NCBI GenBank assembly: GCA_025890175.1
Contig: JANPYM010000008.1
Location: forward strand, 280,925 to 344,924
Origin: Ciborinia camelliae
Lineage: Eukaryota > Ascomycota > Leotiomycetes > Helotiales > Sclerotiniaceae
Direction of reading: 5' to 3'
DNA: 64,000 bases
The position numbers and the translations under genes were made by a program. Shown here one piece after another: positions 1 through 64,000 of this stretch. The first letter of the stretch is position 1. Each line of letters starts with the position of its first letter. Below the pieces are notes generated by a model, which was given only the letters and a program-made list of their open reading frames with translations, searched no databases and was not told where the DNA came from.

Positions 1-759
1 CGGTGATGTGCGGTGCGGTGGGCGGAAAGGGGGGGGGGGGGTTGTTGAAGGGCGCAGAGGGGAACGAGAAGAGAATTAATGGTGTGTGTCAAACGGATGG
101 GAAATAGTCCCGCTTTGAGTTGTGGTGGTGGCGAGGTGGAAATATTATTTGGAGGTTCTTGATATCATCGTATCAAGTGGTGATTAGTCAGCTGCCCCGC
201 GGTGAAGCTTGGGGGTTGATGTTGGTCCTAGGTGAGGTACATACAACCTTTTATGGAAGATTCCTAAATATGGATTATTGAAGCTGGAGGTTACAGGAAA
301 GCCAAGTGCTTATATGTGTGTGTATGCTCTGTGAAATATGAAGCACCTACTAGGTAGGTATACGATGTAATAAATAATTTGGTATTACTTTGGAAGGTTG
401 TGGTTCTTCTATCTATCTATTACTTGGATTTAGAATGTGCTTAGGACGTTGAAGTTAACTGTACTCTCCTTTCCCAGTTCTATTCTACATCTCTCCCGCA
501 TTATTCTGTCTCCAGCATTATCATAAACATTGAAATCCCATCATTCCTCTCCGTCTCGTACATTCATTCAACCGTCGTCCGGGGGGTGACTGTTATACGT
601 ATTGGAGATGATGATTAAGAAAATAGATATAAGATTTTTCATTTATTAGTTTAAACTTCGTGCAAACAAGATTACAAGTCACACCGATACATATGAGAGC
701 ACTACAAGAACAAATTTCTCATCCATCATATACATTTGAAGCCACTGCATACCCAACCC
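1..759. other. Intergenic, 3' flank of TRAPPC11
   Basis: No convincing coding region. The stretch contains a 13-base G run (29-41) in a GC-rich, low-complexity start, then AT-rich DNA with a short TAGGTAGGTA tract near 352-362. The last part is probably the TRAPPC11 3' UTR. Confidence 0.6.
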
Positions 760-3700
760 CTAGAACTCCTCATCGCTTGGAACCCAAATAAGTAATCCCT
801 CCTTATCAGACTTCATCCCCTCCGTCGGTGCAATCTTTAATACCTTCTGAAAATATCTATCCCTAATCACACATCTAATCGGCCCAATCCAATCACCTCT
901 AACCGTGGGCAATAATCTGAATTTGATAGTTCTCCTAGAAAGTGGGACTAATTGCAATGTCGATTGCTTTACGCCCGAGAATGCAAACTGTTCGCTAGGT
1001 TCCATGGTTATTGCGAAGGAGAGGAAGTGATGTGATGGATTTTCAATGGTGACGTCGAAGTGGATCATGGATGGTATGGTTGAAGAATAGGTTACGGCGG
1101 CTAGGACTCGGGGCTCGCTACTTGAGACGAGAAGACGTGGGACGGGGACTATACATGTATTGATAGTGGAGCCATTTTTATTTCTGCGCCATTTTATGAG
1201 AAGAGATAGGTCAAGAGTGGCGGTACCTCGGTCATCAAGTGAGTACTTTTGTGTAAAAGCATCAAATTGAGCCTCTTCGAGAACTTTCGGACTAACTTTA
1301 ACACCACCCTCAGGGATTGCAGTTATCTTTTTTGTCGAACACTTGATGCCACCTTGCGCACCAAGAATTTCCACGTCAACATCTTCGACCATCAAGTCCT
1401 CTGTTGCGAAAGAAGCATAACGAGTCGTTAGACACCATTTTTGTGCCAACCCAAAGGCTTCACGATCATCATCTTGCCCATCAGGACTAACTTCTAATGA
1501 TTCTGTGTGAGCGAAGAAGCTTGGCCAAGATCCCGGATGAATTCGTGGAGAGAAATCGTAATTGGCCTCGAAAGGGTTCAGAATTGAGAATTGTGTTGAC
1601 ATCGCTTGTGAGACGGGTGTTTCCATATCCGTTACGAGGTGGTATGAAGCTTTGAGATTAAGATCATAAACTGCTGGTAGATCTATTGATGAAATGAGCA
1701 TCTCCACGGTGATAGAGGAGCCACTAGCAATCGTTCCCAGTGAGAGCTCATTGCCGTCTTCCCCTTCAGAATCAGTGGCAGCTGATGTATCTGGTGGATC
1801 GAGACGCCTTAGAATAATATTGGATGGAACGCTTTCTCCAAGAAGACGGGCCTCTAAATCCACGACAGAATCGGTTTCCTCTCCATTCTTCACTTCGAGA
1901 TGTAAAGAAATGAGTTCGTTTGTATAGTATTGTTCTTGAAACTCGAGAATACGAAGTTCCAATTTAGGTGGCTTTGGAAGCACGTGAATAGATGCTGGCC
2001 TGTTACGAACGAGCTTCTTCTTAGTCCCAGATTCTCCATACCACATCTCTGGAAATGTTGGCCTGTCAAAAGAATGAACATAATCAAAATCAAAAAGATC
2101 TGAAACAATAGAAAATGTGGCTTTCGACGCTTTTGCATCTCCCGCTTCTCTCAGAAGATTGACAAATTCGAAAACCTTAGTCTGACCTGGGCTGAAAGTA
2201 AGATCCTCGTGGCTTGTCAAAGTATGTTGATTAGGCGGATTTTCTGGATCATGTCCCTTGTCCACTGTTGATTCATCAATTAAGGAAGCCTTTTTGTACA
2301 GGACTGCAGATTTTGGAGTCTCGGAGGTTTCGGTGCTCGTTTTGTGCCGCAGAAGAATGGCTTTCATACTACCTGTGAACTCTACACGTATTTCGTTGAT
2401 TGTTACTGGGGCCGAAGAAGCTAAAGCTGATGATCTGACTGCTAGTTGGGATATTGAATGCTCGCCCACCTTTCCTTCAGACTTTTCAAAAGCATACGAC
2501 GCTGTCAAGAATGATTGGATTTCCTCGGCATGAAGTACAACAGCGGGTTTGACTTTGACTGCACTCAACCCCTCTAGAGACTTTTCGATATTATAATGCC
2601 AATTTGACTGACGCGCAAAGCCTACAATGAGTGTTAATAGAAGATAAAGGTTCACTTTTCCACGATATACTAACAGGTATGTAAAAGTTCCCAATCCACA
2701 GCAACGACCGTACCCCCATCACCGACCTTAGCTGCGGCCTTTCTCAAAGCCCATGCAATCTCCTGAACAACAACCCACCACCCTTCATTCCTATACGTCA
2801 TTTTTTGCCACAATGCCCGAAGAATTCGTAATGCGTCATCCCATGCTTCCCGTTTCATATGTTCTTTGCCACATTGAAATAAGAGCTCTTGCACCAGACG
2901 ATATTGCCCTCTTGCTTGAAACTCGTTAATGGCTTTATTCAGAACTTCAATTATAAGAGTTGCATGATCGACACCTTTCCGACCTGGCAACGGGTTTTCC
3001 TCATGCGGCTGGGGGCAAAGATATGTATCATAAGTATAAACCCTACTCGCGATTTGTGAAGCAGGAGAAGACCCTGGTGGAGACCTATCTTCCTCCGGTA
3101 TCGACAAAGCAAGAGCTCGACGGGCCATTAGATGTTTCGAAGCCTCACGGTACCAGTAACCTGGATGATGGAGGTTCTCCCATGGCTGCACCCCGCTTGA
3201 AGTAACTTTGTCAAGTGGTAAATATATCGTCGATTTTGATTGTGTAAAATCCGCAAAACCAACTTTCTCGATCATCTCTGCCATGATGGTTGCCCAGCGA
3301 GCTTCCCATGCTTGCCAACCATATGTCGATGAACCTTTGCCTCTACGATCCACAAAGTCACGTATCCTATCCCGATGTACTTGCCATCGACGTACTGCCG
3401 TTGATGAGTGACCATTCCACAATAGACAACGCAATATTCTTATGGCAAAGATATCGGCCATGAGACGTCCTTCGTTAAAGCGAGGACTCCAAGTGGCAAT
3501 GGTTCCAAGGACCTCCTCACCCAACAATGCTTCGTAACCGCTTTCGTATGAGCGAACAGCTACATCCATTTCTTGCCTGAACTCGGCAAAGACTCCAAGC
3601 TTAAAGTCATATCTCACATTCCATCCTTGTCCAGTTAGTGTTTGTGAAGTTCCTGATGTGGGAGGTGCTGTTGGGGGTGGCACCACGCCTCTATTGCGCT

Positions 3701-4557
3701 TTCTTCTTGAGTGCTTGCTCAAGTCACGGTAGTATTCAATACAAAGTGGGTATATGGTAAAATAAATCATCTCGACAAATGCTTCAAGTTCAACAGGAGA
3801 GCTTTGCGGAGGTAAGAAAAACAAGGAAGTTTTTGAATCAAGGCCAGTTGCTCTACGAATATTGGAAAGACGCTCTTCTACATCAGGAGATGGCACGCCA
3901 GGTGTTTCGCTCAACAATGCAACTATAAGTCGAGTTTTGTAACCAGATTTGTTCAATATGGTTTTGATGTGGTTGATATCCGCCTTCAACTGATTATCAT
4001 GTAAAGTTGCTAGATTCGGATCAGATGTAAAATTGTAGAATGAGAGATATGCGCTTGGGACGAGATCTTGGTGTTTGGCTATCCATTTTGTATCCAACAA
4101 TCCATCTGGGAAAACCGTTGATCCAGGGGTCAATGGAGATAACGGAGAGTGTAGAATAAGCCTAGAATTCGGAGCTGGGCTCACAGTATCGGGAGAGTGT
4201 GAGGCACTCGTTGGGGGTGGAGCTTTGCGACTTGGTAATATATAATCCTATGAACCCTTCAGTGATTGACTCCCAGTATGGCGGTACTTCTTTAGCTACC
4301 CTTCCAATAACCTTCACCCTGAACTTGTTCTTCTCACTATGCTCATACCCATTCCATGGAAGATTCTCCGCGTCACTGTTTTTGAGATATTTCAGAATAT
4401 ATTTTGCATCTTCCGATTCCAATGGGGCGATATCAGAAGTGATTAGCACCCCTCGTCCCTTCAATCTGGCATTGGTTGGCGATGGATCAGCTCCTAATCC
4501 GGAGACTACGAGCAAAGGTAGATTATGAGCAACATATGCAGTCGCATACCCATCCAT
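760..4557 (-). CDS. TRAPPC11: TRAPP complex subunit TRAPPC11 (foie gras / gryzun domains)
   Basis: Subunit of the TRAPP complex that acts in ER-Golgi and Golgi vesicle tethering and autophagy. The start at 4557 gives MDGYATAYVAHNLPLLVVSG, typical of fungal orthologues. The middle carries the foie gras domain (around LILHSPLSPLTPG, then HQDLVPSAYLSFYNFTSDPN), and the C-terminus ends in LLIWVPSDEEF, as in the gryzun region. A 53-bp intron at 2622-2674 (GTTAGT...TAG) joins DWELLHTC to FARQSNWHYN. Between about 4162 and 4240 the reading frame changes. Either one extra base sits in the A run of the triplet series tcg-caa-agc near 4226 (model of 1247 aa), or there is a short 46-bp intron at 4162-4207 with a weak GTGCCT donor (1232 aa). 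I favour the frameshift because it preserves a Pro/Ser linker and the conserved NSRLILHS. TRAPPC11 proteins are usually 1100-1250 aa. Divergent from RXT2. Confidence 0.93.
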
Positions 4558-5411
4558 CTTGATGGCACTGCGGTACCAATAGCTCCATAAGACTAGGTAC
4601 AGGTAGAAGTAGTTCACGATTCGTTGCAACCTGCAAGACAATGCTATTTCGTGGACATGGATTGGTCGATGGAATGGATCGTTCGAAGATGGAGATAGGC
4701 AAGGCTGAGCCCTCAATAGTTGATTTGATTTACTGTAACTTCAGCACAGTTGTCGTAATACTCCAGATGTCCGTATAAATTTAATGTTCACACCAGATGA
4801 CTCGAGACCAGACATACCAGTAGGTACCTACCTACCTACCTACCTTACCTTACATGTATACATACATAGTACGAGGCTGATGATTTTGTGAGCGCACGGA
4901 TCATTTTAGATTTTAAGTACCGACATGCCGATCTGCGTAGCCTTGCGTGTCGAGCTCGCCTTGTAAGTAATAAGGTCTGGTAGTAATTGGAAAGTTGCTG
5001 CATCAATAATCAATGTGTGCCCTCCTAGTCTCCTACCTAGTACAAAGCTTAGGTTCTTTAGATAACTTTCATCATCCTCGATTTTATTTCCATTTGTAGA
5101 GACAAGACCACATTGTGAACCCCTCCTTACCCATATCTTGCCCTTCTACATAATCCTCGATATACGAAATCTCCAAACTTGTTTTGTTTCCCGATATTCA
5201 GGAATAAACAAACTGGCGCATTCATTCCCGTTTGCCACAAACTCATTGCGAATCACCATTGCATCAATCTACCCCGTACTCAAGGCACCCGAATTCAGCC
5301 TCTGAATGCTTTTATGGAATGCGAATAATCAAGGCATGCTCGTAGGATCTTAAAGAATATATCTGCCGCCGATTCATTATTCCCTTTTACCTTGTCTTTG
5401 AAATTGTCACA
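4558..5411. promoter_or_regulatory. Shared divergent promoter region of TRAPPC11 and RXT2
   Basis: An 854-bp non-coding stretch between two divergent starts. It contains a TAGGTACCTACCTACCTACC tract near 4821-4845. No specific factor site was identified. Confidence 0.5.
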
Positions 5412-7045
5412 ATGACTTCTCAAGCTGCGATGATCGCAGACACAATCGTTGCTATGAAAAGAGCAGTTAAGAGAAAAGCATATGGTATATATACTGGTGC
5501 TTCTGGCGAAACAACTTTATCGATTTATCTAACAATGTTTGGCAGAATCAGATTCCGATGCTCCGATTGAAAGACTTACAAATCGAGGAAATAAATTACG
5601 AAAGAGAGCAAGATACGTCCATCAAGGTCAATTGGCCCCGCCAACTGGTCCGCATATATACAGAGAGGTAAGAACTGTAAATTGAAGAGAATAGAAGGAA
5701 TTGTAATCTAATGTCTAACTTGCCAATAGACAATTGATCATGCCGGCTACACGAGAGATATTATCAGCAGGAAACCCCCGCTAATCGACGAAGATGGCGA
5801 CGAGATCGATAGCGACGAAGATGACGAAGAAAAGATCGAAACCGCAAAGGCAGCAGCCGCTGAATTCGACCCATATGCAAATATAAAACTGGAAGGTTTG
5901 CAGCCGCAAAAGAACGTTGAAGCTTTGAAAGCCCTCTCACTAACTTTTTTCGGGTAGAACTCTTAGCACCTCTAACTGCTGCCTCCGACTTACCTGACCA
6001 TCCAAGCCTATCACAGCCCTTCACATCGAAAGTTCTGACAGAATTAACGAGGAATGCCGGAGAGATGGTTCAAAAGGAAATGGCGTCTTTATGGAAGATC
6101 AAACATCTCCTAACTCGATTTAGTGGTCATGATACTTGGATACCGTGTGAATCCGTCGAAACCGAATATGATGCTCAATTCTTTGAAACCGAAACGGAAA
6201 GGCACCGGGCTCAAGTAAAGAGAATTGAAAAAGAGCATGCGGACATGATGTCAATAGTAGCTCTAGCTTCTGAATCTGACGACAGCGTAGCTGCTTCAGG
6301 CTTAATGATTATGGGTGTCGAAGGTGACGCTGCATCTGGGGTCGCTGCCCTTCGAGGGCCGAAGGGGAAAGGAAAGGCTTCGGATGTTGACAAAGATATG
6401 TCATCCACCTCTGCCAATGGAGAAATCGCAGACTCATCTACTGCAAATGACACTGGCAACAACACAGAAATGGCACCTGGGTCAATAGCGCGGCCAGAAG
6501 ATGTTGATATGGTTCAAGAGGATTCACAAGGACCTGGAGATGTAATGGATCTTGAGCCGATGGCTGAAGATACAGAGGATAATCCCATACCTCGTCGTAT
6601 GAGAACTCGTGCACAAGCACAAGCGGTGTTTGATAATGCAACCCGTTCCAGGTCTATAACGCCTGATTTGAATGGCGAACCTTTCGTCCACCCTTACTTT
6701 CTTGCACCTGAGTCCTCACTTCCGGATCGAGACCTTTTTTTACCTCATGTTGAGGCCGATGAACTGAGAAGGTTGTTGGTACACTATATACAGAAGCAAG
6801 AAGAGATTATTCGAGGCGCTCAAAGGGTGTATGAGGGATTGTTAAGAGCTGATCGTTTGCGGCATTTGGTTTTAAAATGGACAAGGGCTGAAGGACATGT
6901 TGGTGACAATCGCGATATGTCAGACGGTGAGGATTGGTACGATAAAGAAGAATGGGGCTTAGATGAAGATCTCAAGAAAGGGCAAGACGAAGAAGAGGAA
7001 GATGCTGCGACGACGGCTAAGAAGACTAGAACGAGACGACAGTGA
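5412..7045 (+). CDS. RXT2: RXT2-like subunit of the Rpd3L histone deacetylase complex
   Basis: Nuclear component of the Rpd3 large histone deacetylase complex. The N-terminal RXT2 domain is clear: ERLTNRGNKLRKRARYVHQG, then HAGYTRDIISRKPPLIDEDG, an acidic EIDSDEDDEE stretch, and LLAPLTAASDLPDHPSL leading into LWKIKHLLTRFSGHDTWIPC. Four exons: 5412-5484, 5546-5667, 5730-5895 and 5958-7045. The introns of 61, 62 and 62 bp have GT-AG borders, and all joins are in frame (482 aa). The C-terminal half is acidic and poorly conserved. Each intron also removes a stop codon or a frame change, which supports the model. Confidence 0.92.
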
Positions 7046-7904
7046 GATCTATCACGGATAACAAATATTTTGGTCAAGGCAGGCGTAATGGTATGGAGAT
7101 TGAATACGGGACAAGGGAAATACTGCACGAAGATATTATGATTGATGATGGGCGCAATTAGGAAGATTGGGTTGCATTATGATATGCATTCTAATTAAAT
7201 GCATCAAATGGAGATGGGAGATGGGAGATGGGAGGTGGAATCATACAAATTCCAGTCTAATAGGTAGTTAAATTGAATTGGAATGAAATGGTTTCAATTT
7301 TATGTAAAATTCTCTTTTTGGGCCGTAGCTTCGTTTTCGAACTTGTGAAGTCTTCTAAGGTAGGTCTTTCTAAAACAAACTACCTAGGTAGGTAGGTAGG
7401 TATGTCTCTCTCTCTTTTCTCTTCTTCTCTTTCCTCTTTCTCTCTCCCTATATGTATCTTTCTGTTAATGGTAGGCACAACTAGGTACTAGGTAGTTTAC
7501 ATACCTATGGTGATGGTGTGTATATAGCCTTGGGATCCTACACTTTAGCGAGTTGGTATCATACCTAGGTAGGTACCTAGGTAATTACTACAACCACAAT
7601 CCCTTCATGCGACATGTGACAGGTGACAGGTACGGGGTAAATTGATGGATGATTTTGTTGAGGCTTTCAGACTTTCACGTGAAGATTTCTCTATTAATAT
7701 TCCTGTAGGTACTAGGTAGGTAGGTGGTACTTTTTGATTGACAACTTCTTCTATAGAATTTCATAGAAGACCAATCTGTTCAATTCTGTTCACTTGCTAT
7801 TCATCTGCATCTTCAACTTCACCTCCATCTTCATCTTCATAGAAAATCCTTGATTTTCACTTCCCTTCTCACATTCTCTCATTTTCACATTCATTACCAC
7901 AATC
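7046..7904. other. Intergenic between RXT2 and OPI3
   Basis: Non-coding. It holds short repeats of GGGAGATG (about 7212-7236), a CT-rich tract (about 7405-7450) and several ACCTAGGTAGGT palindromic tracts (7383-7402, 7560-7584, 7708-7724). The pyrimidine-rich DNA just upstream of 7905 is probably the OPI3 5' leader. Confidence 0.5.
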
Positions 7905-8714
7905 ATGATGACTTTTCCAAGTGGTCTGATCGACTTTGACCAGAAAAGCCTTACAAGTATGTGAACAGAGAGATCACAAACTAATCCTAGCAATGGCTTC
8001 ACAATATACTAATTATCTCTTCTAGTTGCGGCAGCATCTATTGCCTTCAATCCTATTTTCTGGAAGTAAGCTTCCAGATTCCTCCCCTCCCTTCCCATCC
8101 AAGCTAATACAATCTCCAAGTACCGTCGCTCGTCAAGGTATATTTACAACTATCCCACTCACTGCCCAAAAGCACCTATTGATTTAAAGCACCCAACCTC
8201 AGAATACCACAATAAAATCCTTACGAGACTCTTCAATGGAAATTCTCGATATGGATGTTATTTCCTCGCCGTGATCATCTTCTCCCTCGGCATCTTCCGC
8301 GACTTCCTCTACGAACGCGCCTTGCGCTCCCAGCCCACTCATCCTTTCCTTCTCTCCCCCATCTCCCAATGTGCATCCTATGCCCTCCTCGCCTGTGGGA
8401 ATACACTCGTTCTAAGCTCCATGTGGGCACTTGGTGTCACGGGCACATATTTGGGAGATTATTTTGGGATTTTGATGGATAAGATGGTGACGGGATTTCC
8501 GTTTAATGTTAGTAGTGCGCCCATGTATTACGGGAGTACGATGAGTTTCTTGGGGACGGCCCTTTGGTGGGGGAAACCGGCCGGGGTCCTCTTGACGGTG
8601 GAGGTGTTGGTGGTTTACCTTGTGGCTTTGAGGTTTGAGGATCCGTTCACGGCGGGAATTTATGCGAAGAGGGAGAAGGAGAGGAGTGCAAAGCGGGGGA
8701 AGAAGGGATTGTAG
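7905..8714 (+). CDS. OPI3: Phosphatidyl-N-methylethanolamine N-methyltransferase (Opi3/PEMT)
   Basis: ER membrane enzyme catalysing the last two SAM-dependent methylations of phosphatidylethanolamine to phosphatidylcholine. Four exons: 7905-7956, 8026-8065, 8121-8137 (a 17-nt microexon) and 8203-8714, total 206 aa, close to the family size. Splicing restores AAASIAFNPIFWNTVARQEY, then LTRLFNGNSRYGCYFLA and SLGIFRDFLYERAL. The PEMT signature GVTGTYLGDYFGILMD, the PMYYGST segment and GKPAGVLL follow in the last exon. About four hydrophobic segments are visible. The start could be the second ATG at 7908, because two ATGs are adjacent. The Lys/Arg-rich tail KREKERSAKRGKKGL ends the protein. Convergent with the Nit amidase gene. 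Confidence 0.93.
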
Positions 8715-9212
8715 ATGATATGTGTTGGGAGATGAGGGGTTGCGTGGGCGGGGTGCGGGGGATTAAGAGTCTGAGCCTTGGGGTGTGAAACCGGGGAAAA
8801 TGTGGATGCGGGGTAGTGGTATGGGGGGTGGGGGTGGAGGTCAAGTATCTAGTTTATGGTGATGTGATGGCGAGAAGAGACCGAAGATTTTCAGAAGCAA
8901 AGAGAGTTGAGCAGTGAAAATTTCAGATGATGATTTCATTTTATGATGACTGATTGATGATTGGTTGTAGCATATATATTCGTAAGGGGGGATATCAAAA
9001 AAGGGTTCAACAATGGAGACAGCAATGGGTCGCATAGATATCAACTACTTTGCCTCACATGTGTTTTATGGCAGAGAAAAAAAAGAAAAGGAAAAGGAAA
9101 AGAAAGTATTGTACAATTCTAATAGCATTCTACAAACCTTTATGTCTATTGTCGATATTATATTATTGGTTGTTGATTTTGTGTCCTTCAACCCCTCCAA
9201 CTCATTTAATCA
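8715..9212. other. Intergenic between convergent OPI3 and NIT genes
   Basis: About 500 bp of G-rich then AT-rich sequence with no supported gene; probably the two 3' UTRs. It includes an A/G-rich AAAAGAAAAGG tract near 9079-9105. Confidence 0.5.
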
Positions 9213-10555
9213 TCATAATTCCGAATAAACATCACTAAGCCAATTAGTAAATCAACGCAATCACAATATAATGTATAAACCCCCTCTAAAAAGGACTTAC
9301 GTTCTCCTCAACAACGGCATTCTCTCCCTCGTCTCCCGCACGCTCTCCAAATCAATGCTCACCATCCCCAACTTCCCCCCATCCTGACCTTCCTCTCCCA
9401 TATCCAACACCACTCTCCCCTGCGGATCAATCACCATCGAATGACCATAGCTCGTGCGTTTCTCATTGTGGGCGCCGACTTGCGCGGCGGCGATCACATA
9501 GGATTGAGTCTCGATCGCGCGGGCGCGCAGAAGCGTTTCCCAGTGCAGTTTACCGGTGGGCACGGTGAAGGCGGAGGGATAGGTGAGGATTTCGGTGGAG
9601 AGATGGCGCAGGGCGAGCGAGGGCTCGGGGAATCGGAGCTAGAAGGGGGAGAAAGGGGGTGGGTCAGTTGGTTGGTTGGTTGGTTGGTTAGTTGGGTGCG
9701 GGTGGGGGTGTAAAAAGTGGTATAATAAGTCAGGAAGGAAGAAATATCAAATATTGCTTTCCCTTCCCTTCCCCTTTCCCCTTTCACCTTTTCTGAAACG
9801 AAAATTGGAAAATTGAAACATCTACGCGAGAAGGGAAATGTAAAATATGCTACGTGGGTAAATAGGCAAAAACACATACATCGAAACAAATCAACAAGCC
9901 AACTCTTCCCACAACCGTCTCAACCGGCCTCACGATGCTCTTACCGGCCTCCACACTATCGCTCTCCCTCAACCCCGCCGCTGCATAATCGAAAAGATGG
10001 AGTTTATCATAACGGGCGATGATTTCCCCATTCTCATCGATCCAGATACTTCGATTGAGCACTTTCTTTCCGTCGCCATTCGGGACGTGGATCCCGACAT
10101 TGATGGCGAGGTGAAATTTCTCGGCACACGATTGGAGACCGTGTACGAAGGGCGATGTTTCCATGGGAAGGGCGAGGGAGAGTGAGGAGGGGGGAGTCCC
10201 CGGCGTCGTTATGTAGTCTGTGGCTTCGGGGAGAAAGAGTGCCTAGATGAGATGAGAGATTGATGGATGCAATGTGATGGGGGGAGCGGGTTCTTTTGTG
10301 GTGTGGGTTTAGATTTAGATTTAGATTGAGATTGAGATTTGGGATGGATGGATGGATGGAGGGAAGGAGGAAGGAAAACAAACTTTTGCTCCGAGCTGTG
10401 AGGCTTCTCTTGCGAGGTTTTGGCATGATAGGAGATTTTGTTGGATGTTGGATGTGGAACATAGTTGCCCTATTGCCTGGGAATGGGTTAGTAGATGTAG
10501 GAGTATTGAGAGAATATCTTACGATGACCGTTCCTGAGTTTGTATCCTTGTTCAT
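9213..10555 (-). CDS. NIT2: Carbon-nitrogen hydrolase, Nit1/Nit2 type (deaminated glutathione amidase-like)
   Basis: Nitrilase-superfamily amidase. Close relatives hydrolyse deaminated glutathione, a metabolite-repair reaction. Five exons on the minus strand: 10555-10523, 10476-10384, 10242-9880, 9638-9301 and 9234-9213, giving 282 aa. The catalytic triad is visible: Glu in ALFLPEATDYI, Lys in ARYDKLHLFD and Cys in LLICFDLRFPEPS, the last of which spans the intron at 9639-9879. The last exon is only 22 nt and adds DVYSEL after LLRRT. Without it the protein would end at a TAA that lies inside the GTAAGT donor at 9300. Members of the family commonly end in a DVYG-like tail, which supports the terminal exon. 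The 241-bp intron carries a (GGTT)n tract near 9668-9690. Confidence 0.9.
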
Positions 10556-11226
10556 TTTGAAGGATTTATTTGAATTTGAATGGTTAAAAGAAGAATTGGA
10601 AAAGGATTATTGGAGGTGTGTTTGGTGAATGTTATTTGATATCATTACCATCACTTGATGCTGACAAACGGTGAAGCTTTTGATGGGTCGAAAACCTGGT
10701 ATATCGGCCAGGAGTAGAAAGTGGGCGGGAGATTTCAGATGGATGATGGATCATCATCTGTATTTGTATTTATCAATCTTCAATGTTATTCATCAGAGAA
10801 TAGGTAAATATACCAATATATAGGTATGTATATATATATACATATACATATACTGTATATATTGAGTTGAGTAATATGTAACCTCGTGCTTATTAATACC
10901 TTACGTATGCAGAATCCCGAAAATGACGTCCCAGCCCATTCAATATTATTCCATCAAAGAAAGATCCGAGCTCGAACTACCCTACCCGAACTACATCCTA
11001 GCTACCAGACCTATAGGGTACGGCGTACAGACACCTACAGGGAAGAAGGTTATGTAACGCGTTTCTAAACAATTTTTGAACCACCCGAAAATCCTTAAAG
11101 GTTCTCCTCACTCGCTCACCAAACTCCAACTTGACGTGAGGGGTTTTTTTTTGTTTTTGGATTTACAAAGTCCAATTCCCTCTTGAATTGCGAAACGAAA
11201 TGCCATTATCATTTTAGAAAACCGAA
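10556..11226. promoter_or_regulatory. Divergent promoter region of the NIT amidase and HEM25
   Basis: 671 bp, AT-rich, with a TATATATATACATATACATATA tract around 10830-10860 split into short TA and CATA repeats. No gene is supported. Confidence 0.5.
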
Positions 11227-12449
<1,223 letters not shown>

Positions 12450-12859
12450 TGGCCGAAAAAGCAGGATTGGGAGGGGTTTCGCTACTCATTGTATTGATTT
12501 GACGACTTGTATACTATCCTACTTTTTCAATAGAAGGGAAAGGAGATGATATCAATTCCATTCGATGCATGTTTGTTTTCTCATTTTATTTTCCCAAGTC
12601 GTGGATGCAGTTATATATTGTGGGTATTCAAGCTCAGTATATAAAAGAGAGATGAGAGTTCATCCAAGTAGAAAAGGAAAGAATAGAAAAGAAAAGAAAT
12701 CATTCAAAAATAGACTCATCAACCGGATAGTTCCTTCCCTTACTCCACATATCCATCATTCATCATTCATCATCCCCCATCACAACCACCATCCCATCAC
12801 CTCCTCTCACCACCCCCAATCTCCATTCTTCCTTATCCCTTCTCCCACCCCCTCCCCCC
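12450..12859. other. Intergenic between convergent HEM25 and the coiled-coil gene
   Basis: About 410 bp, with C-rich CATCATTCATC and CACCACC low-complexity DNA towards the right end. No gene is supported; probably 3' UTRs. Confidence 0.5.
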
Positions 12860-14650
12860 CTATCTCCCAGCCGCCCACCTAACAAACGGACTAGGACTCC
12901 TACTCCCACTATGACTATGTTTATGTTTCCTCTCGATGACCAACTGCAGATCATCACCCCTGTGATGATGTTTCTTCCTCGGCCGATCTTCCACCACATA
13001 CTCCTTGACATATTCGATGGTGTGCTGGGCTGGGGGGGGACGGATGACGACTCGCGACTCCCGCAGCTGTCGCGTGTGCGTCCAGAGCATGTCTTGTTCT
13101 TCTTCCGGTACCCAGCGCTTGATCAGGAGGAATTCGGAGTCCTGCGTGGCGTGGCGTGGATGGTTAGTGCGGGGGAAGGTAAAATAAAATTAAAAAAAGG
13201 GGGGGGGAAAGCGGGGGAGGGAAAATAGGAAATCATGGGTGGGTTATGTAATATGTATATATACCTCTTTGTCAAATTCATATTGGATTCCATAGACACG
13301 TAAGGTTTCGATCGACAAGTGTTTCCTCGACATTCTTGTGTACGTGGGTCTCGGAGCCACAGGCTGGATCTGATATTGAGGAGGCGCATGATTTACCGCG
13401 GGAGGGGGCGAGGGACGCGCTGGGGCCTGGCTCGCAGGTGGCGGGAGTGCTTTCCCCGCTTTCACGGCCACAATCTGTTGTTCATTCAAGCCGGCTTTGT
13501 GAAGATCTTCATGAAGACGACGTTGGTATTCCTTCTCCCTCTCTTCCCTCTCGTGCTTTTCGCGCGCCACCCGGTCGGCTTCTTGTTTTTTGAATTTCTC
13601 AATGATTTCTTCTCGCTCCTTGCGTTCTCGCGCCGCCTTTTCGGCTTCTTCCCGCTTGTACTTTTCGATGGCTTCGTCGCGTTCCTTTTTCTCGCGCGCG
13701 TGTCGCTCTTGTTCCATTCGCTTCATGCGCTCGTATGTATCTCGGATCTCCTTGTCGGCTCGCTCTTTCTCCTCTTGCGTTCGCTTTTCTTTCTCCATTC
13801 GCTTTTTCTCTTCCTTGAGGGAGAGGAGCTCGAATTCCTCTCTCAACATGCGCTCTTTCTTCTCCATCTCTTTCTCGGATTTGTATCGCTCCAATTCCCC
13901 CTTGGTCATTCGCAATTCCACATCTTCTCTCAATAACCTCTCGTTCTTTTCCCTCTCCCTCTCTCGCTCGCGCTCCAATTTATATCGTTCCAACTCCCCC
14001 TTCGTCATCCTCAACTCAATATCCTCCCTCAACAATCTCTCATTCTTCTCCCTCTCGCTCTCGGCCCGATACCTCGCCAACTCGCCACCCTCCCTCGCCA
14101 ACCTCTCGCTCCTCTCCCGCTCCTTCTCCATCCGAATCCGCTCCAATTCCCCCCTCGTCCTCTCCAACTCGAATTCATCCCGCGCGAAACTTCGTCGTCC
14201 CGATGATGCCGGACTGTGCGATATACTCACATGACGACTGTGACTCCGATGTTTTCTTCTCCCGCCTCCTCCCTCTCCAACCGCCAATCTGCCCCTCGCT
14301 CGACGACTCTCATATATCGAGGAGGAATCGTCGCTCTCGCTCTCGTATTCATTATAGACATGGCGGGAATTATCCACAATGATCGGTTGCGGTTGCGGTT
14401 GGGCAATCGGTGCAGGTGGTGGTGGTGGCGGTGCGGGAGAACGTTCACGATGACCCGTTGAGCGCGAACGTCGGATGCTGGATGAGATTTCGGGACCCAG
14501 ATAGGCCGACGTGCCGTACCGGTAGGCGGGCACGGGCATGGGACTGTGCTGTGGTCGTCGATATGGGATGGTGGGGCCGGGATCTCGATCCCGGGTTTCG
14601 CGCGAGATGTGAATGTCGAGATCTTCTTCGTCGTAATAGCGTCTTGCCAT
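12860..14650 (-). CDS. Charged coiled-coil protein of unknown function, fungal-specific C-terminal block
   Basis: Two exons, 14650-13265 and 13141-12860 (123-bp GT-AG intron), giving 555 aa. The order is: an Arg/Asp-rich N-terminus, a Pro-rich stretch (PAPPPPPPAPIAQPQPQP), a Ser-rich region, then a long Glu/Arg/Lys coiled coil of about 220 residues with internal repeats (ELRMTKGELERYK occurs twice). A conserved-looking C-terminal block follows: RKHLSIETLRVYGIQYEFDK, then, after the intron, DSEFLLIKRWVPEEEQDMLW. I recall similar C-terminal blocks in uncharacterised fungal proteins (possibly the family named DUF8035) but cannot verify the name. No signal peptide or membrane segment is visible. 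Function is unknown, and the basic His/Lys/Arg tail does not settle it. Confidence 0.8.
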
Positions 14651-17232
14651 TTTCTTTTTTGACTTTTTGGGAGCGGCGGGGTGGGATTTGGTGATGGGTT
14701 GGATGGATGGATGGAAATCAAAAAACGATATATATTTATATATATGTATATATATTTTAGGATTTCGTTTGAAAAATATGGGATGGGATAGATAAGAATA
14801 AGTAAGTGGTCAAGTAGGTACCTAGTTAGTAGTTTTAACCCCGCACTGAAGCGACCGAGGGGTAGGGTAGGTAGGTTTTGGTTGATATTGTAACGTTAAG
14901 ACAGGAATAGGAATAGGATGAAAATGTGATGGATGGATGGATGCGATAAGCCCTTTTTGGGACTCTGCTTGCTCTACTTGCTCTGCCTCCTTTGCTCGAG
15001 GGTAGGGTGGGTATTTGATTTGAAAATTTGTGCGGTGCGGTGCGATGGATGATATGTTGAGTTATGTCATGTTATGAAAATGTATGTATAATCCTATTTG
15101 GTAGGTAGGTAGTCGTTTGATATATATATATATCAAATATCAAATATCAAGTATCCAAACCGAAGATATGCGCGCGCAAAATGATCAAGGGAGGGCAAAA
15201 CTTCAACCCAACGAAGCTTTGCACACGAGCGAGTAAGTATAAAGGGAAAAAAGAGAAAGGGAAGGGAACCTTAAGGGAAAGAAAAGAAGGAAGCAAAAGG
15301 CAAAGGCCAAAATCAAGAAAAGGAAGTGGAAAGCGGTAGATTGTCAGCAGGAATGGGCATGGGCTGATTTCTTCGTGTTCTACTGGTGGGTTCTGTTCTT
15401 GCTGCGTGCGATGTATTATGTATGTATGTACCTACCTACTAGGTATGTCTGTACGGAGTACTGGTATCGATCGTATGGATGGCCGGCGGCGGAATGATCG
15501 CATTTATGCTTACTTTACCTTACCTTGCCTTGCCTACCTACCTAGGTACCTATGGTTGGGTGGATGAATGGTTGGTTGCCTCCCTGCAGGGCTGTTTCAT
15601 ATCTACGATCTACTCTGTAGGTAAGCGTACCTAGGTATATGGATGTACTTGCAATATGCCATTTATGAACGTACCTAAGGTAGGTAGGTAGGTAGGTAGG
15701 TAGGTAGGTATACAATAATGCTCTTTACCGGTACCTACCCAAGTAGATAATAAAACACTTTTATTAACTTATCATAGCTACCCATAGCTTACCTACCTAC
15801 CTACCTCACATACCTAGGTAGTTTGGTAGATAAAGGTATTGTATCGTGTGAATACCTAATCTACACACATAAAACACTAATTATACCTAGAGCTGACTGA
15901 CTGCTGGATCATACATCCCAATATAATACCCCATGTCTGTACGTACATACCTAGGTAGGTCGTATTACCTACCTACCTACCTACCTACCCGTCAAAGTAC
16001 ATACATCCCTAATAGGAATAGGGTCAAATCAAGCGAGGGAGCGCTACTGCAATATATGCATTATGCATCTAAGGTTACCTCCCTACAGCGACTGGATTTC
16101 GTAAATCAATCCTATCATTCGAGGTCCTTATGATATAATGAAGACTTCATATGCATATGCAAGTAAGTAAGTATATCGGGATTATATTATAGTAGGTAGG
16201 TGGGTAGGATTCCTCTACGAAATGTATATTCAGGTAGGGTAGGATTTATAAATGATACAATCTACCTAGGTACCTACCTATCTACCTAGATATAGGTAGA
16301 TAGATATTTTGAGGCTCTATTTATCTACCTACATATACATATACATACGGTATACCTAGCTAATCTAGCCAATCCAGACAATCCATCCTAAAACCCCACT
16401 CTTCGTCATATACAATGATATAATCTCCGTAATGTCATGATAATGATGAATAGCTATGTAAATGAAATGTTGCGTTGCGTTGCGTTGCGGCTATACACCT
16501 ACCTATCTACCTACTCTAGAATCTAGATATTTGCACATTGTACATATAGTTTCTGGAGAAGTGATGATTACTAGGTAGCTAGGTAGTTATAGTCAGTCTT
16601 ACAGCGAAGGGTGGGATAGATGGCTGGCCCATGATGAGTGGGATGGAAAATGTTGGTGTTTCTTCTACTTCGAGGTTATCTTTTTTGGCGATACGCTGTT
16701 AAAAAGGGGAGAGGTGGGAAGGGATTGATTGAACTGGTTGGATTGGTAGGCTGGTAGCTAGAGGTTTTTTTTAAACTTTTAGCCCCCAAATGTTGAATGA
16801 GTGATTGTAATATCCCTTACGTTTTTCGAATCACTTTTACTACCTATATTGCATAAGAGCGGATGGAGTAGTCTATTGGGATTTATTTTTGGAAGGTAAG
16901 GTAATCTTGAGGAGATGACAATATTGGAGCTGAAAACCAGTCTCTTGATTTTGAAGGCCAGGTGTTTCTGTTTCTTTTCTGTTATCCCAGATTGATACCG
17001 GGTATGGATTTGATAAGTACAAGAGGGAAGAAAGTCTTGTAGATATCCATGCCAACGAATAATGAGTACCATAATTGAACGGTACTTGTGTCTCTCCGCA
17101 TGACATTAAAAGCATGTGGTGTCTCGGAGTTCAGTGAAGAGTGACTCTTATGTTTGAACTCTTTCATCGTAAAACTCAGTAGCTTTTCATGAAGTTAAAT
17201 TACATACAAAAACGATACTCCCTAGACATCCA
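14651..17232. other. 2.6-kb intergenic region rich in ACCT/AGGT tetranucleotide tracts
   Basis: No gene is supported. Dense short arrays of AGGT or ACCT and palindromes such as ACCTAGGT occur at about 15100-15115, 15425-15445, 15525-15555, 15625-15640, 15678-15710, 15793-15825, 15948-15990, 16193-16205, 16262-16335 and 16498-16515. There is also a TATATATA tract at about 15121-15133 and (TTGCG)4 near 16470-16488. Short open frames here look random. Part must serve as the 5' region of the coiled-coil gene and the 3' region of PFD1. Confidence 0.6.
15678..15710. repeat. (AGGT)8 tetranucleotide array
   Basis: About eight uninterrupted AGGT units, the longest of many such arrays in this intergenic region. 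Confidence 0.9.
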
Positions 17233-17913
17233 TCAAGCACGACCACCACTCTGAAGAATCCTCGCAATATTTTCGGTACTCTTCTCATATGTCGTCTCTA
17301 AATATTGTAACTTCTTGCCCAAATTCTCAATATCCAATTTCAAATCTTTCGTCTCGCTGTTTAATCTCTTGTCCACATCGGCGGTAGGGCTGAAGACGAA
17401 CCTATCCAATCATTAATGCTTGTTCTATCTATCTCGTGAAGGAAGTAATCATGTGGTTTTAAAAAGGAAAAAGGAAAAAGAAAAAAAGATTTTGGTGGGA
17501 TGAAGAGAGTAAGTAGAGTAAGGAAGATGGAGTTTTTGAATGAAAAAAGAAGTAGGGGGTTATATAAAATATGGGATAAGTACATTTTACCAACTCCTTC
17601 ATACACATTGGTGTTGGGTGGTAACGTGGATACTTCGGTGGATGTGAGTTGAAGTAATCGAATCTCGCGTTGCTTGACCGAGATTTGAGATTTGACGACA
17701 CTGATTTGTTGTTCGGCTTGAATAGCTTGAGATTGGATTTCGTTGACAAGCTATTATTTGGTGAGTAAAAGGCCTCTTTTGGATTTGATATCGGGGGATG
17801 AGGATGAGGAGGATGTTGAAGGGGGGTAAGGGGATCCAATGGAGAGTGAGATTGATAAATGTCTTTGGGTGCTCGAGTTTTACCTTTTGTAAAGCTTCGT
17901 TTGAGATGGACAT
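17233..17913 (-). CDS. PFD1: Prefoldin subunit 1
   Basis: Beta-type subunit of the hexameric prefoldin chaperone that delivers nascent actin and tubulin to the CCT chaperonin. Three exons: 17913-17884 (MSISNEALQK), 17750-17584 and 17401-17233, total 121 aa, the normal family size. The coiled-coil helices are interrupted by the family's beta-hairpin motif NVYEGVGKMFVFSPTADVDK, and the protein ends KSTENIARILQSGGRA. The 182-bp second intron splits the Met codon of VGKM. The 133- and 182-bp introns are longer than average for this window. Confidence 0.93.
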
Positions 17914-18928
17914 CTTTGTGTCTTGTATAACTTGATATCAATGAATGTTTGACTTGACTTGAAAGGAGTGGAGTCTTCAAGATTCCTCACAATATCTGCT
18001 TCTTGGTCTTGAATCCTGTCTGCTTGCTTCAATATGCGTGGGGAACTATTTTCCAAAATATCATGTGCTTAACTGATAAGGAGCTCGATAAGAAAGGCGG
18101 TAAGATTGTGAGTATGAGTATGTGGCAGAATAGATCTCGTAGGTACAGGGCTACAAAGCTTGGGAGGGCCATCATTCACTAGGATCATTCACTAGGTAGG
18201 CATGATATATAACCTTGAACCTCACAATGCAAACTTAGGTAGCGATACATACCAGTTGACATCTAACATTGAACAATGGACGGCACATATAATTCCATAA
18301 TTCATTCAAACTTCTACTCGTAAATATTATATTATATTGTTAGTTCCCGTAGTCCCCGTAGTTCCCGTCGTTCCCGCACCTCCCGTGCTTCCGGTCAAAA
18401 CGGGTTCCAAAAGGGCTCCAAGTACCTATGTATCCTACTAGAAGGCATTAGGTCCACCTTTTCCTTTCCCATCGCTCGAATGAGTGGAATGACGTTACAT
18501 TTTTATAAGCATTTCTTACATTCGACCAGACAGGATCGGCTTTAACCTGTCATTGACCCTTTCTGACACAATCAGTAAGGTGAGCAGGACAATACAATCC
18601 ATACCAATAGTAATGAATTTCTCACCTGGAACAGTAAAGAAGCTACTAATCATTTCGAAGTCGAAAAGTTGTGCCTATTCAATTAATCTGAATCTTTTTT
18701 TTCAATCTTGGGATTTTGGATTTTTTGATGGTTGATGCTTCATTGTTCATTATTTGAGTATATCTGGTTGATCACCATTCTTCATTTCTCATTCATCATT
18801 CCTGTCTCTCGTTGCTGCAATCCCAAACCAGGACCCCGCCCTGTGTATTAGAATATTATCATATTATTGAATATCCTCACGGAGGCGATCATATCAATAC
18901 CTAAGCCCCTTCCCCCTGGATTTTCACC
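17914..18928. promoter_or_regulatory. Divergent region between PFD1 and the ceramidase gene
   Basis: About 1 kb, non-coding. It includes repeated GTTCCCGT / GTCCCCGT units near 18350-18380. No gene is supported. Confidence 0.5.
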
Positions 18929-20147
18929 ATGGGCTTTCATCTCCCATCAATACCATATCCCCCAGCGCGACCAGAAAAAGGTTATTGGGCTCCTGTAACC
19001 TCTACCATAAATTGGTGTGAAGGCAATACTTCCAACCTCAGATGTTAGCTATCAAACCTTCTAATCTTGAATCACAGAGGACTACTATGCCACTATTTAT
19101 TCTGCCGAAATCGTTAATACTCTCACCAACCTCCTCTTCATATGGCTTTGCATCAAAGGTACTCGGAACTGTTTGAAGTATGATCATGATATCGTATTCC
19201 TGGTCGCCTTTCTTGGCTATGGTGCTGTAGGCACTGGTAAGTAGCTGGTCAATCTTCATGATGCCCAGGGCTAACATAGCGAAGGTTCATTCTTGTTCCA
19301 TTCAACCTTGAAATGTAAGTCATAATTATCAGATGATGGTGTATTTAACTCTTGACACACTTACTCCAGATCCCATGCAACTCGTTGACGAACTTTCTAT
19401 GATTTATACTACATGCTTGATGTGCTATGCGACTTTCTCCTTCTCTCAGTCCCGCATCTTCAGACAATTACTAGCCTTTAGCTTAGTATTTTTGTCTGTA
19501 TTCATAACGGCAAGCAGATAACCTCTTCCTCAAATTCCTCACTGCTCATGCTAAGTTTTGAATATCAACAGCTTTATTACCACTACCTTCAAGACCCCGA
19601 CTTTCACCAGAATGCATTTGCACTTCTCACAGCTACCGTACTCTTCCGCTCCATGTATGTTATGGAAGTCAACATACGTCCCTCTCTCCGAAAGAAATAC
19701 GCTACCACGGAACTTTCCCACGAACATCCTGATACTACACATTCCGATCGCCTAGCAAATGAAAAGAGACAACATGATATTTTGAAAGAAATGTGGTTGA
19801 TGGTTTGCCTAGGTCTGTCGATATTCCTCGGTGGGTTTGGGATATGGTCCTTGGACAATCATTATTGCTCGACTATTCGACGATGGAGGCATGAGGTTGG
19901 ACTTCCGTGGGGACTCATACTCGAAGGACATGGCTGGTGGCATTTGATGACGGGTATTGGATCATACTTCTATTTGGTTTGGGGTATCTGGCTACGACAT
20001 TGCTTAAATGACAAGCAAGATGAATACGTGTTGAGTTGGCCACATTACTTCAGCCTTCCGGAAGTTATCCCACGCCCTGAAAGTAGCAAAATCTCGAATG
20101 GAAACCGGAACGAACACACTAAAGACGAGTCTAGAAAATCAGTTTGA
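18929..20147 (+). CDS. YDC1: Alkaline ceramidase (Ydc1/Ypc1, ACER family)
   Basis: Multi-spanning ER membrane hydrolase that cleaves the amide bond of (dihydro)ceramide. Five exons: 18929-19022, 19078-19236, 19285-19314 (30 nt), 19370-19509 and 19572-20147, total 332 aa. Splicing yields the family hallmark STINWCEEDYYATIYSAEIV, then GSFLFHSTLKYPMQLVDELS with catalytic-site His and Asp, and the C-terminal EGHGWWHLMTG with the metal-site histidines. Introns 1 (19023-19077) and 4 (19510-19571) need GC donors (GCAATA and GCAAGC). GT alternatives break the conserved WCEEDY or the ITLYYHYLQDPDFHQ segment. Either Ydc1 or Ypc1 specificity is possible. Confidence 0.92.
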
Positions 20148-20906
20148 AGAGGTTGGGTAGGTCGGTTGTGGCTTCAGGAATACATACCTCTCTGGTAGGT
20201 CATGTTAGAATAGAGCGTGGAAAGGAGTATGGGCAGTCATCTCATAAAAGATATAAATATTGATACCCTTTCATAGAATATGAACACAACACATTGTACT
20301 CCATGTACTCCATGTATTTCATGTAGTCAAACCTCAACTCTCAACCCTCAAATCTCAAACTTCAAACTTTTGATGTATTTATATTTGTATTTTCTTATCA
20401 TGGATGGATAATTTCCGTCTCAAATTTGAATTCCCTGGAGGGATCCATATGAAGGAGCGAGCCGAATGCAATGACCCTCGCGGGGAAACCCTAGCCTTGT
20501 CTAAAAATGTGTCGCCAGCCTTATGCGGATCTGAGAGCTATGATTGGCTAGATAATCAAATCGTGTCCAATAGAGTATCTAATATCAATAGAATAGTCTC
20601 AGCCACGGCAGTACGCAAGCCGCAAGCATTCGAAGTGAGCAAAAGTTTAATGAGACTTGAACATACTTTTTCCACAGACGAATATGCGAATATACCCAAG
20701 ATACCCTTTACAACATTGTTCATCGAATTTGAGAATCTCTGAATGCTAATAAAAGACAATATCCTAACACTAACATTACGGCGAGGCTACGACAATTGTC
20801 CTACACTGGATCATGATATGCAATGTATGATCTGATTAAATTCAAACATCTACGGAAGCAACGTGTTCATGTTCATATTTCATTTCTGAAGTTTAAATAA
20901 AAGATC
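20148..20906. other. Intergenic between the ceramidase and golgin genes
   Basis: 760 bp. A 112-codon open frame (20404-20742, plus) exists but shows no recognisable domain or splice support, so it is not called. The rest is presumably 3' UTR and promoter. Confidence 0.5.
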
Positions 20907-23681
20907 ATGACGAGTCCTGCAAAACAAACTTCCTCGAGATGGGGGTCTTTTTTGTCACAAGCAGTAGGAGGATTGGAATCAAGATTGGATAATATATTGG
21001 CAGAAGGTCAAGAAGGTCCAGCAAACAAACCAGCTTCTGCGGCTGGTAGTGCAGTTGCAGCAAAATCAGAGGCAGGTATGAAAACATGTCTAAAGTCCGT
21101 GGAATATTTATTGATTTGACAGTGCCTTTACCAGTTTCTCGGAGTGGATCAAATAGTAGTAGGACAAACGATCGATTACAGGAACGTCTAGCAAGGGCGG
21201 TGGCTGCAAAGAATTCACAGAAAGCGGGAACACAATCAACATCTTCCAATGTACCTTCGCGAACCGGAAGTCCAATTACAGTCAGCGAAAGTCCGAGACA
21301 GAGTTTAGATGCCACCTCTAGTGTAGGGGGTGACGAGGCTACGAAACGCATTTCACAAGATCTTGGGTCTACTTCAACTGCGAATACTGTTGAATCAAAT
21401 AAACCTACTGTGGAAGTTCGACCAAGTACTCCGGTCACTGAATCTACTTCAGATTCGCACCAAGCATCACCCAATGTAATTGCTTTGAAAACCGAACCAA
21501 CTTCCCGTTTGTCGACAGATTCTGCAAGGTCTAGTATACCTAGAGGATCGATCGACTCTATTCGACAGCCTGAACCACAGCCTCGTTCATCGATTGATCA
21601 GCCACTCAAAATACCAACCGTTTCAGCACCAGATACGGTTCCAACATCAAAAACCCCAGCGGAACTTGAGGCTGCACTCAGTCAGCTTCAGTCTGACTAT
21701 GAAACCTCGGAGTTACAAAGACAAGAGGAAGTTCACAGATATATAGAACGAATTGATGCACTGCAAGCCAAATTACAATATCTAGCAAAAGAAAGTCTAG
21801 AATCTGCTAGCAATGCTAAGAATGCCGCACCACCGGGAAGCCTAGAGAGGAAATTGGCCGAGAAAGAACAGCAAGTTGTTCTACTCATGGAAGAAGGCCA
21901 GGTTTTATCTAAGAAGGAATTGACCCACATGACCACAATCAAAAAGCTTCGTGCCAAAAATATTGAGGGTAACAAAGAAGTTGCAGAAGCCAAAAAGAAA
22001 CTGGAGACGACAGAAGTAGAGGTTGCATCTTTGGCAGAGCGCCTGAAACGAGCCGAGGGAGCCGAGAAGAGTCTAAGTGAAAGGAACAATGTGATCAATC
22101 GACTTCGAAAAGAGCTTGATGCAATGAAGCTTGAGAGAGACACTAAAGATACTACTATTGCAAACCTCAAAGCTCAACTCGAAGATGATGTTGCTCAAGA
22201 AAAAGAAGCAGAGTCAAAACTCGCTCGGGAAGCACTCGAGAGAGAGAAAAAACGTGTTGCTGAGCTTGAGGATGATATCTCTAACCTCAAGATCGAGAAG
22301 CAACTCGTTAATGATAGAGCACAGATACAGATTAAAGATCTCAGAGAGAAGATGGATAGAGAAGCGGAGAATGCTCGAATTGCAGCTCTTGAAATGAAGA
22401 ACGAGCAACAAATGTTGGAGAGCAAATTAGAGGTTATGAGAGCTAGAGCCGAAGAAGTTTCTTCCGGAGCAACTGGTGATGCGCAAGCAAAACTTTTACG
22501 TCAGATCGAAACCTTGCAAACACAATATGCTGTTGCAAGTGAGAATTGGCAAAGCATTGAAGCTTCGTTAACAGCGCGTGCGACTAATTTGGAAAAAGAG
22601 AGGAATGATGCAACTAAGCGAGAAGCTGAAGTTAGGCGAAAGGCTCGTGAAGTGGTATGTACTAATTAATTATCTATTATTGCTATGAACTATAACTGAC
22701 TAGGCCTAGACACTAAAAGCTAAACGTAATGAAGATGAGTTGGAAGAAACTAGATCAAAGCTACCTAATTTCCAGCGAGAACTTGCTGAGCGAAGTGCTC
22801 AACTCGATGATCTCAAGAAGCGTGCCGAAGAGGCCGAAGCTGCTTTAGTTTCAGCCAAAGCCGAATTTGAGGACGAGAAGCAGAATTGGAATTCTGAAAT
22901 ACAGCAACGGATCTTGGAAGAGAAACAAAAATGGTTGGAAGAGATTTCTCTTGGTGGTCGCGGAGAATCACCTGTAGCGGCAAGCCGAAGAGGATTAACA
23001 TCAGAATATTTGGGTTTACAAAATTTGCAATTGAGAAGAGCTTCAGCTAGATCCACAACTGGTGAATTGTCAACTCCGGAGAGATTATTGGGGCGTCGTC
23101 CATCTGCACAACCACCCACCAAGTCCCCCGAGTCGGGAACGCCTGTCAGACACGATTCGACAACATCTTTGACCCATTCTGTTTCCCTCAATTCGATTGC
23201 TACAAATGGGACCGGGGAAAGAAATGATTTCATCCCACAAACTCCCTCCCTTCACAACCTAGACCACGATGATTTCTTCGAAAACCACCGTTCCTCCTCC
23301 CCCCAACAAACCCTCCATGACATCATATCCACGTCGACCGCCGGCGCTGGCCCCACGGTTCAACTTGTTGAGAGGATGAGTTCGGCGGTGCGCAAACTCG
23401 AAAGCGAAAAGGTCGCCACGAAGGAAGAGGTTGCGAGGTTGGCGGCGCAGCGCGACGAGGCGAGGGCGGAAATTGTTAGTTTGATGAAGGAGGTGGAGGT
23501 TAAGAGGGAGTTGGGGGAGCGGGTCAAGGAGTTGGAGGAGGAGATCAGGGGGGTCCGGGAGAGGTACGAGGTTACGCTTGAGTTGCTGGGGGAGAAGAGT
23601 GAGGAGGTGTTGGAGTTGAGGGGGGATGTGGAGGATCTTAAGGCTATGTATAAGGAGCTTGTTGTTAGGAGTGTGGGGTAG
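20907..23681 (+). CDS. SGM1: TMF/Sgm1-type golgin (TATA element modulatory factor homologue)
   Basis: Golgi-associated coiled-coil tether of the TMF1/Sgm1 family, recruited by Rab6/Ypt6 in characterised members. Three exons: 20907-21075, 21135-22654 and 22710-23681, total 886 aa. The N-terminus SSRWGSFLSQAVGGLESRL is typical of the family. A Ser/Thr/Pro-rich linker is followed by about 400 residues of coiled coil. The C-terminal Rab-binding (TMF TATA-binding) domain runs from PTVQLVERMSSAVRKLESEK to the end. At intron 2 the first TAG (22701-22703) is skipped in favour of the second (22707-22709), because the first leaves an in-frame stop. Base composition becomes GC-rich over the last 400 bp of coding sequence. 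Confidence 0.9.
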
Positions 23682-26535
23682 GGGGAGGGGGAGGGGTAGA
23701 GGTAGGGGTAAGCAGGAGGCAATTAGAGGGAGAGAACGATGGACGTGTATTTGTATCTTTACTTGGAATATGGAACCGAAACTAGAAGTAGAGCTGGAAC
23801 TTTCCTAGATTCAGAGCGTGCGTGCGGGTAGGCGGGCGGGCGAGCATAAATCCTTTAAATTAGGTTGTTGATTTGATTTGATTTGATTATAAGTTTTTAA
23901 GTTTTAAATTTTAAGCTTTAAGTTTTCAGTCTCGGTTTCGGTTTCAGTTCTGTGGCGTTCCGTGTTGTGATCTGGCGTGATCTGGCGTGGCGTGATGATG
24001 AATGAAGATGAAGATGAATGAATTAACATCTTTGGGTGGATATTTGGATTTGGATTTGGATTTGGATTTGGATTTGGATTTGGATTTGGATTTGGATTTG
24101 GATTTGGATTTGGATTTGGATTTGGATTTGGATGGATACTATAGGATAGGATGGGATAGGATAGAATAGGAGGTAAAAGGTCACGGTAGAGAGAGGGGGG
24201 GAGAGACAGAGAGAGGGAGGGAGACGGGGGGGAGGGAAAAATATGAATGAATGTTTTTGGATGAATTATATTATTGATCATGGATGGTTTGGTCTGGTTT
24301 GATCTGGGCGAATGAGTGGGTGGGTGGATAAGGTGAGTTAGTGGGTGACTGGGTGGGTGAGTTCGAAAATATTTATAAATCTGTTCTGTATTATACTCTT
24401 ATTATTGTTATTACTGTTATTGTTTTTTTACACATCTTTAACGGAGGAAGGAAATCGAGCTCAGGCGGGGAAAAGGAAAAGAAAAAGTTTCTCGGACTCT
24501 CGAGAGTCGCATCCCTAATAGGTAAGGTAGATGGTATGTATATTCTTTTCGTTGTACCGTAATGGAAGGCTACGGTACGGAGGACTTGTCATTTGATGGC
24601 CTTGAGCGAGCGAGTGAGTCTTACGGCTTGATATATTGGGATGAGGGAAGTGAGGTGAGAGATGGGGGATGAGGAATGATGGAGTTGCATAATTGAGTTA
24701 TGAGCTCTGGTTAGTTTGTTGGGGAGTTTGGTTTGGTTTGGTTTCATTCTTACCCACCCACCTACCTACCATAACAGAGAGGTCCTAATCCTATCTCTAA
24801 CAGATCTAACATAGCATAGCATAGCATAGCATAACCAGGTCCGAATTCCTTCCCTTTCAAGTTGAAGTTTCTATGGAAACCCGACTTCGATAGTGATATC
24901 ATATCCAAGTCAAAGGACTCGGAGACACGGCATCCAAAGTTTCCTGGCAAGAAGTCGGGTGGTTCGAGTTATGCTCGGGGGGTTTCATATATGGTTGGTC
25001 TGATCTGTCACATCATTGAATCTATGCGCATTCAAGAAGAATCCATCGGACTGAGCTGCAGGCTGTGTGAGATATCTCATTCGTATTCGTCACTCTTGGG
25101 GAAAATAGAAGGATGTTTCGAAGAGGGCATGCATCAATCATTCTTAGGATCGAAGAATCGCATAAAATATTCCATAGTTGCGTTTTTTTGTGGGGGGGGA
25201 TTCGAGGAGGGTGGCTAGCAATCTGGAAGAAAATCTTGGCCTTTGGATCGATGAGTTTCGGTATGTACTAGGAAGGTATGTTATGCTCACTATCCTAAGA
25301 GGGCCTCTCTAATTTTGAATGTAGTTTCGAAGGTATATTGTAGTGGAGCCCTTTACTGTACACATTTGCCCTGATTAAGCGAGACGGAGATTATAGTGTG
25401 TTTTCGTGCCATCGTATGGCGCACATGAAATTTCGATACTCACCCTTTCTCGATGAGCGATAGAAGGCATTTGATCACGCAGTTTGCCTTCGTTCATCAT
25501 CGATTTGCAGAGTAATTAAATGATACTAACAAGAACTAATCAAACTAGCAGTAATAGATTCAGTACAACCCTTGACTTAACATGTTCTCAGTCTGGAAGA
25601 CAGTTCCAAGGAAGAGTGGAGACGTAATCAATATTCCTAGACACGCGAGAAATTACTATTTTTGAGAACTTTTAAAAGATTGTAGAGGCAAGGAAGGTAC
25701 TTGATATGTTGTGGTATTCTGAACAATACGCTGAATCATATCTAGATATACCTATCTATGAGATAGATCATCGCACCCAAAGACCTCGAAGACGTGTGTG
25801 GCTCGGAAGTAAATCTTATAACCGTGGAAAGATTGGCCAAAAAGGAACAAGTCGCCGAAACTGATATATAGCCTCGATGTTGTTACACCAAGCCAGAATA
25901 TACGAGATGGTTTATGAGTAAAGTGCAAAAGGCAGATGGGCTCAAAACTACGGGATATGCTATGCGATTAAGAAAACAGCCCTTGAAAAAAGGACTCCTC
26001 GGTAGATTTGAACAGAACCTAACTTATAACTATAACTCGGTTTATAACCACAGTGGAAAATCAAGGAAGAGGCCGATTGGCGGATGGTGACAAAAGTAAA
26101 TACGGTGAGATGTCTTGTGTATCTTGGTCAAGATGTTGAGATGCAAGATATTCAGTCAGTGAGGTTAGAAAGGACAAAGTAATCAACTTGGCTATCCTCG
26201 CTTAGTAAGTTTCGTTTCTTTCCTATGGTTTTCCTTGCGTAACCTATTGTTTACAAATGCCTTTTATTTTTAATGCAATGCCTGCAGCACATAATTTCTT
26301 TTGGGGGTGCTGGAATGACGAAGGAGCAGATACGAAGCGGTGGAATCATGGTTCTTCGAGGCGCAAAATCTGTGCTACAAAGGGAATCGGTCGAGGAATG
26401 CCGGATATATATACAAGGGCGTGATGTGTCTTGATCAGGGAAACTTGGAGGGGGCAATGCAATGAAATACACCAAGTGTGGATAAAAACAATCAATTGTA
26501 TCTACATAACCATATATTCCAGATAAAAAGGTTTC
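23682..26535. other. 2.85-kb intergenic region
   Basis: No supported gene. It contains a (TTTGGA)15 array, GA-rich DNA near 24190-24240 and an AGCATAGCAT tract near 24812-24832. The right half, upstream to the permease 3' end, is ordinary AT-rich DNA. Open frames of 60-120 codons have no recognisable features. Confidence 0.55.
24043..24132 (+). repeat. (TTTGGA)15 hexanucleotide array
   Basis: Ninety bases, 15 perfect TTTGGA units, intergenic, downstream of the golgin gene. Confidence 0.96.
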
Positions 26536-28302
26536 TCAAACCTCTTTGACTGGTCCTTTGAAGTAGTGTCTAACTCGCAGAACATACCACATCACACTAA
26601 AGATTATAACAGAGCCAAAGACAAGAATGCTCCAGTTCGCTGTTTCAGGAGTTGTAGGGGTAATCTGCGGCCAGAATGACCAAAATAAGAGAAATATGCT
26701 GTAGATACAGGCAACTATATTGTTCAAAGTTCCGAATGGCTCCTTTATTCTCCATGGGCCCCACCTGAGATTGCCGGAATCGAGAACCTCGACACTGATA
26801 AGGTGGCTCTGAATCGAGCCTGTGGTGCGATGCCAAAGTAATAAGCCACACACGAGAAGATAAGAAGAGAACAATGCGGATATAGCTAAAGAGAGCAAGG
26901 CGCTCAGTGCCACGCTAGATCCTAGAGCAATAAGCGAGAGTAGCATTGTTACACCTAAAGTCACACATATGGCAACTACAGGTAGCGAGTTTTTGGACAA
27001 CTGAGTACGCAACAACAATTAATTAATATGATCTAGCTACTATACTTCATCTCGAGGGAACAGCAAAGAGGGGGGAGATAAAGTAGGGATCGCTGAGTAC
27101 TTACTTTAACCAGATATCTATCGAAGGGAAGACCCCTATCTCGGGAAAATGACCACAACATGCGGGATGCAGAAGCGTAGACCCCAACACTGCTCGCAAT
27201 CGCCAGAACCAGGACGATACCGGCCATAAGGCAAGCTCCAGTAGTCGACTTGACCGAGGAATAGAAAATTTGGAGGAATGGGTAGAACATTGTTGCCTGA
27301 GCTTCAAATGCAGCCGTCACGTCACTGAGACAGAACATCAAGGCAATTCCCATGGCAAATGCAAGGATCCCATTGATAACGACCGTGTATACCAGTGCCT
27401 GTGGTACCACTGTGGCAGCAGATTTGATTTCCTCGGACATATGGACGGCACAGTCGGCCCCCAAGAGAGATCCAGCAATTGTGGGAATACCAACAAAGAA
27501 CGATAGCGTCTCAGATGACCATCCACCTTCGTTTAAGAATTCAGTAAATACTACTCTCGCTTCATTATGGGGTGCGAAGTAAACCAGGGGAATCAGGACG
27601 CCGAAGAAACCGGCCAGATGAAGGATGAGGATGAGGCCTTCGAATTTTGCCAATATGCGACTTGTGGTTGAGTTCATACCCACTGAAAACAGCATCACAG
27701 CCCAAATGATCAGAACGGTCTGCCACGGGAGAGGCACATATGTCGGATTTGCCAACACAACGATGCCCTGAAGCATGGTAGCAATGATGTAACCAACCGA
27801 TACAGCAAGGGCTTGCCACGCCAAAACAGTGAGCCAGGCGGTAATGTAGGCCAAGAAGTTATTGCATGATGCTGGAGCCATCATGGCCACCCAGTGATCT
27901 TAAGACAGTCAGTAGTGAGGAATGACAAAAGGTAAAAGAAATATATATCATACACTGTCCGCCGGCTGTCGGGGCCATGGAAGCTAACTCCCCTAAAGTG
28001 GAGTAGACAGATATGGTGCCAACCCAGTTGACCAAGAAGCCCCATACCACACCTGCTGGGCCGCCATTGGAGAGCCCTGCAATAGATGTCACCAATATAC
28101 CTTCCCAGGACAGCAGAGCTGAGCAGGAAAGTCCAAGCATAGACAAGAATCCAAACCCTCGATTGAGGAGAGGACGCTTGCCCAAGCGTCGTAGCTGCGC
28201 ATCGTCGTTTTGATTGATGTCGCTCGACTTTTGACCGGCATTTTGAAGGCCGCCAGTGTGGCTGATTTGATCAAGGCTGAACTCGACTTCTTCTTGGGCC
28301 AT
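26536..28302 (-). CDS. APC-superfamily amino acid / GABA / choline-type permease
   Basis: Plasma-membrane transporter of the amino acid-polyamine-organocation superfamily. Three exons: 28302-27954, 27898-27105 and 27000-26536 (introns 55 and 104 bp), total 535 aa with about 12 hydrophobic segments. Recognisable parts are LLNRGFGFLSMLGLSCSALL (TM1), LGELASMAPTAGGQYHWVAM (spanning intron 1) and ASASRMLWSFSRDRGLPFDR, a classic fungal GABA-permease-like motif before intron 2. The start at 28302 (MAQEEVEFSLDQ) is preferred over an in-frame upstream ATG at 28428 because it gives a normal cytosolic N-terminus. The substrate cannot be read from the sequence. It lies at the left edge of the accessory block and diverges from the 7TM gene. 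Confidence 0.88.
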
Positions 28303-29152
28303 TGTGACTTGCTCTCGAAAGATGTGACTAACAGGAGATCTTGATAGTAATCGACACTCGTGAAGTGTTCGAGGAAAACAAATGTTAACGGTGGCTAAGA
28401 GGAAAATTCGCACAAAAGTCTGTGCCACGGATTCGCGTTCAAGGGAAGAGAAGTAATGGATTAGTAGATCAAAGATGTCGCTCGGGTGATTTTATTGCTC
28501 AGATCTTATCTGTGGTGCAACGGTGTAACGCGAGTCTTCGTATTTTGATTAAGGAGATCAAGTTCTATGTCCGTTGCTTGAAGCCATCAGAGCAGCCATA
28601 ACATGTAATCCTAAGCGAGGCTGTCCACTTGCCGGGGTCGATTTTAAGCCAACATGGTTATGTTAGTTACACTGCAGTACTACAAATGTTAGAATAGTGA
28701 ATCATGATTACAAATATACTCTGATTAATACTAGCACTCCTAGGAATAGCCGCAATATACAACCTGAACCCTTTCAAACTACACCATGCAGTGATAGGGT
28801 AAAATATTTCAAAAAGGTTCTATTTGGGGGAATATCCTCTGATTACATTACATCCTTTCTAGCTGTATCCAATGAAATAATGTCCATCTAGCTATTTGCA
28901 ACCCCTACGGGCTTCCAAAGATATCGGCACATCACGGTCCGTCCTCTTGGAAACCTTTGATTGAGCCGGACGGGGAAATTCCTGATGACAACCTTTGAAG
29001 TGTGGTTATATAATCATGGTGTGTGTGCTGCATAGCTTATACATATCAGTCGAAGACCCTGGCCTATATTACTCCGCCCATAGAGGATGTGTAAAACCTA
29101 AGCCGTGTCTGTTTCTCTGTCTACTCAAGCTTTCAAGACAAACTATAGCATC
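28303..29152. promoter_or_regulatory. Divergent region between the permease and the 7TM gene
   Basis: 850 bp of AT-rich non-coding DNA; no gene supported. Confidence 0.45.
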
Positions 29153-30478
29153 ATGCTTTATGATATACTCGAGCCTCGATTATCATCTGATCAAGCTACC
29201 CCATCGATGGGTATTGTTGTGACGGAGTCAAATTTGAATCCCATTATCCAAGTTGTCACTTGGATTTTCCTTGGAATGACCTCACTTATGCTCTTGTTTC
29301 GCTTCATCACACGCTGCTTCCTTAAGTCGGGTCATCGTTTGGGTTGGGAAGAGGCCCTCATCACGACTGCATATGTATGTACCAGCGGATCAAATCGACA
29401 AATATATATTGACGTCCAGACAGCTCGTGGGCGTAGGCGAGTCTGTTACGTTTCTTCTCCCCAGCGGTAATATATTCGGGAAAGAAATCAGCGATATATC
29501 CGAGCATGAGATGATTGTAGGCCAAAAGGTGAGTAAGTTCCGATGAAGTAATCTTACTTCCAATCTGATACATTCAATCAGGCCCAATTCAGTGGGGATT
29601 TGTTGTATATAATCTCACTTGCGCTGGCCAAATCATCTGTATGCTTGAGCTTCATAGCTTTATCACCAGATGCAACACATCATCGTGTCACATTTACCAT
29701 ATTTATTGCTATCTTGATTTGGATGTTGATTTCACTGTTTGGTAAGGGATTCCAATGCGGTGTCCATGGACCGTGGGACATAGATCCAGTTCAGTGTAGC
29801 AATCGGGTGAGATATTCAAAATCTGAAAATGTTGTCAGAAATATTAATTGAATCTGTGCAGCTAGCCTTCGCAAGATTCGTTGCCATCACCAACATCATT
29901 ACAGATGCTGCTTTGATAGCCCTTCCAGTGGCCATCATCTATCCGCTCAAGATGGCATTCAAGACGCGTGCTATCGTGATCTCTTTCTATCTGTGTAGGC
30001 TTTTGTAAGTTGTCCATTCCAAGTGTTGTTCAACCAATTCTAATTACCTTGAAGGGTCATAGCGGCAACCATTTGTCAACTCATCTATATGCCACTCTTA
30101 TTTGGGGAAAATTTCACCCTCCGAGCCTTTCCGTACTATATATGCACCCAAGTTGTCCTTTGTACAAGCATATCCGCTGCCTGCGTGGCATATTTCTGGC
30201 CTTTCTTCCGCTCGTTGCGGACTGGCTTGATGTCTGGAGACAATAGGGTATTTCGGTCCGAGTATTCTTTGTCGACACTCACAAGAGGAAACAGAAAAAT
30301 ATTGCCGTCAAGTTCGGCAACAAATAGCACTAGATATAGGGATCCGGCAAGTTATATAAAGATCACTACCGACCACACCGTTAGCCCAGGTTCTCGAAGC
30401 CAAGATCAGGATGAAGCATACAAGGGAAAGTCTTATATCGAGAATTGGGAAAAGCCGCAGACAAGCTTTAGAAGCTAA
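29153..30478 (+). CDS. Fungal rhodopsin-domain (SAT4-like) seven-transmembrane protein
   Basis: Integral membrane protein of the large, mostly uncharacterised fungal family with a rhodopsin-like 7TM domain, related to Pth11-like and SAT4 proteins. Five exons: 29153-29374, 29424-29528, 29582-29806, 29862-30004 and 30055-30478, total 372 aa. Typical landmarks are LGWEEALITTAY at the end of exon 1, AQFSGDLLYIISLALAKSSV, the Cys-containing loop GPWDIDPVQCSNR, and ITNIITDAALIALPVAIIYP. A hydrophilic Ser-rich tail of about 100 residues ends the protein. The four introns are 49-55 bp. Members of this family occur in many secondary-metabolite loci, but ligand and role are unknown. Its neighbour is the peptide precursor gene 0.66 kb downstream, on the opposite strand. 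Confidence 0.87.
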
Positions 30479-31139
30479 GTCTTCATAACCTAGAACGATT
30501 GGTTCATAGTGCAAGAGATATCTGTAACATCATCGTCAATGAGAAAAGTATTGGCTCCATATTATACTTCGAGATTTAAAGTCGATAGCACATGAGGCCT
30601 TACAAATTGTGTAGATAGCTATATATCTATTGATAATCCTGTAGTACAATACCTGCATTCACAACATGACAGAGGGTGACTTTTGTTTTGTATGAGATAA
30701 AGACAGTTCCTCCGAGTCGATCCTAAGTATACACCCTGAACTTGATGTTGATACAGGTATGAATGTAAACAACTAAATGTCATACAATGGAAACCAAAGC
30801 ATTTGCCAGTACGAATCGTCTTCTAGCATGAACTTTAGTAGGAAGATAACACAGCAACCACCTCGATGAATAGGAAAAGGGGCTGTAGATAGACGATAGG
30901 GTATGTAAATCATCATTCATATTGTGAATCACGATGCAATTATTTGAGAGGTATGAGATTTAAATCTTTATTGATTTCAAAAGTTTATCCTAGCAAATGA
31001 AGTTGCATCCAAATTTCCTCCCCGATGGCGAACTCCATTTCTGGCTATATATGCCTTGCACGTCATGAGAGGTGATCTATATGATTGTTAGAAGCATGTC
31101 TTTTTCCAAAGCAATTCCTAGTGATCACATACAGCTTGC
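30479..31139. other. Intergenic between the convergent 7TM and precursor genes
   Basis: 660 bp of AT-rich DNA, probably 3' UTRs; nothing else is seen. Confidence 0.5.
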
Positions 31140-31417
31140 TTATTGAGCTGATTCATCTTCGACGGGGGCATCCAAGACGACGATGGCACCGGAATCTCGC
31201 TTTTCAATCTCATTGACGACGGGGGCATCCACGACGACGATAGCGCCAGAGTCTCGCCTTTTTTCCCCAAAGGCATCCACAATATCTCGTTTAGCTGCAG
31301 GTGGTTAGCATTTACAGTGTATCACTGCCTTGTCTGTAGGAGGTGGGTACCAGAGATAACAGGAGAGGCAAAGGTAGCAGATGCCAACAATACAACAACG
31401 GCTAATTTAGATAGCAT
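31140..31417 (-). CDS. Secreted repeat peptide precursor with Kex2 sites (candidate dikaritin/KEP-type RiPP precursor)
   Basis: Small gene, easily missed because it is spliced. Exon 1 is 31417-31351, exon 2 is 31294-31140, and the 56-bp intron 31295-31350 has a GTACCC donor and CTGCAG acceptor; the product is 73 aa. Residues 1-17 (MLSKLAVVVLLASATFA) form a good signal peptide. The rest is split by dibasic Kex2-type sites: AKR, DIVDAFGE, KRR, then DSGAIVVVDAPVVNEIE, KR, then DSGAIVVLDAPV with an acidic tail. The two DSGAIVV units are near-identical at both DNA and protein level (19-residue period). Signal peptide, KR sites and repeated core are the standard layout of ustiloxin/phomopsin-type precursors and of Kex2-processed repeat proteins in general. 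A UstYa-like gene is divergent 1.06 kb away. The core has no Tyr, Phe or Trp. The class is an inference; the peptide could also be a non-cyclised secreted peptide. Confidence 0.8.
31161..31274 (-). repeat. Two 57-bp direct repeats encoding the precursor core
   Basis: The motif gacgggggcatcca recurs at 31161 and 31218, a 57-bp period equal to 19 codons. The two copies differ at scattered, mostly silent positions over the core-coding part. Confidence 0.88.
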
Positions 31418-32480
31418 TGTTTCGAAAAAGTTGTTTTCGTCGGGCAAAAAAGGTAAGTTATCTGGTAACAAATGGTGCCTTCCAGGAAGATTGAGTAAAC
31501 GCGAAGCTTCCCTTGTGTGTGCAGAAAGAAAAGAGTGGAGTCAGATCATCTTTATGGCAAAGATACCTCATGTGGTCTGATATATCCACCACCAAGAAAA
31601 CAGCTAGACATATTGCACCACATATGTAGACTGCATTCTCCCTGTCGCTGATCTTTCACCTAAATTCTAGCCCTTCATCATGCCTAAATTTCCCCACGCC
31701 GCACAATTCAATATGTTGATCCATACACGCCATCCGAACGCTCCTGCCTGGCTGCAGACTTATCTTGGTACTTCTTTAAGTTTCCATGAAGATCAACAGA
31801 ACAAGCTGATTAGAAGGTCACAAAGGTCAATCAGGACACCCATATCTTCGGCGTCCACATCTAAGAATTCATCTTACAAAGCCATCATTACTAAGTTCGA
31901 AATAGCCAATTGCTGCCTTCGTTCTTGAATTTGCCTCCACCAAACGGTTGGCTGGCCCAACTCGGTCAAGACGGGAATTCTGTTTTGAACTCGATTTAAC
32001 TCGGTTTCACAACAGCCTGCATTATGATTAATTACCTCTTATTCCGTTTTTTTGGGAGATATCAAAAATTCGACTCGGATTGGAACTCACCGAGTCTTAG
32101 ACAGTACTGTGTCACACCCTTACTTCTATATTCAAAGTACGGTGATGTAATATATACAATTGTGATACGATGAGACTTGGGTGTAAGTGGATCGAGAAAG
32201 GCGTGTAGCGGAGGGTTTCTGGGGGAGAGACGTATGCTGAAGGGCTTTTGGGGAGATATTAGGAGTAAAAGTTGAAATTAACAGGCAATATATCACCAGA
32301 ATTATAATTTTTGGCCTGCATATTTTGTATGAGTGGGTTAGCAACAATCGTAAGAAATTTATGTCAGTAAGCCGGGTGGAAAGAATTCGCAGTTAATTAC
32401 CGATTTGTTAACATAATGAACTTTCAAATATCAGTCCCATCAAGTTTTATGATATTCTCACCAGCAAAATTTCTAAAAAC
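31418..32480. promoter_or_regulatory. Shared divergent region of the precursor and UstYa-like genes
   Basis: 1.06 kb, AT-rich. The segment 31955-32100 contains several ACTCGG/ACTCG words (31959, 31988, 31998, 32071) and a CGAGTC inverse, which might be a degraded mobile-element remnant or factor sites. An 82-codon plus-strand frame (31681-31928) has no recognisable features and is not called. Confidence 0.45.
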
Positions 32481-33435
32481 ATGGGAACCTTTTCAGAGAC
32501 TTACAAGAGACCATTGCTGGACCAGCGCAGCGAAGCCCACGATGATGGCCTCTATGAAAGCTATAAGCAATACCATCGGCGTCCCCTTTCAGAAATGGTT
32601 AAGAATGTTTTCCAGACAGTGGCATTCTTGCTGTTGCTTTACATTGCAACCCTTCTTACCGTCGATGTAGCTTCCAAGTGGACCCAGTCAGTCAACAACG
32701 AAGCAGTGAAGGAACACTTCAGTATGTCTACACCTACATCGATCAAATACTATACTTATACATTTAGCACTCCCACAGGAAGCCCTCAAGTTCGAGCAAC
32801 GACCTGAATGGCTACCGATACAGCCCCCGTGGAATCAACCACCATCCGACGAAGTGGACTCAGCATGGGATGAATTACTAGTCTGTGAGTTTATTTATCC
32901 AGAATTCTCATATCCTATCCCTAGTTACTAAGTGCCACAAGCTCTCAATATCCGAGTTACAAGCGAAGAGCTCAGTCTCCTGAGCGAGAATAAGACCAAT
33001 CTGGTCCGAGTTACTGGAGGCGATCATGGCAAGAACTATGTTGGTGTTATTGGGGTATACCACCACATCCATTGCCTCAACAACATCCGTCGACTGTTAA
33101 GTTGGGACTACTACGGGCCAAGAATTGCACATCAAAAGCATAAGGAAGGGTTTTCCAAAGAGCATGCTCGTAACGTACCCTTTATCAGAGATACGTCCAG
33201 TCCAAACTAATCGTTTCAAGATCATTGTCTCGATACAATTCGCCAGGCGCTTATGTGCCACGCCAATACTGCCTTGTATACATCGGAGTGGGATGCTAGG
33301 ACTCATATGCCCAGCAGAAACCTGAAGTCGGGAGCTGTAACGACTTGTGTACAATGGGATAGCTTGGACACATGGACGCGTCAGCGAGTACTGATACCAG
33401 GCCACTATAAGTATATAGCAAACACTGTCGAGTAA
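32481..33435 (+). CDS. UstYa-like oxidase (DUF3328 family)
   Basis: Member of the fungal UstYa/DUF3328 family. Characterised members oxidise RiPP or NRP peptides, for example the macrocyclisation of ustiloxin, phomopsin and asperipin. Four exons: 32481-32721, 32768-32884, 32933-33169 and 33221-33435 (introns 46, 48 and 51 bp), total 269 aa. A cytosolic N-terminus of about 44 residues is followed by one transmembrane helix (about 45-63, FLLLLYIATLLTVDV). The luminal domain has WLPIQPPWNQPPSDEVDSAW, LNIRVTSEEL, and both family HxxHC motifs: residues 163-167 (HHIHC) and 197-201 (HAHHC, created by the third intron join). TTCVQWDSLDTW near the C-terminus matches the usual C-W-D/N ending. One NKT glycosylation sequon is present. 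The function on the adjacent precursor is inferred from proximity. Confidence 0.88.
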
Positions 33436-34597
33436 CCCAGTTACCATCTCAGCTAGAATAACAATGCATTCTCTTCATACACTTGACGGTTCTCTACATT
33501 TATACAATAGTAGGGCATCTGAAGTTTGAGTGTGTTGCCTTCGACCCCCATGAAAAATTGTCATCTCCTTTCCCCCGTAACCACAGTTTTTTGATTGTGC
33601 TAAAGTCTTTGGTGTGTAGGTACTTCTTTAGAATAGGTAGTATACGGCCGTATTCACTCAGATACTTACGGATAGAAAAGAAGATCAACTAAAATATTAT
33701 AGATTGATTATACAGCGTGAATAGAACAAATTTAGCAGTCCAACCGTTGGGTCCAGAATTGTCGTACAAATAGCCTTCAAATTTTGGAGAGAATGATCTA
33801 CCACACCGAGTAGTCAACATGCCTGGGCCTGCATTCGAGAAGCCAAGAAGTACAGTAATATAGATAATGCGCCAAGTTTTGAAGGGTAATACTTGTGATT
33901 GGTCATTAGGCATATCCAACCACACTCCCCGACCAATCGAATCAAGCCAACCCCCGCAGTGGTTGTCGAATCTCCTGATTTGCAATCCCTGTAGAGTGGT
34001 ACTGCAAATGAAGACTGCCGTCTGCATATAAGAACATCCATAATAGTCCACGGGTGTATCCATATGCAAGTCTACAACCTTCTTCTAAAGGCAGCAGTGG
34101 CGGCGGCGGTGGCTATTAGGTATTCACTTACATTTCAACCTCGTAATCTTGAACGTTTCGCGCATGCATGCTGTAGCCTTGTAGTAGTAGTAGTCACAAG
34201 CAACAATTCAACTCCAACTTCTTGACTTTTATCTTGCTTACTTTCCTCCACACACCTTTTGAGTTTGGACCTTGCCATTACTTTTCGGCACGGGCGATTG
34301 GAAAGATATTCATACACCTCTACAACTAGTGGCGAACCTAGTTCATTGGTATGCCGTATTCTACTTGCCCGATTCTATTCATACGGCTTATTTACCTTTA
34401 TATACCTAGGTAGGTTTAGGTTTCACAACCGCAAAGGATCAATCTCTATCATACTCGGTATTCCCAAAAACCCTTCGTATTTCATTCCGACATTTCACAC
34501 TACACTCCAACAGTGAGTAGTTAATCTCACCACATCCCACCGCCACATAAAATTCGAATAAGTTCATTTCTTCATAGCACTTTGCCCACTCTTAACA
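33436..34597. other. Intergenic between the UstYa-like and peptidase genes
   Basis: 1.16 kb. A 126-codon minus-strand frame (33689-34069) has no recognisable domain; it could be a gene relic or chance. A short GGCGGCGGCGG tract lies near 34095-34110. The 3' end is the promoter and 5' leader of the peptidase gene. Confidence 0.45.
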
Positions 34598-35607
34598 ATG
34601 GCCGCGAATACAATCGCCACTGAAGGTGAGGTGGCTTTCGAGGCGCCTCAAGCTGGCAAGCCTTGTAAGACATGGTACAAAATCGTCGGCAGTCTTGAAT
34701 CCGGACCTCCCCTCGTGGCTCTCCATGGCGGTCCGGGCGCAGGTCACAACTACCTTCTCTCCCTCACAGACCTGCACGAGAAATATGGCATCCCCATCGT
34801 TTTCTACGACCAAATTGGAAGCGGACGCTCCACGCACCTCCGCGAGAAGAAGGACGACGCCACGTTCTGGACCTTCGATCTGTACATGCGGGAGCTGGAC
34901 AATCTGGTGGATCACCTCCAGCTTCGGGCGTCGGGCTTCTACCTCCTGGGTCAGAGCTGGGGTGGCATGTTCGGCTCCCAGTATGCCATTGGTCGTCCCC
35001 GGGGCTTGAAAAAATTGGTCATCTGCGGTGGCCCCGCCAGCATTCCTCTTTTGGTCAAGGGCTTCGAGATGCTGATTGCACAGTTGCCACCCGATGTTCG
35101 CGAGGCCATCGAGGACTGTAACAGACGAGGCGACTACTCGAGCCACCAGTTTGAGAAAGCCGCGGCCGTCTTCTACGCTCGTCACGTCTGTCGTCTCGAT
35201 CCGTATCCCCCGGAGGTTTCGGCCACTTTTGAGAACATGAAAGATGACCCCACGGCATATCTCACTTTGTAAGTTTTTGGAAAGATTCTGCACCTACCCA
35301 CCCAGCCTTGTTTTTTCTTCTTTTGTTTTGCGAGAGGCTAACTTGGATTCACAGGCAGGGCCCATCTGAGTTCGTGGTGGTGGGCTCTTTCAAGGATTGG
35401 GAAGGCTGGCCAGAGGGCCATAAGATCCAGGTGCCTACGCTGCTCATCAATGGCAGATATGATGAGGCCACGGATCTTTGCATGGAGCCGTGGTTTAGGA
35501 CCATTCCTAAAGTGAGATGGGTCACGCTTGAGAACTCGAGTCATATGGGTCACTGGGAGGATCGAGACCGCTTCATGGAGGTGTGCGGTGGATTTCTCTC
35601 CGAGTGA
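34598..35607 (+). CDS. Proline iminopeptidase / L-amino acid amidase (S33 alpha/beta hydrolase)
   Basis: Serine peptidase-family S33 enzyme that removes N-terminal proline, or hydrolyses amino acid amides. Two exons, 34598-35268 and 35355-35607 (86-bp intron), total 307 aa, normal for the family. Visible motifs are the oxyanion segment LVALHGGPGAGHNYL, the nucleophile elbow LLGQSWGGMFG, the acid in LLINGRYDEATD and the catalytic His in ENSSHMGHWED. The intron interrupts TAYLTLQGPSEFVVVG, where the family reads similarly. No signal peptide, so probably cytosolic. Exon 1 is clearly more GC-rich than the neighbouring accessory genes. It lies 1.2 kb downstream of the UstYa-like gene on the same strand; a role in trimming the peptide is possible but only by proximity. 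Confidence 0.9.
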
Positions 35608-37447
35608 TTCATGATGGAGTACTCTACTCGTGTAGTGGGATACACATCACATTTGGGCGATGGGTTATTACGGTGTGAAGGATAGTTACTAGTCACCGGT
35701 TGGTTAGGTGGGACCAAGGCATCGGCGTCAGGCGAATTTACCATTTATTGCAATCTTCTGGACGTGCTATATGATGCAAGACACTTCTACATCGTGACTA
35801 CCAACCACCCAATGTAATCTAATGATGATATGCCACATGGTATGCTCTCTGAATTTCGAGGACCATCTAGACCAAGAGAATCACGTGACAGAACCTCGAA
35901 GAAGCTCACGAACCTCGATACAGGAGTAGGAGTTAAATCGTGGTGTAAAATAATAAAATAACTACCTAGTGTTGGACTACTTTTGTGGTCAAGTGGCCGC
36001 GAGGTTCATTCAAACAAAGCAGGAGAAAGGGGAAGGAGAAAAAATTAAGCGACCATGCAGCAGCAACGCGAGCATCATTATAAAAAAGGGCCACCGAGCA
36101 AGAGCAAGAAAGAGTACAAGCCACGCATCACGCATGCATGCATGCACGCATACGAATCCCGAGTTCCATCTCCTTCACGATTTGCACCCGAGGCCTACCT
36201 ACCTATCTCTGATAGACACCTCCCAAGATCGCAGGATGTGTGATGAGATAGATGGAGAGCAGCTTGATCCATCAACAGATTACGAGGATGGAGGTATCAT
36301 TTCCATTATCGCAGCCTTGCAATATTACAATATTCTGGCTTTTGGTCGTGGTCGTGGTCGTGAGTACGAAGCCAGTATGATAAATATCATATGAGACTAC
36401 TAATTTAATAGCATACATGCATAATACATTATGACAGTATGACTTGCGCGATGTTGTGAAGCCCAGAATCGAACCGGTGCCTTTTTATAGGAAATCAATA
36501 TTCTTTACTCTGTACTTGTAGGTAGGTAGGTGGTTAGGTGGTTAGGTGGTCAGTTATACGATGAATATAACAAGACCGAGCAAGCAAGCATGCACCATCA
36601 ACCGAGTAGAAACCCAACTCTATGAATATTGCAATAGAAGGGGGGACAAGTTGATAATAACTATGAAAAGTGATGCCGAGAGTGAGAAAATAAACGGTAC
36701 GGTACAGTACAGTACAGTACAATTTTCAAATTAAATGAATGAATGAATGAATGAATGAATGATACTGTCAAAAGTCGAGGGTCAAAAACATATGAAGAAA
36801 AAAAAGAAGTAAAAGAACACGCCAAGCCAGACCAGAAAGAAAGCAAAATTATAGTATCAACCGATTCACATCGGTAGGTCAATATTTTTTTCCCAGGGGC
36901 GAGGCGCAGAATCCGGACCCGGTTCCAAACTCCTGGTATTCCACAACTGCATATCGCTCGCTGCCTGCTTGCTACCTAGATAGGTAGATAAATATGTTTT
37001 TCAAATGTGATTCATACGATACATCCATCCACCAATACATGAAGATATGTAGAAGAGAGGCAAGGCATTGCACGAAGAGGTTTAGAAGTTAGAATGTGGG
37101 GAGGGAGGCAGCGGCTTGAAGTCTCGCTAATTAGCGGCTAATGAATGAATGACAAACCGAAACTAAACTACACTAGTACCGGTAGGCTACGTCGTTGAGA
37201 TAGACATCCAGCCGCGTGAAAAATCCATCATGCATCGAACTAAGTTCCAAGGTAAAGGAAGCTTCTTGATCAAAAAAAAAAAATGATTGTTTGATATTAA
37301 TATGTAGTAAGTAAGTAAGTACCTAAATATGATAGATAACGAAAGGCAATCAATCATGAAGCCACCGGATCCCGTCCCGCTCCCCCACACCCTCAGCAAG
37401 AGAGAAAGAGAGAAAGAGAAAAAAAACAGAATCCAAAGAGAGCACCG
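35608..37447. other. 1.84-kb intergenic region
   Basis: No supported gene. Simple repeats: GCATGCATGCATGCACGCAT near 36132-36151, GGTCGTGGTCGTGGTCGTG near 36343-36361, a TAGGTAGGTGG tract near 36521, GTACAGTACAGTACAGTAC near 36700-36720 and (ATGA)n at about 36734-36761. The frames of 60-140 codons cross these repeats and look random. Confidence 0.55.
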
Positions 37448-39290
37448 CTACTGCTCCATCTTCACCGCCAGATTCTTCCAAAACGTGCATCGGGCGAGTT
37501 GATCATTGGGGATGATTTCCATGGCGCTAACATTCGTCTGCAAGACGAGTCTGCTCAGCGTCCCACCCGCCGCGCTCGGGGTTCCCATGTTGGCCCACGT
37601 GGGCGCGCTTGCATCCTTCTCGCGATTCGGATCGAGGAACTTGATGAAGCTGATCCAATATTTCATCACCACAGGCACGATGTTCGCATTATAGGTGGTG
37701 TAACTGCTCGGGCCCTCGTTGGCATTTCCCGGGCCGAAGATGGCTGGGAGCTCGAAGACGTGCGGGACGCCGACGCCGCGGGCGATATTGTTGTCGTCTT
37801 GGACGTTGTAGCGATAGTTCCATACTTGACTGGGATTCTGCATCGCGCGGGCGATGGAAACGGTTATTCCAGGACAGGTGAATGTTGTTTCTCCGTAGGC
37901 GGCGGCGACGGAGGGGTAATAAGCAGCGCGATTCGGAACGGGGGTTGTGAGTGGGTATTGGGCGTTGATGGCGTCGGTGTCTGTGGAGCTAAGGTAGGGG
38001 TAGTTGTTTTTGAAGAAGATTGCGACATCGTTTGGAGTGGCGGGGTCGGGGGAGAATACGGTGCCTTCATTTGTGTCGTCTGTGAAAATAATCAGTGGGC
38101 AAGTTTGAATAAGATGATACGGTGGATGTAATAACGAACCTCCATACAGAATTGGTACTTGAACGAATGAACCTTTTCCGAATAGTGTGTAAGGATAATC
38201 CGTAAGAAAATTTCCATCGATAGTCGGGGTCCAATAGAAAAGAGGCGAGCCTGCTTGTGCAGGATAAGGAGATGCGACATTGGCAGCTTGAAGGACCGCA
38301 GTACTCTGAGATCTTAAACAACCGAGAGGGTCACTTGATGACCCGCAGCCGGCTGAGTTCGCATAGCGATCAAATTGCCATTCTAGTTCTGAGGCTGCAG
38401 GTTGTGTTGGGAAGAAGGGGGATTCGCCAATTGCACCAATGAAGAGATGATCATTTCTACCACCGCTACTCTAAAGTTAATAAAAGAACATCTCAATAGG
38501 AAGTCGAACCTACTATGCTATGAGTTGAAGTGAGACAGAACCGCCGCCAGCAGAATCTCCATGTATCACCACGTGATTTGGATCACCACCAAACTATACT
38601 ATTCATTAACAAGAGGGAGTGATCAGATGATTCATACATACCTTGGCAATATGATCTTGTACCCAATGCAATAGCAAACGTTGATCAAGCAGTCCTACAT
38701 TCAGATCGCCATTTTTTCTTACTTTCTCGCTTGTCAAAAAACCAAACGATCCGACCCTGTAATTAAAATTGACATAGACGATGCCACGATTTGAAGTATC
38801 GACCACTGTTGAACCATTAAAGTTGGCGTTGGAGTTGGAGATATATCCACCGCCTTGGATAAAGACCCACACTGGAAGTTTGGAGGTCGATGTAGCAGTG
38901 CTGGGTGCCCATACATTGACGAAAAGGCAGTCTTCTGATTGGGCTGAGGTGGGTCCGTTATTGGTAGCGAGACAGATCGGTCCAAACTAAAGGAGAATGT
39001 TAGTGAATAACAAATCTGTCATGTGAGTGACTACATGCCGTTTGAGCGTTCTGAATACCACTTGAACTTTGGGGTGGCTGAGGAGCGCGAAATCTCAAAT
39101 CACCCAGAGGAGGAGAAGCGTATCGCATTCCAAGGTATTGTGTGATTCCCGAGCTCAACAAGGTTCCTTGATACTGAGCATATCCCAAATCGACAAGAGA
39201 TGTAGACCGAGAGATGTGTCTATCATCAATGGGCGATGAGATGGCGGTTGCAATAAAGCACCAGACCACCGCTGCCAGTACGAATAGCAT
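37448..39290 (-). CDS. Secreted type B carboxylesterase / lipase
   Basis: Extracellular alpha/beta hydrolase of the carboxylesterase-lipase family. Five exons: 39290-39039, 38986-38642, 38593-38514, 38465-38140 and 38079-37448, total 544 aa. The signal peptide is MLFVLAAVVWCFIATAISS. The typical N-terminal FRAPQPP is followed by FGPICLATN, SEDCLFVNVWAP and LPVWVFIQGGGYI (oxyanion hole). The nucleophile motif is GDSAGGGSVSL (Ser), the acid is in DDTNEGTVF (Glu) and the His in GVPHVFELPAIFG. The first intron (38987-39038) needs a GC donor (GCATGT) to join AQT to FGPIC in frame. The three middle introns are 48-60 bp. The substrate cannot be predicted. Confidence 0.9.
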
Positions 39291-41598
39291 TTCGAACGAG
39301 TCAGGAAGAGTAGGCTGTTTGGTATGATTATTTCAAGAAGCGGAAAAGCAAAGTGAGATGTAAATCAGAGGAAACTGATCTAATGTGTGGTAGGTCGGGA
39401 TTGAAGAATTGAAGAATCGAATAGTGGTAGATGTTGGGACAAATCTGGCGATTCTTCCTGTACTATAGTAGTCTTCAGAAGTAGTTGTAATTATTGTTGA
39501 TGATTAGGATCTATAAAATGGATCGAGAACTATATAAGCACGTCGAGGTGCTAGTGCCATTATACGGCAATCACATGGTCATCCCAGCCGTAGGTATACC
39601 ACGGGGGGGTCGTAGCTGGAAGAAACTTGGAAACAAGTAAATGGAAGCAGATGACGTGTTATCTCCTAGATGGGATTCAACACGTGGGCATGTGAATAGA
39701 TTAATTACAGTAGATGGAAGAATTATGCGACGGTATCAACTTGCGCCGAGAACAGACGAGGACGACGGACAAGTCCTTAACTCTTCAACTTTGATCCATA
39801 TAGCCAATTGAGAAATCTCCAAACAATGTTTCGATAGAAGCTCATCTCTTATAGCCCCTCCATGAGCAACCGCTTCGAGCATATATCCCGCCAGCTATAG
39901 CTATACTTGGGTGCAGGGTATGCAGAAATTTTTTTCTGTCATCATGTTGAATAGCTAGTAGCACTTGGAAGATCCTTGTACTGTACATATAGCTATATAA
40001 ACCTATACATGGATACATTTCATTCGACTCGAGCCTCCCACGTAAGAGAAAAGAGAGGCGAATCGAAGCTGTCCTATTTCGGCGAAGATAGCTTTAGATG
40101 TAGAGTTGCCGGATTAGGCATTTAAGATCTATACACAATGGCGGGTGATCAAATTCATGCAGGATGTGGCACGAACCAATATCAAGAAGGAAGGACCCAA
40201 TGAAATAAAGCAGCGAGTCTAGACAAGTCTAGAAAAATGAGAATGGAGAAATGACCACCCGATTGCCATGTGTGCATAAGCTTTTGTTCTGCAGTACTCA
40301 TGGTGCTACAACGTCGTGGTAGTGTGGGGTGAATATGATGTTGCGGGGTATACACCCGATTTCTTAACTAGCTTCCCGATTCGTCTACTTTAGTAAAAAT
40401 TGGGTCAAAAAATCACATTTGGGAAGCTCGTTATGATAACGGGTGCAGTCCTTGAATCGTGTGAAAATAGCCGACAGTAATCGTAGAGGGTGGAATAAAG
40501 GAGTGCGAGTCATGGGCAAAAGGGAAACGACGAGGGGGGTAAAAGTCAGGAATCGGGAAGAAATCGACGATAGCAGAAGATATATATAATTTGTACGTAT
40601 CATAAGAGAATCATGAGAAAATAGAAAATCATAGCAAATGGCCGCAAAGATTCACGACTATAGCCTATGTAAGATGACTTCCACATATCACCCGTGGGGT
40701 TCAGACAATACACAACATTGACACACAAACGTTCCCCTAAAGACATCAACGATAACGACGTGCATGCGAATGCGAATTCCCTGCACCGCACAAAAACGTT
40801 CATAGAGCCGGCCATAGGAGTGATAATAATAAGAGGCTGCAGTGTAATACTCGCTCTGCGAATATTCCCAACCGTTGGAATACTGTATATCAAGAGCAGC
40901 TTGCCAGTGATTCTTTTTGATGGTGGTTATTTAACCTCAGTCAAGGTTTTCGATATCCATTCATACTTGAATGTCAAGTTGCAAATTGTGATAATGGTAT
41001 TCAATCTACTGTGGCAATGTCACTGACATAGATACCTATACATGGACAGATTGATGGAGTTGGAGGCATTGAGTATTAATATCATGGTACCGGTATGTAG
41101 GTAAGATTAGTTGCTTCCAGGTTGTGTTTTTGGTTTCATTCCTGCACGGACATCGATGTGTCATCCAAGTTACCGAGGCGCACCAGGTTAAAGTTACCGG
41201 TCACGGTTGGGAATAATTGAATGGCCTCAGCATGAAAAATAGTTAGATTTTGGTTCTACTTTAATTCCATAGTTCAGCTCAGCTCAGCTCAGTTTAACTT
41301 CTAATCATCACTTCTCACTTAAAACCCTTTCTTAAATGATGCCATTTTGTCATTTTTCATTTCATCTCATCTCATCTGTAGTCCACTTCTCGTTCATCCA
41401 ATATCTAATTCCCATATGTACACAACACACATCATGGCACAGGTACACTCTCTCCTCACTAACTCACCCACCCACTCACTCACTCAATCCATCTGAGTTG
41501 ACATTCAATCTTAAAACTCCATACAGAAGATGCCTTCATAAAAAACCATCCATCCACCAATTCCAACGCCTCTGCTAAACACGCATCCATCAAAATGC
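39291..41598. other. 2.3-kb intergenic region
   Basis: No gene is supported. AT-rich sequence with a CAGCTCAGCTCAGCTCAG tract near 41275-41291 and C/A-rich low-complexity DNA at 41450-41500. Overlapping frames on both strands near 40600-41026 look random. Confidence 0.55.
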
Positions 41599-44500
41599 CT
41601 ATACACTCAAATCCCCAAACAAAACATCAATAACCTCATCTAGTAAAGTGAACGCCAGATGTGCACTAAAAGTACCGATTGGTTAGGCTCGTAAAACGTA
41701 CAAAAACAGAGAAAAAACTTACTTCAACCTCGGATTATTAAACGTAGCAAAAATCCTCCTACTCGCCGCCTGAGCATTAACCCTCCCCACCACACTCCCC
41801 GCCAGATCCGGAATTAGAGTAGCCAGCATCAAACTAGCTTCTTTCCTACTCTTGGTCTTCTCACCCACCGTCCTAACTTTCCCATCCATTTTCCTCTGGC
41901 CCCCGGGCCACATTGAATCTTTCAGAATAGTGATATATTTCACCAATGCATCTTCCTGTATTAACCCCTTCACATTTTCGCGCACTTTCCGCTCGATAGT
42001 TCCGCCAAGCAGTTGATGAAGAACGACAACGACTGCGCGGCCACGTAACCAGTTGTTGCCGCGATTTAGTTCAAAGACTTCGAGGAAAATGTCGCAAATG
42101 GGTTTTACGAAGGGTTCTAGCTCACGGTCTTCAAAGGCGTTTAGCTCGGCTTCGGCTTCGGCTGCTGTTAGGGGGTCTTCGCTGATGGCTGCGGGCATAG
42201 TAATTAGTTGATTGGTGGCTGCTGACAATAGGTTTTGTCCTGCGACTGAAAGTTGGTCAAGAACTGGGATATTCCCTAGAATGTCCTCCATGCCATCTGT
42301 TACTGAGTTGTAAAATCTTGTCATGATATCCTTCTTGTTATCGATGGCATTTGCATCTCCTAACTCTGGGGCAAGAGCACTCTGTGAGAGAAATGCACGA
42401 AGTTCTCGACTTCGACATACATCTGGCAATAAAAGGATTTCCCGTAGATATTTCTCCAGCGCCACACGTCGTTTTTGAAGGAAATCGCCCTGCAACTTCA
42501 TAACCATTCGTCTACGAGGGAAATCAAGATTTCGTACTGATGGATACTTGACTCTTAATCGTTGATGAAGTTCATGAAACTCACTGTAGCGACGAGTAAT
42601 TGTCCAAGTTGCCGCTGGCATTTGTTCTCCCGCTTTTCTTTGAACTTCGATGACATAGACAGCATACTCCCGACCATCATCCTCTTTTCCAACCATGATG
42701 GACTTGATTTTGATCGTGGAACGGCCATACAAACTGTTATCGCTTTCTTGAATAACATATTGTTGTCTCTGAAGTTCCTTGCGACGAATCTCTCTTTCTA
42801 GACTAGCTTTGGACTTCCGTAAAATCCTAAGTTCGGCTGTATTATTGGTAAGTTCAGCTTTCCTTGTTAATGAATCAACAACTGCGTCCTGAGCTATAAG
42901 TCGATCAATATCAGTAGTGAGAACGGTGATGGCTTCTGCTAGACCCAAATCTCCAGGAGCAGCTTCATGAACTTCATCTTGATTATCTTCATCCTCATCT
43001 TTCTCGGGATCGTCATGCTCGTCAGAAAGGAATTTCTCTTCGTCACCAAAGAGATCATTATCTGTGAAAACACCAATTCTAGATGAAGTGTTTACAAGAC
43101 CAAGAGATGCTATACTTGGCTTTTCAGTTCGCTCATGTCTCTCAGCTCCTTTTCCATTCTCAAATCCAAATAAATCAGCACGTTTATGATCACTTGAACT
43201 CCTTCCTGAGAGATCATTCGACGTAGAGTTTACGCTTGGAACTGGTGAGTCCAAGGTATCATTAGGACCAAACAATGAACTTCGAATATCATCAATGTCA
43301 GGCTTATCTTCCATAATCGTATTCAATGCTGCTTCCATGGCTTGCACTACATTGTTGTCTGGCACAATTACTTCAGGCTCCCGATCAAGACTCATTATCG
43401 AGTTTCCCATTGCATCGCTATCCAATTCATCATCATCAAATAGAGGAGTTTCTTCATCCACAGAGCCTCGTGAATTTGACAATGTATCTGGGTGATGGGT
43501 GGTCAAGTCAGTGAAAGACATGGCAGTCCTTCGCAAATCTGATCTCTTGGGAATTAGTTTCGATGAAACTCTTGAGAAAGAAGGGGAACGTGTTTTGACT
43601 GCCAGGGAAGTATTTGCTCTAGGAGGTATCGAGGGTTTGCGCATTGTATTCTCCATGTTAAGCGATGGGGCTGGGGAGGGGGACCGAACTTTTGAGGCTT
43701 CCTGAGATGTGAGACATTTGTAGAAAAGATCTGATCTTTTGAAGTGTTGAAAAAATTTCTCTTGCATCACTTCAAGGGCAGAAGTTTGAGCACGTAAGAT
43801 AGCTCTTCTAGCCATGAAGTATTGCTTTGAGGTTGCCTTACTTCCAGCTTTGAGAAATTCCTGGACAAGATGTTTTGATGTATCCGGGACTTTAAGTTCT
43901 GGTTTAGAAAGATATGCATCATTGATCTGGGCAAGATCCGTTCTATCAGCTTCAGTCCAAGGAGCAATAGTAGTCGGAACTTCTTCGTCTTCTGCACCAT
44001 CATCTTCAAGAGGATTTCGGAACCCATCGACAACAATCCAGAACTGTACAAGGGACATACAATTCTGCCTATCCATGTATTCCATGAAGTATGAGAGACC
44101 AGAAGGATCATGTAAGAGATCCACTAGTGAACCATTCTCGAGTTTCGATGCTTGAGCGCCATTACGGGCTGGTTGTAATACTTGAGCTCCACGGTCACCC
44201 GTGGCAGCCAATTGATTGACCCTTTCATCCAAGATCCTTTTTCCAATATCAAGACGCCGCAAGTATACTGGATCTTGTCCTTCCTTCAAAGCATCTCTCT
44301 TAAATTGACTAGACACCTCGCTTCGGAATCTTCTGGCATCTGACAAGTTATTGGTCTTCCGGATCGCACGAATAAATTTCTCGAACCTCCTCTCATGATC
44401 CCCCGGTGATAGTCTTGGAAATTGTGCAGCGCGGTTCGATTTAGGAGCGGGTGATGCATGCTCATCCAAAGCAGCTCGCAATCTTCGCACAGTCGACCTA

Positions 44501-45430
44501 TCCTGAAGCATAGAACGTCCCTATAACCAGTTAGCGCAACTTCCCAAATCATAGGAATTCTAGAGTATATACATATGCCTCCATTATTTGATTCCACGTA
44601 TCTGGATCAGACAGCATCTGCATTATGGGGAATAGGACGGCACAAGCCACCAATTCTCTGATTAGAACTCCCACGGCACGACTCCCGATAGCATTTTCTG
44701 GTAGAATTTCCGGCAGCAACTTTTGTGTCAAATCGCGCAGATATTCTTGTTGTACCAGCTTCGTATCCGAAAATGCCAAAGATGCTGCAGAATGTAGCTT
44801 CCCGTCATTATATTTTGCCGCTATCGCTAGGTCCAACTCATCAGATTCCGTAACGCTTCGATTCAGATTTTTGCCTCTGATCGCAATCTCTGCATTGTGA
44901 AACTCTTTGAAATGCGCAGTCAAGATTGGGACAAAACGAGTGGTCACAACCTCCACTAGATCTATAGCCAGTAATCGATCCCGCAGACTGACGAGAGCCA
45001 ACCTTATCGTCTTGTCGGCCTCATTGGTGAATGTCGGATTCCTACTTATGCTTCCATACCACGAAGCGACAAAATCGCGAAGTATCAGGTCCAGAAGGTC
45101 GTCGAGGGCGCATGAGACGATAAAGGACTCGGGGACTAATGGCTTTCGTACATGTATTTGTCGTGTGCGCAGCGCTGCTATTTCCTTCCTCCATTTCGTC
45201 GCTGCCAGAAAAGCAGGCCCTTTTGGTCGTCGCACAGTATGTTCTTCTCCGTATCGGGAACCTCTAGATGTGAGAAGTAGCAAAGCTAGCAGTCCCACGA
45301 TGGGTACAATAAGTCCTGCGACAAACGCGTATCCAATCCAGCGCAAGGTCGGGATCCAATTGGTAGCAAATCCATATGCGAAAAACACGGCGATACCAGC
45401 TAAGATCACATCTCGACGACTCAGGGCCAT
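41599..45430 (-). CDS. MDM1: Sorting nexin with PXA-RGS-PX-nexin C domains (Mdm1/SNX13-25 family)
   Basis: ER-anchored sorting nexin. Yeast Mdm1 tethers ER to vacuole and lipid droplets. Three exons: 45430-44573, 44520-41723 and 41665-41599 (introns 52 and 57 bp), total 1240 aa. Two N-terminal hydrophobic helices (about residues 8-50) form the ER hairpin. The PXA domain runs to about 285 and continues across intron 1 (NQIMEAY to GRSMLQDRSTV). The RGS domain includes LSYFMEYMDRQNCMSLVQFW. The middle is acidic and disordered. PX follows (ITRRYSEFHELHQRLR, FPRRR), then nexin C (FVKPICDIFLEVFELNRG). The last exon is hidden behind an apparent TAA that lies inside a GTAAGT donor. It adds NAHLAFTLLDEVIDVLFGDL, which fits the conserved end of the nexin C domain. 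Confidence 0.92.
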
Positions 45431-45808
45431 AATCTATGAAGGGCGAATGTATTTATGAACAGCATTTTTGGTGGGAACTTTTTTGGGAGCTCTGTTCAAG
45501 GTCTCACAATGGTTGTAGCTTTCGGCTTCCAGGGACCTCGCGTAATCTTTCCACTTCACATGTGAAATGTCGAGTCACGGGTAAATGAAATTATCAAAAT
45601 CACTTGGGGGAATCACCAACGTAATATATAAAAATATGATATGATATTGAACTAGTCATTTGTTTTTAAAGAACATGAGATTGATCTTTACCAATCGGAA
45701 TCCCATCAGGGGTGAAGTAATTATGAATCACTATTGTTTCGCTACCCAAGCTATTTTTGTGTGAATGATACCTGCTCCAGATATTTTGACAAAACCCTCA
45801 TCTCTCTT
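45431..45808. other. Intergenic between MDM1 and TRM8
   Basis: 378 bp. It serves as the MDM1 promoter and the TRM8 3' UTR; nothing further is seen. Confidence 0.5.
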
Positions 45809-46761
<953 letters not shown>

Positions 46762-47853
46762 ATTTACTAAAGTACCTCCAAAACTTCTTGACAGTCAACG
46801 AGATACTGGTTGGGATAATGGAGCAATGAGAGTTCGAATAGATGGTTGGATGTGATGTAAACGAGGCTTTAGCATGATGGAAAGAAAGGTCAAGGCTGAA
46901 CTTTTTTCCATGGAGCCTGAATGGAATGCGCAAAATAATTTTTTGGTGCAACTATTGGTGGGTGGGGAAGGGTTACATTCACCTAATTGGGTGAGATTTA
47001 GCAATACAGGGTCGTGAATTTATCCATTTTAATAGATTTCGCCAGCTATTCCAGGTAGGTAGATACCCAGCCTGGGCTTACCTAAGTTCCAAGCACGTTG
47101 ACACTGACACTGACACTGACACTGACATGCCAATGGCCAAGGTTCTAGCATCACCCTATGAAAGCGTTAAAATACCCACCATCATTTGATAACTAGACAA
47201 TAATCCATGAATCCCTCAATCCTTCAAATGGACCGCTCCGTTAAACCCGTCTGGTCCGTTCTGATTGCGATAACCATCCCCCAGGATCTTTTTAGGGGCG
47301 ATCTCAATAAATTACCAGACCCTCACCCTCACCCTAACTCGCCCTTACCCTCACTTAATGTGTGTCTATCACTGTTATTGTCATCCAATATTCTGTACCT
47401 ATTCTATGATTCGGAATGAATAATTCATGATTCACATTCAATACTATTAGTTAAATCCAGCTCTTCTCCTTGCCTAAAAGCTGACATACGTGTGTGCGTA
47501 CATAGTACATACAATCTTTTCAGGTATGTGCTTGTGCCATAAGCATTATTAGTTTTTAATCCATTCCATCTCTCATTCTTCATTACACATCACCTTCTCC
47601 CCATTCCTCTCAAATTTCCATAGTCGATATGAGAAAGGTTCTATCTCCGCATACCATTCAACTTTTCACCCATAGCTCATTCACACTTGGCGACTACGTC
47701 TTTTCCAACACCAAGCATTTCACTACAGCTTAATTAAGAAGAGGAATACGAACTGCGTACGGACTCTCGACATTCTAGATCACTCCACCCTCTCGACTTT
47801 ACCCAAGGAGTTCTCGATTTTCGTTTGCTGGGAATCTACTCTACTCATACAAT
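46762..47853. promoter_or_regulatory. Divergent region between TRM8 and the small membrane-protein gene
   Basis: 1.09 kb. It contains (ACACTG)-type repeats at 47099-47127 and CCCTCACCCTCACCC-like low complexity near 47320-47350. No gene is supported. Confidence 0.5.
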
Positions 47854-48290
47854 ATGTCGTGGTTTTCGATTCTTCCCGAAAGTCTAGCGTTTGTTGAAGT
47901 TTGGGCTATGAATACCTTTGTATGTACGTGCCTGGTGTTGAGTCCTAGGGCAATGGAACTAACATCAAGTCATAGTTTTTCCTAGGCATAATATGCATTG
48001 GACCTTGGCTCCTACTTATTCTATACGACGCAGTTTTTTACGCATTCCGGTTGGTGACTTACGAAATACCTCATATTGGTGGACGAGCAAGAAATAGACC
48101 ACGACCGCGAGCACCGAGCTTGAGTGAGCGACCGAATGGCCAAGGACGGCCAAGAATCCTGACAATGCCTTCGGCGAATGGGACAGTCAATATAGCGGAA
48201 ATGATAGAGGAAACAGCTGAAGGAATGAAGAAGAGGATCGAAGAAGCAGGTCACCCTCGAAAAGACAGCGGCATGATTGTAGACGACTGA
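47854..48290 (+). CDS. Small single-pass membrane protein, unknown function
   Basis: Not recognised. Two exons, 47854-47923 and 47986-48290, with a 62-bp intron (GTACGT donor, CCTAG acceptor); total 124 aa. MSWFSILPESLAFVEVWAMN leads into a hydrophobic segment CIIGPW-type helix (about residues 24-44, containing LLLILYDAVFYAF). A basic Pro/Arg-rich segment follows (ARNRPRPRAPSLSERP) and an amphipathic acidic C-terminus ending GMIVDD. The frame and splice phase fit only if the donor is the second GT (47924). The stop codon is 35 bp from the stop of the convergent HOM6 gene, so the transcripts probably overlap. Confidence 0.7.
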
Positions 48291-48325
48291 GCAACATACA
48301 AATTTTATTGTATTATAGCAGTTAT

Positions 48326-49483
48326 TCAGGAAAGTCTTTCCAATACCTTGATAAGATCACCTGTGACGCCCATTGCTGTGACTTCTCCTCCAGCACCAGC
48401 TCCCTGAATGATCAAAGGATTGGATCCGTATCGCTCGGTGTAGAAGCTGATAATGTTATCGCTTCCCTTGAGGGCAGCGATTGGGTGAGATTTGTCGAAT
48501 TTCTCCAAACCAACCTTCACCTCCTTCTTTGCGACATCGATACTTCCAACGAATCTCACAACCTTACCCTCCTTCTCAGCAGCAATCTTTGTCTCCTCCA
48601 TTTGAGAATCAAACTCGGGCAACTTCTGAAGGAATTCCTCTCCACTCGCAACGCTCTCCAACTCCTTTGGGATTAAGCTCTGAACTGGGAACGAAGTTGG
48701 AGACTCGACCTGGAGTCCTGCCAATCTTGCCAAAATTGTCAGTTTTCTGGCGACATCCAGACCGTTCAAATCGTCTCTTGGATCTGGCTCGGTATAACCC
48801 AATTCCTTTGCTTTGGCGACTTCCGCGGACCACTTTCCCCCTGAACCCTCGGTGGGTGCGAATGAGTTGAACAAGAATGACATGGTACCACTGAAGACAC
48901 CCTCGATTTTGGTTACGGAGTCACCTGTGTCGACCAATTCCTTCAATGTAGAGATAACTGGTAGTCCAGCACCGACTGAGCTCTCATGATAAACCTTGGC
49001 ACCGGATGATGAAGCTGCGGAGAAGATATCCTGCCATAATTTATACGACCCGGAGAATGCCTTCTTATTGGGAGTGACGATGGAGATTCCTTTCGACAGA
49101 ACTTCTGGGTATGCATCTGCCACATCTTGCGAGCTGGTATTATCGACGAGGACAACCTTTGCAGGCGCTGCTGCTAAGTATTCGATAATCTTTGGTATGG
49201 AGAGAAGTTCTTGTGTAGAGTCTGCGAGTGTGGTTGAGAGATTGGAGTATGAGAGAGGGGTGTATTTTGGGCTGTAGAGAACTTTCTTGCTTCTTGATAC
49301 GAAGATGAGGGAAATCTTGGATGGAGTAAAGCGTTGGGAAAGAGCTTCAAGTTGAGATAAAAAGCATTTTCCTACACCACCGGCACCTAGTAACTCATTA
49401 TTAGCAAATTAGAGCTCCTATTAAGCTCTTAGAGATTAGAGCTTCATACCAATAACTGCAACGTAAATTTCCTTGGCTACCAT
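48326..49483 (-). CDS. HOM6: Homoserine dehydrogenase
   Basis: Cytosolic NAD(P)-dependent enzyme converting aspartate semialdehyde to homoserine in threonine and methionine synthesis. Two exons, 49483-49450 and 49386-48326 (63-bp intron), total 364 aa, the fungal size. The Rossmann fold starts VAVIGAGGVGKCFLSQLE across the intron. Substrate-site motifs include VTPNKKAFSG, YHESSVGAGLPVISTLKELV, the GVFSGTMSFLFN block and GYTEPDPRDDLNGLDVARKL, with the catalytic Asp/Lys region typical of the family. The end GAGAGGEVTAMGVTGDLIKV is also conserved. No mitochondrial presequence. Confidence 0.96.
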
Positions 49484-49886
49484 CTTGACTTGAGTTGTGA
49501 ATTGAAAGTGATAATGAATTGGTTTGAATATGTCGATTTCAATAAGTTTCTTGCTCGTAGGTGAAGCTCAAGATGATTAATAGTAATGAAGAATCACAGA
49601 AGAAGGGATAGTGGGGTTGTTTCTATGCACAATAATCCGATCTCGCACGTATTGATGCCCCGCCTTATTGATGCGCCTCTGATTGGCCAATCGGACATGT
49701 AGGGGAAAAGTGACAAGACAACATGGACAAGGCCAAGCCAAGGCCATGGATCTTGAGCTCCCCGGATTCTCTCAGCCTTACGAGAATATATCATACCTTA
49801 TCATCTCTTGTTATTTTACTTCCCGCTCTCCTTCCTTCAATCACAACACAACACAAGAATAATAAATATAAATCCTACATACAAAA
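49484..49886. promoter_or_regulatory. Divergent HOM6 / CCDC174-like promoter with a CCAAT palindrome
   Basis: 403 bp between divergent starts. A perfect 12-bp palindrome, gattggccaatc (49681-49692), carries a CCAAT box on each strand, a plausible CCAAT-binding-complex site. No exact TGACTCA (Gcn4/CpcA) site was seen. Confidence 0.5.
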
Positions 49887-50942
49887 ATGTCTCACGATCC
49901 CCATAACCTCTACAATTTCAAGAAACCCAAACTCCACGACTCTTCCACCCACGAACTATCCTCCTCCACCAACCTCGCATTTAGCTCCACCCTCTCATCA
50001 CTCCTCGCCTCCAACGTCCCTTCATCAAGCACCACTCGAGGACGTCCTCGCCCTTCCAAAACCAAGGAAGATATCTTCAAGACGCATAATAAAGGAGCCC
50101 AGAAGCGTGCCGCCAAAGATCTCGAAGATGATGAGAATGGATATACGCAGATCCGTCAAACCGGCGAGGCAATAGATGATCATACCCTTCACCGCAGCAA
50201 GAAGAAACTTGCCGAAAAAGCTAAAATCTATTCGCGTCTCAAGCGCGGTGAAAACGATGGACTGGAAAATGAAAATGAAGAAGAGGGACTCGTAGATTTC
50301 GATCGGAAATGGGCAGAAGAAGAAGGAGGAGGAGGAGGAGGAGAAAAAGACGAGGACGAGGATAACCACAGCGACGATTCATTCGAAGCCTCAGCCCCAG
50401 CCCCAGCCTCAGCCTCGAACCCCATCATCGAATACGAAGATGAATACGGGCGACTGATCCGGGGCACCGAACTCTCCAAACAGCGGATGCAGCGACGCCG
50501 AACGCAACGACTCCTCAACGCCTCGTCCCTCGAGCTCCTATCCGCGCGCCCCTCGATGCCCCAGCACCTCATCCACGGCGACACGATCCAAACGTCAGCC
50601 TTCACCCACGCGCTCGACGCGTCGACGGAAGAGAAGATGGCGGCGCTGGCGCGGAAGCGCGATCGCAGCCCGACGCCGCCGGAACAGCTGCATTACGAGG
50701 CGGATCGCGAGGTGCGGAGTAAGGGGCAGGGTTTCTATAGCTTCTCCAAGGATGAGCGGGTCAGGGCGGAGGAGATGGCGAGTTTGGAGCGGATGAGGGG
50801 GGAGACGGAGAGGGGGAGGGGGGACAGGGAGCGCGGGAAGGATAGGAGGAGGAGGGAGGTGGAGGAGAGGAGGAGGGTGCTTGGGGAGAAGAGGGCGAAG
50901 AGGCAGGCGGATGCTTTTTGGAGGGGTTGGACCAAGACTTGA
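49887..50942 (+). CDS. CCDC174-like protein (DUF4078), left copy with shifted C-terminus
   Basis: Nuclear protein of the CCDC174 family, linked in animals to the exon junction complex. Single exon. Characteristic blocks: PSKTKEDIFKTHNKGAQKRA, IEYEDEYGRLIRGTEL and LHYEADREVRSKGQGFYSFS, then a highly charged Arg/Glu tail. In this copy a T run at 50915-50919 has five Ts, so the frame shifts after ADAF and ends WRGWTKT (351 aa). The right-hand copy has six Ts and continues in frame. Everything from 49968 on is duplicated beyond the N gap, so this is probably one gene split by an assembly artefact. Collapsing the repeat gives 372 aa (49887-49967 plus 51685-52722). Confidence 0.88.
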   Translation: MSHDPHNLYNFKKPKLHDSSTHELSSSTNLAFSSTLSSLLASNVPSSSTTRGRPRPSKTKEDIFKTHNKGAQKRAAKDLEDDENGYTQIRQTGEAIDDHTLHRSKKKLAEKAKIYSRLKRGENDGLENENEEEGLVDFDRKWAEEEGGGGGGEKDEDEDNHSDDSFEASAPAPASASNPIIEYEDEYGRLIRGTELSKQRMQRRRTQRLLNASSLELLSARPSMPQHLIHGDTIQTSAFTHALDASTEEKMAALARKRDRSPTPPEQLHYEADREVRSKGQGFYSFSKDERVRAEEMASLERMRGETERGRGDRERGKDRRRREVEERRRVLGEKRAKRQADAFWRGWTKT

Positions 50943-51674
50943 GTTTGGACTTGGGTGGTGCGTCTGAATCGCGCGGGGGAACGGAGTCAGGAACGAAGGA
51001 ATGAATGAATGAATAAATGCCTGCCTGCCAACGAAGATCGAAGAAGCTACACGTACGCATTCTTTCTTGTATTTATACTTTACTTGATTCAGAAGATGCA
51101 GAAGAGAAGATACTTATAAAATTATAAAGTTATAAAATTATGAAGTTATGAAACTACGATACCCCCCAGATAGGATAGGATAGGATAGATAGATGGCAAT
51201 ACAATGCATCCACGCAAGGAATGAAATTCACAAGAGCCGAAGCATTCATTGCAATGCACGTAGATGTCGATCCCACATGATCCCACATGATCCTCTTCCA
51301 CTTCCTCTTCGATATAGATATAGATATAGATATAGATAGATATTGTGCACAAAAAAAGAAATCCAAGGTCAAGGTCATGGTCATGGTATACGTATCTCAA
51401 TTCATCTCATCTCAACTCAACTCATCTCATAAGCTAAAGCCCAAGTCCAAGCCCAAGCCCAAGCCCAAGCGTACATAAATATCAAGATCAAGATCAGGAT
51501 CACGCTCTCAAGATCCCATTCCGCCAGCAAAGGACATCCATCCGGCCATGCATCGATTTTCGATTCTTGTGAATCCCATCCATCCATCCGTCCATCCGTG
51601 CAACCAAAAAAAAAACCAAAAAAGGTATATGAGTACATCTACGCAGCATCCCAATCGCCGGGAACAACATGTCT
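49968..51674 (+). repeat. Left copy of a 1.7-kb duplication ending at the N gap
   Basis: 1707 bp, matching 51685-53392 except for one T. It contains most of the CCDC174-like gene and about 730 bp of 3' flank, and ends exactly at the first N. Confidence 0.95.
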
Positions 51675-51684
51675 NNNNNNNNNN
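51675..51684. other. Assembly gap (10 N)
   Basis: Ten Ns. The left sequence stops at ...acatgtct and the right one begins accaacctcgc. Both edges coincide exactly with the ends of the duplicated segment. Confidence 0.99.
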
Positions 51685-52722
51685 ACCAACCTCGCATTTA
51701 GCTCCACCCTCTCATCACTCCTCGCCTCCAACGTCCCTTCATCAAGCACCACTCGAGGACGTCCTCGCCCTTCCAAAACCAAGGAAGATATCTTCAAGAC
51801 GCATAATAAAGGAGCCCAGAAGCGTGCCGCCAAAGATCTCGAAGATGATGAGAATGGATATACGCAGATCCGTCAAACCGGCGAGGCAATAGATGATCAT
51901 ACCCTTCACCGCAGCAAGAAGAAACTTGCCGAAAAAGCTAAAATCTATTCGCGTCTCAAGCGCGGTGAAAACGATGGACTGGAAAATGAAAATGAAGAAG
52001 AGGGACTCGTAGATTTCGATCGGAAATGGGCAGAAGAAGAAGGAGGAGGAGGAGGAGGAGAAAAAGACGAGGACGAGGATAACCACAGCGACGATTCATT
52101 CGAAGCCTCAGCCCCAGCCCCAGCCTCAGCCTCGAACCCCATCATCGAATACGAAGATGAATACGGGCGACTGATCCGGGGCACCGAACTCTCCAAACAG
52201 CGGATGCAGCGACGCCGAACGCAACGACTCCTCAACGCCTCGTCCCTCGAGCTCCTATCCGCGCGCCCCTCGATGCCCCAGCACCTCATCCACGGCGACA
52301 CGATCCAAACGTCAGCCTTCACCCACGCGCTCGACGCGTCGACGGAAGAGAAGATGGCGGCGCTGGCGCGGAAGCGCGATCGCAGCCCGACGCCGCCGGA
52401 ACAGCTGCATTACGAGGCGGATCGCGAGGTGCGGAGTAAGGGGCAGGGTTTCTATAGCTTCTCCAAGGATGAGCGGGTCAGGGCGGAGGAGATGGCGAGT
52501 TTGGAGCGGATGAGGGGGGAGACGGAGAGGGGGAGGGGGGACAGGGAGCGCGGGAAGGATAGGAGGAGGAGGGAGGTGGAGGAGAGGAGGAGGGTGCTTG
52601 GGGAGAAGAGGGCGAAGAGGCAGGCGGATGCTTTTTTGGAGGGGTTGGACCAAGACTTGAGTTTGGACTTGGGTGGTGCGTCTGAATCGCGCGGGGGAAC
52701 GGAGTCAGGAACGAAGGAATGA
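51685..52722 (+). CDS. CCDC174-like protein, right copy, 5'-truncated by the gap
   Basis: Continues in the same codon phase as the left copy from TNLAFSSTLSSLLASNVPSS to the true-looking C-terminus ADAFLEGLDQDLSLDLGGAS and a TAA-type stop at 52722. Six Ts at 52632-52637 keep the frame. The N-terminal 27 codons are present only in the left copy. Best read as the 3' portion of the single gene. Confidence 0.85.
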   Translation, partial: TNLAFSSTLSSLLASNVPSSSTTRGRPRPSKTKEDIFKTHNKGAQKRAAKDLEDDENGYTQIRQTGEAIDDHTLHRSKKKLAEKAKIYSRLKRGENDGLENENEEEGLVDFDRKWAEEEGGGGGGEKDEDEDNHSDDSFEASAPAPASASNPIIEYEDEYGRLIRGTELSKQRMQRRRTQRLLNASSLELLSARPSMPQHLIHGDTIQTSAFTHALDASTEEKMAALARKRDRSPTPPEQLHYEADREVRSKGQGFYSFSKDERVRAEEMASLERMRGETERGRGDRERGKDRRRREVEERRRVLGEKRAKRQADAFLEGLDQDLSLDLGGASESRGGTESGTKE

Positions 52723-53392
52723 ATGAATGAATAAATGCCTGCCTGCCAACGAAGATCGAAGAAGCTACACGTACGCATTCTTTCTTGTATTTATACTTTA
52801 CTTGATTCAGAAGATGCAGAAGAGAAGATACTTATAAAATTATAAAGTTATAAAATTATGAAGTTATGAAACTACGATACCCCCCAGATAGGATAGGATA
52901 GGATAGATAGATGGCAATACAATGCATCCACGCAAGGAATGAAATTCACAAGAGCCGAAGCATTCATTGCAATGCACGTAGATGTCGATCCCACATGATC
53001 CCACATGATCCTCTTCCACTTCCTCTTCGATATAGATATAGATATAGATATAGATAGATATTGTGCACAAAAAAAGAAATCCAAGGTCAAGGTCATGGTC
53101 ATGGTATACGTATCTCAATTCATCTCATCTCAACTCAACTCATCTCATAAGCTAAAGCCCAAGTCCAAGCCCAAGCCCAAGCCCAAGCGTACATAAATAT
53201 CAAGATCAAGATCAGGATCACGCTCTCAAGATCCCATTCCGCCAGCAAAGGACATCCATCCGGCCATGCATCGATTTTCGATTCTTGTGAATCCCATCCA
53301 TCCATCCGTCCATCCGTGCAACCAAAAAAAAAACCAAAAAAGGTATATGAGTACATCTACGCAGCATCCCAATCGCCGGGAACAACATGTCT
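51685..53392 (+). repeat. Right copy of the 1.7-kb duplication starting at the N gap
   Basis: 1708 bp, starting at the first base after the Ns and ending at 53392. After that the sequence continues into unique DNA towards RTT107. Confidence 0.95.
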
Positions 53393-53458
53393 CAGAAAGA
53401 GACCCATGAAGCTTCTCTTCTGCACCTCGTTACCATTACATCAACCTCAACCTTAACT
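52723..53458. other. Intergenic between the convergent CCDC174-like and RTT107 genes
   Basis: About 735 bp with simple repeats: AATGAATGAATGAATAAATG near 52717-52736, ATAGGATAGGATAGGATAG near 52888-52906, (GATATA)n near 53028-53056 and CCAAGCCCAAGCCCAAGC near 53165-53187. No gene. Most of this stretch is also present at 50943-51674. Confidence 0.55.
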
Positions 53459-56165
53459 TTAACGCTTTAGCAAATAATTTTTATCCCACTTCATCTGTTG
53501 AGACATGGCAACATCTAACAACCATTCCACCTTGACGATTCGTGGCAACATGTTCCCCGCCTTGGCCATCTCCTCGAATTTCGAGTAGAGAGCCTGTTCG
53601 GATTTCTTGTCGCTACTGATTAAGTAAACGGGTTCTGGGGGTCCCTCGTCTTCTTCTGGCTTGGTGGGTTTGATGGTCGGACGTCCTTTATACACACCAA
53701 AAGTAGCCCCGTTGGCTTCTGCGATAGCCTTATGTGTTTCAACCCCATTATCGATGTCGGCAGTACAGTATATTGGAACCGAATTAAGAAGCCGGCCTTT
53801 ATTAGCTCTGGCTCGAGTTACAGCATCCTTCAACTTGACCTTGTGCCTCTGCTCATTTTCAGTATCCTTCAGTGGAAAATCTTCGACATCTAACATCTTT
53901 CCTGCCTTGATACAAGCCTCGATGTATTTGTCTGATACAACGGTAGGTCCATGTGCAAGACCAACAAGGAATTTCCGGGTTCGAACCATTTTGGGGGCAG
54001 CCATAATGTTGACGGTTCCATAATTATTCCACACGGCGATACCAAGATTACGTAGCTTTTTCTGATAATTGTTAGCAATAACCGTGAGAGGGTGAATAAA
54101 TCAACTTGCAGTATCTGTCTCCTCTTTAGATGCCTCCGTCCAGACCTTGTACCCGGTAACAAGCATACGAACTTGGACTTCTGGTTTTGACGTAGTTTTC
54201 GCCTTCTTTACCGGACGAATATCAGTCTCGTCACTCTCGCTGTCACTATCCTCATCGTTGTCTTGGTGTTTTGCAATTGGACTCGAGTTGCGTTGTAACT
54301 CCCGCTCCTTCTCAATCCTATTTGCAGCTCGATCACCACCAAACACATGTCCTTTCCTCTTTTTCTCCAATTCGTACTGGGCAATATCAGGAGCAAGATC
54401 ATGAATTGCATTCAGTGCTCTGTCTTTAGCACTTCGACTATTGGTTGACGAAGGTGTGTCATTCTCCTTGCCTAGAGATGTGCGCTTCTTGGTCGCTGGG
54501 GTTGAGTTAACGTTTGTAGAGGCTGTAGAGATTCTTTTGCCTCTGGCTTTGGGCTTTGGAGGAGGTGCAAATACTCCTGCTTCCTCATCATCGGTCTCAC
54601 CATCCATGTTGTGATCTCCATCTCGGTCTCGAATTGTCAAATTGTTCATCTTTGAGGACTTCGGACTGTTTGGACCTGGGGTAGGATCTGTGGGAAAGTA
54701 TTTCTTCTCCAAAGCCTTTAGGTCAAACTGAGTTTGGCCAATGACCTCACCAAGATTTGTTCTTGGGGGAAAGTGGATATAACGAGGATCGGTCAGTCTC
54801 TGAACCTCGCACTTTGCATAACTCTCTTCAAGCCACAGGTGATTGACCATATCAATATTCCATGCATCGGCAGCATTACACTTCTCGCTGGACTTGCGAG
54901 CCGTAATAAGATGTGTATTATCCTGCTTCATGCTTTTTGTGAACTCACCACCAGCGGCGTTTACCAGGTTCTCGAGGTAGATGCGTGCCTCTCCGCCATA
55001 ATTAGACAAAGTTATTTTGTAGTTCTCAAAACCAGGCAGACCTCCTTTAGGCATAGGATAGTGAAGAAGTCTCCTGGTGGGGTTTGTCCATTCATTATGG
55101 GCAATCATATAGTAAAGCCAAGAGAGATTGCCCACGTGTGTTGAAGGTGATCGAGAAGCTATAACATAATTTCTTCCCTCCCGATAATTGCAGACGAATA
55201 TGTCAGCTTTACGTACTGAGGGTGTCATTGTGCCTTGGCCACATTCAATAAGTTGCGTAAGTAATTTGGTCAGTCGGCTTCCAATGTCCAGGTCTTCAGA
55301 TAACATTACATTTTTCCCTTTGAAAACGTCCAGGTTGCGTTGTATAGGAGAAGCTGTCGGGGTGTCAAGCATATCTGGATGAGCCGCAGTAGCACCTTCA
55401 AGTCCTGCAGAGGAAGGGATTGGCAAATTATCTTCGGGTTTCATGCGACCAATTTCAGGGTTCGGGAGTAAATAAGGTCGTTCATCTATACGCTTTCCTA
55501 GTTTCAGGCAGTCATCGAACCTATGTTTGGTTAGTTGAGAAGGTGTGCTATAGTCGAAATAACTCACCAATGCGGTAGCACAATCTTGCACTTCAACCCC
55601 TTCTCTTTGGCCTGTTGACATTTTGGATGGTCCATACTAAGAGCACAAATATGAGTTACCAATTTGGTTAAGCTGTTGCTCTCCATTCCACCCATAGCTA
55701 ACGTGGCACCGATTATCGCATCTTTATCACCTTGTGGAATATCTGCGCATGTAAGGTTGACATTGGAGAAAATAAGTCGCTCGTCAGGTGTGAAGGGGCG
55801 TATTGGTACTTGTTTGCGTTTGCTGAGAGATTGTGTTACCCAACTAGGCGTAACAACAGGTACGAGTAAGAGACCGGCTTTATCGTAACATGCGAAGTCG
55901 GTGGTGGTAGAGACAATATGAGTGATCTCTTCTACGTTTATGCCATCGTCTGGTTTTTTAATCTCTGCTGAAGCTCCATTATCCTCAAGAATCTCTCTGA
56001 ACTACAAGTTTACTTTACGTCAGTACAAGAAGTCATCATGAATTATTGGCACGGGAGACACACCTGTCTTGCTTGCGTTACCGGAAGCTCTTTGCTCACA
56101 ATAATAGAGATATTGCAACTATCGAATATGGGGAGGGGAACAGCGTCGCCGTTTTCTTCGGTCAT
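53459..56165 (-). CDS. RTT107: Multi-BRCT DNA damage response scaffold (Rtt107/Brc1 family)
   Basis: Nuclear scaffold that binds phosphorylated H2A at stalled replication forks and supports genome stability in yeasts. Four exons: 56165-56064, 56001-55568, 55520-54110 and 54061-53459, total 849 aa. N-terminal BRCT repeats are indicated by ISIIVSKELP, ITHIVSTTTDFACYD with VTPSWVTQSL, and KIVLPHWFDDCLKLGKRI (the Trp codon is split by an intron). Further repeats contain VRKADIFVCNYREGRNYVIA, LSWLYYMIAHNEWTNP and DMVNHLWLEESYAKCE. A disordered Ser/Lys linker follows, then a C-terminal BRCT pair (TRKFLVGLAHGPTVVSDKYI; IVKVEWLLDVAMSQQ). The third intron (54062-54109) needs a GC donor, GCAAGT, to join ETDT to KKLRNLGIAVWN. 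Confidence 0.88.
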
Positions 56166-56980
56166 TTTGAAATACAAATTCTACATGAACAGTATGAATA
56201 TGAATTTATGACAGGTAATACGTGTGGTAGCTGATTGATGTCTCTCTTGCTAGTAGATGATGAACGATATTGTGCTGTTGTATGTTGAGGGTTGAGTTTA
56301 AGTTTGAGTAGAGTATCGTATCGTATTGTATTGTATTGCATTGCATCAAGATTGTACTTTTGTTTAATCCTCAAAATCGCGAACGCGGACCTGATGCGCG
56401 TTTCTGGGATGAGAAAACACGCTAAAAAGACAGGGATATGTTGATTGCTTTTGACGCCCAGTCACGTGCCGAGTTAAACCTTACATCTCATCCCAAAATC
56501 CAAAAGTGTGTATCTTTTTCACGACATCATTGATTGAATCTAAGAATCTAACCCGATCAAAATATTTGTGTTAATGGGCAATTTTTGCAATTGAATGGAA
56601 TTTTATGCAATGAATTTCAGATGAGGTCCTTAATACCTACTTTAACCTTAATCCCACCCCCCCTTTTACCGCTAACCTAGCTTTCCCGGGCCGAGGCTTA
56701 TGGAGACGGAGACATATCCGGCTGGGTTTCCTACCCCAAGGTCCATTGGATGGAGCTACGCCTACTACCCGAAGATCATACCCTTTATTCTTAGAAAACT
56801 TCAATATCTTGCTTGACCTTTTCATGATATATATGCCAGCATTTCCTTCAAATTATATCAAAGTGTATTTACTTTTATTCATTCATTCCTATCTTCGTCT
56901 CTCCAAATCAATTTTCCCTCCACCTCCAGACCACAAGGATCTAACCCTCCCCTCCCCTCCCCTCCCCGCATTCCCCCACC
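56166..56980. promoter_or_regulatory. Divergent RTT107 / LPX1-like promoter region
   Basis: 815 bp. It contains a CACGTG box at 56463-56468, TCGTATTGTATTGTATTGCATTGC near 56320-56345 as short repeats, and C-rich CCTCCCCTCCCC DNA just upstream of 56981. Confidence 0.45.
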
Positions 56981-58592
56981 ATGAACTCCACAATCTTTGA
57001 GATAAAGGAACATACACTCGAATGTCAACACATTCGAGAATACCCACGTGCGACCTCCACTACCCAAGAAGACATATTAAAACTAGCCATCAAACAATAC
57101 ACACCACGAGATAATCCTCATCCACAACCCGGAGATGTGACGATAATCGGGGCGCACGCAAATGGATATCCGAAAGTATACTTCTACTTCCCCCATCAAT
57201 TGAGAATTCCGGACGCTGAAAATGGTTAGGAATTGTATGAGCCATTGTGGGAAGATGTTCACGCACGCGCAGAGGTCAATGGCTTTAGGATACGAAGTAT
57301 CTGGATAGCAGATTTGGCCCATGAAGGCGCTAGTGGCGTGTTGAATGAGCAATTATTGGGAAATGATCGTACGTAAGGAATTTCTGAGTCGATTCATTTA
57401 TCCTCGATCTTTCAAGATGGCTTGGGCTATGTTTGCAAGAGCTCTAAGATAAGTTTCCAAAGTCCACAAGTGTGGGTGGTTCTAGGATCTTACCCAAAGG
57501 ATCAGTCTTTGTTATCTTAAAGAAATTCATGAATTAGATTCGGATTTCTATAGGTCTTGTTCCTGGAAATATGGATTGCAATTCAGTTTAATACCCATCT
57601 ATCTCATAACCTTCTTATGACACCCTATTTTTCTTACCTCACCTAACATCACCACCTACCCAGCATCCTGGATCGATCATGCCCGTGACCTACTTCACAT
57701 GGTCAACACCTACCGAACCCAAATGCCCCTCCCCATTATCGGAATCGGCCACTCCTTCGGCGCCAACATGCTCACCAACCTCTCTCTCATGCATCCCCGC
57801 CTCCTCACCACCCTCATAATGCTCGACCCCGTAATCCACGAATTTGCCTCGAGTCCCCCCGGTCATCCCGACCCAAACCAGCTCTCCACCTTCCGTCGCG
57901 ATCTCTGGCCCTCTCGCGCCGCCGCCGAATCCTCCTTCCGAAAATCAAAAGCATACGCGAGATGGGACCCCCGCGTTCTGCACCGCTGGTGCCAATACGC
58001 CATCCGCGCAACCCCCACGGCCATCTACCCCGACGAACCAGCGGGCAGCACCACCCTCACCACCACCAAACATCAAGAATGTTTCTCCTTCATGCGGCCC
58101 AGCTGGGACGCCTTTTCCCCAGATGGCAAAACGATGACGCGCCCCGATCTCATCCCCGATCTACACGCATCAAGTCCCGTCCAACATCCCTTCTACCGAC
58201 CCGAACCCCACAATACCCTCCTCCGGCTCCCGCATCTCCGGCCCCCCGTCCTCTACATCTACGGCTCCACAAGCACCATATGCGACGCGCCTTCGCGCGC
58301 GCACAAACTCTCACGCACGGGCATCGGCCACGGCGGCAGCGGCGGCGCGAAAGAAGGAAAGGTCACCGAAGTCATCTTGGAAGGGATTGGCCATCTCGTC
58401 GCGCAAGAAGCGCCGGCGCAGTGCGCAGATGCTCTAGCGCCGTGGATCGGACGGGAAGTGAAGAGCTGGCGCACGCAACGGGAGGAATATCTCGCCTGGA
58501 CGAATAAGACTCTGAGGGAAAAACAGACGGTGTCTTCAGAATGGGAGAGGAGGGTTGGAGGGCCACCCGCGAGGTTGGGGAGTAAGTTGTGA
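56981..58592 (+). CDS. LPX1: Peroxisomal alpha/beta hydrolase (Lpx1-like) with C-terminal SKL
   Basis: Alpha/beta hydrolase related to yeast Lpx1 and to fungal proteins often labelled toxin biosynthesis or peroxisomal lipase. Three exons: 56981-57175, 57230-57368 and 57664-58592 (introns 54 and 295 bp), total 420 aa. Motifs: TIIGAHANGYPKELYEPLWE across intron 1, the strand IWIADLAHEGASG, and PSWIDHARDLLHMVNTYR at the start of exon 3. The nucleophile elbow is IGIGHSFGANML, with LIMLDPVIHE and VILEGIGHLVAQEAP holding the probable catalytic His. The protein ends in SKL, a canonical type 1 peroxisomal targeting signal. Exon 3 is very GC-rich. The substrate is unknown. Confidence 0.86.
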
Positions 58593-59352
58593 GTTGTGTA
58601 TGTATGATCTTGTCGTGGTTTAGTTTATTTCCCACAAGCCTGCGTACAGGTAACCTACCTACCTACCTATCTTATGATATATCTATCTATCGTTTTTTTC
58701 AATATATTTCGCAAAAATAATAAAATTTTCAACCCTTCGATTCATTAATTCTTTCATCCCTATCCTCATCGATCATCATCAATATTTGCTCAATGGAACA
58801 CTACCTAGGTGAATTGCCATTTCCCATGTCCCATTAAACATTATTTGATATACCACTCACTACCTAGGTAATCTTACATCAATCAACATAAATCAAGGGT
58901 ATACAAGAATTAAAATCTACCTATATTGTATATAAATAATCACCAAGTAGATCCATGGCAGTCAAATATATCGATTTCGCAAAATAAAATAAACCATTGA
59001 TTTCTATGAATACAGGTCGTGAAATTGAATATCATAAACCCACCCTTCAAAGGAAAGGCCTTTTCTCATTTACTGTGATATGGTATGAGAATGGTCCCCG
59101 GGTATGCTTTTTGTTAGAGCAAAGAAAAACAACAAGATTGAAAAAAGGCCAACTAGCGAAATCCGTGTATTCACATCATAACCTTTCGTGAAAGACCTGA
59201 AGACGTTACCTACAAACGCCCCTTGGCCTATTCACTGTAAATCATCAATAGAAAAACATTTCATATCCGACCCCATTGTCATTAAAAAAATCTATGTTGT
59301 GTGAGCAGAATCCAAATGGTTACTTTTTTGCAACCTATTTGGAAAGGATAAA
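58593..59352. other. Intergenic between convergent LPX1-like and SR-protein genes
   Basis: 760 bp of AT-rich DNA with an ACCTACCTACCTACC tract near 58652-58668; no gene supported. Confidence 0.5.
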
Positions 59353-61038
59353 TTACCAGTAGCGGCCGCCACGACGATATCCGTCATCAGCATATCCGGC
59401 ATCTCTTGGTGGGTAGTCTCTTGGAGGAGGACGGTCATAAGGTGGTCGGCCATGTCCATTGATGTATGGATCGGCTGGAGGGTAGTCACGACGATAAGGA
59501 TCATCGAAACCACTGCGACGTGGTGGTGGGTAGTCATCGATTGGACCACGAGGTCTGGGTGGTGGAGAGCGACCATAACGACCACGATCATCATCATAAT
59601 AACTACGACGAGGTGGGCTTCGATCACGATAGGCATCACGGCGTGGACTATACCCACGGGGTGGACCACGTCGATCATAATCATCGGCGGGGTAAGGTCT
59701 TCCTCGAGGAACTGGGGATCGAGATCTGGCACGATCACGAGGGATATCCGGTTGGGTCTATCTCAACTCGTTAGAACTATGAACGGTAGGCAAGGAATTC
59801 AGATGAGGATTTAATCATGAAGTTATTCCTTACATCAGCAGTGCAAGTGACTCGAGCGCCTTTGAATTCACGGCCATCAAGTTTTTCAACTGCAGTCTTT
59901 AAATCTGCTGCGGTCTCGAATTCGACAAAGCTTCTATTTTGTCAAAAGTTAATGCTTGTCAAATGAAAATGGTCCATGCGTCACTTACCCTTTGCCATCA
60001 CGATCACGACCTGTCTCCGAGTAGACGACGTCGAGGCTAGATTGACGAGCGAAGTCTTTAAGATCCTATATCCAGAAGTCCACGTAAGTTGTTGTCCTGG
60101 ACTGTTGGGCTTTGCAAATGCCAAGGGGTGGATGTTGCCCTTGAATTAGTAACCAGGAATATATCCTTTCAAAGGTCGCTGATTTCACCTTCCAGAGGTT
60201 GGCCATCTTTCCAGCGCAAAATGACCATTGTCCGGATATGCAAGGGCGCAAATAGCAAGCAATGATAGCAGAAAGGAAGTCGAGACATGATTAAAAAAGG
60301 CCAATCGCGAGTAACGTTTAGATCAGTCCATGAAAAATCCTGGCCTGCCCGCGCACATGCACTAGCATATTGTTATGGTATGAAAATACAAATTCCATAA
60401 CGAGCGCGTCGCTGACCAGGATTACAATGGTAACTTGGCCAGTGACGGTCTGTATAGAAGGAAGGCGTCCAAAAATTATGTTGTATATAGTCCAAATAGC
60501 AATAATTGAGATCCATGAGTCCGGGTGAAGGAACGGGGTAAACAGACCTGCCAGCTGGTCTCACCTGGAAGTCCAGAGATTTGCATTCGATGAGGGGTAC
60601 GTCTGGGACGAGGAGCAGTTCGCTCAGGATTGGCAAAGGTATCTCGATTGCGAGTACCTCGGGCGAATTGTACAGTCAAGCGTTCGCCCATAAAGTCGGA
60701 ACCGTGGAAGGCTGTGAAGAAGAATATGTTATCAATTGTGTCCGACTTCGAAATGATTTGTTGTTGTTATTGTTGATTTCCTTACCAGGAACGACGTCGC
60801 GCGCATCCATTGCATCCTTATATTCGATGAAGCCGAAGCCATTCATGAGTTTAATCTCGGTGATTTCGCCCGTGCCGTGGGTGTTGAAATGAGCTTCAAC
60901 ATCAGCTTTGGTGGCTATTTAAATTATTAGCACAAGGGATTTATTGATTGTCGCATAACAACTGAAGGGATGTGGATTGAGCTTACCATTGCGAGGGAGA
61001 TTTCCCAAGTAGAGTCTGGTGGAGGAAACCTCGGTCAT
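59353..61038 (-). CDS. Two-RRM SR-type splicing factor
   Basis: Nuclear RNA-binding protein of the SR family (similar to fission yeast Srp2 and SRSF1-type proteins), acting in pre-mRNA splicing. Six exons: 61038-60987, 60914-60786, 60711-60548, 60065-59989, 59933-59834 and 59757-59353, total 308 aa. RRM1: RLYLGNLPRNATKADVEAHF to GFGFIEYKDAMDARDVV. RRM2: HRMQISGLPGETSWQDLKDF, where SWQDLKDF marks a pseudo-RRM, then GKGSFVEFETAADLKTAVEK. The C-terminal RS/RG/Pro-rich tail reads RARSRSPVPRGRPY and ends GYRRGGRYW. Intron 3 (60066-60547, 482 bp) is unusually long for this window. Such introns in SR genes often mediate autoregulatory splicing; that is an inference here. Confidence 0.9.
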
Positions 61039-62756
61039 TTTGATGAATTGATGTTTTTATAAAGTTGACCTTGTCGTTGATATGATGATGATACTGCCGT
61101 GTACCTGTTGATACCTAGGTAGTAGTTTGAAAACTTTCCGATTCAACTTTTTTGAGTTGTCGGGGAAAGGGAAAGCGAGGGTTTTTAAGATCGAGGACAA
61201 CGCCGTCGTCGCGGTCGCAAATTGCGCAGGTGAAGATAATACCCTTTTTTTATTTGGGATTATCTTGAAGACCAGTCAGATCAGTTAGACCAGTCAGTAA
61301 AACGCGAAATGCAATCAAATGTAAATTGATCAATGCTTTGCTGCAGCTACCTTAACCTTAACCTCAGGTACTGGGTATGCGCAAGAAAGTGGGGATTGAA
61401 CAAAAGAGGTGGATGATGGAATTAGAAGGGGAAGATTTGATGGATCATGGGCGGGATGGATGGACAAGTGATGGATGGGGGTTAGAGAAAAATGAGTTTA
61501 GATTGAGATTGGAGGGAAACTTAGAAGACGCTAGTGAGGATGGAGGAGGGAGAACATCACGGGCTGGGACGGTCAAGGGAAGGGAAATTATTATGGAGAA
61601 CCGAGAGAGGTCAAGAGGTATCACAAATAGAATGATGGGGGTGAAGTTAATAAATCACCGTACTCAAAAGTAAAATGACGGGGTGAAGTTAATAAATCAC
61701 CGTAATCACAAGCATAATGACGGGGGGTGAAGCTAATAAATAACCGTAATAAGCTAATAAATAACCGTAAGGCGGGACCAAAAAGCGGGATAGGTAGAAA
61801 ATGAGTTGAGAGAGTAAACAATGACATTATAATATGTATGTACCTACCTAATACCTATGGATTATTTGATTATTGAAGTCTTTTTTTTACAGTACATATA
61901 ATACAATACCGTACCAATGATTGAATTTCGTATCATCAACTTTGATTGGATAGAATATAATGAATAATAAATAATAAATATAGTAGGCATATTTGTATCT
62001 ATTTAATATCTACTAGGTATATAACATACCAACTATACTTTTACCATCTATCAATATATATACCTATATATATATCTAATACCTACTGCACTTCTAATTG
62101 TAACTAATTATCTACCTAGGTATAAACAATCACAATCAACCTAACCAAAAGATTCTCAACAACCTTACCTACCTCTAGGTACCTATCTAGGTATACTTAC
62201 TTACTAAGCTGGAGGTATATATATCCATAAGTAGTACGTACCATACCTGTCTAGACTCTACCCTACCCTACCTAACCCATCATCTGAATTTCACTACCTA
62301 TAAAATCACTACCTACTCACCGCCAACGATTATTTATCCCTTATCCCTTCCTTCCTCAGAAGGTACTACTATTTCTCAACATTTTGATCTCTCATGCAGG
62401 TTCATGCAGGTGCATTCATACCGCATGCAGGTAGGTAGGTAGGTACCTATAGTAGCATGGATCAAGTTTCCAATAAATATCAAGCAAGCAATCAGTCACT
62501 CAATCATGAATCGATCAATCAATCAATACCGATCATGAAATTTATAACACATATCTCATAATTGTACTCAAGTCCTTTGCCAACAAAATGATTCAAGTCC
62601 AGTCCAGTCAACCATAACACCATACCATACCATCCAAAGCGTGAAAAACTCCTTGCTTGTCAACCCCCCTTGACCAGTCAGTAGACCCCCAAATACCAAA
62701 GAATCCCTGATGTGTAACTCCAACATAATATCCGACAAGGAGAAAAAGCAAATAAT
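61039..62756. other. 1.7-kb intergenic region
   Basis: It contains the SR gene promoter, a degenerate 42-43 bp tandem repeat (61632-61770), AT-rich DNA and several ACCTACCT / CCTAGGTA tracts (61848-61858, 62113-62120, 62163-62200, 62428-62448). A 98-codon plus frame (61377-61673) rich in Glu/Arg/Gly overlaps the repeat and is not called. The right end is the NDC80 3' UTR. Confidence 0.55.
61632..61770 (+). repeat. Degenerate 42-43 bp minisatellite, about 3.5 units
   Basis: Units start at about 61632, 61675 and 61717 with a shared core gtgaagttaataaatcaccg (agctaataaataaccg in later units), followed by a partial copy at about 61750-61770. Confidence 0.85.
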
Positions 62757-64000
62757 TCATCCACTCATTTCAACATCTTGGGTATCATCTCGAATTTCAT
62801 CATCACCTCCTAGCTCATGCTCAACCTCATCAACAACAAATCCTTCGTAATCTTCAAGATTCTTCTGAATGTGAACCTTGAATTTGATGATGTCGTTTAA
62901 CATCTTCTCAATCTCTGTATGCAACTCCTCCCGAAGTGTATTGGCTCGGAGAGTTAATTGCTCATATCTAGGTCGTGTTAGTGTCATTTGGTATAGGACC
63001 ATCTCAGGAGTACTACTAACTCAATGTTTGTATTCATCTCTCGTTGCTCCATTAACTGGACGGATTCTGTGAGACCAGCTCGCATTTTAGCTAGCTCTTT
63101 CTCCATCTTCTCAATTTGTGCATCAGAAGCAAGTTTTTGAGTTGTGGTGACCTGATTTGTACATTAGCGGGTGTTGAATTCTCGGTTGTGTTTGATCCTC
63201 TTACCTCTTTGGTCTTTTCATACTCTTCTTCTGCAGCTCTGACGCGGTGCTCCAAAGCCTCTACCTCACCCCTCTTATCGTCAATAGCTTCTTTAATATT
63301 GTCCAGTAAGTCGTTGTGCTTCTCCATTTCTTCAACTGCGAGAGTCCTTCGTTCCGATATCTCTTTTCGGAGGCCAATAAAACTGTTCTTCACATGACCT
63401 CGAAGATCAAGATTCAATATATGAGCTGGTTGATAACCCGTCGTAGGATCGGCAAGAAGTCTATCGCCATCTCTCCCACCAGCATGAGAACTTGCCATTT
63501 GCGATGCCGAGAAATTAGGTCCTTCGTTGACAACCACCTGGAGCTCGTAGTTCTTTCCTTTGGCATTAATTGCGGTGGATGGAATAAGGCCTATCTGGTA
63601 TCCCAGGCTATTGTACTTTTCCACTACGCGCTCCAAATCTTCCAACTTGCGACCCGCTTCCAACTCCTTTTCGGCAACTTTTCTCCTCGCTTCCTCCAAT
63701 CTTTGCTGTGAGGCTTCGTGTCCCTTCTGAAGTCGTTCCATCTCAGAATTCAAGCGATCGATATCTTGCATACTCATCCCTCTGCTATCAATTTCCTCTT
63801 GGAGCCTTGATCGCTCATCAGATGCTTCTTTTAGCTCTTGTAAGACCTTGTCAAGCTCCTCTTGCAAGAATTGTATACGTGACTCATATTTCTCGGATTT
63901 TTGATTCATGCGATTGTCGAACTCTTCAAATTTTACCTTGTCATCTTCCATGATCTTGAAGTTTCTGTCCAAGGTAGCAATATCCGAGCCAGTCTTTTCA
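62757..64000 (-). CDS. NDC80: Kinetochore protein Ndc80, 3' part (gene continues beyond the window)
   Basis: C-terminal coiled-coil half of the Ndc80 subunit that links kinetochores to microtubules. Visible exons: 64000-63205 (5' end outside the window), 63151-63021 and 62967-62757, with 53-bp introns at 63152-63204 and 62968-63020. Family landmarks are [38 protein letters not shown] and [15 protein letters not shown]. Next come [20 protein letters not shown] (after the first intron) and [37 protein letters not shown] at the end. The calponin-homology microtubule-binding head is expected beyond 64000. The first base in the window is codon position 3. Confidence 0.93.

Follow-up and report, generated by a model that had tools for sequence, protein, structure and literature searches.

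The stretch of Ciborinia camelliae DNA considered here, which we call the window, is 64,000 nucleotides long and corresponds to C26:280925-344924 in a 46.2 Mb, 27-contig genome. It holds a small repeat-peptide gene lying divergently beside a gene for a UstYa-family (DUF3328) protein. This raises the question of whether the two form a working RiPP-type pair, and, if they do, what an oxidase of this family could do to a peptide whose repeats contain no aromatic residue. Overall, we find that the precursor and the UstYa protein are probably a functional RiPP-type pair. The pair is ordinary in kind and belongs to a known class, its one unusual feature being the aromatic-free repeats.

The precursor gene is encoded on the reverse strand in two exons. 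Exon 1 (31351..31417) starts with an ATG at 31417 and encodes a hydrophobic N-terminal segment, MLSKLAVVVLLASATFASPVIS, which resembles a signal peptide when judged by eye. It is followed by an intron of 56 bp (31295..31350; GTACCC...CAG, with a GCTAAC upstream of and near the acceptor) and by exon 2 (31140..31294, including the TAA stop). The spliced product of this gene model has 73 aa and matches the deposited C. camelliae protein NHQ30_006511 residue for residue from end to end, which implies that the depositors' annotation uses the same splice. After the intron, unit analysis gives the order DIVDAFGE (31263..31286, with KR before it and KRR after it), DSGAIVVVDAPVVNEIE (31197..31253 together with its KR) and DSGAIVVLDAPVEDESAQ (31143..31196, running up to the stop), all on the reverse strand, separated by KRR and KR respectively. 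The last two units, which were also found by our repeat detector, are near-identical repeats; there are two of these and not more, as DIVDAFGE is shorter and unlike them. In a published survey, a Kex2-processed repeat protein, or KEP, must have three or more tandem repeats, each no shorter than 8 aa, that are delimited by Kex2 sites (PMC7329392). With two near-identical repeats and one unlike unit, the precursor is KEP-like, but it is not a KEP under that definition.

No Pfam family matched the precursor at E 0.001, and it is therefore without a pheromone family match. The original prediction had proposed a search with the 73-aa protein as a check, and this returned the identical NHQ30_006511 as the only match at E 1 (~5.8 billion proteins, from which 32 word-sharing candidates of about 40-128 aa were scored). 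Scoring 76 longer candidates (about 95-301 aa) gave no homologue at E 10 either, and a search of the fungus's own genome at E 10 gave no paralogue, recovering only the two exons of the gene itself. These searches rely on shared 5-residue words and on annotated proteins, so absence is not proven by them. A literature search covering titles and the starts of abstracts gave nothing, among the matches listed, on the present locus or on RiPPs of C. camelliae.

The two repeats were compared with each other over 18 codons. Synonymous changes amount to 7.8 over 13.3 sites and non-synonymous changes to 8.2 over 40.7 sites, such that 59% of synonymous sites are changed versus 20% of non-synonymous sites (Fisher P 0.016); silent changes are denser per site, but about equal in number to non-silent ones. 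The first 12 codons, a stretch picked after its conservation had been seen, show 4 synonymous versus 1 non-synonymous change (P 0.015). This divergence, drawn from one short pair of repeats, points to selection at the protein level.

Between the two start codons lies a divergent intergenic region of 1,063 bp (31418..32480), a candidate shared promoter. Beyond it, on the forward strand, is the UstYa/DUF3328 gene (32481..33435), with four exons encoding 266 aa and introns at 32722-32767, 32885-32941 and 33170-33220. This splice model was picked from the many that were enumerated, by splice consensus and by comparison with homologues. The encoded protein matches the profile PF11807 with E 1.5e-39 and 136.6 bits, against a curated cut-off of 25, and the chosen model carries both HxxHC motifs, HHIHC (H160xxH163C164) and HAHHC (H194xxH197C198). 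The deposited protein NHQ30_006512 has 208 aa and stops 44 residues past the first HxxHC; its second HxxHC is missing because intron 3 was read through. Splicing that intron yields KEHAHHCLDTIRQALMCHAN, which aligns with the Monilinia protein and with other homologues (28 of the 33 listed relatives given). The residues H161, H164, C165, H195, H198 and C199, in the numbering of the Monilinia vaccinii-corymbosi relative, are invariant across the 26 relatives, out of the 33 listed, that were compared. A search for a solved structure of a relative found none at E 1. When the Monilinia relative was modelled, the structure (mean pLDDT 58.7, pTM 0.38) was too poor to place the motifs, a hydrophobic helix around residues 41-60 being its sole confident stretch.

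These data bear directly on the original prediction, which had described a spliced 73-aa precursor with near-identical, KR-flanked DSGAIVV units and, 1.06 kb away, a DUF3328 protein with two HxxHC motifs. The oxidase and its distance from the precursor are as described, and so are the splice and the near-identity of the units. The KR flanks need correction: repeat 1 has basic sites on both sides, but repeat 2 has a KR on its upstream side only.

Searching with the UstYa protein gave 33 listed relatives at E 1e-20 from 331 scored candidates, the deposited copy of the protein itself included. Among the matches listed, the best other relative comes from M. vaccinii-corymbosi (82% identity), further relatives with 39-71% identity and 57-98% query coverage come mostly from Hypoxylon, Xylaria and allies, and no protein comes from Botrytis or Sclerotinia. 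Blueberry, which is attacked by M. vaccinii-corymbosi, belongs to the same plant order as camellia. A study of Sclerotinia sclerotiorum lists four adjacent DUF3328 pairs along with a single putative RiPP cluster (PMC6941272), and the genome paper on M. vaccinii-corymbosi does not use the word RiPP in its main text (PMC8022979).

The surroundings of the pair were scanned by way of long open frames, an approach that may miss genes split into short exons. The neighbours are an amino-acid permease, a fungal-rhodopsin protein that we take to be Pth11-like, a proline-iminopeptidase-like hydrolase and a carboxylesterase, and farther out there are Gryzun, Foie-gras_1, ceramidase, TMF1, sorting nexin, homoserine dehydrogenase, BRCT and other families. 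The hydrolase lies just downstream of the UstYa gene (34598-35607), its first exon alone scoring 160.3 bits, below the cut-off of 167.65. It may trim the peptides, or may perhaps be unrelated to them. A larger cluster was considered, but no neighbour was counted in the pathway; the hydrolase was omitted for lack of evidence that it belongs there, not on evidence against it. None of the 12 tyrosinase hits falls inside the window, nor does any P450 hit among the 104 listed (first-look candidates numbered 234, of which 92 were scored). Elsewhere in the window, at 49968-52932, there is a tandem duplication of ~1.7 kb, in which the 300-nt blocks 49968/51685 and 50915/52633 are 100% identical.

Is the adjacency of the two genes likely to be a coincidence? 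Across the genome, 58 exon-level UstYa matches gave 34 listed stretches; 20 of these, of 9.9 kb each (198 kb), were analysed, and eight 6-kb stretches (48 kb) served as controls. The detector searches open frames for segments that resemble one another and are bounded by [KR]R sites. It flagged seven of the 20 UstYa stretches and none of the eight controls, which are small and would be empty anyway at the published rate. The flagged stretches are the window itself (L016), L018, L011, L012, L020, L021 and L026. We dropped the L018 flag by eye, as it is His-rich and of low complexity, and likewise three more flags elsewhere in the window, as non-secreted. This leaves, in our judgement, repeat precursors in five of the 19 other UstYa stretches, the nearest UstYa match being 1,234-2,912 bp away. 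At the published mean of 5.25 per ascomycete genome (PMC7329392), 0.0225 precursors would be expected in 198 kb, whereas five others are seen (Poisson P about 5e-11), with the caveat that the published rate comes from a different pipeline with a stricter criterion (at least three repeats) than ours. Because one and the same detector gave these five (0.02 expected) and left the controls empty, pairing by chance is unlikely. As 13 of the 20 stretches gave no precursor flag, a UstYa gene alone does not imply a nearby precursor.

The five sister precursors, all near UstYa genes, are L011 (C9:129230), L012 (C22:1814015), L020 (C9:15297), L021 (C1:3021350) and L026 (C3:1724770). L012 has only two identical copies, plus two related units. 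A short intron past the signal-like segment fits three of the five, namely L011, L012 (with a GC donor) and L020, several acceptors being possible, and the L026 precursor can be read without an intron. The listed repeat units of all five contain Tyr; among units outside that list, the last, truncated L020 copy and one unlike L011 unit have none. These five are more canonical dikaritin-type candidates than the pair in the window. We considered whether the DSGAIVV core is homologous to the L026 repeat, as an AIV stretch occurs in both, and rejected this since the alignments score no better than shuffles (P 0.44 and 0.58). The same holds for the repeats of the other four sisters (P 0.19 to 0.94).

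The composition of the core is where the present pair departs from expectation. The DSGAIVVVDAPV stretch consists largely of Ile, Val, Asp, Ala and Pro, and Tyr, Phe, Trp and His are all absent from the DSGAIVV repeats. The Phe of DIVDAFGE is the only aromatic residue after the signal segment, and there is no Tyr in any unit. The described dikaritins are cross-linked via Tyr (PMC7329392, PMC9233826); links through Tyr are reported for ustiloxins, phomopsins, asperipins and epichloecyclins, and links through Phe for victorin (PMC9233826). Such links cannot form in the DSGAIVV units, as these have neither Tyr nor Phe. However, DUF3328 enzymes are not limited to crosslinks, since the DUF3328 protein CctR is a copper-dependent C-H hydroxylase (PMC12435403), and PhomYc, PhomYd and PhomYe have been assigned to the formation of dehydro-Ile, dehydro-Asp and dehydro-Pro in phomopsins (PMC10880069). 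Pairs that are free of Tyr are also common in silico: in a kingdom-wide survey 65.6% of repeats near DUF3328 genes contain Tyr (PMC7329392), so 34.4% do not (100 minus 65.6). The original prediction had read the locus as a Kex2-type repeat precursor adjoining a UstYa-family gene within a dikaritin-like pathway. The first half of this reading is well supported, with five similar pairs in the same genome, and the precursor–UstYa pair stands; the dikaritin label does not, judged by repeats that lack Tyr, Phe, Trp and His where the described dikaritins are Tyr-linked.

We therefore favour a minimal two-gene RiPP locus, in which a Kex2-processed precursor is served by one UstYa oxidase performing aliphatic or acidic C-H oxidation, a statement that we hold, taken whole, to be slightly better than an even proposition. 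The 73-aa precursor would enter the secretory pathway, where, we infer, the successive action of Kex2 and Kex1 would yield DIVDAFGE together with two DSGAIVV(V/L)DAPV peptides of 17 to 18 residues. By analogy, the UstYa protein would be a membrane-anchored binuclear copper oxidase, and it would then modify the released peptides. With no aromatic side chain in the repeats, we would most expect Ile, Val, Asp or Pro to be desaturated or hydroxylated, and not a macrocycle of the Tyr type to form. The parts of this account differ in strength. It is quite likely that the UstYa protein of the window acts on the precursor of the window, and the aliphatic or acidic C-H chemistry, which takes the phomopsin homologues as its example, is put forward tentatively, as somewhat short of an even prospect. 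A more far-reaching version is rather doubtful, namely that a single UstYa copper enzyme oxidises an aromatic-free, Ile/Val/Asp/Pro-rich peptide to a dehydro- or hydroxy-amino-acid peptide with no macrocycle linked through Tyr or Phe, the precursor being one that repeat surveys of the published type would not count because of its small size.

Three other readings were weighed against this one. The absence from the DSGAIVV repeats of any residue for the described crosslinks would fit with linear peptides that are secreted unmodified, as signals or effector-like molecules, while the UstYa protein serves another substrate. It also accords with this that a DUF3328 gene is found within the 15 nearest genes for 22% of surveyed KEPs, leaving 78% without one (PMC7329392). 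We nevertheless consider it improbable in view of the divergent neighbour at 1,063 bp and the association of precursors with UstYa genes in the genome, as well as the missing pheromone family match. Less probable again is that DIVDAFGE, the sole unit with an aromatic residue and one flanked by Kex2 sites, is the real core, and that its Phe forms a crosslink broadly as in victorin, whose ring is closed between the side chain of Phe and an internal Leu (PMC9233826). The DSGAIVV units would then be spacer or by-product, yet it is they that are duplicated, with silent change denser than non-silent, whereas DIVDAFGE is present in a single copy.

We give the same low standing to a decaying locus, in which Tyr-bearing repeats have been lost from the precursor and a remnant is left. 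This would suit the precursor of the window, which, in contrast to the five sisters, is Tyr-free and has just two near-identical repeats (yet L012 also has two identical copies), and for which the searches of annotated proteins gave no homologue. Its frame is nevertheless open and silent change is the denser class between its repeats, and the UstYa gene is intact, with the 82% identical relative in M. vaccinii-corymbosi.

Should the precursor and oxidase work as we propose, they would constitute a very small system, of one precursor and one oxidase, for UstYa action on Tyr-free peptides. The question of such peptides is posed by the survey data (PMC7329392) and is not answered by the pathways in the portion of PMC9233826 drawn on here. 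Two practical points follow from the locus itself: such loci can fall below a three-repeat survey threshold, and the deposited oxidase model lost one metal-binding motif through intron read-through.

Among known systems, the locus is like the asperipin-2a type, where a secreted repeat precursor with Kex2 sites lies beside a single DUF3328 gene (PMC7329392). It is unlike it in that asperipin is bicyclised via Tyr side chains (PMC9233826) and the repeats of the window have no Tyr. The likeness to phomopsin lies in the chemistry, as DUF3328 enzymes there install dehydro-Ile, dehydro-Asp and dehydro-Pro (PMC10880069). Phomopsin differs in requiring a tyrosinase, in its Tyr-Ile crosslink and in its DUF3328 genes, of which it has five (PMC7329392); the window shows a single DUF3328 gene beside the precursor and no tyrosinase hit, and the precursor units have no Tyr. 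As for the features of dikaritins in general, the core Tyr for oxidative crosslinking is absent, but a repeat precursor beside a UstYa-family gene is present, albeit with two repeats only. The sister pairs L011, L012, L020, L021 and L026 share with the window a signal-like segment, Kex2-type repeats and a UstYa match within 3 kb, and differ in the Tyr of their listed units and in having no similarity to the DSGAIVV core above shuffles. Compared with the surveyed KEP/DUF3328 pairs, the precursor is under the three-repeat threshold and has neither the Trp nor the di-His discussed there as alternatives; it shares with them the adjacent DUF3328 gene, and 34.4% of their repeats are likewise Tyr-free (PMC7329392).
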